Positions 1 to 43,316 of a stretch of DNA of 43,316 nucleotides are shown in pieces (position 1 is the stretch's first letter; the number at the start of each line of letters is the position of its first letter). Source of the DNA: Candidatus Butyricimonas faecavium (GTDB lineage Bacteria > Bacteroidota > Bacteroidia > Bacteroidales > Marinifilaceae). The stretch is from positions 1-43,316 of the forward strand of contig CALUKD010000031.1 of assembly GCA_944321125.1 (NCBI GenBank), read 5' to 3'. The translations under genes and the position numbers were made by a program. The notes under the pieces were generated by a model that saw nothing but the letters and a program-made list of their open reading frames with translations, was not told the DNA's origin and did not search any database.

Positions 1-53
1 TAACCATTAAATTTTAGGTTACGCATAAGTTACTGATTAAAAAGATATTATAA

Positions 54-120
54 GCGGCAGGTACGATTACCGTCCGAACCGCAGAGATGCCTGTTAGTTG
101 ATTACTTAACAGGCTTTTTT
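54..120 (+). terminator. Intrinsic terminator with an upstream structured stretch
   Basis: An 8-bp stem (GCCTGTTA at 89-96, TAACAGGC at 107-114) is followed by six T residues, the form of a Rho-independent terminator for plus-strand transcription entering from the left edge. Just upstream, GCGG (54-57) can pair with CCGC (79-82) around a small GGTA-CGAT-TACC hairpin (60-71). This may be the 3' end of a small structured RNA or of a leader whose gene lies outside the window. I do not recognise the RNA family. Confidence 0.6.
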
Positions 121-240
121 GTTAAAATACATCCCAATATTATCCGAATATTTTTTGTTTTCAGCTGTATTTCGACTAGAGGTCATTTGGGATTAAGGAT
201 AGTGTTTCAAAAAGTGTGTAAATCCTAGTAATAATAGAGG

Positions 241-293
241 AAATTCGTATTCCCGGAGAGGGATTGGCTTGCTCTCGAATGGGAACACGAATT
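241..293 (-). terminator. Long imperfect hairpin downstream of the ABC operon
   Basis: The arms 241-260 and 272-293 pair as AAATTCGT, TTCCC and AGAG blocks separated by small mismatches. The hairpin starts five bases past the stop codon of the minus-strand ABC gene. There is no clear U-tract after it on the minus strand, so it may serve as an mRNA 3' stabiliser rather than a true terminator. Confidence 0.4.
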
Positions 294-297
294 TGGA

Positions 298-2034
298 TTA
301 ATTTATACTTGTAATCTGTCTTTCAACCATCTTTGTGAATATTCCTTTTTGTTTTTTCAAGTATTCTGCCGATCCGCTTTCTGCTACCTGACCGTCTTTC
401 AGTACGATTATTTTATCGGCATTAACAACGGTGCGTATCCGATGGGCGATGATCAGTACTGTTTTGTCCCGTACGAGTTCAGATATTCCGGCTTGAATTT
501 TGGTTTCATTTTCCACGTCGAGAGAAGCGGTTGCCTCGTCAAGCAGGACGATCGGAGCATCTTTCAGCAGGGCACGGGCGATAGAGATGCGCTGGCGTTC
601 CCCACCGGACAGGGTTTCTCCGTTTTCCCCGATAATGGTCTGGTAGCCTTGTGGCATCTTACTGACGAATTCATCACATTGGGCAAGCCGTGCGACACGT
701 AGTACTTCCTCGTCATTGGCATCCCGTTTTCCTATACGGATGTTGTCTATGATGGAGGCGTTGAAAAGTACCACGTCTTGGAACACGACAGAGTAGTTTT
801 GCAGCAAGGTTTCCGGATCGATACGACTGATATCCTGTCCGCCTAGGGTTATTTTTCCCGATTGTATATCCCAGAAACGGGCAGCCAGTTTGGCTGCGGT
901 ACTTTTGCCACTACCGGATGGACCAACCAAGGCTGTTTTTTCTCCTTGTTTTGCTGTGAAAGAAATTTTATTTAATATGGGTTTACCTTGTTCATACGAG
1001 AAGTCAACTTCTTGGAATTCGATATTGAAATTTTTAGGTTTAAACTTCGTGTTTCCTTGTTGGATTGGGAGTGATTCCATTTCATTCATCCGGTTGATGC
1101 GAACATCCAGATAGAACAAGGCAGCAAGATTGTTCATAACTTCGTTTAACGGATTGTAAATCCGTGAACCAATCACCATGAATATCAAGTAAGTGAACAG
1201 GTCGACACTGCCGTTTACCAGCATGTTAGCTCCCACGATTATCACGCTTACCAGTCCGAGTTTCAAGATACTTTGAGAACCGTTTATTAGGATGCCGAGG
1301 GTCAATTCATTGCGAATCAGTATCTTTTCATAGGTGTCGATTCTCGAGTTCAGTTTTTTCAGGTAATCACGCTCTTGGTTATAGGATTTAATCTCTTGAA
1401 TCATGTCCAACCCTTCCTGTATATGTTCGGTTACGGCTCGTTTTTTCAAATAGTTGGTTTCATTACTTTTGAGGATCGCTTTTTTCGAGAAGAGAATAAT
1501 GGCCATCGCCAGCGGGACCACCCAGAATAGGGAGAGAGTTAATTGCCAATTGTAGAAAGCCATTCCGATAACGATCAGTAATAGGCTGATGAGAGAGGCG
1601 AACAATTGGGGAACAGCATGAGAAAACGTGTGTTCTAAATCCGTGCAGTCATCCATGATCGTGGCGGTCAAGTCGGAAAGGTTTTTCTCCCCGAAGAATG
1701 ACAAGGGGAGTTTACGCAGTTTTTCAGCTAGGGAGATCCGTCGGTTGGCACTTTCATCGTACACCGTGGTGTAGGTGGCGTGATACTGTAAAACGGCGAT
1801 GATGTACATGACGATCATGAAGGCAATCCCTAGGAGGCTGTAATAGAGAATACCGTGTGTCACGGATACCGATGGGGTAAATACCGGGCGAAGATAATCT
1901 TCGAGAAATAGGAATACGAAAACAGCCGGCAGCATCAGTGCAATGTCAAGTAGGACAGTGAAAAATGTTCCTTTACAGAAGTCTTTCGCACCTTGTGTTG
2001 AAAGGGCAAAACGTTTTTTTATCGTGTTAAGCAT
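298..2034 (-). CDS. ABC exporter half-transporter (permease-ATPase), second of pair
   Basis: This protein has an N-terminal six-helix ABC exporter membrane domain (about residues 15-310) fused to a nucleotide-binding domain. The ATPase motifs are complete: Walker A GPSGSGKST (about 371), signature LSGGE (about 475), Walker B IVLLDE (about 495) and the switch His in IAHR (about 531). I chose the ATG at 2034 because AAGGAG sits seven bases upstream; a longer frame opens at 2052. The start overlaps the end of the preceding ABC gene by 8 nt (ATGCTTAA), so the two are probably translationally coupled and form a heterodimer in the inner membrane. Pairing with a partner carrying a DEATAFADPENE Walker B/D-loop recalls the YbtP/YbtQ and IrtA/IrtB siderophore-linked family, but drug or lipid export is equally possible. 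The substrate cannot be read from the sequence. Confidence 0.9.
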   Translation of the reverse strand: MLNTIKKRFALSTQGAKDFCKGTFFTVLLDIALMLPAVFVFLFLEDYLRPVFTPSVSVTHGILYYSLLGIAFMIVMYIIAVLQYHATYTTVYDESANRRISLAEKLRKLPLSFFGEKNLSDLTATIMDDCTDLEHTFSHAVPQLFASLISLLLIVIGMAFYNWQLTLSLFWVVPLAMAIILFSKKAILKSNETNYLKKRAVTEHIQEGLDMIQEIKSYNQERDYLKKLNSRIDTYEKILIRNELTLGILINGSQSILKLGLVSVIIVGANMLVNGSVDLFTYLIFMVIGSRIYNPLNEVMNNLAALFYLDVRINRMNEMESLPIQQGNTKFKPKNFNIEFQEVDFSYEQGKPILNKISFTAKQGEKTALVGPSGSGKSTAAKLAARFWDIQSGKITLGGQDISRIDPETLLQNYSVVFQDVVLFNASIIDNIRIGKRDANDEEVLRVARLAQCDEFVSKMPQGYQTIIGENGETLSGGERQRISIARALLKDAPIVLLDEATASLDVENETKIQAGISELVRDKTVLIIAHRIRTVVNADKIIVLKDGQVAESGSAEYLKKQKGIFTKMVERQITSIN

Positions 2035-3799
2035 GAGTGATCTCCTTTCCAATGGTCCAGCGAACGGATTGCTGGTATTCGTTCCACATATGATTGTAAA
2101 TTCCTTGTTGTTGGATTAATTCGACGTGTGTTCCTTGTTCTGCCACTTTTCCTTTGTCTATGACTAGGATGTTGTCGGCATCGGTTATACTCGACAGGCG
2201 ATGAGCGATCATCAACACGGTTTTCCCTTTAGTCAGTTCTTTCAAGGCTTGTTGTATCAAGTGTTCGTTTTCCGGATCGGCAAAAGCGGTAGCCTCATCG
2301 AGTACGATGAGGGGAGCGTTTTTCAAGAAAGCACGGGCCAGTACGATACGTTGTTGTTCGCCTTCGGAAAGGTATGTTCCTTCCGAACCGATTTTTGTGT
2401 TTAATCCAAGGGGAAGTTTATTAATGATATCCCGGCATTGAGCCATGTCCACGGCTTTTTCGACTTCGGGTAATGTGGCAGTGGGATTACCGTATTTAAT
2501 GTTTTCAAGTAGGGTTGTTTTGAATAATTTTGTATTCTGGAATACAAATGATATATGTTGCATCAATTCGTTCGGGGCGATATCTTTCACGTTGATGTTG
2601 CCCACCATTACTTGGCCTTCCGTGGTCTCCCAAAAGCGAGGAACGAGCCGGGCTAGGGTAGTTTTTCCCCCGCCTGATGCTCCGACGAGGGCTACTCTTT
2701 TCCCTTGGGGAATTCTGAAACTGATGCCGTCTATTGCTTTTCGTGTCGTTCCCGGGTAGCGGAATGATACTTGGTTAAATTGGATACTGAAGTCTTTTAA
2801 CGGTTTCGAGGAGGACGGCACGGAGAGCTTCTCATAAGAAATCAGGTCTTCGAGACGTCCGATAGCCTCACCCGCTTGTCCAAAGGCTTGGTTTAAATAC
2901 ATACTTTTCATGATACTTTGAGAGAAGACTGGGGTGATAAGGACGAACAGGAAAAAATTGAGTAACACCGGGGCGTAGTTTCCCGTGCTCCCGATCAACA
3001 GGATGGTCAGCGGGGCTAGAAAGAATACGAAACCATTGATAATGACGGTGTAGAATGACATGGGCTTTTCCCACATTCGGGTGTAGCCGAATACCATGTT
3101 ATTATAGTTTTTGATACTTTTGTGAAAGTTCTTGAACGAGTAGATAGTTTGCCGGAAAACTTTCACCACGGGGATTCCTCTCACGTATTCCACGGCCTCC
3201 GTGTTCATTTCTTCGAGGGCGGTCATGTAGTTTTGCATGAATTGTCGTCCTTTGGTACCCATCATGAATCCCATCACGATCATGGATATGATGATGGGAA
3301 CCATGCAGGCAAAGCCGAGCCGCCAGTCGAATGAAAAGATAAGTATGGCCGCAACGAGTGGAACGAGGAACGTGGCTGCCAGATCGGGCATTTGGTGGGC
3401 TAGGAAACTGTGGGTGATTCCTGCATTGTCATCAATGATTTTACGGATGCGCCCGCTGGTGTTGTAATCGAAAAAGCCGAGAGGCATATGTACGATTTTA
3501 CACATGGCTTCACGGCGCAGGTTGGATTCGACTCGGAATGCGGCTAGGTGTGATGCCATCAGGGCTGCAAAGTAAAGAATCACGCTACCCACGGCTAGAT
3601 CGGCAGCCCACCATGCGTAAATTTCTATATTGCTGGAAACGATAGTTTCGCCAGGGGTGAGTAATTCTCTTACAATAAACCAGATCAGTATGTACGGCAA
3701 CATACCTGCCAGTGCACTAAGGGCAGATAATGCCATGGATACGGGCAAAAGTGTTTTTCGATTACCCATGTACTGCTGAAGTTTTTTTAATGTATTCAT
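2027..3799 (-). CDS. ABC exporter half-transporter with non-canonical signature, first of pair
   Basis: This 590-aa permease-ATPase fusion has membrane helices over about residues 15-310 and a nucleotide-binding domain after that. Walker A is GASGGGKTT (about 373). The signature reads LSEGE (about 477) in place of LSGGQ. Walker B and D-loop read VLDEATAFADPENE (about 498-511), where SALD would be usual, and the switch His is in IAHR (about 532). Such asymmetry between partners is typical of heterodimeric exporters with one weaker ATP site, and the AFADPENE D-loop is one I associate with YbtPQ/IrtAB-like transporters. It follows the broken methyltransferase by 10 nt and precedes its partner with an 8-nt overlap, so the three form one operon controlled from the region facing the TetR gene. 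Confidence 0.9.
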   Translation of the reverse strand: MNTLKKLQQYMGNRKTLLPVSMALSALSALAGMLPYILIWFIVRELLTPGETIVSSNIEIYAWWAADLAVGSVILYFAALMASHLAAFRVESNLRREAMCKIVHMPLGFFDYNTSGRIRKIIDDNAGITHSFLAHQMPDLAATFLVPLVAAILIFSFDWRLGFACMVPIIISMIVMGFMMGTKGRQFMQNYMTALEEMNTEAVEYVRGIPVVKVFRQTIYSFKNFHKSIKNYNNMVFGYTRMWEKPMSFYTVIINGFVFFLAPLTILLIGSTGNYAPVLLNFFLFVLITPVFSQSIMKSMYLNQAFGQAGEAIGRLEDLISYEKLSVPSSSKPLKDFSIQFNQVSFRYPGTTRKAIDGISFRIPQGKRVALVGASGGGKTTLARLVPRFWETTEGQVMVGNINVKDIAPNELMQHISFVFQNTKLFKTTLLENIKYGNPTATLPEVEKAVDMAQCRDIINKLPLGLNTKIGSEGTYLSEGEQQRIVLARAFLKNAPLIVLDEATAFADPENEHLIQQALKELTKGKTVLMIAHRLSSITDADNILVIDKGKVAEQGTHVELIQQQGIYNHMWNEYQQSVRWTIGKEITHA

Positions 3800-3809
3800 G
3801 ATATATTAT

Positions 3810-4445
3810 TTAATTGTTTGAACTTTGTTTTTGTGCCACGATACACAAATCTTCTTTGTTTTTTCTGTGTAGGATGATATTGGTAAAGCCGGATAGGCCA
3901 AGAATGTATTTTAGTTCGCTGCTTGGATGCACGACCATCCCTTCTATGCGGCTTGTCTAGATTTCATTTGTCGGGTCACTTGCCTCACAACAGATTAGAA
4001 AGAAACCGTTGTCTTTCAGCACTCGTTTCACTTCAATAAATGCCCGGTTAAGATCGCCCCAGAAGTAGATTGTTTCGAAAGCGGTAACAACATCGAATGA
4101 ACAATCGGCATACGGAAGTTGGTCTGCACTTCCTTGATCCACGAAACAGCGTGTGCCGAGGTGTTTCATGTTTTTCTTGCGGGCAAATACCACGCTCTCG
4201 TGTGAGATGTCAATGCCGTGAACATACCCTTTCGGGCATAGTTTCAGTATTTCCGACAAGTTGGCCCCACCGCCACAGCCGATGTCGAGAGTGTTCCACG
4301 CCGGTTGCCATACTAGGCAGGATCTAGCCCAGCGTGCCAAGGGGGCGTGTCCCTTGTTCATACCTCTTAATATCATTTTGCCTAGAAATCCTTCTGTTTT
4401 TCTAGCGTTTTGGAAAAACTTGTTGATAAATCCTTTCTTCTTCAT
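3810..4445 (-). pseudogene. SAM-dependent methyltransferase interrupted by in-frame TAG
   Basis: This is a class I (Rossmann-fold) methyltransferase of the Methyltransf_11 type: motif I LDIGCGGG is at about residues 53-60, with the acidic GIDIS region and a TAFETIYFW post-I segment after it. The readable frame from the ATG at 4445 stops at a TAG at 3957-3959 after 162 codons. The same frame then runs on for 48 sense codons (TSRIEGMVVHPSSELKYILG and onward) to a TAA at 3810-3812, which would give a normal 211-aa protein. The TAG most likely replaces TGG (Trp), one base away. The truncated product would keep the SAM site but lose the last strands of the fold. It is the first gene of the ABC operon, so it may once have modified the exported compound. 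A sequencing error could also explain the TAG. Confidence 0.8.
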
Positions 4446-4507
4446 GGTTGTTATATTAATTTTCAATGTCTTGCAATAAAGAACAATATTTAAAACCGTT
4501 CAAAAAA

Positions 4508-4533
4508 GAGAGCTTGTAGAAATACAAGCTCTC
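4508..4533 (-). terminator. Perfect hairpin with U-tract in the ABC operon leader
   Basis: An 11-bp perfect stem (4508-4518 with 4523-4533) closes a four-base loop. Read on the minus strand it is followed by six T residues, a textbook intrinsic terminator. It lies between the predicted operon promoter (4632-4662) and the methyltransferase start (4445), so it sits inside the leader. It may attenuate the operon or end a short leader RNA. Confidence 0.65.
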
Positions 4534-4631
4534 CGTGGGTGATTTTGATTGTGGGATGCGTTATATTTTGTTTGTCAACATTTCTTTTTGTCTTTTTCTT
4601 CGTCATATGATAATATGGATTTTATTTTAAA

Positions 4632-4662
4632 CAAAATTACAATTCTGGGGGGAATGCGACAA
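4632..4662 (-). promoter_or_regulatory. Predicted Bacteroidetes promoter of the methyltransferase-ABC operon
   Basis: On the minus strand TTG (4662-4660) is followed after exactly 20 bases by TAATTTTG (4639-4632), matching the Bacteroidetes -33/-7 consensus TTG-N19-21-TAnnTTTG. The -33 box lies inside the left arm of the inverted repeat at 4658-4682, so a repressor bound there would block sigma contact. The leader to the start at 4445 would be about 180 nt and contains the hairpin at 4508-4533. Confidence 0.5.
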
Positions 4663-4772
4663 TCCCTAAAAATAGTGAGTTTTTAACAGAAAATTTCTGA
4701 ATTATAGTAAACATGAGCCTCCCCCATATCAAGTAGCTTGAACAGGTAAAGTCATTATTTTTAGGGATTGTC
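4658..4772. promoter_or_regulatory. 25-bp inverted repeat, candidate TetR operator pair
   Basis: The arms 4658-4682 and 4748-4772 are inverted copies of each other over 25 bp with two mismatches; the outer 17 bp (GACAATCCCTAAAAATA) are perfect. They lie in the divergent region between the ABC operon and the TetR gene. A 13-bp palindrome, CAGAAAATTTCTG, lies between them at 4687-4699. One arm covers the predicted -33 box of the ABC promoter and the other lies about 40 bases before the tetR-like start. I see no target-site duplication, which argues against a small mobile element. Confidence 0.5.
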
Positions 4773-4808
4773 AAGATGTGTGATTAGTTGTTTATTTACG
4801 TTCAAATA

Positions 4809-5432
4809 ATGAACCAAACAATGCAAAAGTTGAAGGATGACATTAGAAAAGAGTTGTTGAAGTCTGCAAAAGAATTGTTTTTCCGGAAAGGATTTCAGAA
4901 AACGTCCATGCGTGAAATTGCCGAGATGGCGAAAATCGGGTTGGGAAATATTTATAATTATTTTAGTGGTAAGGATGATCTTTTTTGCTCGATCGTGTAT
5001 CCCGTTACTCATGCTTTTGAGTGGATGCTGGAAAAGCATCATGGGCATTACGGGGCCGATGTGATGGAGATATTGAGCGAAGTTTATCTTCGGGAGGCAG
5101 TTGACGAATATATTGTGCTGATTCGTCGCTACCGAGAATTGCTGATCTTATTGTTGTTCCGGGCTCAAGGTTCGTCCCTTGCGAATTTCCGGGAGAGTTT
5201 TACCGATCGTTCCACGGAGTTGGTGAAAGAGTGGTTTTCGGAAATGAAATGCAGGTATCCCGTTTTGAACGTGACGTTTTCCGATTTTTTTATCCATCTT
5301 CATTCTGTGTGGATGTTTACTTTGTTGGAGGAAATTATCATGCATAAGATAGCGGATCAGGAAATTGAGCAAATCGTGGCTGAGTATATTAGGTTCGAGA
5401 TTACCGGATGGCGGGATATATTGAAAATATAG
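4809..5432 (+). CDS. TetR/AcrR family transcriptional regulator
   Basis: This protein of about 207 aa has an N-terminal TetR helix-turn-helix (about residues 10-60). Its diagnostic stretches are AKELFFRKGFQKTSMREIA and GLGNIYNYFSGKDDLF, which include the recognition helix. The C-terminal ligand-binding domain is helical and diverged, as usual in this family. I chose the ATG at 4809; the frame opens further upstream with a TTG at 4788, and an ATG at 4821 is also possible. It is divergent from the methyltransferase-ABC operon, which it most likely represses, probably with a ligand that is also a transporter substrate. The inverted repeat at 4658-4772 is the candidate operator and may give autoregulation. 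Confidence 0.9.
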   Translation: MNQTMQKLKDDIRKELLKSAKELFFRKGFQKTSMREIAEMAKIGLGNIYNYFSGKDDLFCSIVYPVTHAFEWMLEKHHGHYGADVMEILSEVYLREAVDEYIVLIRRYRELLILLLFRAQGSSLANFRESFTDRSTELVKEWFSEMKCRYPVLNVTFSDFFIHLHSVWMFTLLEEIIMHKIADQEIEQIVAEYIRFEITGWRDILKI

Positions 5433-5545
5433 GCGAAAGTATAGAAATATGAAAATTTATACTTAATTTCGATGGCGAGGTGACCGGGTTCATGGGTATA
5501 TTTGTCGGTGGTTGTCCGGTTGGAAGAACAAAAAACAGGTGCATA

Positions 5546-6519
5546 ATGGACACTTTTTACAAGGAAGATATATTGGGCGAGGGATTTCAACGAACGACGA
5601 TTTCTTTACGGGATGATTACGAGGGACCGGCGGTTGCCACGCTTGTTCGCCGCTTGTCAGATACGGGAAACAGTCAGTCGGTGCTTTATATTCACGGTTT
5701 TAATGATTATTTTTCCAGAGGGAGATGGCGTGTCGTTTGAATGAACGGGGTTTCCATTTTTATGCGCTGGATTTGCGAAAATATGGGCGTTCATGGTTAT
5801 CTCATCAGAAATTTAATGATATTCGGGATATTCGGACTTATTTCGAGGAAATCACACTTGCTTTGCAAATGATCCGGGAGGAGGGAAGCCGGACAACTGT
5901 TTTGTTAGGACATTCCACGGGAGGCTTGATTGCCACGCTTTACGCTAAGGAACACGGGGATTGTTCTCTTTTTGAAGGGATCATGTTGAACAGTCCTTTC
6001 TTTGATTTTAATAAAAGTTGGTTTGTGAAGAAGTGTATCCCGTTTGTCTCGTTCGTGGGAGGTTTTTTACCGGAAATAAAGATTGTCGGGGGATTTACGG
6101 AGCAATATGGTGAATTTTTACACCAGGAGAGTCGGGGTGAGTGGGAGTATGACTTGGCTTGGAAACCGCATGTTGCACCCCGAATTAATTTGGGATGGAT
6201 TCGGGCTATTCATAAAGCACAACGGGAGTTGAGGTAACCTTTTGAAATGCGAAAATCTGTACTGGTTTTACATTCGGAGAGGTCTGTCTCGAATTTTTTG
6301 GACGAGGAACAAGTGCAGTCCCGTGATGCAATATTGAATGTGAGAGACATTCAACGGGTAACTCGGAATATTCAAGGACGGGTGGAAATCGTGTCGGTCT
6401 TGGGTGGTCTGCACGATTTAGTTCTATCCTGCAAGGAGGTACGGGGAAAGGTGTACCAAATTATGTTTGACTGGCTGGAGCGTCAGAACGGGACTGACGA
6501 TAGTAATGGGCCGGGGTGA
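5546..6519 (+). pseudogene. Alpha/beta hydrolase (serine aminopeptidase/lysophospholipase-like), frameshifted and with nonsense codon
   Basis: Three open pieces read as one protein. The first starts at the ATG at 5546 and carries the oxyanion HGFND segment, then leaves frame near 5711-5714. One T missing from the T run there would restore FFQREMACRLNERGFHFY. The second holds the nucleophile elbow GHSTGG at about 5920-5937 and stops at TAA 6235-6237. The third continues in the same frame with VLVLHSERSV and the probable catalytic His in GGLHDL, to the stop at 6519. The TAA is one base from CAA (Gln), which would join the pieces as RELRQPFEMRK. With two independent lesions I call it a pseudogene, although sequencing error in the T run cannot be excluded. 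It follows the TetR gene in the same direction, 113 bases downstream. Confidence 0.8.
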
Positions 6520-6685
6520 AGCACGTGATAGGTTTTATGGTGTGGTTAAAAAAGAAAGAGGGCAAATTGATAGGGTGTATTTGGGTTATTGTTTTGAAGA
6601 GTTTGCAGACCCTATAGAAATCTTTACAATCAGCTGTTTACGAGATTTTATTTTTACACCCGATGAGTTGAAAGAGTTGCAGTAA
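6506..6685 (+). CDS. Small hypothetical ORF at the tail of the hydrolase pseudogene
   Basis: A 59-codon frame starts at an ATG that overlaps the end of the hydrolase by 14 bases and ends DELKELQ. The composition is protein-like, with an acidic C-terminal half, but I recognise no domain, and no convincing ribosome-binding site precedes it. It may be a remnant of a larger gene, in keeping with the decay next door, or chance. Confidence 0.25.
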   Translation: MGRGEARDRFYGVVKKERGQIDRVYLGYCFEEFADPIEIFTISCLRDFIFTPDELKELQ

Positions 6686-6771
6686 GAGTTAATCTTGTTA
6701 CTAGGGAAGTTGGTGCGTTTTATCTATCTAAATATTAATCTTGATACGAGTTACTATCTTTTGACTTGGAG

Positions 6772-6909
6772 ATGTTCAAACGGTTGAAAAGCTGGATGAG
6801 TTCGTTGAAGCACCCATCCTCGCTGGGTACGGTGAACGGGGAGAAGGAGCGTATGCGTTTCTTTAATGATCGGCGCCGTTTGGTATTGAGAATGACGAAT
6901 ACAGTCTAA
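6772..6909 (+). CDS. Small basic hypothetical protein (45 aa)
   Basis: An ATG at 6772 opens a 45-codon frame rich in Lys and Arg (MFKRLKSWMSSLKHP at the start, MRFFNDRRRLVLRMTNTV at the end). Its stop lies within the loop of the following terminator (6895-6936), which supports a short transcript ending here. No family is recognised. It could be the tail of a degraded gene. Confidence 0.35.
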   Translation: MFKRLKSWMSSLKHPSSLGTVNGEKERMRFFNDRRRLVLRMTNTV

Positions 6910-6936
6910 AAAAGTTCATGGCTGTATTCGTTTTTT
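6895..6936 (+). terminator. Intrinsic terminator between converging genes
   Basis: ACGAATACAG (6895-6904) pairs perfectly with CTGTATTCGT (6922-6931), and T residues run through 6936. It ends plus-strand transcription from the 6506-6909 region. The minus-strand MATE gene stops two bases beyond, so the same hairpin may also help end that transcript, though the U-tract favours the plus strand. Confidence 0.7.
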
Positions 6937-6937
6937 A

Positions 6938-8257
6938 TTATAGATTCACGATTTTTCCGTTTGTTCTTTTTAGATGAAACCATGAAAAAAGAAAAAGAAG
7001 GAGTACGTAAAGATGTTCCGATGTCCAGTATACTGCTAGCGGGACTTCTTCGATCCGGTTGATAGTAGTGAGATAAATAAGGTATATGATGATCGTGATG
7101 CATTGATAGATAAATGCAACACGGGTAGCCCCCGTTCCTGACACTGCATTACAGAATACGTGTGCGGGAAGGGAGAGAATGTAATTTGATAACATAACAA
7201 CAAAGGGCCAGAAGGCTAATTGCACGAGTTGCTTGTTCGGGGTGTAAATGCCCATGACCGTGTGGGGAAATAACAGGGCAATCGCGATTAACGGGGTGCC
7301 AAGAATGTAGCCGAGACGAATGATTTTCCGACACAAGGGCATGATTTGTTTTCTTTCCCCGGCTCCCGCCAAGTTACTGATGAGTGATCCCGTGGTGGTG
7401 GAAAAGGAACTCACGATGACGAAGAAGATCGTGGATATACTTCGGATGATATTGGCAATTGCTAGTTGCGTGGTACCGAGATGCTCGATGAGAATAAAAA
7501 AAAGGAACCAGGGTGCCACACTGATAAAGGAGTGCATCATGCTCCAGACGGAGAGGCGGAAAAGTTGTCCCATGAGTCGTTTGTTAAAAATGGCGAAGAG
7601 GCCGTAATGTTGTTTGTCTATTTTGAAACGAGTATAGCTGACCAGCACGAGTAATCCTCCCAGTTCGGAGATCATGGATGCTATGGCGGCACCTGATATG
7701 CCCAAGGCAGGAATCTTCCCGGTACCGAAAATCAGCAGATAGTTCAGTAACACGTTCATACTTGCTAGAGTGACGGCAGAGACGGTGAGTATACGGGTTT
7801 TGGTGATTCCCACGAAAAATGCCCGGAAGGCCAGCATCGGAAAGGCGAAAAGCAAGCCGAATGTTCGCCAGTCCAGATATTGTATAACAGCCTCGTATAT
7901 TTCCGGGGAAGTCAGTAATCGTTGTAGAATGAATGGAGTGAATATTTTAGACAGGCCGAAGAGCGTGACGGCGAGCGTGGTCAGAAAAAATAATCCTTGG
8001 AAGAACACTTTTCCTGTTTCCGTGGGACGTTGTTCACCGTTTCGGCGGGCGATCATTACTTGCAAGCCGAGACTGAACCCGAATCCCAGTATGTAAAGGG
8101 AAAGGTAGTACATTCCTGCTATGGCGGAGGCTCCTAGTTCTGTTTCTCCGACATGTCCGAGGAATATGGCATCCGTGATATTTATTAATTGTTCGACTAA
8201 CACGCTCATCATCACTGGATAGTTGATGAGCCAGATTTGTTTGCTTGTAAAATTCAT
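6938..8257 (-). CDS. MATE family efflux transporter
   Basis: This 439-aa polytopic protein has the MATE/NorM pattern of about twelve hydrophobic segments in two similar halves. The first segment, around PVMMSVLVEQLINITDAIFLGHVG, is characteristic, as is the following GFSLGLQVMIARRNGE loop. MATE proteins export drugs or metabolites in exchange for H+ or Na+. The start at 8257 (MNFTSKQIW) is the natural one. The leader of about 80-170 bases contains a hairpin (8281-8310) and a folded element (8339-8427), so post-transcriptional control is possible. It is not closely related to the second MATE gene at 10300-11652. Confidence 0.9.
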   Translation of the reverse strand: MNFTSKQIWLINYPVMMSVLVEQLINITDAIFLGHVGETELGASAIAGMYYLSLYILGFGFSLGLQVMIARRNGEQRPTETGKVFFQGLFFLTTLAVTLFGLSKIFTPFILQRLLTSPEIYEAVIQYLDWRTFGLLFAFPMLAFRAFFVGITKTRILTVSAVTLASMNVLLNYLLIFGTGKIPALGISGAAIASMISELGGLLVLVSYTRFKIDKQHYGLFAIFNKRLMGQLFRLSVWSMMHSFISVAPWFLFFILIEHLGTTQLAIANIIRSISTIFFVIVSSFSTTTGSLISNLAGAGERKQIMPLCRKIIRLGYILGTPLIAIALLFPHTVMGIYTPNKQLVQLAFWPFVVMLSNYILSLPAHVFCNAVSGTGATRVAFIYQCITIIIYLIYLTTINRIEEVPLAVYWTSEHLYVLLLFLFSWFHLKRTNGKIVNL

Positions 8258-8280
8258 GATTCAACTTGAATAGCACATAG

Positions 8281-8310
8281 CAAGTTATTTCCACAAGAGT
8301 GGATCACTTG
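8281..8310. repeat. Nested hairpin in the leader of the MATE gene
   Basis: CAAGT/ACTTG encloses TCCAC/GTGGA with a four-base loop. It lies 24-53 bases before the MATE start codon and would be in its 5' leader, where it could affect ribosome access. The stem is short and interrupted. Confidence 0.35.
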
Positions 8311-8338
8311 TTATGTTCGGTAAATAAAAAAGGGTATA

Positions 8339-8427
8339 AACTCTGTTCCCGGAAACATATTCTGTCCCCGGCAGGCTTGTGCCTGCAATCGGAATACTAT
8401 ACAAGGAGCGTAGCTATATACAGAGTT
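8339..8427. other. Folded intergenic element of about 89 bases
   Basis: The outer arms AACTCTGT (8339-8346) and ACAGAGTT (8420-8427) enclose a multi-stem structure. ATTCTG (8360-8365) pairs with CGGAAT (one G-U), and GCAGGC/GCCTGC (8371-8386) forms a perfect hairpin with loop TTGT. Two near-identical 11-mers, TCTGTTCCCGG and TCTGTCCCCGG, lie 19 bases apart in the left half. On the minus strand the element is followed by a CCC and a T6 run and then the MATE leader, so a riboregulator is conceivable; a dispersed palindromic element is the alternative. I match it to no known riboswitch. The rest of the 8258-8616 gap holds nothing I can name. Confidence 0.4.
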
Positions 8428-8616
8428 GTGCTTTCATGTTGAATAATAGAGTTAACGATACAAACATACAAAAAAGATGTGAGATTCTTCTTTTTTGTAA
8501 AACTTTTATATCAAGGATGAATCGGGAATACGGTATGTAACCCTCTATTTTCGAGGACGTATAATATAGGTAGGATGGGAAGTTTCTCCCATGGATTAAT
8601 AAAAAATTAGAAGGTT

Positions 8617-8799
8617 ATGAAAGAACGTGAAGAAAAGAAGAAGAAAGTGGCGAGTGATGACCGGCGTGCCCGGAATATTCCTTCAAAACAAGACAAAAGT
8701 TGGGTCGGTGAACAACAGATGCAACAAGAGCAATTTGACAAGACCGAATTCGAGGAACGGGAGGCTAAAAGACATCCTAGAAGAAGGATATGTCACTGA
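8617..8799 (+). CDS. Small basic, highly charged hypothetical protein (60 aa)
   Basis: The ATG at 8617 follows an AAGG-type site (AGAAGGTT) and opens 60 codons, very rich in Lys, Arg, Glu and Gln with almost no hydrophobic residues. The core RRARNIPSKQDKSWVGEQQM is compact enough to look conserved. A strong terminator (8815-8851) lies 15 bases beyond the stop and supports a real short gene. It is probably cytoplasmic and disordered, perhaps nucleic-acid binding, but I do not recognise the family. An overlapping frame from 8627 lacks this support. Confidence 0.6.
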   Translation: MKEREEKKKKVASDDRRARNIPSKQDKSWVGEQQMQQEQFDKTEFEEREAKRHPRRRICH

Positions 8800-8814
8800 T
8801 TTAGTGCTTATTTT

Positions 8815-8851
8815 CGAGGGTAATATGTTTTTATTACCCTCGTGTTATTTT
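8815..8851 (+). terminator. Intrinsic terminator after the 60-aa ORF
   Basis: CGAGGGTAATA (8815-8825) and TATTACCCTCG (8832-8842) form a perfect 11-bp stem with a six-base loop, followed by TGTTATTTTTA. It separates the small ORF from the RRM gene. Confidence 0.75.
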
Positions 8852-9030
8852 TACGGCCCGGATTGTTTGGTTATTAAAAATATTATCGTAGATTTGTCGT
8901 GATTTTGAGTTTTGATTTGATCGCTACAGAGCGTTTGCCTTCATCGTATTTTAAATGTATCGTTAAGCAGACTTTTCTAGACAAGATCCAACCTCAAGTA
9001 TTTAAATTATTAATTTTAAAGTTTGTATTA

Positions 9031-9372
9031 ATGAACATTTACATTTCAAATTTAAGTTACGACGTGAATGATAGTGACTTAAGAGAATTATTCGAAGAGT
9101 ACGGTGAAGTTTCTTCAGCAAAAGTTATCATGGATAGAGAAACCGGAAGATCAAGAGGTTTCGGTTTCGTGGAAATGTCTGACGACACGCAAGGGCAAAA
9201 AGCTATTGATGAATTGAATCAAGCTGAGTACGATGGTAAGGTTATCAACGTGAACGTAGCAAAACCGAGAACCGATCGTCCGGCCGGTGGTCGTGGCGGT
9301 TTTAACCGTAATGGTGGCGGTCGTGATCGTCGCAGTAACGGTGGTGGCCGTAGTTTCGAGAAAAGATTCTAA
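9031..9372 (+). CDS. Glycine-rich RRM RNA-binding protein
   Basis: This 113-aa protein has one RNA-recognition motif (residues 1-80): RNP2 is IYISNL at residues 3-8 and RNP1 is RGFGFVEM at about 43-50. The C-terminal tail (about 85-113) is rich in Gly, Arg and Asn (GGRGGFNRNGGGRDRR). Small single-RRM proteins of this kind occur in cyanobacteria and Bacteroidetes, where they bind RNA and have been linked to cold or stress response and post-transcriptional control. I chose the ATG at 9031 because the RRM begins there; the frame is open upstream to 8899 but that part is not RRM-like, leaving a possible long AT-rich leader. Confidence 0.93.
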   Translation: MNIYISNLSYDVNDSDLRELFEEYGEVSSAKVIMDRETGRSRGFGFVEMSDDTQGQKAIDELNQAEYDGKVINVNVAKPRTDRPAGGRGGFNRNGGGRDRRSNGGGRSFEKRF

Positions 9373-9390
9373 AATATTTTGGATATAAGA

Positions 9391-9418
9391 AAAGGTGGTT
9401 TTTTAACCACCTTTTTTT
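9391..9418. terminator. Bidirectional terminator between RRM gene and pgl
   Basis: AAAGGTGGTT pairs perfectly with AACCACCTTT, with seven Ts from 9412 on the plus strand and TTTTCTT on the minus strand. It serves the RRM gene and the converging 6-phosphogluconolactonase gene, whose stop codon overlaps the T run. Confidence 0.85.
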
Positions 9419-10115
9419 ATTCTGTAACCCGATCTGTGAAGAGGGTTGCTGTTGATGCATGAGAGAAGATATAGGACGCCGGGTATATTCCTTGTTTCTG
9501 CACGAGATGTTCCATGATTTCTTGTTTATCAGATCCGATGACGGGGATTAATATAGCCGAACTTTTTAAAATTACGGTCCCTGTCATTGTAATTCTTTGT
9601 TGTCCGGTCTTCGGGTGGTGTGAAACCGCATAAATTCGTTGGTCGGTCAGTAGATTCATCGAATCACTGAATATGGAGGCCACGTGTCCATCAGCCCCAA
9701 TGCCCAGTATCGTGCAGTCGAAACGGGGCATATTCGAGTAGCCGGGGAGTTCCCATTTTACCATTTCCGAATATCGTTCAGCTTCAACTTTAGGTTCTTG
9801 TTCTCCCCAAATGCGATGAATGTGATTTTGAGGAATATCCAGAGGCATGAAAAGAAGGCGTTCGGCATGTTTGAAATTGCTCTCGTCGTCTTCCGGCGAC
9901 ACGCATCGTTCGTCTACCCAGTAAAAGCGAAGAATGTCCCAAGGGATATTATTCCGGTATTCTTTTACCCATAATTTGAAGAGTTGTTGTGCCGTGGAAC
10001 CTCCAGACAGGGCGATATGAAAAGGTTTCGATTTACTTTTTTTAATCACCGTTATCAAAGTTTCGGTCATTGAACGCAATGTTTCTTCGGCAGTTTTATA
10101 TACTTCTATTTTCAT
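9417..10115 (-). CDS. pgl: 6-phosphogluconolactonase
   Basis: This 232-aa protein matches the SugarP_isomerase/NagB-fold lactonase family (DevB type). The motifs seen are LSGGST (about 38-43), the active-site region FYWVDERCV (about 64-72), ESNFKHA and GIGADGHVASIF (about 138-149). It hydrolyses 6-phosphogluconolactone to 6-phosphogluconate in the oxidative pentose phosphate pathway. In many Bacteroidetes pgl sits beside zwf and gnd; here it stands alone between an RRM gene and a MATE gene. NagB-type deaminases share the fold, but the length and the VDER and ADGH motifs favour the lactonase. Confidence 0.93.
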   Translation of the reverse strand: MKIEVYKTAEETLRSMTETLITVIKKSKSKPFHIALSGGSTAQQLFKLWVKEYRNNIPWDILRFYWVDERCVSPEDDESNFKHAERLLFMPLDIPQNHIHRIWGEQEPKVEAERYSEMVKWELPGYSNMPRFDCTILGIGADGHVASIFSDSMNLLTDQRIYAVSHHPKTGQQRITMTGTVILKSSAILIPVIGSDKQEIMEHLVQKQGIYPASYIFSHASTATLFTDRVTE

Positions 10116-10205
10116 GATTATATGGATCTAATTCGTACCTGTTTATACGATGCAAGTTACGGTTTATTCATGATATAAACAAGAAAAAAAGTTAAAAACC
10201 CTTAT

Positions 10206-10302
10206 TAATTTATGATTTTAAATTTTAGATTTTAGAGTCCAACTGCACAAGGCAATTGTATATCCTTTAATCTAAAATCATGAATCATAAATCTAAAATT
10301 TA
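10206..10302. repeat. Inverted pair of AT-rich TCTAAAAT repeats
   Basis: Segments 10206-10234 and 10268-10302 carry the motif AATCTAAAAT in opposite orientations, interleaved with ATCATAAA, so they can pair with each other. The same motif occurs in direct orientation before several genes elsewhere in the window (15682, 20530, 21936, 23371). The right copy overlaps the stop of the minus-strand MATE gene. Confidence 0.5.
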
Positions 10303-11652
10303 TAAGCTTGTAACTCGCCGTAGATGAATGTTCCTCACTGATTTATTGAATCTACGGATGAAGAGGGTGGCAGCGAACATGAGGCCGCCACAGAATCCAG
10401 AGAGTAGTCCGGGAGCTCCGAAGTCGAGCAGAATTCCGGCAATATATGCTAGCGGTACGGCGACAAATAAATAGGAAACGAGGGCATAGATCATGGGACG
10501 TTGCACGTCGGTGATGCCTCGTAAAGCTCCGAGTGCGGTTACTTGTAATCCGTCGAAGATTTCAAACACGGCAACCACGAAGAATAGGTTGCGAGCCACT
10601 TTTATCACCTCGGGATCGGGCGTGAAAATGGATGCGATGGGGGCCCCGAAAAGGGCGTAGATCACGGCTGCTCCAGCCATGAAAATAACGGCAAGGCGGA
10701 GAGAAGCATGGGCGTAACGACGCATTTTCCCGATATTTCCCCGCCCGAATTCATGACTGACGAGTATGGTAGAGGCTCCGGCGATTCCGCTGGAGATCAT
10801 GAATGTAAGTGAAATCATGGACATGACAATTTGATTTGCCGCAAGGGCAATGGTGCCTAACCATCCCATCATGACAGTGATGAGGCTGAGGGATAGAAAT
10901 TCCACGACCATTTGTCCGGCTATGGGGTAGCCGACTTGTAATAGTTGTTTGATTTTCCGACGGCTCGTGTTGCTAAATTGAAAAAAACGAAATACGGGAC
11001 TGTATATTTGGGAACGATGGATGTAAAGAAAAAAAGCAATAGGCATCATCAGGCGGGAGATTAATGTCGCTAGTCCCGCACCCGCTACCCCAAGGAATGG
11101 CGCACCGAATTTACCATATATAAATATGTAGTTTAGGAAAATATTCATCAAATTGCATGAAATCGTGATCACCATGGCTACCTTCGTGTTTCCAATTCCT
11201 TCCATGTATTGTTTAAATGTCATGAACAGGATGAACGGGATGACCGAGAATGAGGTCAGGATATAATATCCTTTGCATAATTCTACAACTTCTGCGGGTT
11301 GTCCCATCATGGAAAGGTAGGGCATGAGCATGAACAAGAAAAGGGTGAGTACGAGTGACACGGTTGTGTTCAGTAGAAGTGAATTTTGGAAAAATCCGGC
11401 TATACGTTCTTTATCATCAAGCGCATGAGCTTGGCCCACAAGTGGGGTTAGGCCGGTGGCAATACCCATGCCGACAACCATCGTGTTCATGATAATTGCT
11501 CCCGCTAATGACACGGCTGCCAATTCCGGGGCTCCAAGTTGTCCTACCATGATGTTATCTGCCATTTGTACGATCGCCTGACCGGCTAATGATAGCATGA
11601 TCGGGAAGGCGATGTTGATGTTCTGTTTGTAATACAGTGAGTTAATTCTCAT
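10300..11652 (-). CDS. MATE family efflux transporter (NorM-like)
   Basis: This 450-aa inner-membrane protein has about twelve hydrophobic helices. The MATE hallmarks are LSLAGQAIVQMADNIMVGQLG in helix 1 and the GIATGLTPLVGQAHA stretch in helix 2, mirrored in the second half by GIAGASTILVSHEFGRG. It probably couples H+ or Na+ entry to export of cationic drugs or metabolites. I start it at the ATG at 11652 because the 12 upstream residues add an atypical hydrophobic leader. It stands alone, downstream of nothing on its strand. Confidence 0.92.
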   Translation of the reverse strand: MRINSLYYKQNINIAFPIMLSLAGQAIVQMADNIMVGQLGAPELAAVSLAGAIIMNTMVVGMGIATGLTPLVGQAHALDDKERIAGFFQNSLLLNTTVSLVLTLFLFMLMPYLSMMGQPAEVVELCKGYYILTSFSVIPFILFMTFKQYMEGIGNTKVAMVITISCNLMNIFLNYIFIYGKFGAPFLGVAGAGLATLISRLMMPIAFFLYIHRSQIYSPVFRFFQFSNTSRRKIKQLLQVGYPIAGQMVVEFLSLSLITVMMGWLGTIALAANQIVMSMISLTFMISSGIAGASTILVSHEFGRGNIGKMRRYAHASLRLAVIFMAGAAVIYALFGAPIASIFTPDPEVIKVARNLFFVVAVFEIFDGLQVTALGALRGITDVQRPMIYALVSYLFVAVPLAYIAGILLDFGAPGLLSGFCGGLMFAATLFIRRFNKSVRNIHLRRVTSL

Positions 11653-11816
11653 GACTTGAATTTTAAAAACGGGGACAAAGATGTACATTTATTGTCACAA
11701 ATAAAAATGTTGAAATCTTTTTGCGGGAAATGAAACTAGATTAATCATCGTTTCCGTATAATGAATAAATGAAACGCAAAAATTTGAGAAATTTAACTAT
11801 ATATTAAGTCAAAAAA

Positions 11817-11847
11817 TTGCGAGAATTGGAAAATATGTGTATTTTTG
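11817..11847 (+). promoter_or_regulatory. Predicted promoter of the 130-aa exported protein
   Basis: TTG (11817-11819) and TATTTTTG (11840-11847) are separated by 20 bases, a full match to the Bacteroidetes TTG-N19-21-TAnnTTTG consensus. The start codon is 20 bases after the -7 box, implying a short leader. Confidence 0.5.
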
Positions 11848-11866
11848 GTTTCGTAAATAGAGAGAA

Positions 11867-12259
11867 ATGAAAGGATTGATATTTCGATATTTTTCGTTGT
11901 TACTCCTCTTTTTGGTCATCGGGGTAAATCTCTTTGGAAGTGAAGGTTCCAAGGGGAATATTCCTGTTTCTGATAAGGAGAACATAGAAAAAGCGTCGGA
12001 AGAATTCCAGGTTTCCACTACCCCGTTTGATCAGCATGGAGTTTTTGAACGAACTTTAGAGTTTTCAAGTCGGCAGATTGTTAATAATGGAAGTCGGGAA
12101 CAATTCTCCCTCTCGTTCTATCGGAAAACAGAACTTGCGTCACGTAGAAGTGAATTCCGGATGATGGAAGAAAAGACTTACGGGTATTTTTCCGATTTGC
12201 TGGGACTTCGACATCTTCAAGGTTTCTACGTGTTCGATTTGTGTAAAATCATTATTTAG
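11867..12259 (+). CDS. Exported 130-aa protein with C-terminal HLQGFY motif
   Basis: An N-terminal hydrophobic stretch (about residues 7-24) looks like a signal peptide or anchor. A polar, low-complexity middle follows, and then a hydrophobic C-terminus with the motif GLRHLQGFYVFDLCKIII. The protein at 18487-18879 has exactly the same length and ends in an aligned sequence (MKHIQGFYIYWMNKMII), so the two are paralogs in overall plan and in the last 24 residues. They lie on either side of the ExbB/TonB/TPR cluster. I recognise no family. Placement suggests an envelope role, possibly with the TonB motor, but that is inference. A predicted promoter precedes it. Confidence 0.7.
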   Translation: MKGLIFRYFSLLLLFLVIGVNLFGSEGSKGNIPVSDKENIEKASEEFQVSTTPFDQHGVFERTLEFSSRQIVNNGSREQFSLSFYRKTELASRRSEFRMMEEKTYGYFSDLLGLRHLQGFYVFDLCKIII

Positions 12260-12474
12260 CTATTCCTAGGTCCGTTTTGTCCAGTGTCACGAATGGTGGT
12301 ACCGGTGAGTTGTACTCGCTCATTGAAAGCGTGTTTTGATATGACATGCTGGTATAGAGGTGACTAATGTAATTATGGTATCTTTCTTCGGATACGGACG
12401 GACGAATTATATCCTTATTTTTCAGTGTATTATAAAATTGAATTTATTCATAAACGAATAATAATAGTAGACCT

Positions 12475-12600
12475 ATGGAGAATAGTAAAGAAAATGCCAA
12501 GGGTTTTACCAACTCGGCATTATTTCAGACATTGTACCCGATCGTGATCATGTTAGTCATATTTGGTTTGGTTTTCTTGGCATTATACGTGGCATTATAA
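12475..12600 (+). CDS. Single-pass membrane microprotein upstream of exbB (41 aa)
   Basis: An ATG at 12475 opens 41 codons: a polar N-terminus (MENSKENAKGFTNSALFQ) and then one strongly hydrophobic helix (about residues 19-41, YPIVIMLVIFGLVFLALYVAL). It stops 33 bases before exbB and reads in the same direction, so it is probably the first gene of the ExbB operon. Its layout, a short cytoplasmic tail and one helix at the C-terminus, resembles small subunits that stabilise membrane complexes. No homolog is known to me. Confidence 0.6.
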   Translation: MENSKENAKGFTNSALFQTLYPIVIMLVIFGLVFLALYVAL

Positions 12601-12633
12601 TATTAAAGCATTTAAAATATAAAAAATACTCCT

Positions 12634-13449
12634 ATGAAAAAGACTGCAACAAAACAAGGAACAAGAAGAAGTTTAGGTATTTCTGCATTTCCGATAATCA
12701 TTCTGTGTTTTATACTGGCAATGGTTATTTATCATTTCGTGTATGGTAATCCGGCTAATTTTATTAATAATGACCCGAATAATCATCCTATTCAGGGAAA
12801 TTTGCTAGGTACGATTTATAAAGGGGGGATCATCGTTCCGGTTATCCAGACCTTGTTATTTACGGTATTGACTTTAAGCGTGGAGCGGTTGATTGCCTTA
12901 AAAAGAGCAAAAGGAAAGAAGAATTTGCAACAATTCGTGACGAAGGTGAAGAGTGATCTTGAGGAGGGGAATATTGAGGCTGTTCGCCAAGCTTGTGACG
13001 AACAGAAAGGAACCGTGGCAAACGTGATTAAAGCATCGCTTTCTACTTATTCACAGGTGTCAGTTTGTGACACGTTGTCGAAAGAAGAGAAACAGTTGGC
13101 AGTACGGAAAGATCTGGAAGAGGCTACCATGCTTGAGTTGCCGACGATGGAACAGAATCTGGGGGTAATAGCCACGATCACGACTTTAGGGACGTTGATG
13201 GGATTGCTCGGAACTGTAATCGGGATGATCAAGTCTTTCGCGGCATTATCTTCTGCCGGGGGAACGGATTCTATTGCCCTTTCTACCGGTATTTCGGAGG
13301 CTCTTGTGAACACGGCTTTCGGTATTGCAACCGGGGCGTGTGCTGTGATTGCTTACAATTTTTTCACTAGTAAGATAGACGGGATCACGCATAGTATTGA
13401 CGAGATCGGGGCTTACTTGGTACAGAGTTTCACGATTAAACAACGCTAG
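12634..13449 (+). CDS. exbB: ExbB/TolQ/MotA proton channel protein
   Basis: This 271-aa protein carries the MotA/TolQ/ExbB domain. A first hydrophobic helix spans about residues 18-38 and a second about 66-86, before the ERLIALKRAK cytoplasmic start. The two characteristic C-terminal helices are VIATITTLGTLMGLLGTVIGMI (about 183-204) and ISEALVNTAFGIATGACAV (about 219-238). ExbB pentamers surround ExbD and use the proton gradient to drive TonB. It starts a cluster exbB-exbD-exbD-tonB-pstS-TPR found in many Bacteroidetes. The extra N-terminal helix makes it somewhat longer than E. coli ExbB. Confidence 0.93.
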   Translation: MKKTATKQGTRRSLGISAFPIIILCFILAMVIYHFVYGNPANFINNDPNNHPIQGNLLGTIYKGGIIVPVIQTLLFTVLTLSVERLIALKRAKGKKNLQQFVTKVKSDLEEGNIEAVRQACDEQKGTVANVIKASLSTYSQVSVCDTLSKEEKQLAVRKDLEEATMLELPTMEQNLGVIATITTLGTLMGLLGTVIGMIKSFAALSSAGGTDSIALSTGISEALVNTAFGIATGACAVIAYNFFTSKIDGITHSIDEIGAYLVQSFTIKQR

Positions 13450-13473
13450 TATACACTTGTTAATATATACGTT

Positions 13474-14076
13474 ATGAGTCAGAAAATTAAAAAGAAATCA
13501 ACGTTCATCGACATGACGGCCATGAGCGACGTGACGGTACTGTTGTTGACGTTTTTCATGCTGACTTCCACGTTTATCCAGAAAGAACCGGTGCAGGTGA
13601 ACCCGCCGCAGTCGGTTTCTGAGATCAAGATTCCCGAATCAAATATCGTCTCTATTTTAGTCGAGCCAACGGGAAAGGTGTTCATGGGACTGGATAAACC
13701 ACAGGATCGTATCGAGGTGTTGAAAAAGATGGGAGAGAGTTATCAGATTGAATTTTCGGATCAGGAATTGAAAAAATTCAGTCTGTGTAATTCATTCGGG
13801 GTGCCTATTCAGGGAATGAAACAATTCTTGGCATTATCATCGGAAGAACAGGATAAAGTGATCATGAATTATGGAATTCCTTGTGATAGCACGAATAACC
13901 AGTTTAAATCGTGGATGCAATTTGCCCGGGAGGTGAACAAGGACTTGGTGATCGCTATCAAGGCGGATCAGAAAACTCCTTACCCGTTGATTAAGGATAT
14001 TATGGCAACGTTGCAGGATCTGCGGGAGAATCGTTATAACTTGATTACTTCGTTGCGTAATATGCCGGAGGTATGA
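13474..14076 (+). CDS. ExbD/TolR-family biopolymer transport protein, insertion-bearing
   Basis: This 200-aa protein has one N-terminal transmembrane helix (about 18-35, DVTVLLLTFFMLTSTF) preceded by MTAMSDV, which supplies the conserved Asp for proton transfer. The periplasmic part is larger than in E. coli ExbD (about 140 aa): an insertion spans about 70-150, between the SILVEPTGKVFMG strand and the VIAIKADQKTPYPLIKDIMATLQ segment. It follows exbB by 24 bases and precedes a second ExbD. ExbD dimers sit in the ExbB pore, so the two ExbD proteins may form a heterodimer. Confidence 0.9.
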   Translation: MSQKIKKKSTFIDMTAMSDVTVLLLTFFMLTSTFIQKEPVQVNPPQSVSEIKIPESNIVSILVEPTGKVFMGLDKPQDRIEVLKKMGESYQIEFSDQELKKFSLCNSFGVPIQGMKQFLALSSEEQDKVIMNYGIPCDSTNNQFKSWMQFAREVNKDLVIAIKADQKTPYPLIKDIMATLQDLRENRYNLITSLRNMPEV

Positions 14077-14106
14077 TAGAACCTTATAACTTGTAATTTA
14101 TTTATT

Positions 14107-14778
14107 ATGGCAGAAATACAACAAAAGGATAGCGGGGAACGCAAGAAAGGGAAACAGAAGAAATTCAGTATCCGGGTGGATTTTACGCCTATGGTGGATA
14201 TGAATATGTTGTTGATTACTTTCTTCATGCTCTGCACGTCCATGAGTAAACCCCAGACAATGGAAATCAGTATGCCGAGGAAAGATTTGTTGAATGAGCA
14301 GGAGCAGAACAAGGTGAAGGCTTCCAAGGCAATGACTATTTTGTTGGGTAAGGAGGGGAGAGTGTACTATTATATGGGAGAGCCGGACTACGAGAATCCC
14401 GATATGGTGCAGGAAACCGATTTTTCCCCGAACGGTTTGCGTGCAATCTTGTTAGGACGTAATCAGGTGGTGATGCAGAAGATCCGGGAATTGAAACAAA
14501 AGAAAGCAAACTTGGAGATCTCGAACGAGGAATATCTGAAAGAGGCTGCCGAGATCAGAAAAGATAAGGATTCTCCCGTTATATTGATCAAGGCTACCGA
14601 TTTTGCGAATTACAAAAATTTGATTGATGTGCTCGATGAGATGCAGATATGTAATATCGGACGGTACGCGATCATGGATATAACTCCGGGGGATTTGCGA
14701 TTGTTACAGGATAAGACACACGACGGGTATGCCGATGATTTGAAAGAAGTCATCGAGTACCGGGAGTTAAAACAATAA
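14107..14778 (+). CDS. ExbD/TolR-family biopolymer transport protein, second copy
   Basis: This 223-aa protein has a transmembrane helix at about 36-52 (MLLITFFMLCTSM) with the proton-transfer Asp in FTPMVDMN just before it. The C-terminal half keeps the ExbD folding pattern (SPVILIKATDFANYKNLIDVLDEMQI, about 156-181) and a charged, helical insertion lies before it (about 105-150). It differs strongly from the first ExbD, so this is not a recent duplication. It is encoded 30 bases after its partner and 4 bases before tonB. Confidence 0.9.
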   Translation: MAEIQQKDSGERKKGKQKKFSIRVDFTPMVDMNMLLITFFMLCTSMSKPQTMEISMPRKDLLNEQEQNKVKASKAMTILLGKEGRVYYYMGEPDYENPDMVQETDFSPNGLRAILLGRNQVVMQKIRELKQKKANLEISNEEYLKEAAEIRKDKDSPVILIKATDFANYKNLIDVLDEMQICNIGRYAIMDITPGDLRLLQDKTHDGYADDLKEVIEYRELKQ

Positions 14779-14782
14779 GACC

Positions 14783-15607
14783 ATGGCAAAGGATATAAAT
14801 GTAAATTCGGTAGAGTGGTGTGATCTGATATTCGAAGGAAAGAATAAGGATTATGGGGCTTACGAGTTGCGTAAACACTCTCCCCGGCGTCACTTGACGG
14901 CCTATGTCGTGATTATAGGTTGTGTGGTTCTGGCAATGGTTCTTCCGGCTTTTGTTCGTTTCCTGACACCCGTTAAGGCGCAGGAAAAGATGGTTACGGT
15001 GACGGAATTGTCTGATTTGAAGATGGATTTGCCGGAGGTGAAGGAAGAGAACAAGATCGTGGCGGTGAATGTTCCGCCGCCACCGACGTTGAAGACAACG
15101 ATTAAGTTCACGGCTCCCGTGATTAAGAAAGATGAAGAGGTTCGTGAGGAAGACGAGATTAAAACGCAGGATGAGGTGAATCAAGCGAAAGCGGCGATTT
15201 CCGTGGCGGACGTGAAGGGTAATGACGAGGAAAACGGTAAGGATATTGCTGATCTGGAAGACCATAAATTGATCGTGGCAAGTGAAGATGAGGTCTTTCA
15301 AGTGGTGGAACAAGCTCCCGAATATCCGGGAGGTATGGCTGCCTTGATGAAATGGATCGGTAAAGAGATCAAGTATCCTTCTATTGCCCAAGAAATGAAT
15401 ATAGAGGGAAGAGTAATCGTACAATTCGTGATCGGACGGGACGGGTCGGTACGTGATGTACAAGTGTTGCGTACGGTCGACCCGACGCTGGATAAAGAAG
15501 CCGTTCGCGTGGTAAAGGCCATGCGTAAATGGATTCCCGGAAGACAGCGGGGTGAACCGGTTTCCGTGCGGTTCACTTTACCGATCACGTTTAAATTACA
15601 ACAATAA
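14783..15607 (+). CDS. tonB: TonB energy transducer
   Basis: This 274-aa protein has the TonB plan. A cytoplasmic N-terminus is followed by one inner-membrane helix (about 39-60, VVIIGCVVLAMVLPAF), a proline-containing linker with VPPPP (about 94-98), a charged spacer rich in Glu and Lys, and a C-terminal domain (about 175-274) with PEYPGGMAALMKWIGKEIKY and EGRVIVQFVIGRDGSV. The domain contacts TonB boxes of outer-membrane receptors, such as the SusC protein encoded at 35313, and the helix couples to ExbB-ExbD. It is the fourth gene of the cluster, and its product belongs to the PPGGMxAxxxFI-type Bacteroidetes TonB group. Confidence 0.93.
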   Translation: MAKDINVNSVEWCDLIFEGKNKDYGAYELRKHSPRRHLTAYVVIIGCVVLAMVLPAFVRFLTPVKAQEKMVTVTELSDLKMDLPEVKEENKIVAVNVPPPPTLKTTIKFTAPVIKKDEEVREEDEIKTQDEVNQAKAAISVADVKGNDEENGKDIADLEDHKLIVASEDEVFQVVEQAPEYPGGMAALMKWIGKEIKYPSIAQEMNIEGRVIVQFVIGRDGSVRDVQVLRTVDPTLDKEAVRVVKAMRKWIPGRQRGEPVSVRFTLPITFKLQQ

Positions 15608-15681
15608 AAGAAATGATTCTGTGATTTAGTGATTGCCGATTAGGTGATTAAAAGAAAGCGTTGGACAGCGAGTGAAAATTA

Positions 15682-15710
15682 CTAAATCTAAAATCGTAAA
15701 TCTAAAATTA
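15682..15710 (+). repeat. Tandem TCTAAAAT repeat before the PstS-like gene
   Basis: Two AAATCTAAAAT units separated by a short spacer lie eight bases before the PstS-like start. The same repeat type precedes atpE and atpA, and a shorter form precedes atpC. Confidence 0.5.
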
Positions 15711-15717
15711 AAAAGGT

Positions 15718-16656
15718 ATGAATATTCGAATCGGCTTTTGGATGTTATGCCTGATCTCCCTTGTGGCTTGTAAAGGGAAAACTTCAGGAGTACAAGATAC
15801 CTTGTTTAGCGGGGTAATTCGAGTTGCAGTCGACGAAACGCTGTTTCCCTTGGCCGAGGAAGAGATTGCAGTTTTTGAAGCGCAATATAATCAGACAGGT
15901 ATCGTCCCGATATATACGAGTGAAGTGGATGCAATAACCCTGTTGTTACGCGACAGCGTGCGCTGGGTGTTGGCCACACGCCCTTTATCGGGGGACGAAT
16001 TAGAGTCATTCCACAGCAATAAGTTTTTTCCGGAGTCCATCAAGATAGCTACTGATGGTGTTGCTTTGATTGTAAACAGGCAAAATGCCGATTCGATATT
16101 TAACGTGAGTACTTTAAAGAAAATATTTTCCGGTGAGATAACACGTTGGAACCAATTGTCGGCGGACTCGAAATTGGGAGAAATACAAGTCGTGTTTGAC
16201 CACCGGAATTCCAGCACAGTACGTTACGTGCTGGATTCGATATGCGGGCGGGGTAACTTGTCTGATCGATGTCATGCCGCCGGAACGAATCGGGATGTCA
16301 TCGAGTATGTTACTCGAACTCCCGGTGCTATGGGGGTAATCGGGGTCAATTGGATTAGTGACGAACAGGATTCTTTATGCCGGGATTTTCGAAAAGAAAT
16401 ACAGGTGGTACGGATCAGTCGTGCGGAGTTACCTACTTACGGGAATAGTTACCAGCCTTACCAGTATTACCTCTACACGGGGCAATATCCATTATCTCGT
16501 GATATATACATTTTACTGAATGATCCCCGGAGCGCGCTTCCAACCGGGTTAACCTCCTTTTTTGCAGGAGCAAGAGGACAGCGAATCATATTGAAAGCCG
16601 GATTGTTACCTGCCACGATGCCCGTGAATATCGTGAACGTGAGGGACCAACTTTAA
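15718..16656 (+). CDS. PstS-like phosphate-binding lipoprotein of the TonB cluster
   Basis: A lipoprotein signal peptide ends in LVAC (Cys18). The remaining 295 residues have the PBP-like domain seen in PstS: DGVALIVNRQNADSIFNVS and LKKIFSGEITRWNQL are its typical strands, and TPGAMGVIGVNWI matches the late glycine-rich turn. PstS captures phosphate for an ABC importer, but no pstCAB genes are nearby. In this cluster the protein is embedded between tonB and a TPR gene, so it may act as an envelope sensor or structural partner rather than a nutrient-binding protein. The next gene starts in the same TAATG junction. Confidence 0.85.
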   Translation: MNIRIGFWMLCLISLVACKGKTSGVQDTLFSGVIRVAVDETLFPLAEEEIAVFEAQYNQTGIVPIYTSEVDAITLLLRDSVRWVLATRPLSGDELESFHSNKFFPESIKIATDGVALIVNRQNADSIFNVSTLKKIFSGEITRWNQLSADSKLGEIQVVFDHRNSSTVRYVLDSICGRGNLSDRCHAAGTNRDVIEYVTRTPGAMGVIGVNWISDEQDSLCRDFRKEIQVVRISRAELPTYGNSYQPYQYYLYTGQYPLSRDIYILLNDPRSALPTGLTSFFAGARGQRIILKAGLLPATMPVNIVNVRDQL

Positions 16657-16673
16657 TGAATAATTTTAAGATC

Positions 16674-18329
16674 ATGAAAACGAAATTAATTATATGCGGA
16701 TTATTTTGCTTGCTGGCAGCGACGAGCGTGAAGGCAGCAGACAATAAGGTCGGAATAGATCTTTATGAATCGGGAATGATCGGGGCTGCCAAGGCTTTTT
16801 TCCTCGATAATTTGAAGCAACAACGAGAGGGTGTCTTGCAAGCAGAAACCTGTTACTATTTGGGAGAATGTTATCTGGTGTTGGGACTTCGTGATTCTGC
16901 CGGGATATACTACCAGAAAGGGATAGAGTTTATGCCTGACTATTCTTGCAACCGGATCGGGTTAGTTGGGTTGAAATTGGGGAAAGATATGGACGGTGAA
17001 GAGTTGTTCAAAGAGGTGTTTACAAGCAAAAAAGACAAGAAAGATGCCGGCGTGCAGTTGGCAATAGCCAGAGCATATTTGTATGCAGGTAATATGACAA
17101 AAGCAATGGAACACGTGAATCAGGCGAGAGAGTTGGATGCTAAAAGTGGGTTGCCGTACTTGGTGGAAGGAGATATTCTGGCTGCACAGGGGAAAGTTGG
17201 GGAGGCTTGTGCCAAATACGAAATGGCCGCTTATTTTAGTCCGGATTGTGTGGGAGCATACTTAAAACAGGCTCGCTTGTATATGTCGGCCAATCGTTCC
17301 TTATCGTTGGAAAAGTTGGATAAAGCCCGGGAAGAATCCCCGGAATTTTGTGGTATCTATTGTATATTAGGGGAGCTGTATGAAATGGCCGGAGATAGTA
17401 AGGCTGCTGCTGATAATTATTCTAAATTTATTCAGTCAGGGTATTATGATCAGGATCATTTGTTGCGGTATGCCGGTATATTGTATTTCGATAAACAGTA
17501 TGAAAAGATGTTGCCTGTACTTCAATCCGTGTTGAAAGAAAAGCCGGAAGATTTGGTGGCAAAACGTTTATATGCTTATTGCCTTTCTAAACGGGAGAAT
17601 GGGGAAAAATGTCTGGAGGCTATAAAGCATTTTATAGAATCTACTCCCGAAGAGAGTCAGATTTGTCAGGATTATCTTTGTTACGCGGAACAGTTGACCG
17701 TGAAAAAAGAATATAATGAGGCAATTACTTATTATAAAAAGGCATTGAATGCGGATTGCAAGCGTCAGGAGTTATTGAAAGATATTGCGGATCTTTTCGT
17801 GAAAAATAGAGATTTGGATTCGGCCGTGGTCTATTATCAGCAATATTTTGATTTTGTGGAGGAACCGGCTGCGGAAGATTTGTTGAAACTGGGGAAATGT
17901 TACTATAATCTGGCTTGCCAGGATTCGGTGCCGGAATTGCAAAAGGAAGAGCTGATAAAAGCAGATACTTTATTCAAAGAGTTAAGTATCCAAGTTCCTA
18001 ATAGTTACGTGAGTTATTTTTGGCGGGCCCGGGTAAATTCCATGCTTGATCCGGAAACAACGAAGGGGTTGGCAAAACCATATTATGAGAAAGTGATAGA
18101 AATAGGATCAGTACAACCGGAACGTTATAAACGAGAACTGATAGAAAGTTATAAATACTTGGGATATTATCATTACGTGATTGCTGATGCTATTACCACA
18201 AAAAATAATGGGAATCCTGATCCGGCAAAAGAAGAATACGGGGAGGCGAAGTCATTTTTCTCTAAAGTATTAACGTTGGATGCCAAGGATGAGGTGGCAT
18301 TGAAAGCTCTTGAGAGTATTAAGCTGTGA
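16674..18329 (+). CDS. Exported TPR-repeat protein
   Basis: A signal peptide (MKTKLIICGLFCLLAATSVKA) precedes about 530 residues of tandem helical repeats with the TPR pattern of Ala, Tyr and Leu positions. Examples are YYLGECYLVLGLRDSAGIYY and YNEAITYYKKALNADCKRQE, with a final set near AKSFFSKVLTLDAKDEVALKAL. The frame also allows an ATG at 16656, in a stop-start overlap TAATG with the PstS-like gene; I chose 16674 for its cleaner signal peptide. It is the last gene of the ExbB-TonB cluster and may scaffold the system in the periplasm. The exact partner is unknown. Confidence 0.87.
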   Translation: MKTKLIICGLFCLLAATSVKAADNKVGIDLYESGMIGAAKAFFLDNLKQQREGVLQAETCYYLGECYLVLGLRDSAGIYYQKGIEFMPDYSCNRIGLVGLKLGKDMDGEELFKEVFTSKKDKKDAGVQLAIARAYLYAGNMTKAMEHVNQARELDAKSGLPYLVEGDILAAQGKVGEACAKYEMAAYFSPDCVGAYLKQARLYMSANRSLSLEKLDKAREESPEFCGIYCILGELYEMAGDSKAAADNYSKFIQSGYYDQDHLLRYAGILYFDKQYEKMLPVLQSVLKEKPEDLVAKRLYAYCLSKRENGEKCLEAIKHFIESTPEESQICQDYLCYAEQLTVKKEYNEAITYYKKALNADCKRQELLKDIADLFVKNRDLDSAVVYYQQYFDFVEEPAAEDLLKLGKCYYNLACQDSVPELQKEELIKADTLFKELSIQVPNSYVSYFWRARVNSMLDPETTKGLAKPYYEKVIEIGSVQPERYKRELIESYKYLGYYHYVIADAITTKNNGNPDPAKEEYGEAKSFFSKVLTLDAKDEVALKALESIKL

Positions 18330-18352
18330 ATCGGTAAAAGTGTGTCGATTGT

Positions 18353-18380
18353 GGGGGTATTCTTGTATTAGAATATCCCC
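18353..18380 (+). terminator. Terminator after the ExbB-TonB-TPR operon
   Basis: Arms 18353-18362 and 18371-18380 (GGGGGTATTC with GAATATCCCC, one G-U) form a 10-bp stem with an 8-base loop, followed by AATTTTAAT. The U-tract is weak. Confidence 0.6.
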
Positions 18381-18486
18381 AATTTTAATAAAATGAAAAT
18401 TTAGTATTCGTAAAAGATTAAGTTTTGGTACGGAAATTGCTTTATAGCGGAAGAGTTGTTTATTGAATATTTAAATAGATTGAATT

Positions 18487-18879
18487 ATGAAGTGGATTTT
18501 GCGGGCGATACCAATTTTACTTTTGATGGTTTGTTTTGGAGGGCAAGCTATGCCGGAGGACATGCCAAGAGAAAGAAGAGTGGAGACCACCGGAGAATCG
18601 ATGAATAGTTCAGAGATTACAGCTACTTTTTCGGCAATTGATCTGACGGCCGTGTATGATTTTCTGGAGAAGTCATTTATGTTGACGGATATTGTGGATT
18701 TACCTGAGGACGTAGAAATTCAAAAAGACAAACGGGTGAGTTCTGCGAAAGAGATTCTTAAAAAAGATATTGATGGAAAGAATAGTCATGACGCGTGGCG
18801 TGATGAAATCTTTGATTACTTGTCTATGAAACATATCCAGGGATTTTATATTTACTGGATGAATAAGATGATTATTTAA
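18487..18879 (+). CDS. Exported 130-aa protein with C-terminal HIQGFY motif
   Basis: A hydrophobic N-terminus (about residues 4-20, ILRAIPILLLMVCFGGQAM) looks like a signal peptide. A charged middle section follows, and the protein ends in FDYLSMKHIQGFYIYWMNKMII. It has the same length as the protein at 11867 and shares the C-terminal pattern F-x-D-x-L-x3-H-x-Q-G-F-Y-x5-K-x-I-I. The middle parts do not align, so the tail is the conserved piece, possibly an interaction or sorting tail. It sits between the TPR gene and the ATP synthase operon. Family unknown. Confidence 0.7.
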   Translation: MKWILRAIPILLLMVCFGGQAMPEDMPRERRVETTGESMNSSEITATFSAIDLTAVYDFLEKSFMLTDIVDLPEDVEIQKDKRVSSAKEILKKDIDGKNSHDAWRDEIFDYLSMKHIQGFYIYWMNKMII

Positions 18880-18994
18880 TTTGTAATAATCATATAAACG
18901 TATCATTGGAATCTAGTACATGGCCTAAATATAGTATGGCCGGGAAGAAACTATTCTGAGTGAATATACGTTAAAGTTATAAGTTAGTATTTAA

Positions 18995-20527
<1,533 letters not shown>

Positions 20528-20556
20528 AGAATCTAAAATTTAAAATAATTAAGGTC

Positions 20557-20790
20557 ATGATTTTAAGAATAGTATCTCCGGAGAAAGTGATTTATAAAGG
20601 TGAGGTGCAAATGGTGAAATTGCCTGGTACGGTGGGGCAGTTTACCGTGTTGGAAAATCATGCGCCGTTAGTATCTACATTGACTCCGGGAGAAATTATC
20701 TATAAAGGGGTTGAAGAGGAAAAGAGTGTACAGATTTGCGGGGGTGTTGTGGAAGTTCGGGACAATAATGTGGTGGTTTGTATAAATTGA
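20557..20790 (+). CDS. atpC: ATP synthase F1 subunit epsilon (short form)
   Basis: This 77-aa protein holds only the N-terminal beta-sandwich of epsilon: it begins LRIVSPEKVIYKGEVQMVKLPGTVG and continues to CGGVVEVRDNNVVVCIN. E. coli epsilon has about 139 residues, including a C-terminal helical pair that inhibits ATP hydrolysis; that part is absent here, as in other Bacteroidetes. Inhibition by the helices is therefore not expected. It follows atpD by 29 bases and precedes atpB by 7. Confidence 0.95.
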   Translation: MILRIVSPEKVIYKGEVQMVKLPGTVGQFTVLENHAPLVSTLTPGEIIYKGVEEEKSVQICGGVVEVRDNNVVVCIN

Positions 20791-20797
20791 TGCACCT

Positions 20798-21931
20798 ATG
20801 AAGAATGATTTGAAATATATATTGTTGACATTTATTCTATTGGTCGGAACACTGACTGCGGGTGCGGTTGGACTGGCCGCAACGGGTGTTAGCGGAGAAG
20901 AATCGCAACAGGTCGAGGACGAGCTTGCCGTGCGGGTGGATTCCGTGATGCAGCAGGAGGAACGGGAGGATAAGGCTTTTGACCCTAAAAGGACTATTTT
21001 CGAGCATTTGGGGGACGAGTATGGATGGACGATTATCGGAAAGGTAACCATACCTCTGCCCGTGATTGTTCGGGATAATGGAGGGGAATGGTATTTTTTC
21101 AGTTCTTCACGTTTAGCAGACGGGAAAACATATAAAGGATTTCATATTGCCGGGGAAGGAGCTTATGAAGGGAAGATCGTGGGGGTAGATGCTACCGGAG
21201 ACGAATATCGTCCTTGTGATTTTTCTATCACCAAAAACGCTTTTTCCGTGATGATTAGCGGGCTGATCACGATGTTGATCGTGTTCTCGTTAGTTCGATT
21301 TTATAAAAGGAAAAAGTTTAAGGCCCCGCGTAAGGGAATGGGTGGTCTGGAAATGATCGTCGAAATGTTATATAAAGAAGTTATTGTCAGTGTGCTAGGA
21401 AAGGAATCTAAGCGATATGCACCCTATCTGTTGACATTGTTCTTTTTTATATTCGTATCCAATATGATGGGGTTGATAGCTGTATTCCCAGGTGGGGCGA
21501 ACGTGATGGGAAATATGTCAATTACGCTAGTCTTGGCATTGTGTACCTTCGTGGTGATTAATGTTTCCGGGACGAAAGAGTACTGGAAAGAGATATTTTG
21601 GCCGGATGTACCTATGGGATTGAAATGTCCGGTACCCTTATTGCCTGTTATCGAGATATTCGGAGTGTTCACGAAACCGGTGGCCTTGATGATTCGTCTT
21701 TTCGCTAATATGTTGGGAGGACACTTGATTGTGTTGGTGCTGATTTCGTTAATCTTTTTATTTAGTGTGATGGGACAGGTGGTATTGGGTGTTACAGCTG
21801 TATTTTCAGTATTGTTTGCCGTGTTTATGAACTTGATTCACGTGTTGATCGGGTTTATTCAAGCATACGTGTTTATGTTGCTTTCAACAATCTTTATCGG
21901 GTTGGCGAGAGTGAGGAAAGTTAAAAGCTAA
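20798..21931 (+). CDS. atpB: ATP synthase F0 subunit a with long N-terminal extension
   Basis: This 377-aa protein is about 100 residues longer than E. coli subunit a. A signal-like helix (about 7-30) and a charged, probably extramembrane stretch (about 35-145) precede the membrane domain. The conserved proton-path Arg lies in ALMIRLFANMLGG (R300), and the following LVLISLIFLF and FIQAYVFMLLSTIF helices match the family. It follows atpC directly, with no atpI gene between. N-terminally extended a subunits are usual in Bacteroidetes. Confidence 0.95.
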   Translation: MKNDLKYILLTFILLVGTLTAGAVGLAATGVSGEESQQVEDELAVRVDSVMQQEEREDKAFDPKRTIFEHLGDEYGWTIIGKVTIPLPVIVRDNGGEWYFFSSSRLADGKTYKGFHIAGEGAYEGKIVGVDATGDEYRPCDFSITKNAFSVMISGLITMLIVFSLVRFYKRKKFKAPRKGMGGLEMIVEMLYKEVIVSVLGKESKRYAPYLLTLFFFIFVSNMMGLIAVFPGGANVMGNMSITLVLALCTFVVINVSGTKEYWKEIFWPDVPMGLKCPVPLLPVIEIFGVFTKPVALMIRLFANMLGGHLIVLVLISLIFLFSVMGQVVLGVTAVFSVLFAVFMNLIHVLIGFIQAYVFMLLSTIFIGLARVRKVKS

Positions 21932-21935
21932 AAAC

Positions 21936-22256
<321 letters not shown>

Positions 22257-22265
22257 AAAGAAGCT

Positions 22266-22763
22266 ATGTCATTATTTACACCGGAATTCGGATTAGTGTT
22301 TTGGATGCTGGTTGTCTTTTTGATTCTTTTCGGCATTCTGGCAAAATACGCCTGGCCGGCTATTGTCCGGATGATGGACGAGCGGGCTGATTTTATTGAT
22401 AAAGGCGTAGAGTATGCCCGGGAGGCTAAAAGAGATCGCGAAAAGGCGCAAGAGGATGCCAAAGATTTGTTGACGGAAGCCCGTAAGCAACAATTAGAGG
22501 TATTGCAGCAGACAGAACGGCTGAAACGGGAGATGATAGCGGAAGCCCGAAAAGCGGCAGAAAACGAGGCAAAACAAGTGAGGGAAGCTGCCAACTTGTC
22601 GATAGAACAGGCAAAACGGGAAGCAGAATTACAATTGCGTAAACAAGTGGCATCTTTGTCTTTGCAAGTTGCAGAGAAAGTGATGCGTAAGGACTTGGCT
22701 ACCGATAAGAACCAGATGGAACTGATCGGTAAGTTGTTGAACGAGCTTGAGAATAAAGAGTAA
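22266..22763 (+). CDS. atpF: ATP synthase F0 subunit b
   Basis: This 165-aa protein has one N-terminal membrane helix (about 9-28, GLVFWMLVVFLILFGILAKYAW) and then a long, charged helical stalk rich in Ala, Glu, Lys and Arg. The stalk dimerises and joins F0 to F1 through subunit delta. It is 9 bases after atpE. Confidence 0.96.
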   Translation: MSLFTPEFGLVFWMLVVFLILFGILAKYAWPAIVRMMDERADFIDKGVEYAREAKRDREKAQEDAKDLLTEARKQQLEVLQQTERLKREMIAEARKAAENEAKQVREAANLSIEQAKREAELQLRKQVASLSLQVAEKVMRKDLATDKNQMELIGKLLNELENKE

Positions 22764-22774
22764 AGGAGGAGAGT

Positions 22775-23323
22775 ATGGACGAAGGATTGATTGCTCGAAG
22801 GTATGCAAAGGCCGTGTTTCGATACGCGCAGGAGTTAAATGCTGCTGATGCAGTGTATGAGAAGATGAAATTATTCGAGAAAAATTATATCGCTCATCCC
22901 GACTTGCAGAAAGCTTTGTTAAATCCGTTGTTATCACCCGAGGATAAGGAAATGCTGCTCTCCACGGCTATCGGGATAGAACCGGGAGAGGCATACATCA
23001 AGGGTATTCGTTTGTTGATAAGAAACCACCGGGAAATGTATGTCAGGTCAATTTGCCTGATGTTTCAGAAGATTTACCGGGCAGCAAACGGGATTATCCG
23101 GGTGAAGATCATCACGGCGATGGAGTTGTCGGACGAGACGATGGATAAGATCAAAGAGTTCGTGCGGCGTCATACTGATAAGACAATAGAGTTTGTCCAT
23201 AAGGTTGATCCCTCGATTATCGGAGGTTTTATATTACAGATTGGATCCCGGCAACTAGATGCCTCACTGATGAAAGAGCTGAAGGAGATGAGTCTCCAGT
23301 TTGGATTTTTAGATTATAAATGA
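22775..23323 (+). CDS. atpH: ATP synthase F1 subunit delta
   Basis: This 182-aa protein has the OSCP/delta fold: RRYAKAVFRYAQEL near the N-terminus, PLLSPEDKEMLL in the middle and, at the C-terminus, DPSIIGGFILQIGSRQLDAS, the typical delta motif. It links the b stalk to the top of alpha-beta. The start is 11 bases after the atpF stop, with GGAGGAGAG just before. Confidence 0.96.
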   Translation: MDEGLIARRYAKAVFRYAQELNAADAVYEKMKLFEKNYIAHPDLQKALLNPLLSPEDKEMLLSTAIGIEPGEAYIKGIRLLIRNHREMYVRSICLMFQKIYRAANGIIRVKIITAMELSDETMDKIKEFVRRHTDKTIEFVHKVDPSIIGGFILQIGSRQLDASLMKELKEMSLQFGFLDYK

Positions 23324-23370
23324 ATCCTTCGGGAGGATGACAAGAAGAACGTGTTAGCCTTGTGAGGCCG

Positions 23371-23405
23371 GAATTTAAAATCTAAAATCATTAAATCTAA
23401 AATTA
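23371..23405 (+). repeat. AT-rich repeat upstream of atpA
   Basis: A 35-base stretch identical to that before atpE (21952-21986). It lies in the 91-base gap between atpH and atpA, 10 bases before the atpA start. Confidence 0.7.
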
Positions 23406-23414
23406 TTTAGGGTT

Positions 23415-24989
23415 ATGTTGAAAGCGAATGAAATATCAGATATTTTAGAAATGCAACTCAAGGAGGTCGATACGAAGATGGCTTTCGAAGAGGTGGGAAC
23501 CGTGATGGAGGTTGGTGACGGGGTGGCCCACGTGTTCGGGTTGGATAATGTGCAGGCTAACGAGTTGCTGGAATTTGAGAACGGGGTTCGTGGAGTTGCA
23601 ATGAACTTGGAGGAAGATAATGTGGGAGTGATTCTGATGAATGCCGGTGATCGGGTGAAGGAAAATTACACGGTGAAACGTACGGGAAGTATTGCTTCCG
23701 TGAAGGTGGGTGAGGGATTGCTTGGACGGGTTGTCAACACGCTGGGTGAACCTATCGACGGAGCCGGACCCATTGAAGGGGAATTAATACAGTTACCGTT
23801 GGAACGTAAGGCTCCGGGGGTAATCTATCGTCAACCGGTGAAAGAACCGTTACAGACAGGGATCAAGGCGATTGATTCCATGGTACCGATCGGACGGGGA
23901 CAGCGGGAGCTGATCATCGGAGACCGTCAGACCGGAAAGACATCTATTGCCGTGGATACGATTTTGAACCAGAAAAGAAATTTCGATAACGGTGATCCGA
24001 TTTATTGTATTTACGTGGCTATTGGTCAGAAAGCATCATCTGTAGCCATGTTGGTGAACACGTTGCAGGAGAGAGGTGCGATGCAGTACACGGTCGTTGT
24101 TGCGGCAAACGCATCCGACTCGGCAGCTATGCGTTATTATGCACCCTTTGCGGGAGCGACGATTGGGGAGTATTTTCGGGACAGTGGTCGTCACGCATTA
24201 GTCGTGTATGACGATCTTTCCAAACAGGCTGTCGCTTATCGTGAGATTTCTTTGATTTTGCGTCGTCCTTCCGGGCGTGAGGCTTATCCGGGAGATATAT
24301 TCTATTTACATTCTCGTTTGTTGGAACGGGCAGCACGAATTATATCCAGTGATGAGATGGCACAGACGATGAATGATCTGCCGGATGTGTTGAGACCCAC
24401 TGCTAAAGGAGGTGGTTCATTAACCGCATTGCCGATTATCGAGACTCAGGCAGGAGACGTGTCGGCGTATATTCCGACCAATGTTATTTCTATCACGGAC
24501 GGGCAGATTTTCCTTGAGGCAGGATTGTTTAACGAAGGGGTACGTCCCGCAATTAACGTAGGTATTTCTGTATCTCGTGTCGGTGGTAATGCTCAAGTAA
24601 AAGCCATGAAGAAGATTGCCGGAACATTGAAGATTGACCAAGCCCAGTACCGGGAATTGGAGGCTTTCTCTAAGTTTGGAGGAGACATGGATTCAGTGAC
24701 GGAAATGGTGATCGATAAAGGACGTAAGAACGCTCAGTTATTGATTCAGCCCCAGCATGCGCCGATGCCCGTGGAGGAAGAGATTGCCGTGATTTATTGT
24801 GGTACACAAGGGTTGTTGCGTAACGTGGATTTGAAACATGTAGCCGAGTTTGAGAAGATGTTTCTGGAGATATTGCGATCCAAATACCAAAAAGAGATTT
24901 TAGAGCCGTTGCGGGAGGGGGTTCTGGATGAGAATGTATCTAAATTATTAGAAGAAGTAGCCACGGAAGTGGGGCAGACTTTTAATTAG
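23415..24989 (+). CDS. atpA: ATP synthase F1 subunit alpha
   Basis: This 524-aa non-catalytic nucleotide-binding subunit has the P-loop GDRQTGKT at 169-176, the alpha-specific [17 protein letters not shown] lead-in, and [19 protein letters not shown] and SISDG-like [10 protein letters not shown] segments further on. It forms the hexamer with beta. A gap of 91 bases carrying the AT-rich repeat separates it from atpH, while atpG follows by 17 bases. Confidence 0.98.
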
Positions 24990-25006
24990 TTCATAAAGTA
25001 AAAATT

Positions 25007-25879
25007 ATGGCATCAACACGTGAATTGAAAGGAAGGATAAATTCGGTACATTCTTCTCAAAAGATAACCGGAGCCATGAAGATGATTTCTTCTGCCCGGT
25101 TGAGAAAGTCTGAGAATGCATTGAATCATGCCCGTCCTTACATGGAACAGTTGCAAAATATACTGGATCATATTGCAAGTGAAATTAATGATTATCAGTC
25201 TCCGTTAAGTCAGGATCGTCCGGTTCAACGGGTCGCAATTGTTATTTTTGCTGCCAATGAAGGTTTATGTGGCGCTTTTAACCTGCTATTATACAAGAAA
25301 TTATTGGAGACATTAAAAGAGTATGATGGTAAGGTTAAATCGCCTGTTTTCGTTTATCCCGTGGGGAGAAAGCTCGTGAACGATATAAAACGAACGAGGG
25401 GGGTGGAGGTTATGCCGATCCCCGATCTTTTCGAAAAAAAACAATATGCAGAAGGAGCAACGGCATTGGCAGATGAATTAATTCATCGTTTTTTGGAGAA
25501 GGATGTGGATCGGGTCGAAGTTATTTATGCTCATTATAAGAGTATGGGAACACAGATCATCAGTCGGGAGCAGTTACTTCCGTGGGTACCTCAGGAAACG
25601 AAAGCTCTTTCAGATAAAGAACGAAATAAAGTATATATTTACGAGCCGGATTGCGAAGAGATATTGGAGACGATTTATCCGTTGGTTATCCATTCCACGA
25701 TGTATCGGTACCTACTGGAAAATCAGACTTCAGAACAGGCCTCTCGCATCTTGTCTATGCAAATGGCAAATGATAATGCTATTAAGTTGTTGAAAAACTT
25801 GCAATTGGAATACAATAAGTTGAGACAACAGAATATTACGGCCGAGTTGATGGACATTGTGGGTGGGTCGATAGAGTGA
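25007..25879 (+). CDS. atpG: ATP synthase F1 subunit gamma
   Basis: This 290-aa central rotor subunit has the N-terminal helix SVHSSQKITGAMKMISSARLR and the C-terminal helix MANDNAIKLLKNLQLEYNKLRQQNIT. The middle part, with EGLCGAFN, is the Rossmann-like domain. It ends the ATP synthase operon; the next gene starts 23 bases later in the same direction and may be cotranscribed. Confidence 0.97.
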   Translation: MASTRELKGRINSVHSSQKITGAMKMISSARLRKSENALNHARPYMEQLQNILDHIASEINDYQSPLSQDRPVQRVAIVIFAANEGLCGAFNLLLYKKLLETLKEYDGKVKSPVFVYPVGRKLVNDIKRTRGVEVMPIPDLFEKKQYAEGATALADELIHRFLEKDVDRVEVIYAHYKSMGTQIISREQLLPWVPQETKALSDKERNKVYIYEPDCEEILETIYPLVIHSTMYRYLLENQTSEQASRILSMQMANDNAIKLLKNLQLEYNKLRQQNITAELMDIVGGSIE

Positions 25880-25902
25880 TTTATGATATAATAGTTTAAT
25901 TT

Positions 25903-27768
25903 ATGGTTATAACACTGATTATTTTAGCATTATCTGCTTTCTTTTTTGTAAATGGAAAAATTCGGTCTGATGTGGTTGCGCTTTGTGCGTTGGTACTTTT
26001 GATACTATGTGGTATATTAACCCCGGAGGAGGCGCTTTCAGGTTTTTCTAATTCCATCGTGATTATGATGGTGGGGTTGTTCGTGGTGGGGGGGGCCATA
26101 TTTCAAACCGGATTGGCTAAAATGATCAGTAGTAAAATACTTCAATTGGCAGGTAAGAGCGAGTTGAAGCTTTTTATTTTAATCATGTTGGTTACTTCTG
26201 CCATCGGTGCATTTGTGAGTAACACGGGAACCGTGGCTCTGATGTTACCGATTGTGGTCAGTATGGCGGTTAGTGCGAATGTTAGTCCTAGCCGTTTTTT
26301 GATGCCTTTAGCGTTTGCGAGTAGCATGGGAGGAATGGCGACGCTGATAGGTACTCCGCCTAACCTTGTGATTCAAAATGCTTTGTTAGAGGGTGGATTT
26401 GAGGGATTGTCATTTTTTTCGTTTACCCCGGTTGGAATTATTTGCGTGTTGATTGGAATTGTTGTGTTGATACCTTTAAGTCGGATGTTTCTGGTTAAGA
26501 AGGGCGAGAAGAAGACGGAGAATAAATCACGGAAGAAATCATTAAAAGATTTAGCCTATGAATACCAAATTGCTCAGAATCTGTTTCGGGTAGGTGTGAA
26601 ATCGGACTCTACATTTCGAGGAAAGACGTTGGCCGAATTGAATATAACCGGGGAATATAATGTTACGATTTTGGAAATCCGGCGAGAATCAAAGTCGCAG
26701 AATCCTTTTATGAAGACGATTGATCAGGAACTGGCAGGCCCGAATACTTCCTTGCAAATAGGTGACGTGTTGTATGTTTTGGGAGCTTTTGCTCAAATCG
26801 AATTATTGACGAAAGATAATAATTTAGATTTATTGGATACACATACGGCGGAAGTTTCGGAAGAAAAAGTTCCACATGATATGGTGTTCGGAGAGATCGG
26901 TATTGCCGAGGTTTTATTGATGCCGAATTCTCAATTGATTAATCGAGCTGTAAAAGACTCCGGTTTTCGGGAAAAATATAACATTAACATATTAGGAATC
27001 CAGCGGGGAGGAAAATATCTTTTACAGGATTTGAAAGATGAAAAGATGCATTCGGGGGATGCTTTGTTGGTACAGGGAACGTGGAAAGATATTGCCCGTT
27101 TGAATGAAGTGCAATCGGAATGGGTTGTTGTCGGTCAACCATTGGCAGAGGCTGCAAAAGTGACATTGGACCACAAAGCCCCGATTGCGGCAACGATTAT
27201 GATTCTAATGATTATTGCGATGGTTTTCGATTTCATTCCCGTGGCTCCCGTGGCTGCCGTGATTGTAGCTGCTTTATTGATGGTGTTGACCGGATGTTTA
27301 CGTAATGTGGAAGATGCCTACAAAACGATTAATTGGGAAAGTATCGTGTTGATTGCAGCCATGTTGCCGATGTCGTTAGCATTGGAGAAAACGGGGGCAT
27401 CAGCCATGATTTCATCCGGTTTGGTCAGTTATTTGGGTGATTTCGGGCCTATTATCCTGTTGGCGGGGATTTACTTTACAACTTCGTTGTTAACCATGTT
27501 TATCAGTAATACAGCGACAGCAGTCCTTTTAGCTCCGATAGCCTTGAAGGCTGCACTAGATATTGGAGTAAGTCCTTATCCATTCCTGTTTGCCGTGACA
27601 GTAGCAGCAAGTATGTGTTTTGCATCTCCTTTTTCGACACCGCCTAATGCACTGGTGATGTCTGCTGGGAAGTACACATTTATGGATTACGTGAAGGTTG
27701 GTTTACCTTTGCAGGTGATTATGGGTATCGTGATGGTTTTAGTGTTGCCTTTATTGTTTCCGTTTTAA
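25903..27768 (+). CDS. SLC13/DASS-family permease with two TrkA_C domains
   Basis: This 621-aa protein has two hydrophobic halves separated by a soluble insert. The first half holds SNTGTVALMLP (about 107-117) and the GTPPNLVIQNALL turn; the second holds SNTATAVLLAPIA (about 547-559) and FSTPPNALVM. These paired Ser-Asn-Thr and Pro-Pro-Asn motifs are those of the sodium/dicarboxylate or sulfate (DASS) family. The insert (about 215-410) has two RCK_C (TrkA_C) repeats, which sense ligands in related transporters. The substrate is a dicarboxylate or an anion such as sulfate, and cannot be fixed from sequence. It may be cotranscribed with atpG. Confidence 0.9.
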   Translation: MVITLIILALSAFFFVNGKIRSDVVALCALVLLILCGILTPEEALSGFSNSIVIMMVGLFVVGGAIFQTGLAKMISSKILQLAGKSELKLFILIMLVTSAIGAFVSNTGTVALMLPIVVSMAVSANVSPSRFLMPLAFASSMGGMATLIGTPPNLVIQNALLEGGFEGLSFFSFTPVGIICVLIGIVVLIPLSRMFLVKKGEKKTENKSRKKSLKDLAYEYQIAQNLFRVGVKSDSTFRGKTLAELNITGEYNVTILEIRRESKSQNPFMKTIDQELAGPNTSLQIGDVLYVLGAFAQIELLTKDNNLDLLDTHTAEVSEEKVPHDMVFGEIGIAEVLLMPNSQLINRAVKDSGFREKYNINILGIQRGGKYLLQDLKDEKMHSGDALLVQGTWKDIARLNEVQSEWVVVGQPLAEAAKVTLDHKAPIAATIMILMIIAMVFDFIPVAPVAAVIVAALLMVLTGCLRNVEDAYKTINWESIVLIAAMLPMSLALEKTGASAMISSGLVSYLGDFGPIILLAGIYFTTSLLTMFISNTATAVLLAPIALKAALDIGVSPYPFLFAVTVAASMCFASPFSTPPNALVMSAGKYTFMDYVKVGLPLQVIMGIVMVLVLPLLFPF

Positions 27769-27799
27769 GGGAAGTGTTCGTGTGAAATCTCTTTGTCTG

Positions 27800-28960
27800 T
27801 TACAGGAAATTCGCTACCTTATTAAATATTCCGGTAAAAGATTGATAAAGCATTTCAGGTGTGGCTCCCGTGTTGGTGGGAAATGGATTTTGATGAGAAT
27901 ACTCGTACGGAAAATCTAATTCTTCCAATATAGTATCAACACATTTGGGGCCTAGTGCTTCAATAACTCCTTGTGTTGGCATTACCGTATCCTTTTTAAG
28001 CGTGACAATCCGTAGACGGTCTTGAATTCGTTCGAAAAATGATTCCCGGTAATTCTTCATTACCTCGGGACGTATCATCGCTTTAAACGCTTTTTCCATG
28101 AAATCATCTTCATACAAAACGGGGAGCGTTTGATGTTCATCATTTTTTGTCAGGAAATCATTCAGAAAATAATTCTTAACTCTTCTATACGCCTCTTGAT
28201 CCATGATATCCCGGGCACTTCCGTCCATTTGGCTGAATATGGAGCCTCCACAGAAGAGGAATAGTTTACTATCATCCAATAGATGTTCCGGGTTGGCAAG
28301 CATCAGAATCTGTGATAGGAACGCTCCGATGGAATAGGCGAAAATGTTTATGGATGAATCTTTTTCAAACAGGAGGTGTTGTCCGGTTTTTATTTCCCGG
28401 AATAACTGCCATAAATTGAACATGGACTCTTTTCCGGATATGTAAAAACGCAAAGGGGTGTCTGATAGACGATAACTTAATGCCACGTTGACAAACGTGG
28501 AATTATTCAGATGTTCCACTTCTTGCTTACGACGAGCTACCCAAGGCATAAGGGCTCTTGGATTATACCAGTTACCGGGAGTACGGTTCATGTGGAAAGC
28601 TATCGGAAACAAAATAACCGCTTTACCCGTGGCTAAGGATAAATATTCTGCCCAGGTGAGGTATTTGTCCCAGTTACGTTCGTTCAGCCCGTGTAATAAC
28701 AGGATTGCCTGGTTCGTCTTTCGTGATCCTTTAGGCGTGAATATGGTATACGAAAAACTTTTGTTCTCCTGAATGTTATTGTCCGGGATAGAACAAAATT
28801 CATTTGTCGGGAGCAATTGCTGAAATTGTTCTATTTCATTTACTCCCATGTTCTGGATAAAATGATAAGGACGAATTTCCAGTGGTTGATCTTCTAGGAT
28901 AACTTTCTTGTCATAAGAAAAAATAGCCTTTAACTGTTTTGTTCTAGTTGAGATTTCCAT
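27800..28960 (-). CDS. Alpha/beta-hydrolase-like protein (large, Bacteroidetes type)
   Basis: The 386-aa product has an alpha/beta-hydrolase core: LLLHGLNERNWDKY (oxyanion HG) and a nucleophile elbow NIFAYSIGAF, where Ala replaces the usual first Gly of GxSxG. A late His may be in EYSHQNPFP. I recall such proteins as a domain of unknown function in Bacteroidetes but cannot name it with certainty. I start at the ATG at 28960, since the 23 residues before it look unlike a signal peptide. The gene points toward the SLC13 permease and is divergent from the LytTR gene. Confidence 0.75.
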   Translation of the reverse strand: MEISTRTKQLKAIFSYDKKVILEDQPLEIRPYHFIQNMGVNEIEQFQQLLPTNEFCSIPDNNIQENKSFSYTIFTPKGSRKTNQAILLLHGLNERNWDKYLTWAEYLSLATGKAVILFPIAFHMNRTPGNWYNPRALMPWVARRKQEVEHLNNSTFVNVALSYRLSDTPLRFYISGKESMFNLWQLFREIKTGQHLLFEKDSSINIFAYSIGAFLSQILMLANPEHLLDDSKLFLFCGGSIFSQMDGSARDIMDQEAYRRVKNYFLNDFLTKNDEHQTLPVLYEDDFMEKAFKAMIRPEVMKNYRESFFERIQDRLRIVTLKKDTVMPTQGVIEALGPKCVDTILEELDFPYEYSHQNPFPTNTGATPEMLYQSFTGIFNKVANFL

Positions 28961-29036
28961 GGCTCTTGCGATTAATTTTAATACAAACAAACACCACAAT
29001 TCTTTGTTTTCAAAATTAATGGTGTGCACCTGAACC

Positions 29037-29090
29037 TAAAGGGACAAAATCTCATATTTAGGGATGAAATTTGCTCTTTAGGGGTGAAAT
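29037..29090 (+). promoter_or_regulatory. Triple direct repeat, 20-bp period, before the LytTR gene
   Basis: GGGACAAAAT (29041), GGGATGAAAT (29061) and GGGGTGAAAT (29081) repeat at an exact 20-base period, each preceded by TAAA or TTTA. LytTR proteins bind direct repeats in tandem on one face of the helix, at spacing near 20-22 bases, so this is a strong autoregulation candidate. The repeats end 17 bases before the -7 box. Confidence 0.6.
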
Positions 29091-29107
29091 TTTTTACGAG
29101 AAAAATG

Positions 29108-29115
29108 TATCTTTG
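29108..29115 (+). promoter_or_regulatory. -7 box TATCTTTG of the LytTR-AraC operon
   Basis: TATCTTTG matches the Bacteroidetes TAnnTTTG -7 element, 27 bases before the start codon. No TTG -33 box lies at the right distance; the direct repeats occupy that place, as expected for an activated promoter. Confidence 0.5.
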
Positions 29116-29142
29116 TTTGAAATTTATAAAAATTAGAGAGAG

Positions 29143-29997
29143 ATGAACGTGTTGATCCGAAAAATACCAGCTTACTATTACGAGAAATCAAATTTGATAC
29201 GCCTGGTATTATTCACTGCTTTTTTTGATCTGATTTTTATCAATATCTACAAACCTTTCAGTTCTCTGACGTGGTATCCGGTATCGGAATTTAAGTTTTT
29301 CATTTTTTCGAGTCTGGTCATTCTTACCGGAGTACTTGCCGTGGCGATCAGTCGTGTGATTATGTATTTTTACACGAGGAAACATACACTTAATTATATA
29401 GAGTATGGTATCTGGATCGTGTTGGAAATTTTCTTTCTGTCTACTTTTTACACGGTTTATTCTTGTTTTTTACGGCCGGAGAGGGATGTGATGGAAACTT
29501 TTTGGGAGGCCTCAGAAAACACGTCATTAATCCTTTTATTGCCTTATGCGATTTTAATGCTTTATTTTTCTTGGCGGGATAAGGAGCAGAAGTTACAGAT
29601 GCTTGAAGAGATGAAGGGAGATACTGGGGGGGCGAGTGTTATTGCTTTTCGGGATGAGAAAGGTGAATTACGTTTATCAATTAAACATTCGAACTTGCTT
29701 TATATCGAGTCTGCGGATAATTACGTGCAGATTTGGTATTTGAATAAAGGCGTGGTGACAAAATTCATGTTACGTAATACTTTGAAGGCAATGGAAGAGA
29801 CATTTGAAGGGACGAATGTCTTGAGGTGCCATCGTTCCTATATGGTGAATTTTGAGCATGTTAAAGTAATCCGTCGGGAGAAAGATGGAGTCTATTTGGA
29901 ATTTGGAGTTGAGAAAGTTCCCGATATTCCGATTTCAAAGACTTACAGTGAAAAAGTGACGCACTGGTTCATGTGTTATTCCTCCTCGAATGAGTAA
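29143..29997 (+). CDS. Membrane-bound LytTR transcription regulator
   Basis: This 284-aa protein has four N-terminal hydrophobic helices (about residues 20-37, 50-75, 83-105 and 128-143) and a C-terminal LytTR DNA-binding domain (about 180-275). The domain shows YIESADNYVQIWYLNKG and the LRCHRSYMVNFEHV segment that is diagnostic for LytTR. Membrane-embedded LytTR proteins without a receiver domain occur in Bacteroidetes and probably sense membrane or envelope state directly. The three repeats at 29041-29090 probably bind this protein. It overlaps the AraC gene by 8 bases, so both are translated together. Confidence 0.88.
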   Translation: MNVLIRKIPAYYYEKSNLIRLVLFTAFFDLIFINIYKPFSSLTWYPVSEFKFFIFSSLVILTGVLAVAISRVIMYFYTRKHTLNYIEYGIWIVLEIFFLSTFYTVYSCFLRPERDVMETFWEASENTSLILLLPYAILMLYFSWRDKEQKLQMLEEMKGDTGGASVIAFRDEKGELRLSIKHSNLLYIESADNYVQIWYLNKGVVTKFMLRNTLKAMEETFEGTNVLRCHRSYMVNFEHVKVIRREKDGVYLEFGVEKVPDIPISKTYSEKVTHWFMCYSSSNE

Positions 29998-30823
29998 ATA
30001 CCAATACAGACCGCCTTGTCGGGAATTATCCGGATATGTCCAGTATTATTGGATGTTGGATCTTGAGGATGTGTGTCCATCGTGCGAGCCGCATCGTCTT
30101 ACTCCGCAGGGATTCATGGAAATCGTTTTTTATTATCGGGATTCGTACAAACTTATTCTGTCCGATGGAGAAGAATCTCATCCTCGGGCGACACTTTATG
30201 GGCAGCGAACCGAATTTATAGATATTTTACCCACGGGTAGGGTGGGGCTGATGTCGGTCGTGTTTACCCCTGTGGGGGTACGGGACATTTTGCATTTACC
30301 GCTGAATGAGCTGATAAACCGATACGTTTCTCTGGAAGAGGTGTTGGGAAGAGAAGGGAAAGATATGGAAGAACAAATGATGAATCTTGCCAGTTTTGAC
30401 GAACGGGTGGATGGTTTGGAGACATTTTTGTTAGGTCGTTTGCAGCGAAGGAATGAATTTGAGAATAATCGGATGCGGATGGTCATGACTCGTTTATTAC
30501 AGTGTCGGGGAATGTTTAACGTGGAACAACTGGCCGGTTATGCTTGTTTGAGTAAAAAGCAATTTGAACGGGTGTTTTCGACTTACGTGGGATTAATGCC
30601 GAAACAATACTTACGGGTGATACGTTTTCTGTATGCCGTGGAATTTCGAAATCGAATGCCGGAGGTTGATTTGGCAACATTGGCTTTCCATACCGGATAT
30701 TACGATGCGGCTCATCTGGCGAATGAAATCAAAGCTTTAACCGGTCATACTTCGTCAACTCTTTTTCAATTAATGTGTTTTTCCGAGGATGCCGATAGTA
30801 TTGAATGGTTTCTAGGTGTATAG
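29990..30823 (+). CDS. AraC-family transcriptional regulator
   Basis: This 277-aa protein has a C-terminal AraC double helix-turn-helix (about 175-265): LAGYACLSKKQFERVFSTYVG is the first unit and ATLAFHTGYYDAAHLANEIK the second. The N-terminal domain, beginning RPPCRELSGYVQYYWML, resembles the DUF6597-type sensor domain attached to many Bacteroidetes AraC proteins. The start overlaps the LytTR stop as ATGAGTAA, so the two regulators are coupled. Likely targets are the VOC gene immediately downstream or the operon itself; no ligand can be named. Confidence 0.9.
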   Translation: MSKYQYRPPCRELSGYVQYYWMLDLEDVCPSCEPHRLTPQGFMEIVFYYRDSYKLILSDGEESHPRATLYGQRTEFIDILPTGRVGLMSVVFTPVGVRDILHLPLNELINRYVSLEEVLGREGKDMEEQMMNLASFDERVDGLETFLLGRLQRRNEFENNRMRMVMTRLLQCRGMFNVEQLAGYACLSKKQFERVFSTYVGLMPKQYLRVIRFLYAVEFRNRMPEVDLATLAFHTGYYDAAHLANEIKALTGHTSSTLFQLMCFSEDADSIEWFLGV

Positions 30824-30892
30824 AAGGAACTAAAAGTTTTATCGGAACAGAGAATGTCTCTTTTTTCCAATAATTGAGGGGTGATAAGGAAG

Positions 30893-30900
30893 TACTTTTG
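30893..30900 (+). promoter_or_regulatory. -7 box TACTTTTG of the VOC gene
   Basis: TACTTTTG fits TAnnTTTG and lies 28 bases before the start codon. A TTG at 30874 is 16 bases upstream, shorter than the usual 19-21, so it is only a partial match. Confidence 0.35.
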
Positions 30901-30928
30901 TTGTGTTAATCAATAAAATAAATACAAC

Positions 30929-31312
30929 ATGAAAACATTCGTAGCTTTTTTTGAGATTCCTGCTATCAACATGGAGAGGGCAGTTCAGTTTTACGGGACG
31001 GTTTTCGGAGAGAAACTGGAGATTGTCGAATACGGGGAAGAGAAAATGGCTTTTATTTCTTCCGGTGATCAGCAACCGATCGGCTGTATTTTTAGTTTAA
31101 AAGGATACCTGCCAACCTCTAACAGTATTACGATTTCATTTTATACGGAAAATATGGATGAATCTTTAGCCATGGTGAGGAAGGCCGGGGGAAAGATTGC
31201 CACGGAACCTTGTGAAACTTGTGAGGGATCAAAAGATTATTTTGCTTACTTTTTAGATACCGAGGGAAACCGAATCGGTTTATTTACACGAAACATTCAT
31301 CCGGGAGAATAG
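30929..31312 (+). CDS. VOC family (glyoxalase/bleomycin-resistance type) protein
   Basis: This 127-aa protein has the two beta-alpha-beta-beta-beta modules of the vicinal-oxygen-chelate fold. The first begins FFEIPAINMERAVQFYGTVFG, the second SFYTENMDESLAMVRKAGGK, and DTEGNRIGLF is the typical last strand. Such proteins hold a metal and act as dioxygenases, isomerases or antibiotic-binding proteins; the sequence does not tell which. It follows the AraC gene by 105 bases and has its own predicted -7 box. Confidence 0.85.
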   Translation: MKTFVAFFEIPAINMERAVQFYGTVFGEKLEIVEYGEEKMAFISSGDQQPIGCIFSLKGYLPTSNSITISFYTENMDESLAMVRKAGGKIATEPCETCEGSKDYFAYFLDTEGNRIGLFTRNIHPGE

Positions 31313-31504
31313 TAATTCGGACGAGACGAACTATATCTTGCGGGTTGATTTTAAGGGGGTGTCCAGAAAGGATGGGATGGGTATGTTGTATGATCTCAAA
31401 ATTTGTTCGGTTATCTTTAAGAAATTGAGAGAGTTGAGAAAGGGTTAGCATAAAAGTTATTTTTATTGTGACAAGTAAAGGTAATAAATATCACTTGAAT
31501 CCGT

Positions 31505-31512
31505 ATCTTTGT
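31505..31512 (+). promoter_or_regulatory. -7 box TATCTTTG before the sanA-like gene
   Basis: TATCTTTG lies 16 bases before the start codon at 31529. No good -33 TTG is seen. The rest of the gap from 31313 has no ORF or repeat that I can support. Confidence 0.35.
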
Positions 31513-31528
31513 AGGAAAGAAGGTAAAA

Positions 31529-32245
31529 ATGGTATTGAAAAAACGGCAGGATCATATTTCAACAGACAGCCCTTCCCGGATGGAAACTCCTAAATGGTGG
31601 CGAGTGGTGAGGCGTGTGTTCTTTTATGGTATCATGTTGCCTGTATTCGTGTGTTGTCTGGGAATATTATTTTGTAATTATCGGATTTCCAAATACAGTG
31701 AAGGAAAAGTTTTTGGAGATACGACATTTATACCTTATAATAAAGTTGGTTTGTTGTTGGGTACTTCTCCCCGGGTGAAAGGCGGGAAAACCAATCCTTA
31801 TTTCAAGAATCGTATTGATGCCGCAGAGGAGTTGTTCGAGTCAGGTAAAATTAAGTATATATTGATCAGTGGAGATAACCGCCGCCATAATTATAATGAA
31901 CCTCAGGCCATGAAAGATTCTTTGGTGAATAGAGGCATCCCGAAAGAATCATTGGTGCTGGATTTTGCCGGATTGCGAACGCTCGATTCTATGGTACGTT
32001 CGAAAGAGATTTTCGGACAGGATAGCGTGACGGTTATTTCTCAGCAATTTCACAATGAAAGAGCGATCTATCTGGCTCGTCACTACGGGATACATGCTAT
32101 CGGGTATAATGCTAAAGACGTGAGCGTTTACGAGGGACTAAAGACGCAAATGCGGGAATTGTTGGCCCGGGTAAAAGTATTTGTCGATTTTTTTATCAAC
32201 AAACAACCTCGTCATTTAGGCGAAAAGATTGAAATTCCGGAATAA
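31529..32245 (+). CDS. SanA/YdcF-family (DUF218) membrane protein
   Basis: This 238-aa protein has one N-terminal membrane helix (about residues 28-50) and a soluble DUF218 domain: VGLLLGTSPRVKGGKTNPYFKNRIDAA, YILISGDNR and SVTVISQQFHNERAIYLARHYGI. Members include SanA, which supports the envelope permeability barrier and vancomycin resistance at high temperature in E. coli. The function in Bacteroidetes is inferred from the family alone. It ends one base before the converging gene. Confidence 0.88.
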   Translation: MVLKKRQDHISTDSPSRMETPKWWRVVRRVFFYGIMLPVFVCCLGILFCNYRISKYSEGKVFGDTTFIPYNKVGLLLGTSPRVKGGKTNPYFKNRIDAAEELFESGKIKYILISGDNRRHNYNEPQAMKDSLVNRGIPKESLVLDFAGLRTLDSMVRSKEIFGQDSVTVISQQFHNERAIYLARHYGIHAIGYNAKDVSVYEGLKTQMRELLARVKVFVDFFINKQPRHLGEKIEIPE

Positions 32246-32246
32246 A

Positions 32247-33716
32247 CTATTCAGTTTCTTGTTCGAATTTTTTTATCAAGGAGAACAAATCTTCCCGGTT
32301 TGAGGTCAATTTCCCGTGAATATCCACTCTTGGAATCTTGTTACTTTTAATTCCGATGATAAGATACTGTTCGTAGTAGGGACGATTTGAATGCAATTCA
32401 AATTGTTGTTCGATATCCATGTATCGATTCAAATCCTGTATGGCTTTCCGGTTATCCAGTAATGGTGTAAGTTCTCGGAAAACTTGTGGCTCGTAAGTAC
32501 CCATGGAATAACGTTGTGCCAGGTGAATTTTGGATAATATGCGGGCAGTCTGCCATCTGGCTGGAACCTGCTGGTAATTGAAACAGTAGAAAGCTTCTTT
32601 TTCGACTAAATGATTGGCAGAAGGAGAACTTCGGGAGGGTTGTTCCAGTACAATGAAATTTTCTCCAAGATCATCTTTCCAAGTGGTCTCTTGCGTGCAG
32701 GAGCGAATGTAATATTCTTTGGTCGGAGTGTAAGCAAAAGAAAGACTGGCCTTTGTTGAAAATGGGGAATTTACCTTACGGTGTTTGGATAAAAGGACTT
32801 GTCGGAGTAGTTGGTAATCCACGTAATCAAAATCCATGGACTTCAATTCATGATGGTTCCCGTCAATGGTGAAAGTACCTTTACACGTGAGGCGTGTTCG
32901 TTGAGGATAAGCGCTACTTTTGGTCTTGAAGGCAAATCGGTAGTCAGAATTTTCTGATTCTAGGGGATAAATATCGTAATTGCGAATGTCGCTGAATAAA
33001 GGACCGAATAATTGAATACTTCGCATAAACGTGAATATTTTACGAGTTCCGACATCAAAACGGGTTTCTTCGTCTGTTATGAATGTGGGTTTAAGCGTGT
33101 CTTTTCCATCGTTCGTGAGATTGTAACTTCTGGCAACGTGGAACGGGACGATGTAAGATCGAAAATCCGTATCCCACGTGTTTCGTGATTTAACATCACC
33201 TGAAGAGAAATAATAACCGTACTCCCGACGGTATTCTACTACATTCTCTTCACATTCGGTAATTTTTTCGTATAAGGCTTTACCAAAATATTTGCATATC
33301 GGTTCGAGGCCGGGAGCCTGTTTCTTGAGTTTTGAGGAGGCTCTTTTTAAAAGTTCTTTCATTGAGATCCCTTTTTCCACATTCGTCTCTTCCAGTTCAT
33401 ATGCCAGGGGAACAAGTACAAGGCGTTTCATGCGAAGTAAATCATTCACACTGTATTTTACGGTTTGATACCCCATGCCTTGGAATTGTAACGAATCACT
33501 AGGGTGTAGTTTGTAGGTCTTAATAACACATTCCCCTTCAATATCGGTGCTAGTCAGTAAATAATGATTTCTAGGATTGACCACGTATACTCCAAATTGA
33601 GGCTCGCCTTTGGGATTGATAACCTTTAAACGTATTTCTTGTGCATTAAGCCGATTGAAAAGCAAAACGGTAACTAGCAATAAAACTACACGGATACAAT
33701 AATTAACCCTGTTCAT
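32247..33716 (-). CDS. Exported carboxypeptidase-regulatory-like protein
   Basis: After a signal peptide (about residues 1-26, ending FNRLNA) comes a short beta-sandwich of the CarboxypepD_reg-like type: LKVINPKGEPQFGVYVVNPR, then SLQFQGMGYQTVKYSVNDLL. The remaining 370 residues form a beta-rich region with no domain I can name; segments such as ELKSMDFDYVDYQLL recall outer-membrane-associated proteins of Bacteroidetes (DUF5686-like), but it is shorter. I start at the ATG at 33716; the frame is open upstream to 33773. It may be anchored at the periplasmic face of the outer membrane. Confidence 0.7.
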   Translation of the reverse strand: MNRVNYCIRVVLLLVTVLLFNRLNAQEIRLKVINPKGEPQFGVYVVNPRNHYLLTSTDIEGECVIKTYKLHPSDSLQFQGMGYQTVKYSVNDLLRMKRLVLVPLAYELEETNVEKGISMKELLKRASSKLKKQAPGLEPICKYFGKALYEKITECEENVVEYRREYGYYFSSGDVKSRNTWDTDFRSYIVPFHVARSYNLTNDGKDTLKPTFITDEETRFDVGTRKIFTFMRSIQLFGPLFSDIRNYDIYPLESENSDYRFAFKTKSSAYPQRTRLTCKGTFTIDGNHHELKSMDFDYVDYQLLRQVLLSKHRKVNSPFSTKASLSFAYTPTKEYYIRSCTQETTWKDDLGENFIVLEQPSRSSPSANHLVEKEAFYCFNYQQVPARWQTARILSKIHLAQRYSMGTYEPQVFRELTPLLDNRKAIQDLNRYMDIEQQFELHSNRPYYEQYLIIGIKSNKIPRVDIHGKLTSNREDLFSLIKKFEQETE

Positions 33717-33765
33717 AACGTTTGATTTTGTGAAAGTGATCAAAGGTAAGAAAGATTTAAAAAAG

Positions 33766-33796
33766 AAAATCACGATAGATTAGCTATCGTGATTTT
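33766..33796. terminator. Perfect bidirectional hairpin terminator
   Basis: AAAATCACGATAG (33766-33778) pairs perfectly with CTATCGTGATTTT (33784-33796) around a 5-base loop. On the minus strand it is followed by CTTTTTT, so it mainly ends the DUF4468-flavin reductase-like gene at 33835. A U-run is present on the plus strand as well. Confidence 0.8.
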
Positions 33797-33834
33797 TCAA
33801 AGCTATTATAAGAGTAGGGTAATTCAATTATGGA

Positions 33835-34998
33835 TTATTTTACCCATACATTCAAAATCTCTCCGATAAACATTTTGTGCATAGCTTTGCCGGCCCATTG
33901 TTTTCTTAGTTCCGGGTCAGAAATACCGTCAATGTTGATGGTTTGAGAAACCATTTTGCGGCACTCGATAATCATCCAGGCTTCCGAGAATGCCTTGCTA
34001 CCGGAAGGAGTGGTGATCGGGGTTAACCCGGCCTCTTTTACCTTATCCTTGTCTTTACCGGAATTATGCCCGCAATAATTCAGAGCTTCCCGGTAAGTTT
34101 CCGTGTAAAAAGTTAATGTATAGGTATCCCCTTTATCCATGATGTCATAAGTGTAGCGTGCGGGATTGATAAAACAGAACGTCACCGGTTTGTTGTACAG
34201 GTTACCGAGACCTCCCCAGCTTGCCGTCATCGGGTTAAACTGCTGGTCATTCCCAGCCGTGATTAACATCCAGTCCTCGGATAACATTTTAATAATATTT
34301 CCCGGAATCTTGTCGGGAGCGATACGTTTGTAGCCTTGTAAAGCATCTCCCGGGGCGGCAGATATGGTGGCTACGGTTTGCACGGGAGCAACTTGTTGGG
34401 GCGTTGTGGTTGTCGTTGTGGCTACAGGGGCATTTTGTGTGCCTAAGCTTTTTTGCGCCCCTTCGTTCAAACTTTCAACCAGATCAATAGTTTTGATTCT
34501 GAATTTTGCAATCCGGTTGATCAGTTTAGTTTGATCTTTATTCATCGCCTGTTTGTCCGTAATCCATTCTTCGGCAGCTAAACGTTCCCGGCTGTCTTCC
34601 GGGTAAAGGTAGGTGATGTTGGTTACTTCCACGTTGCATTTACCGGGAGTGCAAACAAAATTCATCCGGTAGTTTATTTTTGCCCGATCCAGAGAAAAAG
34701 TCTTATCAGCGAAAACAATGTATTCGTTTCCATAGCAAGCAATTTGTCCCTCTTCCTTGTTCGAATAGGCAACCATTCCCCAGTTTCCTTTATCTGTCTT
34801 GAAACGGGTATTCGCCCATGCCAGAATGGCATCAAAAATTTGATCTTTAGAAAGATTTGGGGCGTTGATTTCCTGTGAGAAAACTACTTTTCCGTTTACT
34901 TCCGGAACGGCTCCGACCATGTATTTGCTTTGATCTTCTTCCTGGGCTAATGCCAACATGGGAAAAAAGCAAAGAATGAGTAATAAATTCTTCATCAT
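33835..34998 (-). CDS. Exported DUF4468/flavin-reductase-like fusion protein
   Basis: A signal peptide (MMKNLLLILCFFPMLALA) is followed by a DUF4468-like domain (about residues 30-170): VVFSQEINAPNLSKDQIFDA and a middle NFVCTPGKCNVEVTNITYLY. A low-complexity Thr/Gln/Pro linker (about 190-215) leads to a C-terminal domain (about 230-387) that resembles FMN-binding flavin reductase/flavoredoxin proteins, with DWMLITAGNDQQFNPMTAS, WGGLG and NKPVTFCFINPARYTYDIM. Flavin reductase domains are normally cytoplasmic; here the signal peptide would place it in the envelope. The FMN site residues cannot be verified by eye. It stands alone with its own terminator. Confidence 0.75.
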   Translation of the reverse strand: MMKNLLLILCFFPMLALAQEEDQSKYMVGAVPEVNGKVVFSQEINAPNLSKDQIFDAILAWANTRFKTDKGNWGMVAYSNKEEGQIACYGNEYIVFADKTFSLDRAKINYRMNFVCTPGKCNVEVTNITYLYPEDSRERLAAEEWITDKQAMNKDQTKLINRIAKFRIKTIDLVESLNEGAQKSLGTQNAPVATTTTTTPQQVAPVQTVATISAAPGDALQGYKRIAPDKIPGNIIKMLSEDWMLITAGNDQQFNPMTASWGGLGNLYNKPVTFCFINPARYTYDIMDKGDTYTLTFYTETYREALNYCGHNSGKDKDKVKEAGLTPITTPSGSKAFSEAWMIIECRKMVSQTINIDGISDPELRKQWAGKAMHKMFIGEILNVWVK

Positions 34999-35312
34999 GA
35001 TATTCAAATTTATGTGTGTTTAAAACTAAACTAATAAAAGATTGCACATCGGCTTTCTCGTGGAGAATTATACCGCACTCAAAGTTACAGAAATATTTCA
35101 TACGTTCTTCGGCTTTTAACTAGAATTTGTAAGTGTGGTATTTTTCCTCAACTTGGTGGGGAAATTCCTCATTTTTACTATAATATTTGTTTTGTATGAT
35201 TTTGAAAAACATGAGGTTAATGTTTTTTATTTAATATGGTATAATCTTTGAGAAATATATAAAATAGTGATTTGCAGTTTGAATGACTAAATGATAATAT
35301 AAAAAAATCAAT
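34999..35312. other. 314-base intergenic region before susC
   Basis: This region is AT-rich and holds the divergent leaders of the DUF4468 fusion gene and of susC. Near-matches to the -7 element (ATAATCTTTG at 35241, AATATTTG at 35187) lack a good -33 partner. I see no sigma, anti-sigma or hybrid two-component gene, no repeat and no ORF of note. Confidence 0.5.
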
Positions 35313-38300
35313 ATGGAAAAAACAGGAAGTTTGCTTGTAAGTATAATTTTATGTGCGTTTCTCTTCTTGACCTTTGCGTTTTCGGCTCATGCACAAGATC
35401 GTGCAACAAGGGAAAAAGAAGGGAAACGTGTCATAAAAGGACGGGTTCTAGATGAAAATCGGGAACCGATGATCGGGGTTTTGGTCCTGATAAAAGGTAC
35501 GACTCATGGGGTTACTACGGGTGTTGACGGGGATTACTTGCTAGAATTTACAGAAAAGGAACCCACCTTGGAATTCTCTTTTCTCGGGTACGAACCTCGG
35601 AATTTTAAACTAACTCCGGACCAGAAGGTGTTGAATGTTAATATGAAACCTTCCCGAATTCGAGTGAAAGAAGTGGTCGTGGTTGGTTTTGGTACGCAGG
35701 CTCGGGAAAAAGTGACATCATCTATTACGAAACTACCGGCTGAGGCCTTGAAAAATGTACCTTATGCTAATGTTGCTACTGCCCTGCAAGGAAATGTATC
35801 CGGGGTACAAGTGCAAAGTACATCCGGTCAACCCGGTGCGGCTCCGCGAATCATTGTGCGAGGCGGTACCTCTATTAATAACATGAACGGGGCAGCCCCA
35901 ATTTACATTGTAGACGGGATCATTCGTACCGATCTGGCAGATATTAATAGTAACGATATAGAATCCATACAAGTGCTAAAAGATGCTGCATCTACGGCAA
36001 TTTATGGTGCAAGAGCTTCTAATGGAGTTGTCATCGTGACCACGAAAACCGGGAAACCGGGGAAAGTGCAAGCTACTTATTCCTATGGACTAACGGTTTC
36101 TGAACCGGGAGCGAAATACGATTTGGCCAGTGGAAGGGAATATATCGAGTTGAATCGGAAAAGTATGGTTTATGCATCCCGGTATAATGCTAATGCTATG
36201 GATCGTTTAGGCTCGGCTCTTGGGTTTGGTACTGGTAACGATTTGACTAAAAATACCTCTTTTACGACTCAATATCTAACAGAAGAAAACAAACATAAGT
36301 TGAATGAAGGTTGGGAAAGTATGCCTGACCCGATAGATCCGTCCAAGACCATTATTTTTAAGAATACGGATTTTCAAGATCTGATTTACCAGACGGCTTA
36401 TTCTCATTCGCATAACTTGACGGTTTCCGGGGGAAATGAAAGGTCTACTTTTTATGCGGGACTTGGGTATATGGATAGCGAGGGTACCGCAATTACTACC
36501 AAGTACAAACGTTTATCATTCAGTTTGAACGGGAGTATAAAATTACGGGATAACTTGAACGTGGTCGGACGAGTGATGTACACGACTTCTTCCAATAATG
36601 AAGTATTTGGCTTGGCAGACATTTTCTATCGGTCAGCCACGACACCACCGACAGCCAAATATACATACGAGGATGGAACGCTAGCTCCGGGACAAAACCG
36701 GAGTATCGGGAATCCCGTGTATCACTTGAAAAATGATGTGCGGAAAAATAGTAAAGACAATTTGTCTCTTTCTATTGCTGCTGATTGGGAAATTTTGCCA
36801 GGATTTTCTTTCACTCCGCAATTATCCTTGTATAAATATACGTATGACGGTTATTCATTTATCCCGGCTTACTGGAACGGTTCCATGACTTACAATGATT
36901 CGCGGGAAGCCACGGGATCTTATAACAAAACCATACAAGGACAGATGGATTTGGTCCTGGGATATCAGAAATTATTTGCCGAATCGCATAATCTGGATGT
37001 GAAAGCAGGATTTTCTTATTTCGGTAGAGAAAAATCAACTCTTGAGGCCAAGGGAAGTGGAGCTGCTACCGATTTGATCCCGACATTGAATGCTTCGGCT
37101 ATTGCTAAAAGTGTAAAAGGTGATGAAAGTGATCAGGTTATTGCCGGTTTCTTTGCTCGTGTAAATTACGATTATAAAGATCGTTACCTGGTTTCACTCA
37201 GCGCTCGTTATGATGGGGCATCTAATCTGGGTGATGATCACAAATGGGGATTCTTCCCCGGAATATCCGTTGGTTGGAATGTACATAACGAGAAATTTTG
37301 GACTCCTTTACAGAATATCGTGAGTTTGAAATTACGTGCTAGTTACGGTGTCACGGGAAATATCAGTGGTTTGTCCGATTTCCAAGCACGGGGAGAATAT
37401 TCGGTGGGAAATATATATGACGGCACTTCTGCTATCTTGAATTCGGTGATCCCGAACCCTGATCTGAAATGGGAACAATCTAAAACTTTTGACATTGGTG
37501 CTGATATTGGTTTACTCAATAATCGGATAGGTATTTTGTTTGATTACTATCGGCGGGTTACCGATAATTTGATCACTTCTCTTTCTTTACCTCCTTCAAC
37601 GGGGTTTGCAAGTATTTATACGAATCTTGGGCGTCTGGAGAATAAGGGTATCGAATTAGAGGTGAATGCAGCAGTTCTTCCGGCATGGTCCGGTTTGCAA
37701 TGGAACGTGGCCATGACGGCAACGCACACCAAACATAAGATTTTACGTTTGCCGGAGAACGGGGCGGAGAATAACCGTATTGGTGGAGAATATGTGTGGG
37801 TTCCTTCTAAGAAAGACTACGCCTGGATGGGTGGCTTGCAAGAGGGAGGACGTGTCGGCGATATCTATGGCCATGTATTGGAAGGTGTTTACGCTACTGA
37901 CGAAGAGGCTCAAAATGATCCGGTCGTGAACACGTTAATTCCCGGAAATGACAAGACAAAATACGGTGGTTATGCCAAATTCAGAGATGTGGATGGAAAT
38001 GGCCAGATTGATTCGAAAGATAAAGTGTATCTTGGTAATTTTTATCCGACATGGAATGGTGGATTTACCAATTCATTCAGTTTTCGAGGATTAACTTTTT
38101 CTGTTCGTTTTGACTATACACTGGGACATAAAATTTATAATTATGCCACTCGTTTTATGGATAATAATTCGCAGGGAGATGGAAACTTGACGAAAAACAT
38201 GGCCAAAAATTCTTGGAAACAACAGGGTGATCAAGCATCTATGCCATGTTATATTTGGAATCAATCCTATAACCTTCCGGTAAATTGTAATATTTACGTG

Positions 38301-38525
38301 GAGAAAGGTGATTTCCTTTGCTTGCGGGAAATGACCTTAGCGTATGAATTACCAAAGCGTCTGTTACGTAAAATAGGTCTTGCCGGAGTCCGGGTTCACG
38401 TGACGGGAAATAATCTTCATTATTTCACCGATTTCAAAGGACTGAATCCCGAAGAAGGTGGGCAGGATAACGGACGTTATCCCATTCCCCAGAACATTAT
38501 TACAGGAATATCTATAACACTTTAA
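35313..38525 (+). CDS. SusC/RagA-family TonB-dependent outer-membrane receptor
   Basis: This 1070-aa protein has a signal peptide (ending about SAHAQDR), a CarboxypepD_reg-like domain (about 40-120), and a TonB-box/plug start with VVVVGFGTQ (about 130). The plug continues with DGIIRTDLADINSNDIESI, IQVLKDAASTAIYGARASNGVV and TTKTGK. The rest is a 22-strand beta barrel ending in ITGISITL. It imports an oligosaccharide or peptide across the outer membrane with energy from TonB, and works with the SusD-like lipoprotein that follows by 3 bases. No STN domain is present, so transcription is not under the usual anti-sigma switch. Confidence 0.96.
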   Translation: MEKTGSLLVSIILCAFLFLTFAFSAHAQDRATREKEGKRVIKGRVLDENREPMIGVLVLIKGTTHGVTTGVDGDYLLEFTEKEPTLEFSFLGYEPRNFKLTPDQKVLNVNMKPSRIRVKEVVVVGFGTQAREKVTSSITKLPAEALKNVPYANVATALQGNVSGVQVQSTSGQPGAAPRIIVRGGTSINNMNGAAPIYIVDGIIRTDLADINSNDIESIQVLKDAASTAIYGARASNGVVIVTTKTGKPGKVQATYSYGLTVSEPGAKYDLASGREYIELNRKSMVYASRYNANAMDRLGSALGFGTGNDLTKNTSFTTQYLTEENKHKLNEGWESMPDPIDPSKTIIFKNTDFQDLIYQTAYSHSHNLTVSGGNERSTFYAGLGYMDSEGTAITTKYKRLSFSLNGSIKLRDNLNVVGRVMYTTSSNNEVFGLADIFYRSATTPPTAKYTYEDGTLAPGQNRSIGNPVYHLKNDVRKNSKDNLSLSIAADWEILPGFSFTPQLSLYKYTYDGYSFIPAYWNGSMTYNDSREATGSYNKTIQGQMDLVLGYQKLFAESHNLDVKAGFSYFGREKSTLEAKGSGAATDLIPTLNASAIAKSVKGDESDQVIAGFFARVNYDYKDRYLVSLSARYDGASNLGDDHKWGFFPGISVGWNVHNEKFWTPLQNIVSLKLRASYGVTGNISGLSDFQARGEYSVGNIYDGTSAILNSVIPNPDLKWEQSKTFDIGADIGLLNNRIGILFDYYRRVTDNLITSLSLPPSTGFASIYTNLGRLENKGIELEVNAAVLPAWSGLQWNVAMTATHTKHKILRLPENGAENNRIGGEYVWVPSKKDYAWMGGLQEGGRVGDIYGHVLEGVYATDEEAQNDPVVNTLIPGNDKTKYGGYAKFRDVDGNGQIDSKDKVYLGNFYPTWNGGFTNSFSFRGLTFSVRFDYTLGHKIYNYATRFMDNNSQGDGNLTKNMAKNSWKQQGDQASMPCYIWNQSYNLPVNCNIYVEKGDFLCLREMTLAYELPKRLLRKIGLAGVRVHVTGNNLHYFTDFKGLNPEEGGQDNGRYPIPQNIITGISITL

Positions 38526-38528
38526 TCC

Positions 38529-40031
38529 ATGAAAAACAGAAGTATTATGTGTAGATTAAGAACACGGTTATATCATATAGCCCTTGGGGTGGGAATGTGT
38601 CTTTCCATTGGGGCATGCGACTTGTTGGAAGTCGATCCGACAAGTGTTATCACGAGTGACTCTTTTTGGCAAACAGAATCAGATGCACAGGGAGGATTGG
38701 CCGGTATGTATGTGAAATTGAGGACAGAATCCGTGGAGAACCTTTTCATTTGGGGCGAATTGCGAAGTGAGACGTTGGAATCCGAGGCGATTGTCGGAGA
38801 TAATTACATGAAGTACCGGGAGAATGATTTGAGTGCCAGTTTCGGTCCAAGCTGGCAAGGACTTTATTCTGTGGTGAATGCGGCTAATTTGATTTTGACC
38901 AAAGTACCGGAGATCACGTTTTCTAGCGAGGATACGCGAAAATTGTTGTTGGCTCAGGCTCACGCGATGAGGGCTTACGTGTATTTCACGATGGCTAGAA
39001 TATGGGGTGGTGTTCCGATACGTACCGAGCCTATGGAAAAATATGATGCTTCCACGGTTCATAAAGCAAGAGCTACATTGGAAGAAGTGTTCACTTTAAT
39101 TAAAGATGATTTGAAGGATGCGCTTGAGCTATTTCCTTCTGATGCATTCGAGACGGGGAGAAACCATTGGTCTAAAGCTTCTACTTTAGCATTAAAAGCA
39201 GATGTTTACTTGTGGACGGCTCGTCGGATGAATGGAGGTGAGGCTGATTTCCGGACAGCACTGACGGCTTGTGAAGATGTACAGCAGATAAGTGGTATTC
39301 GTTTATTACCTGATTTTAAAGAGGTGTTTGCTTATGAAAATAAGGGAAATGATGAAGTGTTGATGGCCATCAACTACAAAAAAGTGGAAGCAAGCAACAA
39401 CTATTTTGATATGATGCATATTTCGGCTGCTACTTTGTCTCCGGATATAGAACCGGATATATTGGAGACGATCGGTGCCGGGGGAGGATTGATGGAACTT
39501 TCTCCTTCTAAACATTTACGCACCCAGTATTCCGAAGAGGACAGCCGTCGGGATGTGACTTTCCTGGAGATTTACAAAACGAAAGACGGCGGTCGCAGTT
39601 ACTATGGGACGATGGCAATGAAATGTCGTGGTACTGTGGAATCCGGTGTGCGTTATTTCGTTGATGACATCATTTTGTATCGTTATGCTGATGTGTTGCT
39701 AATGAAAGCGGAGGCAAAGAACGGTTTAAAACAGGATCCTACTGCTGAAATGGAAGAGGTACGTCGGCGAGCATACGGGGAAAATTATGCAAATCATAAG
39801 TTCGTGAACGGTACACAGGAAGAAAACGATGCTGCTATCTTACATGAACGTTTATTGGAGTTTGCCACGGAATGTAAACGTTGGTGGGATCTGGTACGTT
39901 TTGACAAAGCGTTCGAACTCGTGCCGTCATTAGTTGGACGGGATAATCCGGAGTTGTTGTACTTCCCGATTCCGAATTCCGTGTTGAGCCTGGAACCTAT
40001 GGTTGAACCAAATTCTGCCTGGCCGATGTAA
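38529..40031 (+). CDS. SusD/RagB-family nutrient-binding lipoprotein
   Basis: This 500-aa protein has a lipobox SIGAC (Cys30) and the SusD layout. An N-terminal TPR-like part has SDSFWQTESDAQGGLAGMYV and AHAMRAYVYFTMARIWGGVP, and the C-terminus has ERLLEFATECKRWWDLVRF, PNSVLSLEPMVEPNSAW. SusD proteins cap the SusC barrel at the cell surface and help capture ligand. No glycosidase, peptidase or surface lipoprotein follows, so the ligand stays unknown. Confidence 0.95.
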   Translation: MKNRSIMCRLRTRLYHIALGVGMCLSIGACDLLEVDPTSVITSDSFWQTESDAQGGLAGMYVKLRTESVENLFIWGELRSETLESEAIVGDNYMKYRENDLSASFGPSWQGLYSVVNAANLILTKVPEITFSSEDTRKLLLAQAHAMRAYVYFTMARIWGGVPIRTEPMEKYDASTVHKARATLEEVFTLIKDDLKDALELFPSDAFETGRNHWSKASTLALKADVYLWTARRMNGGEADFRTALTACEDVQQISGIRLLPDFKEVFAYENKGNDEVLMAINYKKVEASNNYFDMMHISAATLSPDIEPDILETIGAGGGLMELSPSKHLRTQYSEEDSRRDVTFLEIYKTKDGGRSYYGTMAMKCRGTVESGVRYFVDDIILYRYADVLLMKAEAKNGLKQDPTAEMEEVRRRAYGENYANHKFVNGTQEENDAAILHERLLEFATECKRWWDLVRFDKAFELVPSLVGRDNPELLYFPIPNSVLSLEPMVEPNSAWPM

Positions 40032-40081
40032 TGTTAATATTTTTTCTTAATTTAGCCGTCGAATACAATAAATCAAGAGAC

Positions 40082-40495
40082 ATGAATAATGAGGTGTTAG
40101 AAAGGCTAAAAGAAGAATATGGGGAAGATGACGACCTGATTCAGCTATATGAAGATTGGGGGAATACTCCCTATTTACATGAAATATACCGTATACTGGA
40201 TGAACATTCATCTGATTGGGTGTTGGAACGTGAATTAGGTAGTTGGGCGGCAGAATTTATTCTGGGTATTTTGCAGGAACATGAAGAGGAATTGGAGGGG
40301 ATGCCGGAGACCGAGCGAGTTGCGTTATTTGAAGAAGAGATTGAGGAACGATATGCAGATTTCAAAAGCTGCCATCAGTTTGCCCGGGTAAACAATCTCT
40401 CCATGGAGTATGAAGAAGATGAGGATACTGATTGTGAGACGTTGGACGAGTATATTGCAGAGAATGGGGAAGAGATTGGTTTTCCTAAATATTAA
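40082..40495 (+). CDS. Small acidic cytoplasmic hypothetical protein (137 aa)
   Basis: The ATG at 40082 opens 137 codons rich in Glu and Asp (EEYGEDDD, LQEHEEELEG, EYEEDEDTD). The preceding 17 residues of the frame are hydrophobic and start inside the SusD stop, so I use the later start. Helical content appears high. No domain is recognised. It is transcribed in the same direction, 51 bases after the susD stop, and is followed by a terminator at 40540-40564. Confidence 0.65.
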   Translation: MNNEVLERLKEEYGEDDDLIQLYEDWGNTPYLHEIYRILDEHSSDWVLERELGSWAAEFILGILQEHEEELEGMPETERVALFEEEIEERYADFKSCHQFARVNNLSMEYEEDEDTDCETLDEYIAENGEEIGFPKY

Positions 40496-40539
40496 TCCTT
40501 GTTGATCCGAGAGAAAAAATGGTTTGAATTTTAATATAT

Positions 40540-40569
40540 TACTCCTGTCATGATGGCAGGAGTAAATTT
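40540..40569 (+). terminator. Intrinsic terminator after the acidic protein gene
   Basis: TACTCCTG (40540-40547) and CAGGAGTA (40557-40564) form an 8-bp stem with an inner CAT/ATG pair, followed by AATTTTTA. Confidence 0.65.
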
Positions 40570-40595
40570 TTATGGTATGTTGTTAGAATAAAAAA

Positions 40596-40625
40596 AGTGG
40601 TAAAAGTACATTGACTTTTACCACT
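40596..40625 (-). terminator. Intrinsic terminator downstream of the carboxyltransferase gene
   Basis: AGTGGTAAAAGT (40596-40607) and ACTTTTACCACT (40614-40625) form a perfect 12-bp stem. Read on the minus strand a run of T follows, which suits the gene ending at 40652. Confidence 0.8.
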
Positions 40626-40651
40626 CCTCTTTTATTATATTGCTAATCCAA

Positions 40652-42496
40652 TCAGATTTCGATCTCGATCAATTTAGCCCCAGCAGTAACGGATTTTCCT
40701 TCTTGAGTCAGGATACGTTTTACTTTTCCGGCGTAATCACTTGTAATGTTGTTTTCCATCTTCATGGCTTCCAATACAAGTACGTTTTGTCCTTTACTTA
40801 CAACATCACCCGGTTTAACAAGGATCTTGAAGATGTTACCCGGCATTGGAGCTTCAACTACTTTCCCGGTAATCGGTTCTTCTTTTTGAACTTCAACGGA
40901 TTGTTGTGCCTGAGTCGCTTTATGAGTTGCCATGTAACGAGCTTCTTTCTGTTTTGTCAAGAAGTTTTTGGCGACAGCGGGGAAAAGTTCCATCAAGAGG
41001 ACTTCTTTCTCGTTCTCTGCCAATTTTACCCCACCGAATTCGGTCAAAACAGGATTTTCTTGCATTTGATATTTTGATGTATCATACGGGATCTCTTCAC
41101 GGGTACCGGCAATTTTCAGACGGAATTCTGGATCAACAGGCACCGGAGTCTTTCCATATTCACCCTTCACCAAAGCCACGAATTGATTAGATACGTTAGA
41201 ATACATCGGTTTACCATTCTTGATGTCCAAGGCACAGTTCACTGCTTGAGCGCCTACAATTTGGCTGGTTGGAGTTACCAAAGGAGGAAGACCGGCAGCT
41301 AAACGAACAGTCGGAATTAATTTCATGGCATCTTCCAGAATCTCCATGGAGTTCAATTGTTTTAATTGGGCTACCATATTGGTGTACATACCACCGGGAA
41401 CCTCGGCTTTCTTCACGAGTTCGTTCGGTTTCGGGAAGTTGAAATAAGCTTCGATAGCATGGCAAGCTTTCAACAAGGCCTCTTCGTTGTTACTCTTGGC
41501 AGCAGCGATAGCATCATAGAATAATTTGTCAATGTTAGCCGGAAGTGTATCTGTAAGCGGGTTGAACGGATTTGGGAATTGTTTAACAGCATCGTATGCC
41601 TCCAATTCTTTACGAATCGTGTACAACTCTTTGTTGATCTTGGCAACAGCTTCCATGTTTACATCCAATTCGATACCTAATTTCTTACAGAAAATGTAAA
41701 TCAGTTCAATAGCCGGAGCAGCAGGACCGCCTGCGAAATTCCAGATATTGGTATCAACGATGTCAACTCCGTGTACAATAGCGGAAAGAACGGCACCTAA
41801 CCCATAGCCTGGGGTACAGTGAGTATGGAAGTCTACCGGAATCTTCAAATTGCTCTTGAATAACTGCATCATCTCGGAAATACGAGCCGGGTTAATCAAA
41901 CCACTCATATCCTTGATCGTGATCATGTCAGCTCCGAGAGCTTCCATTTCTTTTGCCTTATTCAAGAAATATTCGTTTGTGAACACGGGTTCGGGATTCT
42001 TTTTCCCTTTCAACTTGTCTATCAAACTTAATTTCGGATATTTCGGGTCAATCGTGTAGCAAACAGCGCAATCTGCCATACCACCATATTTTTTCACGTA
42101 TTTGATGGTAGATTTCACGTTGTTCACATCGTTCAAGGCATCGAAAATACGCATGATTCCTAAACCTGATTCGATAGCGTTTTTACAGAAACCTTCGATA
42201 ATTTCATCTGTGTAAGGAGCGTAACCGAATAAGTTACGACCTCTGGAGAGGGCGGTCAATTTGGACACATCACCGATAACGGCTTTAATTTTTTCCAAAC
42301 GATCCCATGGATTTTCGTTCAAATAACGCATTACGGAGTCGGGAACAGCTCCTCCCCATACTTCCATTGCGTAGAACTTGGCATCCTTGTAAAAAGGTAA
42401 TACGCGGTCCACTTGATTTTGGTTCATTCGGGTCGCAAATGAAGATTGTTGACCATCTCTAAGTGTTAGATCTCTAATTAGTAATTTTCGTGCCAT
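40652..42496 (-). CDS. Biotin-dependent carboxyltransferase (oxaloacetate decarboxylase alpha / pyruvate carboxylase subunit B type)
   Basis: This 614-aa protein has an HMGL-like carboxyltransferase barrel, with IRDLTLRDGQQS near residue 7, the metal/catalytic segment DMITIKDMSGL and DFHTHCTPGYGLG. A PYC_OADA conserved domain follows, then an Ala/Pro linker and a C-terminal biotinyl domain whose EAMKMEN motif carries the biotin Lys (K579). It moves carboxyl groups between biotin and pyruvate or oxaloacetate. The partner genes (biotin carboxylase or OadB/OadG) are not nearby, so it is an orphan subunit whose exact enzyme is uncertain; oadA is one possible name. Confidence 0.9.
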   Translation of the reverse strand: MARKLLIRDLTLRDGQQSSFATRMNQNQVDRVLPFYKDAKFYAMEVWGGAVPDSVMRYLNENPWDRLEKIKAVIGDVSKLTALSRGRNLFGYAPYTDEIIEGFCKNAIESGLGIMRIFDALNDVNNVKSTIKYVKKYGGMADCAVCYTIDPKYPKLSLIDKLKGKKNPEPVFTNEYFLNKAKEMEALGADMITIKDMSGLINPARISEMMQLFKSNLKIPVDFHTHCTPGYGLGAVLSAIVHGVDIVDTNIWNFAGGPAAPAIELIYIFCKKLGIELDVNMEAVAKINKELYTIRKELEAYDAVKQFPNPFNPLTDTLPANIDKLFYDAIAAAKSNNEEALLKACHAIEAYFNFPKPNELVKKAEVPGGMYTNMVAQLKQLNSMEILEDAMKLIPTVRLAAGLPPLVTPTSQIVGAQAVNCALDIKNGKPMYSNVSNQFVALVKGEYGKTPVPVDPEFRLKIAGTREEIPYDTSKYQMQENPVLTEFGGVKLAENEKEVLLMELFPAVAKNFLTKQKEARYMATHKATQAQQSVEVQKEEPITGKVVEAPMPGNIFKILVKPGDVVSKGQNVLVLEAMKMENNITSDYAGKVKRILTQEGKSVTAGAKLIEIEI

Positions 42497-42540
42497 GTTT
42501 TATAAGAATTAATTGTTATGTGTTCTTTTAAATTCTGGAT

Positions 42541-42548
42541 CAAATCTA
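42541..42548 (-). promoter_or_regulatory. -7 box TAGATTTG of the carboxyltransferase gene
   Basis: TAGATTTG, read on the minus strand, fits TAnnTTTG and lies 44 bases before the start codon. No -33 TTG is found at the usual distance, so this is a partial match only. Confidence 0.3.
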
Positions 42549-42696
42549 TTCAAAAGAAAATAATTTTCCTAATAATATACCTGAAATATCTGAGAAAAAC
42601 TAACAAATTTTTTGAATCTTCAAAAATATGATTTTAATTTGTAACTTGAGATCGGATGTTTTATCCGTAACTCTGGTGAAATTTAATAAGTACGTC

Positions 42697-43170
42697 ATGG
42701 AAAGAATCGCAATATTCCCGGGATCTTTTGATCCGTTCACAATCGGACACGAAGAAATCGTGAAACGTGGATTAAAAATGTTTGATAAAATCGTTATTGC
42801 CGTGGGGATTAATGCGGTTAAAAAAGAGTTTCTGGACGTGGATACCCGGATTGCCATCATTCGTAAAGTTTTCGAAGATGTAGATAATGTTATTGTCATG
42901 AGTTATTCTGGTTTGACTGTAGATTTTTGCGAGCAAATGGGTGCTAATTTCATTATTCGAGGTTTACGTACTGCTGCTGATTTCGAGTACGAACGTGCTG
43001 TTGGTCAGGCAAACAAGGCGATGGATTCTTCCGTGGAAACCGTTTTCCTTTTAACTTCTCCCGAACATACTTTTATCAGTTCGACCATCGTGCGCGATAT
43101 ATTCATGAATGGAGGGAATGCCAATAAATTTTTACCAACAAATGTAACAATAGAAGATTTACGTCAATAA
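42697..43170 (+). CDS. coaD: Phosphopantetheine adenylyltransferase
   Basis: This 157-aa protein has the nucleotidyltransferase motifs GSFDPFTIGH (residues 8-17, the T/HxGH site) and ISSTIVRD (about 128-135), plus the central IIRGLRTAADFEYE. It joins ATP and 4'-phosphopantetheine to give dephospho-CoA, the fourth step of CoA synthesis. I start at the ATG at 42697 because the enzyme begins there; the 23 preceding residues are not part of the family. The 146 bases after it to the window edge hold no gene that I can support. Confidence 0.96.
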   Translation: MERIAIFPGSFDPFTIGHEEIVKRGLKMFDKIVIAVGINAVKKEFLDVDTRIAIIRKVFEDVDNVIVMSYSGLTVDFCEQMGANFIIRGLRTAADFEYERAVGQANKAMDSSVETVFLLTSPEHTFISSTIVRDIFMNGGNANKFLPTNVTIEDLRQ

Positions 43171-43316
43171 AAGAGTGAATTTGAAACATTTTAGTGTGTT
43201 TTTCCATATATATACGAAGAGTATTAATAGATATTAGTACTGAGAAATTGTTTTATCTTTTGGAGAATAAGAATGTAGTAGTCAAGTGGTGTGAAATATA
43301 AATAAACGATCAATTA

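What the first reader, a model, noticed from the sequence alone, without database searches (positions are those of the whole stretch)
11867..18879. Two equal-length exported proteins with a shared HxQGFY tail on either side of the TonB cluster
Both are 130 aa, have an N-terminal export signal and end in F-x-D-x-L-x3-H-x-Q-G-F-Y-x5-K-x-I-I, while their middles differ. They lie immediately before the microprotein/ExbB operon and after the TPR gene. This looks like an unnamed family whose tail is the functional part.
Basis: partly seen in the sequence, partly recalled or inferred. Interest (0 to 1): 0.7.

Follow-up and report, generated by a model that had tools for sequence, protein, structure and literature searches.

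The report
Leader peptides before bacterial energy genes
Two small exported proteins in a gut bacterium belong to an undescribed family of 'leader' genes, each sitting first on the messenger RNA of an energy or ion-pumping operon (complex I, ATP synthase, TonB energizer, calcium pump), whose fixed last 16 residues and unusual stop signal suggest that they control that operon by stalling the ribosome.

Summary
The 130-aa proteins at 11867-12259 (P1) and 18487-18879 (P2) share a C-terminal tail at a fixed distance from the stop. They are two of six copies (one weak) found in this Butyricimonas genome and 71 collected in Bacteroidales. They do not bracket one TonB system: P1 leads exbB-exbD-exbD-tonB; P2, behind a terminator-like hairpin, leads atpD. 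Other copies lead nuoA (complex I), DedA/Ca2+-ATPase and a two-TM protein. In a blind test with the two-TM gene as bait, 24 of 30 loci had an upstream leader-type ORF.

Shared anatomy: signal peptide; unalignable middle; about 130 aa; tail G-[FYH]-Y-[IVL]-Y-x-L-x-[KR]-[IL]-[IL]-I at the stop. A TAnnTTTG box precedes the leader in 38 of 51, the downstream gene in 0 of 50. Ends are biased to ATT-TAG-C (16 of 52; 0 of 524 controls), though P2 ends ATT-TAA-T. Tail pN/pS 0.12, middle 0.39.

Best reading: cis-acting, export-coupled leader peptides that stall the ribosome near their stop codon, like SecM or VemP, with a new motif and bioenergetic targets. The leader role is well supported; stalling and its signal are inferred; a common RNA switch was tested and not shown.

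The parts
11840..11847 (+). TATTTTTG, match to the Bacteroides -7 promoter box TAnnTTTG, about 20 nt before the P1 start codon
   Evidence: read; box found before 38 of 51 leaders and 0 of 50 downstream genes; consensus from a passage of PMC7366714
11867..12259 (+). P1: leader ORF (130 aa) of the exbB-exbD-exbD-tonB operon: signal peptide, variable middle, conserved tail
   Evidence: no family match
12185..12256 (+). P1 conserved C-terminal tail (last 24 aa) ending RHLQGFYVFDLCKIII
12254..12260 (+). ATT-TAG-C at the end of P1 (last codon, stop, following base)
12475..12600 (+). 41-aa single-TM microprotein between P1 and exbB (context, not part of the family)
12634..13449 (+). ExbB/TolQ/MotA family proton channel, first large gene downstream of P1
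   Evidence: Pfam MotA_ExbB 1.3e-28
13474..15607 (+). exbD, exbD, tonB
   Evidence: Pfam ExbD, ExbD, TonB_C
18352..18381 (+). intrinsic-terminator-like hairpin after the TPR gene, separating the TonB operon from P2
   Evidence: 12 pairs, 5 GC; 4 such sites in the region, 5.6 expected in shuffles
18426..18441 (+). TGGTACGGAAATTGCT, sigma-54-like -24/-12 element before P2
   Evidence: 10-11 of 12 positions of a recalled consensus in all six genus genomes; one other leader (G277) also has a 10 of 12 match; in the window alone two matches with up to 1 mismatch vs 0.9 expected
18487..18879 (+). P2: leader ORF (130 aa) of the atp operon: signal peptide, variable middle, conserved tail; ends ATT-TAA-T
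18805..18876 (+). P2 conserved C-terminal tail (last 24 aa) ending KHIQGFYIYWMNKMII
19016..20527 (+). atpD, F1 ATP synthase beta subunit, first gene downstream of P2
   Evidence: window ORF; its orthologue after the G007 leader gives Pfam ATP-synt_ab 3.1e-64; used as query

Best explanation
P1 and P2 are cis-acting leader peptides. The leader is the first ORF on the mRNA of an energy-conserving or ion-pumping membrane system. Its signal peptide sends the nascent chain to the Sec translocon while the C-terminal 30-40 residues are still in the ribosome tunnel. The conserved tail, in many members together with a slow stop context (UAG-C or UGA-C after AUU or similar), holds the ribosome at or next to the stop codon. 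Pulling by active export releases it. When export falters, for example because the proton-motive force or Sec capacity is low, the stall lasts and expression of the downstream operon changes, most likely up. Shown by sequence analysis: one family, leader position, co-transcription architecture, tail and stop-context constraint, target set. Inferred: stalling, release by export, sign of the effect, and the link from stall to downstream expression (translational coupling or Rho; no intrinsic attenuator is seen in the window).
For: (1) Tail in fixed register to the stop behind unrelated middles. (2) Blind tests: the two-TM bait led to a new leader in the own genome, and 24 of 30 bait loci had an upstream leader-type ORF. 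With a scoring matrix trained only on exbB/atpD/DedA leaders, 14 of those 24 outscore all 712 background C-termini (ORFs of 100 aa or more, spurious frames included) and 22 of 24 rank in the top 3.1%. Two of the 24 (G007, G220) had already been found by the tail profile. (3) Promoter box TAnnTTTG within 60 nt of the leader start in 38 of 51; before the downstream gene 0 of 50; anywhere between them 2 of 50; control genes 63 of 422. (4) Stop context: TAGC 19 of 52 vs 11 of 524, ATTTAGC 16 of 52 vs 0 of 524, last codon ending in T 45 of 52 vs 137 of 524. In 14 members found after the pattern was noticed: Ile at -1 is ATT in 10 of 10, TAGC 5 of 14 (p=2e-5), ATTTAGC 3 of 14. (5) pN/pS pooled over ten orthologue pairs: tail 0.12, middle 0.39, signal peptide 0.32. 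(6) Hydrophobic N-terminus in 49 of 52, a hydrophobic stretch in the middle in only 2; no confident fold for P1 (pLDDT 53, pTM 0.20). (7) The published search criteria for monitoring substrates (small uORF, N-terminal export signal, conserved C-terminus, spacer over 30 aa) are met, except that the downstream gene is not sec/yidC (PMC10987492 section 6).
Against: No stalling data. The tail has no Pro/RAPP-type motif of known arrest peptides. The weak stop context is not universal: 28 of 52 have no C after the stop, and P2 itself ends ATT-TAA-T. Folding around the stop codon is only weakly stronger than in controls (mean -8.1 vs -6.9 kcal/mol, p=0.006; p=0.02 for pairing of the stop region), with no common hairpin, and RNAalifold on P1, P2 and DedA leader ends gave no convincing conserved structure. 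The middle is also under purifying selection, more than a pure spacer needs. The leader is patchy: before atpD an intact one is present in 11 of 30 family loci read, out of 40 genomes with atpD. Total length is tighter than the wide spread reported for most Sec-monitoring substrates (PMC10987492 section 12). Some two-TM leaders have degenerate tails (two of 24 bait leaders rank below the top 5% of background).
Confidence: 0.6

Rival explanations
1. Leader peptide, but regulation is by translation termination or transcription attenuation without sensing of export; the signal peptide is only there to clear the peptide from the cytoplasm (TnaC-like logic with another signal).
For: Strong bias at the stop itself (ATT-TAG-C); bases just after the stop are T-rich and A-poor.
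Against: Export signal kept in 49 of 52; no intrinsic terminator between P1 or P2 and the target in the window scan; no Rfam match.
Confidence: 0.2
2. Genuine exported small proteins that act in trans on the neighbouring complex, as assembly factors or inhibitors, with the tail as a membrane-binding or partner-binding helix.
For: Middle is under purifying selection; nearly always next to a membrane system; tail is amphipathic by eye; the P1 model has a long low-confidence C-terminal helix.
Against: The same tail goes with unrelated complexes; middles are unalignable between paralogues; no confident fold predicted; stop-codon context and promoter placement are unexplained.
Confidence: 0.12
3. 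Secreted peptide signals (pheromone precursors) or substrates of a sorting system that reads the conserved C-terminus, such as a type IX secretion tail.
For: Signal peptide + variable middle + conserved C-terminal peptide is also the plan of pheromone precursors; G-x-Y...K-hydrophobic end loosely recalls type IX tails (recalled, not tested by alignment).
Against: No Pfam/NCBIfam match for the five members scanned; upstream of bioenergetic or two-TM genes in nearly all cases; nucleotide-level bias of last codon, stop and +4 base.
Confidence: 0.05

Closest known systems
Sec/YidC monitoring substrates: SecM, VemP, MifM, ApcA, ApdA, ApdP and the RAPP-like (RQH) family
   Same: Small ORF upstream of the target, N-terminal export signal, variable spacer, conserved C-terminal segment close to the stop, patchy and fast evolving.
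   Different: Different motif (G-F-Y-I-Y-x-L-x-K-I-I-I-stop, no RAPP/RAGP); targets are complex I, ATP synthase, ExbBD-TonB, Ca2+-ATPase and a two-TM protein instead of secA/secDF/yidC; stop context itself constrained; stalling not shown.
[quoted passage not shown]
   Same: Same phylum, conserved residues run right up to the stop codon, export signal.
   Different: NSP/NAP-stop motif, upstream of secA/secDF; the tail here has no terminal proline.
CruR and TonB-related RAPP uORFs (PMC10987492 discussion, PMC12992588 passages)
   Same: Exported uORFs before genes outside protein localization, including TonB-related ones.
   Different: Those precede TonB-dependent receptors or copper genes and carry RAPP-like motifs; here the energizer exbB itself and other energy operons.
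TnaC-type leader (recalled)
   Same: Peptide-controlled stalling with the stop codon in the A site.
   Different: TnaC is 24 aa, cytosolic, tryptophan-sensing; nothing of that is present here.

Membership tests
Sec/YidC-monitoring arrest peptides | small uORF with no annotated function upstream of the regulated gene | tested here: met
   (that the downstream gene is regulated is not tested)
Sec/YidC-monitoring arrest peptides | downstream gene is secA, secDF or yidC | tested here: not met
   targets are exbB, atpD, nuoA, DedA/Ca2+-ATPase, two-TM protein
Sec/YidC-monitoring arrest peptides | N-terminal secretion signal or TM segment | tested here: met
   49 of 52 by hydropathy; no signal-peptide predictor was available
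Sec/YidC-monitoring arrest peptides | C-terminal sequence conserved among homologues | tested here: met
Sec/YidC-monitoring arrest peptides | spacer of more than 30 residues between signal and conserved end | tested here: met
   about 80-90 residues, estimated from lengths
Sec/YidC-monitoring arrest peptides | ribosome stalling in vitro or in vivo | not testable with these tools
   needs translation assays
RAPP-like (RQH) arrest peptides | R/Q/H-A/G-P-P/G motif near the C-terminus | tested here: not met
   no such motif in the tails printed (read by eye)
Bacteroidota NAP-stop / NSP-stop uORFs | terminal N-A-P or N-S-P before the stop | tested here: not met
   last residue Ile in 40 of 52; no terminal Pro in the tails printed
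Known Pfam/NCBIfam family | match at the curated cut-off | tested here: not met
   P1, P2 and three further leaders: no Pfam hit, best NCBIfam E 0.029, far under its cut-off
Rfam regulatory RNA | match at gathering score in 11600-19200 | tested here: not met
   0 matches

The most novel reading that the evidence does not exclude
Bacteroidales carry a cis-acting regulon in which exported arrest peptides with one shared stalling tail act as gauges of membrane energization. When the proton- or sodium-motive force falls, export of the leader slows, the ribosome stays stalled at the leader's stop codon, and the cell adjusts complex I, ATP synthase, the TonB energizer, the Ca2+ pump and a new two-TM protein together, without any shared transcription factor.
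Probability: 0.3. Interest if true: 0.9.

Novelty: new variant of a known kind. Interest (0 to 1): 0.77.

Why it matters
Export-sensing arrest peptides described so far mostly control the export machinery itself. A family with one shared tail placed in front of complex I, ATP synthase, ExbBD-TonB and Ca2+-ATPase would show that nascent chains can regulate the membrane's energy budget in gut Bacteroidales. It offers a candidate stalling motif unlike RAPP or NAP-stop, with a constrained stop codon, that can be tested at once by toeprinting. It would also turn a group of 'hypothetical exported proteins' into regulatory ORFs.

Tried and rejected
Partners of the TonB machine: rejected, because other copies lead unrelated operons and P2 belongs to atp. 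Known family: Pfam, NCBIfam and Rfam negative. Sigma-54 as the common control: the element before P2 is not general; apart from the genus P2 leaders only G277 reaches 10 of 12 positions. Hairpin around the stop codon as a common RNA switch: striking in the nuoA leader of this genome and in P2, but weak over all 52 (300 of 518 controls used); consensus folding of P1, P2 and DedA leader ends unconvincing. Intrinsic attenuator between leader and target: none in the window. Fold of P1: no confident model. Identity of the two-TM protein: good model (pLDDT 91.9) but no PDB match at E below 0.001. Short-motif searches: H-x-Q-G-F-[YF] as DNA in 30 relatives is mostly noise outside the genus; 41 stretches of the genome collection match [RK]HxQGFY[IV][YF] but none was confirmed as a relative of P1 by tblastn.

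Spread outside the order: 392 phylum-wide genomes searched, which include some of the same order, and only the own genome matched at E<=0.001. Order-wide, 32-residue profile: of nine places outside the own genome with E<=0.01, four proved to be leaders; the other five are not leader-like by frame or extent (two of them, L100 and L103, not read). Order-wide, 24-residue profile: of 33 places with E<=0.001, 25 are open frames of 115-175 aa ending at the tail; the other eight are one leader with an in-frame stop and seven frames taken as chance (one, G207, not read). Bait loci that failed: L126, L131, L133, L141 (no leader), L119 (stop before the tail), L135 (no ATG). Rows dropped before counts: near-identical ends (71 to 52 members). 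The 19 places were chosen by frame and end. Six of the 71 are doubtful: G073, G219 and G342 C32 (target unidentified; the last also without ATG), G342 C37 (short frame, downstream ORF without Pfam match), G352 (cut by the contig end), the nuo leader of G007 (no ATG).

Paper searches: the listings show arrest-peptide work on sec/yidC, TonB receptors and copper genes, and no paper on QGFY-type leaders or on arrest peptides before nuo, atp or exb; only open-licence PMC text was searched and most listed papers were not opened. PMC10987492: outline, sections 6, 12, 14 and passages seen; PMC12992588 and PMC7366714: passages; the rest: listings only.
Full report
WHAT WAS CHECKED. Two ORFs of 130 aa are present at 11867-12259 (P1) and 18487-18879 (P2). 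Both begin with a basic residue and a long hydrophobic stretch and end in tails that match at 10 of 24 positions without a gap; no shuffle of 200,000 reached that. The first 106 positions share 9 residues. Neither protein matches Pfam or NCBIfam at threshold.

CONTEXT IN THE WINDOW. P1 is followed, 215 nt on, by a 41-aa single-TM microprotein and then exbB, exbD, exbD, tonB, a PstS-like protein and a TPR protein. A terminator-like hairpin with 12 pairs lies just after the TPR gene. P2 comes after it and ends 136 nt upstream of atpD. So the two proteins do not bracket one system: each stands at the head of its own operon.

WHO THE ORGANISM IS. G002 and G005 are of the window's genus, so the window is from Butyricimonas (Bacteroidales, Odoribacteraceae).

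THE FAMILY. A protein search of the own genome gave a third copy upstream of DedA, a Ca2+-ATPase, a CPA2 antiporter and a CNNM/CorC protein. P1 and P2 keep their places in the five other genus genomes searched, where they evolve far faster than neighbours: against B. synergistica P1 is 51% and P2 32% identical, while exbB is 89% and atpD 96%. A profile of the 42-residue tail matched 14 of 56 family genomes at E<=0.1; nine of these (the six of the genus, G010, G037, G038) have leaders at E below 1e-4, directly upstream of exbB, atpD or DedA, and a weak one in G067 precedes a two-TM protein. G010 has a further leader, seen by eye, before a related two-TM protein. A profile of 32 residues over 393 order genomes added four: one in another family upstream of a Ca2+-ATPase, and three (one in the own family) upstream of a two-TM protein. 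Two of the two-TM proteins were scanned and have no Pfam or NCBIfam name at threshold.

BLIND TESTS. The two-TM protein from another genus was used as bait in the own genome. It hit contig C2, and the ORF just upstream (126 aa, signal peptide) ends KQDGGYYVFALREIIV-stop, in exact register with the known tails. The bait profile was then run on 247 genomes of the order; 28 had a match (32 places), and 30 loci were read. Of these, 24 have an upstream leader-type ORF of 116-147 aa; four have none, one has a stop codon before the tail, one lacks an ATG. A position matrix trained only on exbB, atpD and DedA leaders ranks the C-termini of 14 of those 24 above all 712 background C-termini and 22 of 24 in the top 3.1%; over all 27 two-TM leaders, five of them found by the tail or by eye first, Mann-Whitney p=1.8e-18. 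Several of the low-ranking ones have clearly degenerate tails.

MORE TARGETS. A 24-residue profile of 29 tails matched 50 of 393 order genomes at E<=0.02, with chance hits among the weaker ones. Reading 19 new places chosen by frame and end gave leaders before nuoA/nuoB of complex I in four genomes, the own one included, before atpD, exbB and Ca2+-ATPase in others, before the two-TM gene in six, and before two small membrane ORFs in two genomes, in one of which a probable Na+/Ca2+ exchanger follows (recognised by eye) (Pfam). Three targets stay unidentified. Of 392 genomes drawn across the phylum only the own one matched at E<=0.001, so the family looks restricted to Bacteroidales within the reach of this profile. 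My set holds 71 members: two-TM gene 33, exbB 10 (one doubtful), atpD 10, DedA/Ca2+-ATPase 9, nuo 4, small membrane ORFs 2, unidentified 3. The own genome has six, one of them weak.

ANATOMY. First set: 52 members, length 116-147, mean 129.7, SD 5.0, although middles do not align. Hydrophobic N-terminus in 49 of 52 non-redundant members, a hydrophobic stretch in the middle in only 2. Tail consensus, strongest in the exbB/atpD/DedA leaders: [RK]-[HY]-x-x-G-[FYH]-Y-[IVL]-[YF]-x-L-[RCK]-[KR]-[IL]-[IL]-I-stop. Pooled over ten orthologue pairs, pN/pS is 0.12 in the tail, 0.39 in the middle and 0.32 in the signal peptide, as expected of a translated ORF whose tail is the most constrained part. AlphaFold2 gives no confident fold for P1 (pLDDT 53, pTM 0.20, 15 sequences).

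LEADER POSITION. The Bacteroides -7 box TAnnTTTG (PMC7366714, passage) lies within 60 nt of the leader start in 38 of 51 members, starting 12-48 nt before it. It is within 60 nt of the downstream gene in 0 of 50 and anywhere between leader and gene in 2 of 50; control genes 63 of 422, shuffles 4.7% ('downstream gene' is the longest ORF starting within 450 nt, in a few cases the second gene). The simplest reading is one transcript that begins just before the leader. P2 in the genus is an exception: it has a sigma-54-like element instead.

THE STOP CODON IS PART OF IT. In 43 non-redundant members Ile at the last position is ATT in 30 of 32, against 5 of 20 at that position in 373 control genes. 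In the larger set the stop is TAG in 27 of 52 (controls 94 of 524), TAG followed by C in 19 of 52 (11 of 524), and the string ATTTAGC in 16 of 52 (0 of 524). Fourteen members found after this was noticed repeat it: ATT in 10 of 10 Ile, TAGC in 5 of 14. C after the stop is a weak termination context in E. coli (recalled). The DedA leaders of the genus all end in TGA-C. But 28 of 52 have no C there, and P2 of the window ends ATT-TAA-T. A protein that worked only after export would have no obvious reason for this bias.

MECHANISM. Export signal, variable spacer, conserved C-terminus reaching the stop, leader position and patchy, fast evolution are the marks by which SecM/VemP-type monitoring substrates were searched for or described (PMC10987492 sections 6, 12, 14). 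I therefore propose stalling at or beside the stop, relieved by export. What connects a stall to the downstream gene is not shown: no common RNA structure was found around the stop, no intrinsic attenuator is visible in the window, no Rfam family matches. The target list (complex I, ATP synthase, TonB energizer, Ca2+ pump, perhaps a Na+/Ca2+ exchanger) suggests that the sensed state is membrane energization, but this is inference; the largest target class, the two-TM protein, has no known function (AlphaFold2 pLDDT 91.9, no PDB match at E below 0.001).

LIMITS. The leader is patchy: among 40 family genomes with atpD, 30 loci were read and 11 have an intact leader. A twelfth, G059, shows the tail in a 34-aa open frame about 110 nt before atpD. 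Twelve of those without belong to a clade with more distant atpD (67-69%) and another ORF of 324-332 aa in that place. The middle is not free to vary. Many genomes are drafts in hundreds of contigs. No expression or translation data were available.

Noticed in passing
window 12475-12600: 41-aa single-TM microprotein before exbB; present with changed sequence in several Butyricimonas genomes and Sanguibacteroides, not seen before exbB in G038.
   Followed up: partly
window 18426-18441: Sigma-54-like element TGGTACGGAAATTGCT before P2/atpD, conserved in six genus genomes; ATP synthase under sigma-54 would be unusual.
   Followed up: partly
L107/L108, L113-L142: Two-TM protein family of Bacteroidales (about 175 aa, good AlphaFold2 model, no PDB match), behind a leader-type ORF in 24 of 30 loci read; near atpD in G176 and beside a Na+-pump decarboxylase-like operon in G067 (by eye).
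   Followed up: partly
L166 (G163): A leader before the two-TM gene has an in-frame stop codon ahead of an intact tail; disrupted leader, error or recoding cannot be told apart.
   Followed up: no
L142 (own genome, C14): A second two-TM-like gene that has lost its TM part (102 aa) still follows a leader-like ORF with a degenerate tail.
   Followed up: no
L223-L234: In the clade with more distant atpD a conserved ORF of about 324 aa sits where the leader would be.
   Followed up: no
L185, stop of the nuoA leader: A 10-pair stem around the stop codon (nine Watson-Crick pairs plus one U-G), followed by a second strong hairpin.
   Followed up: partly
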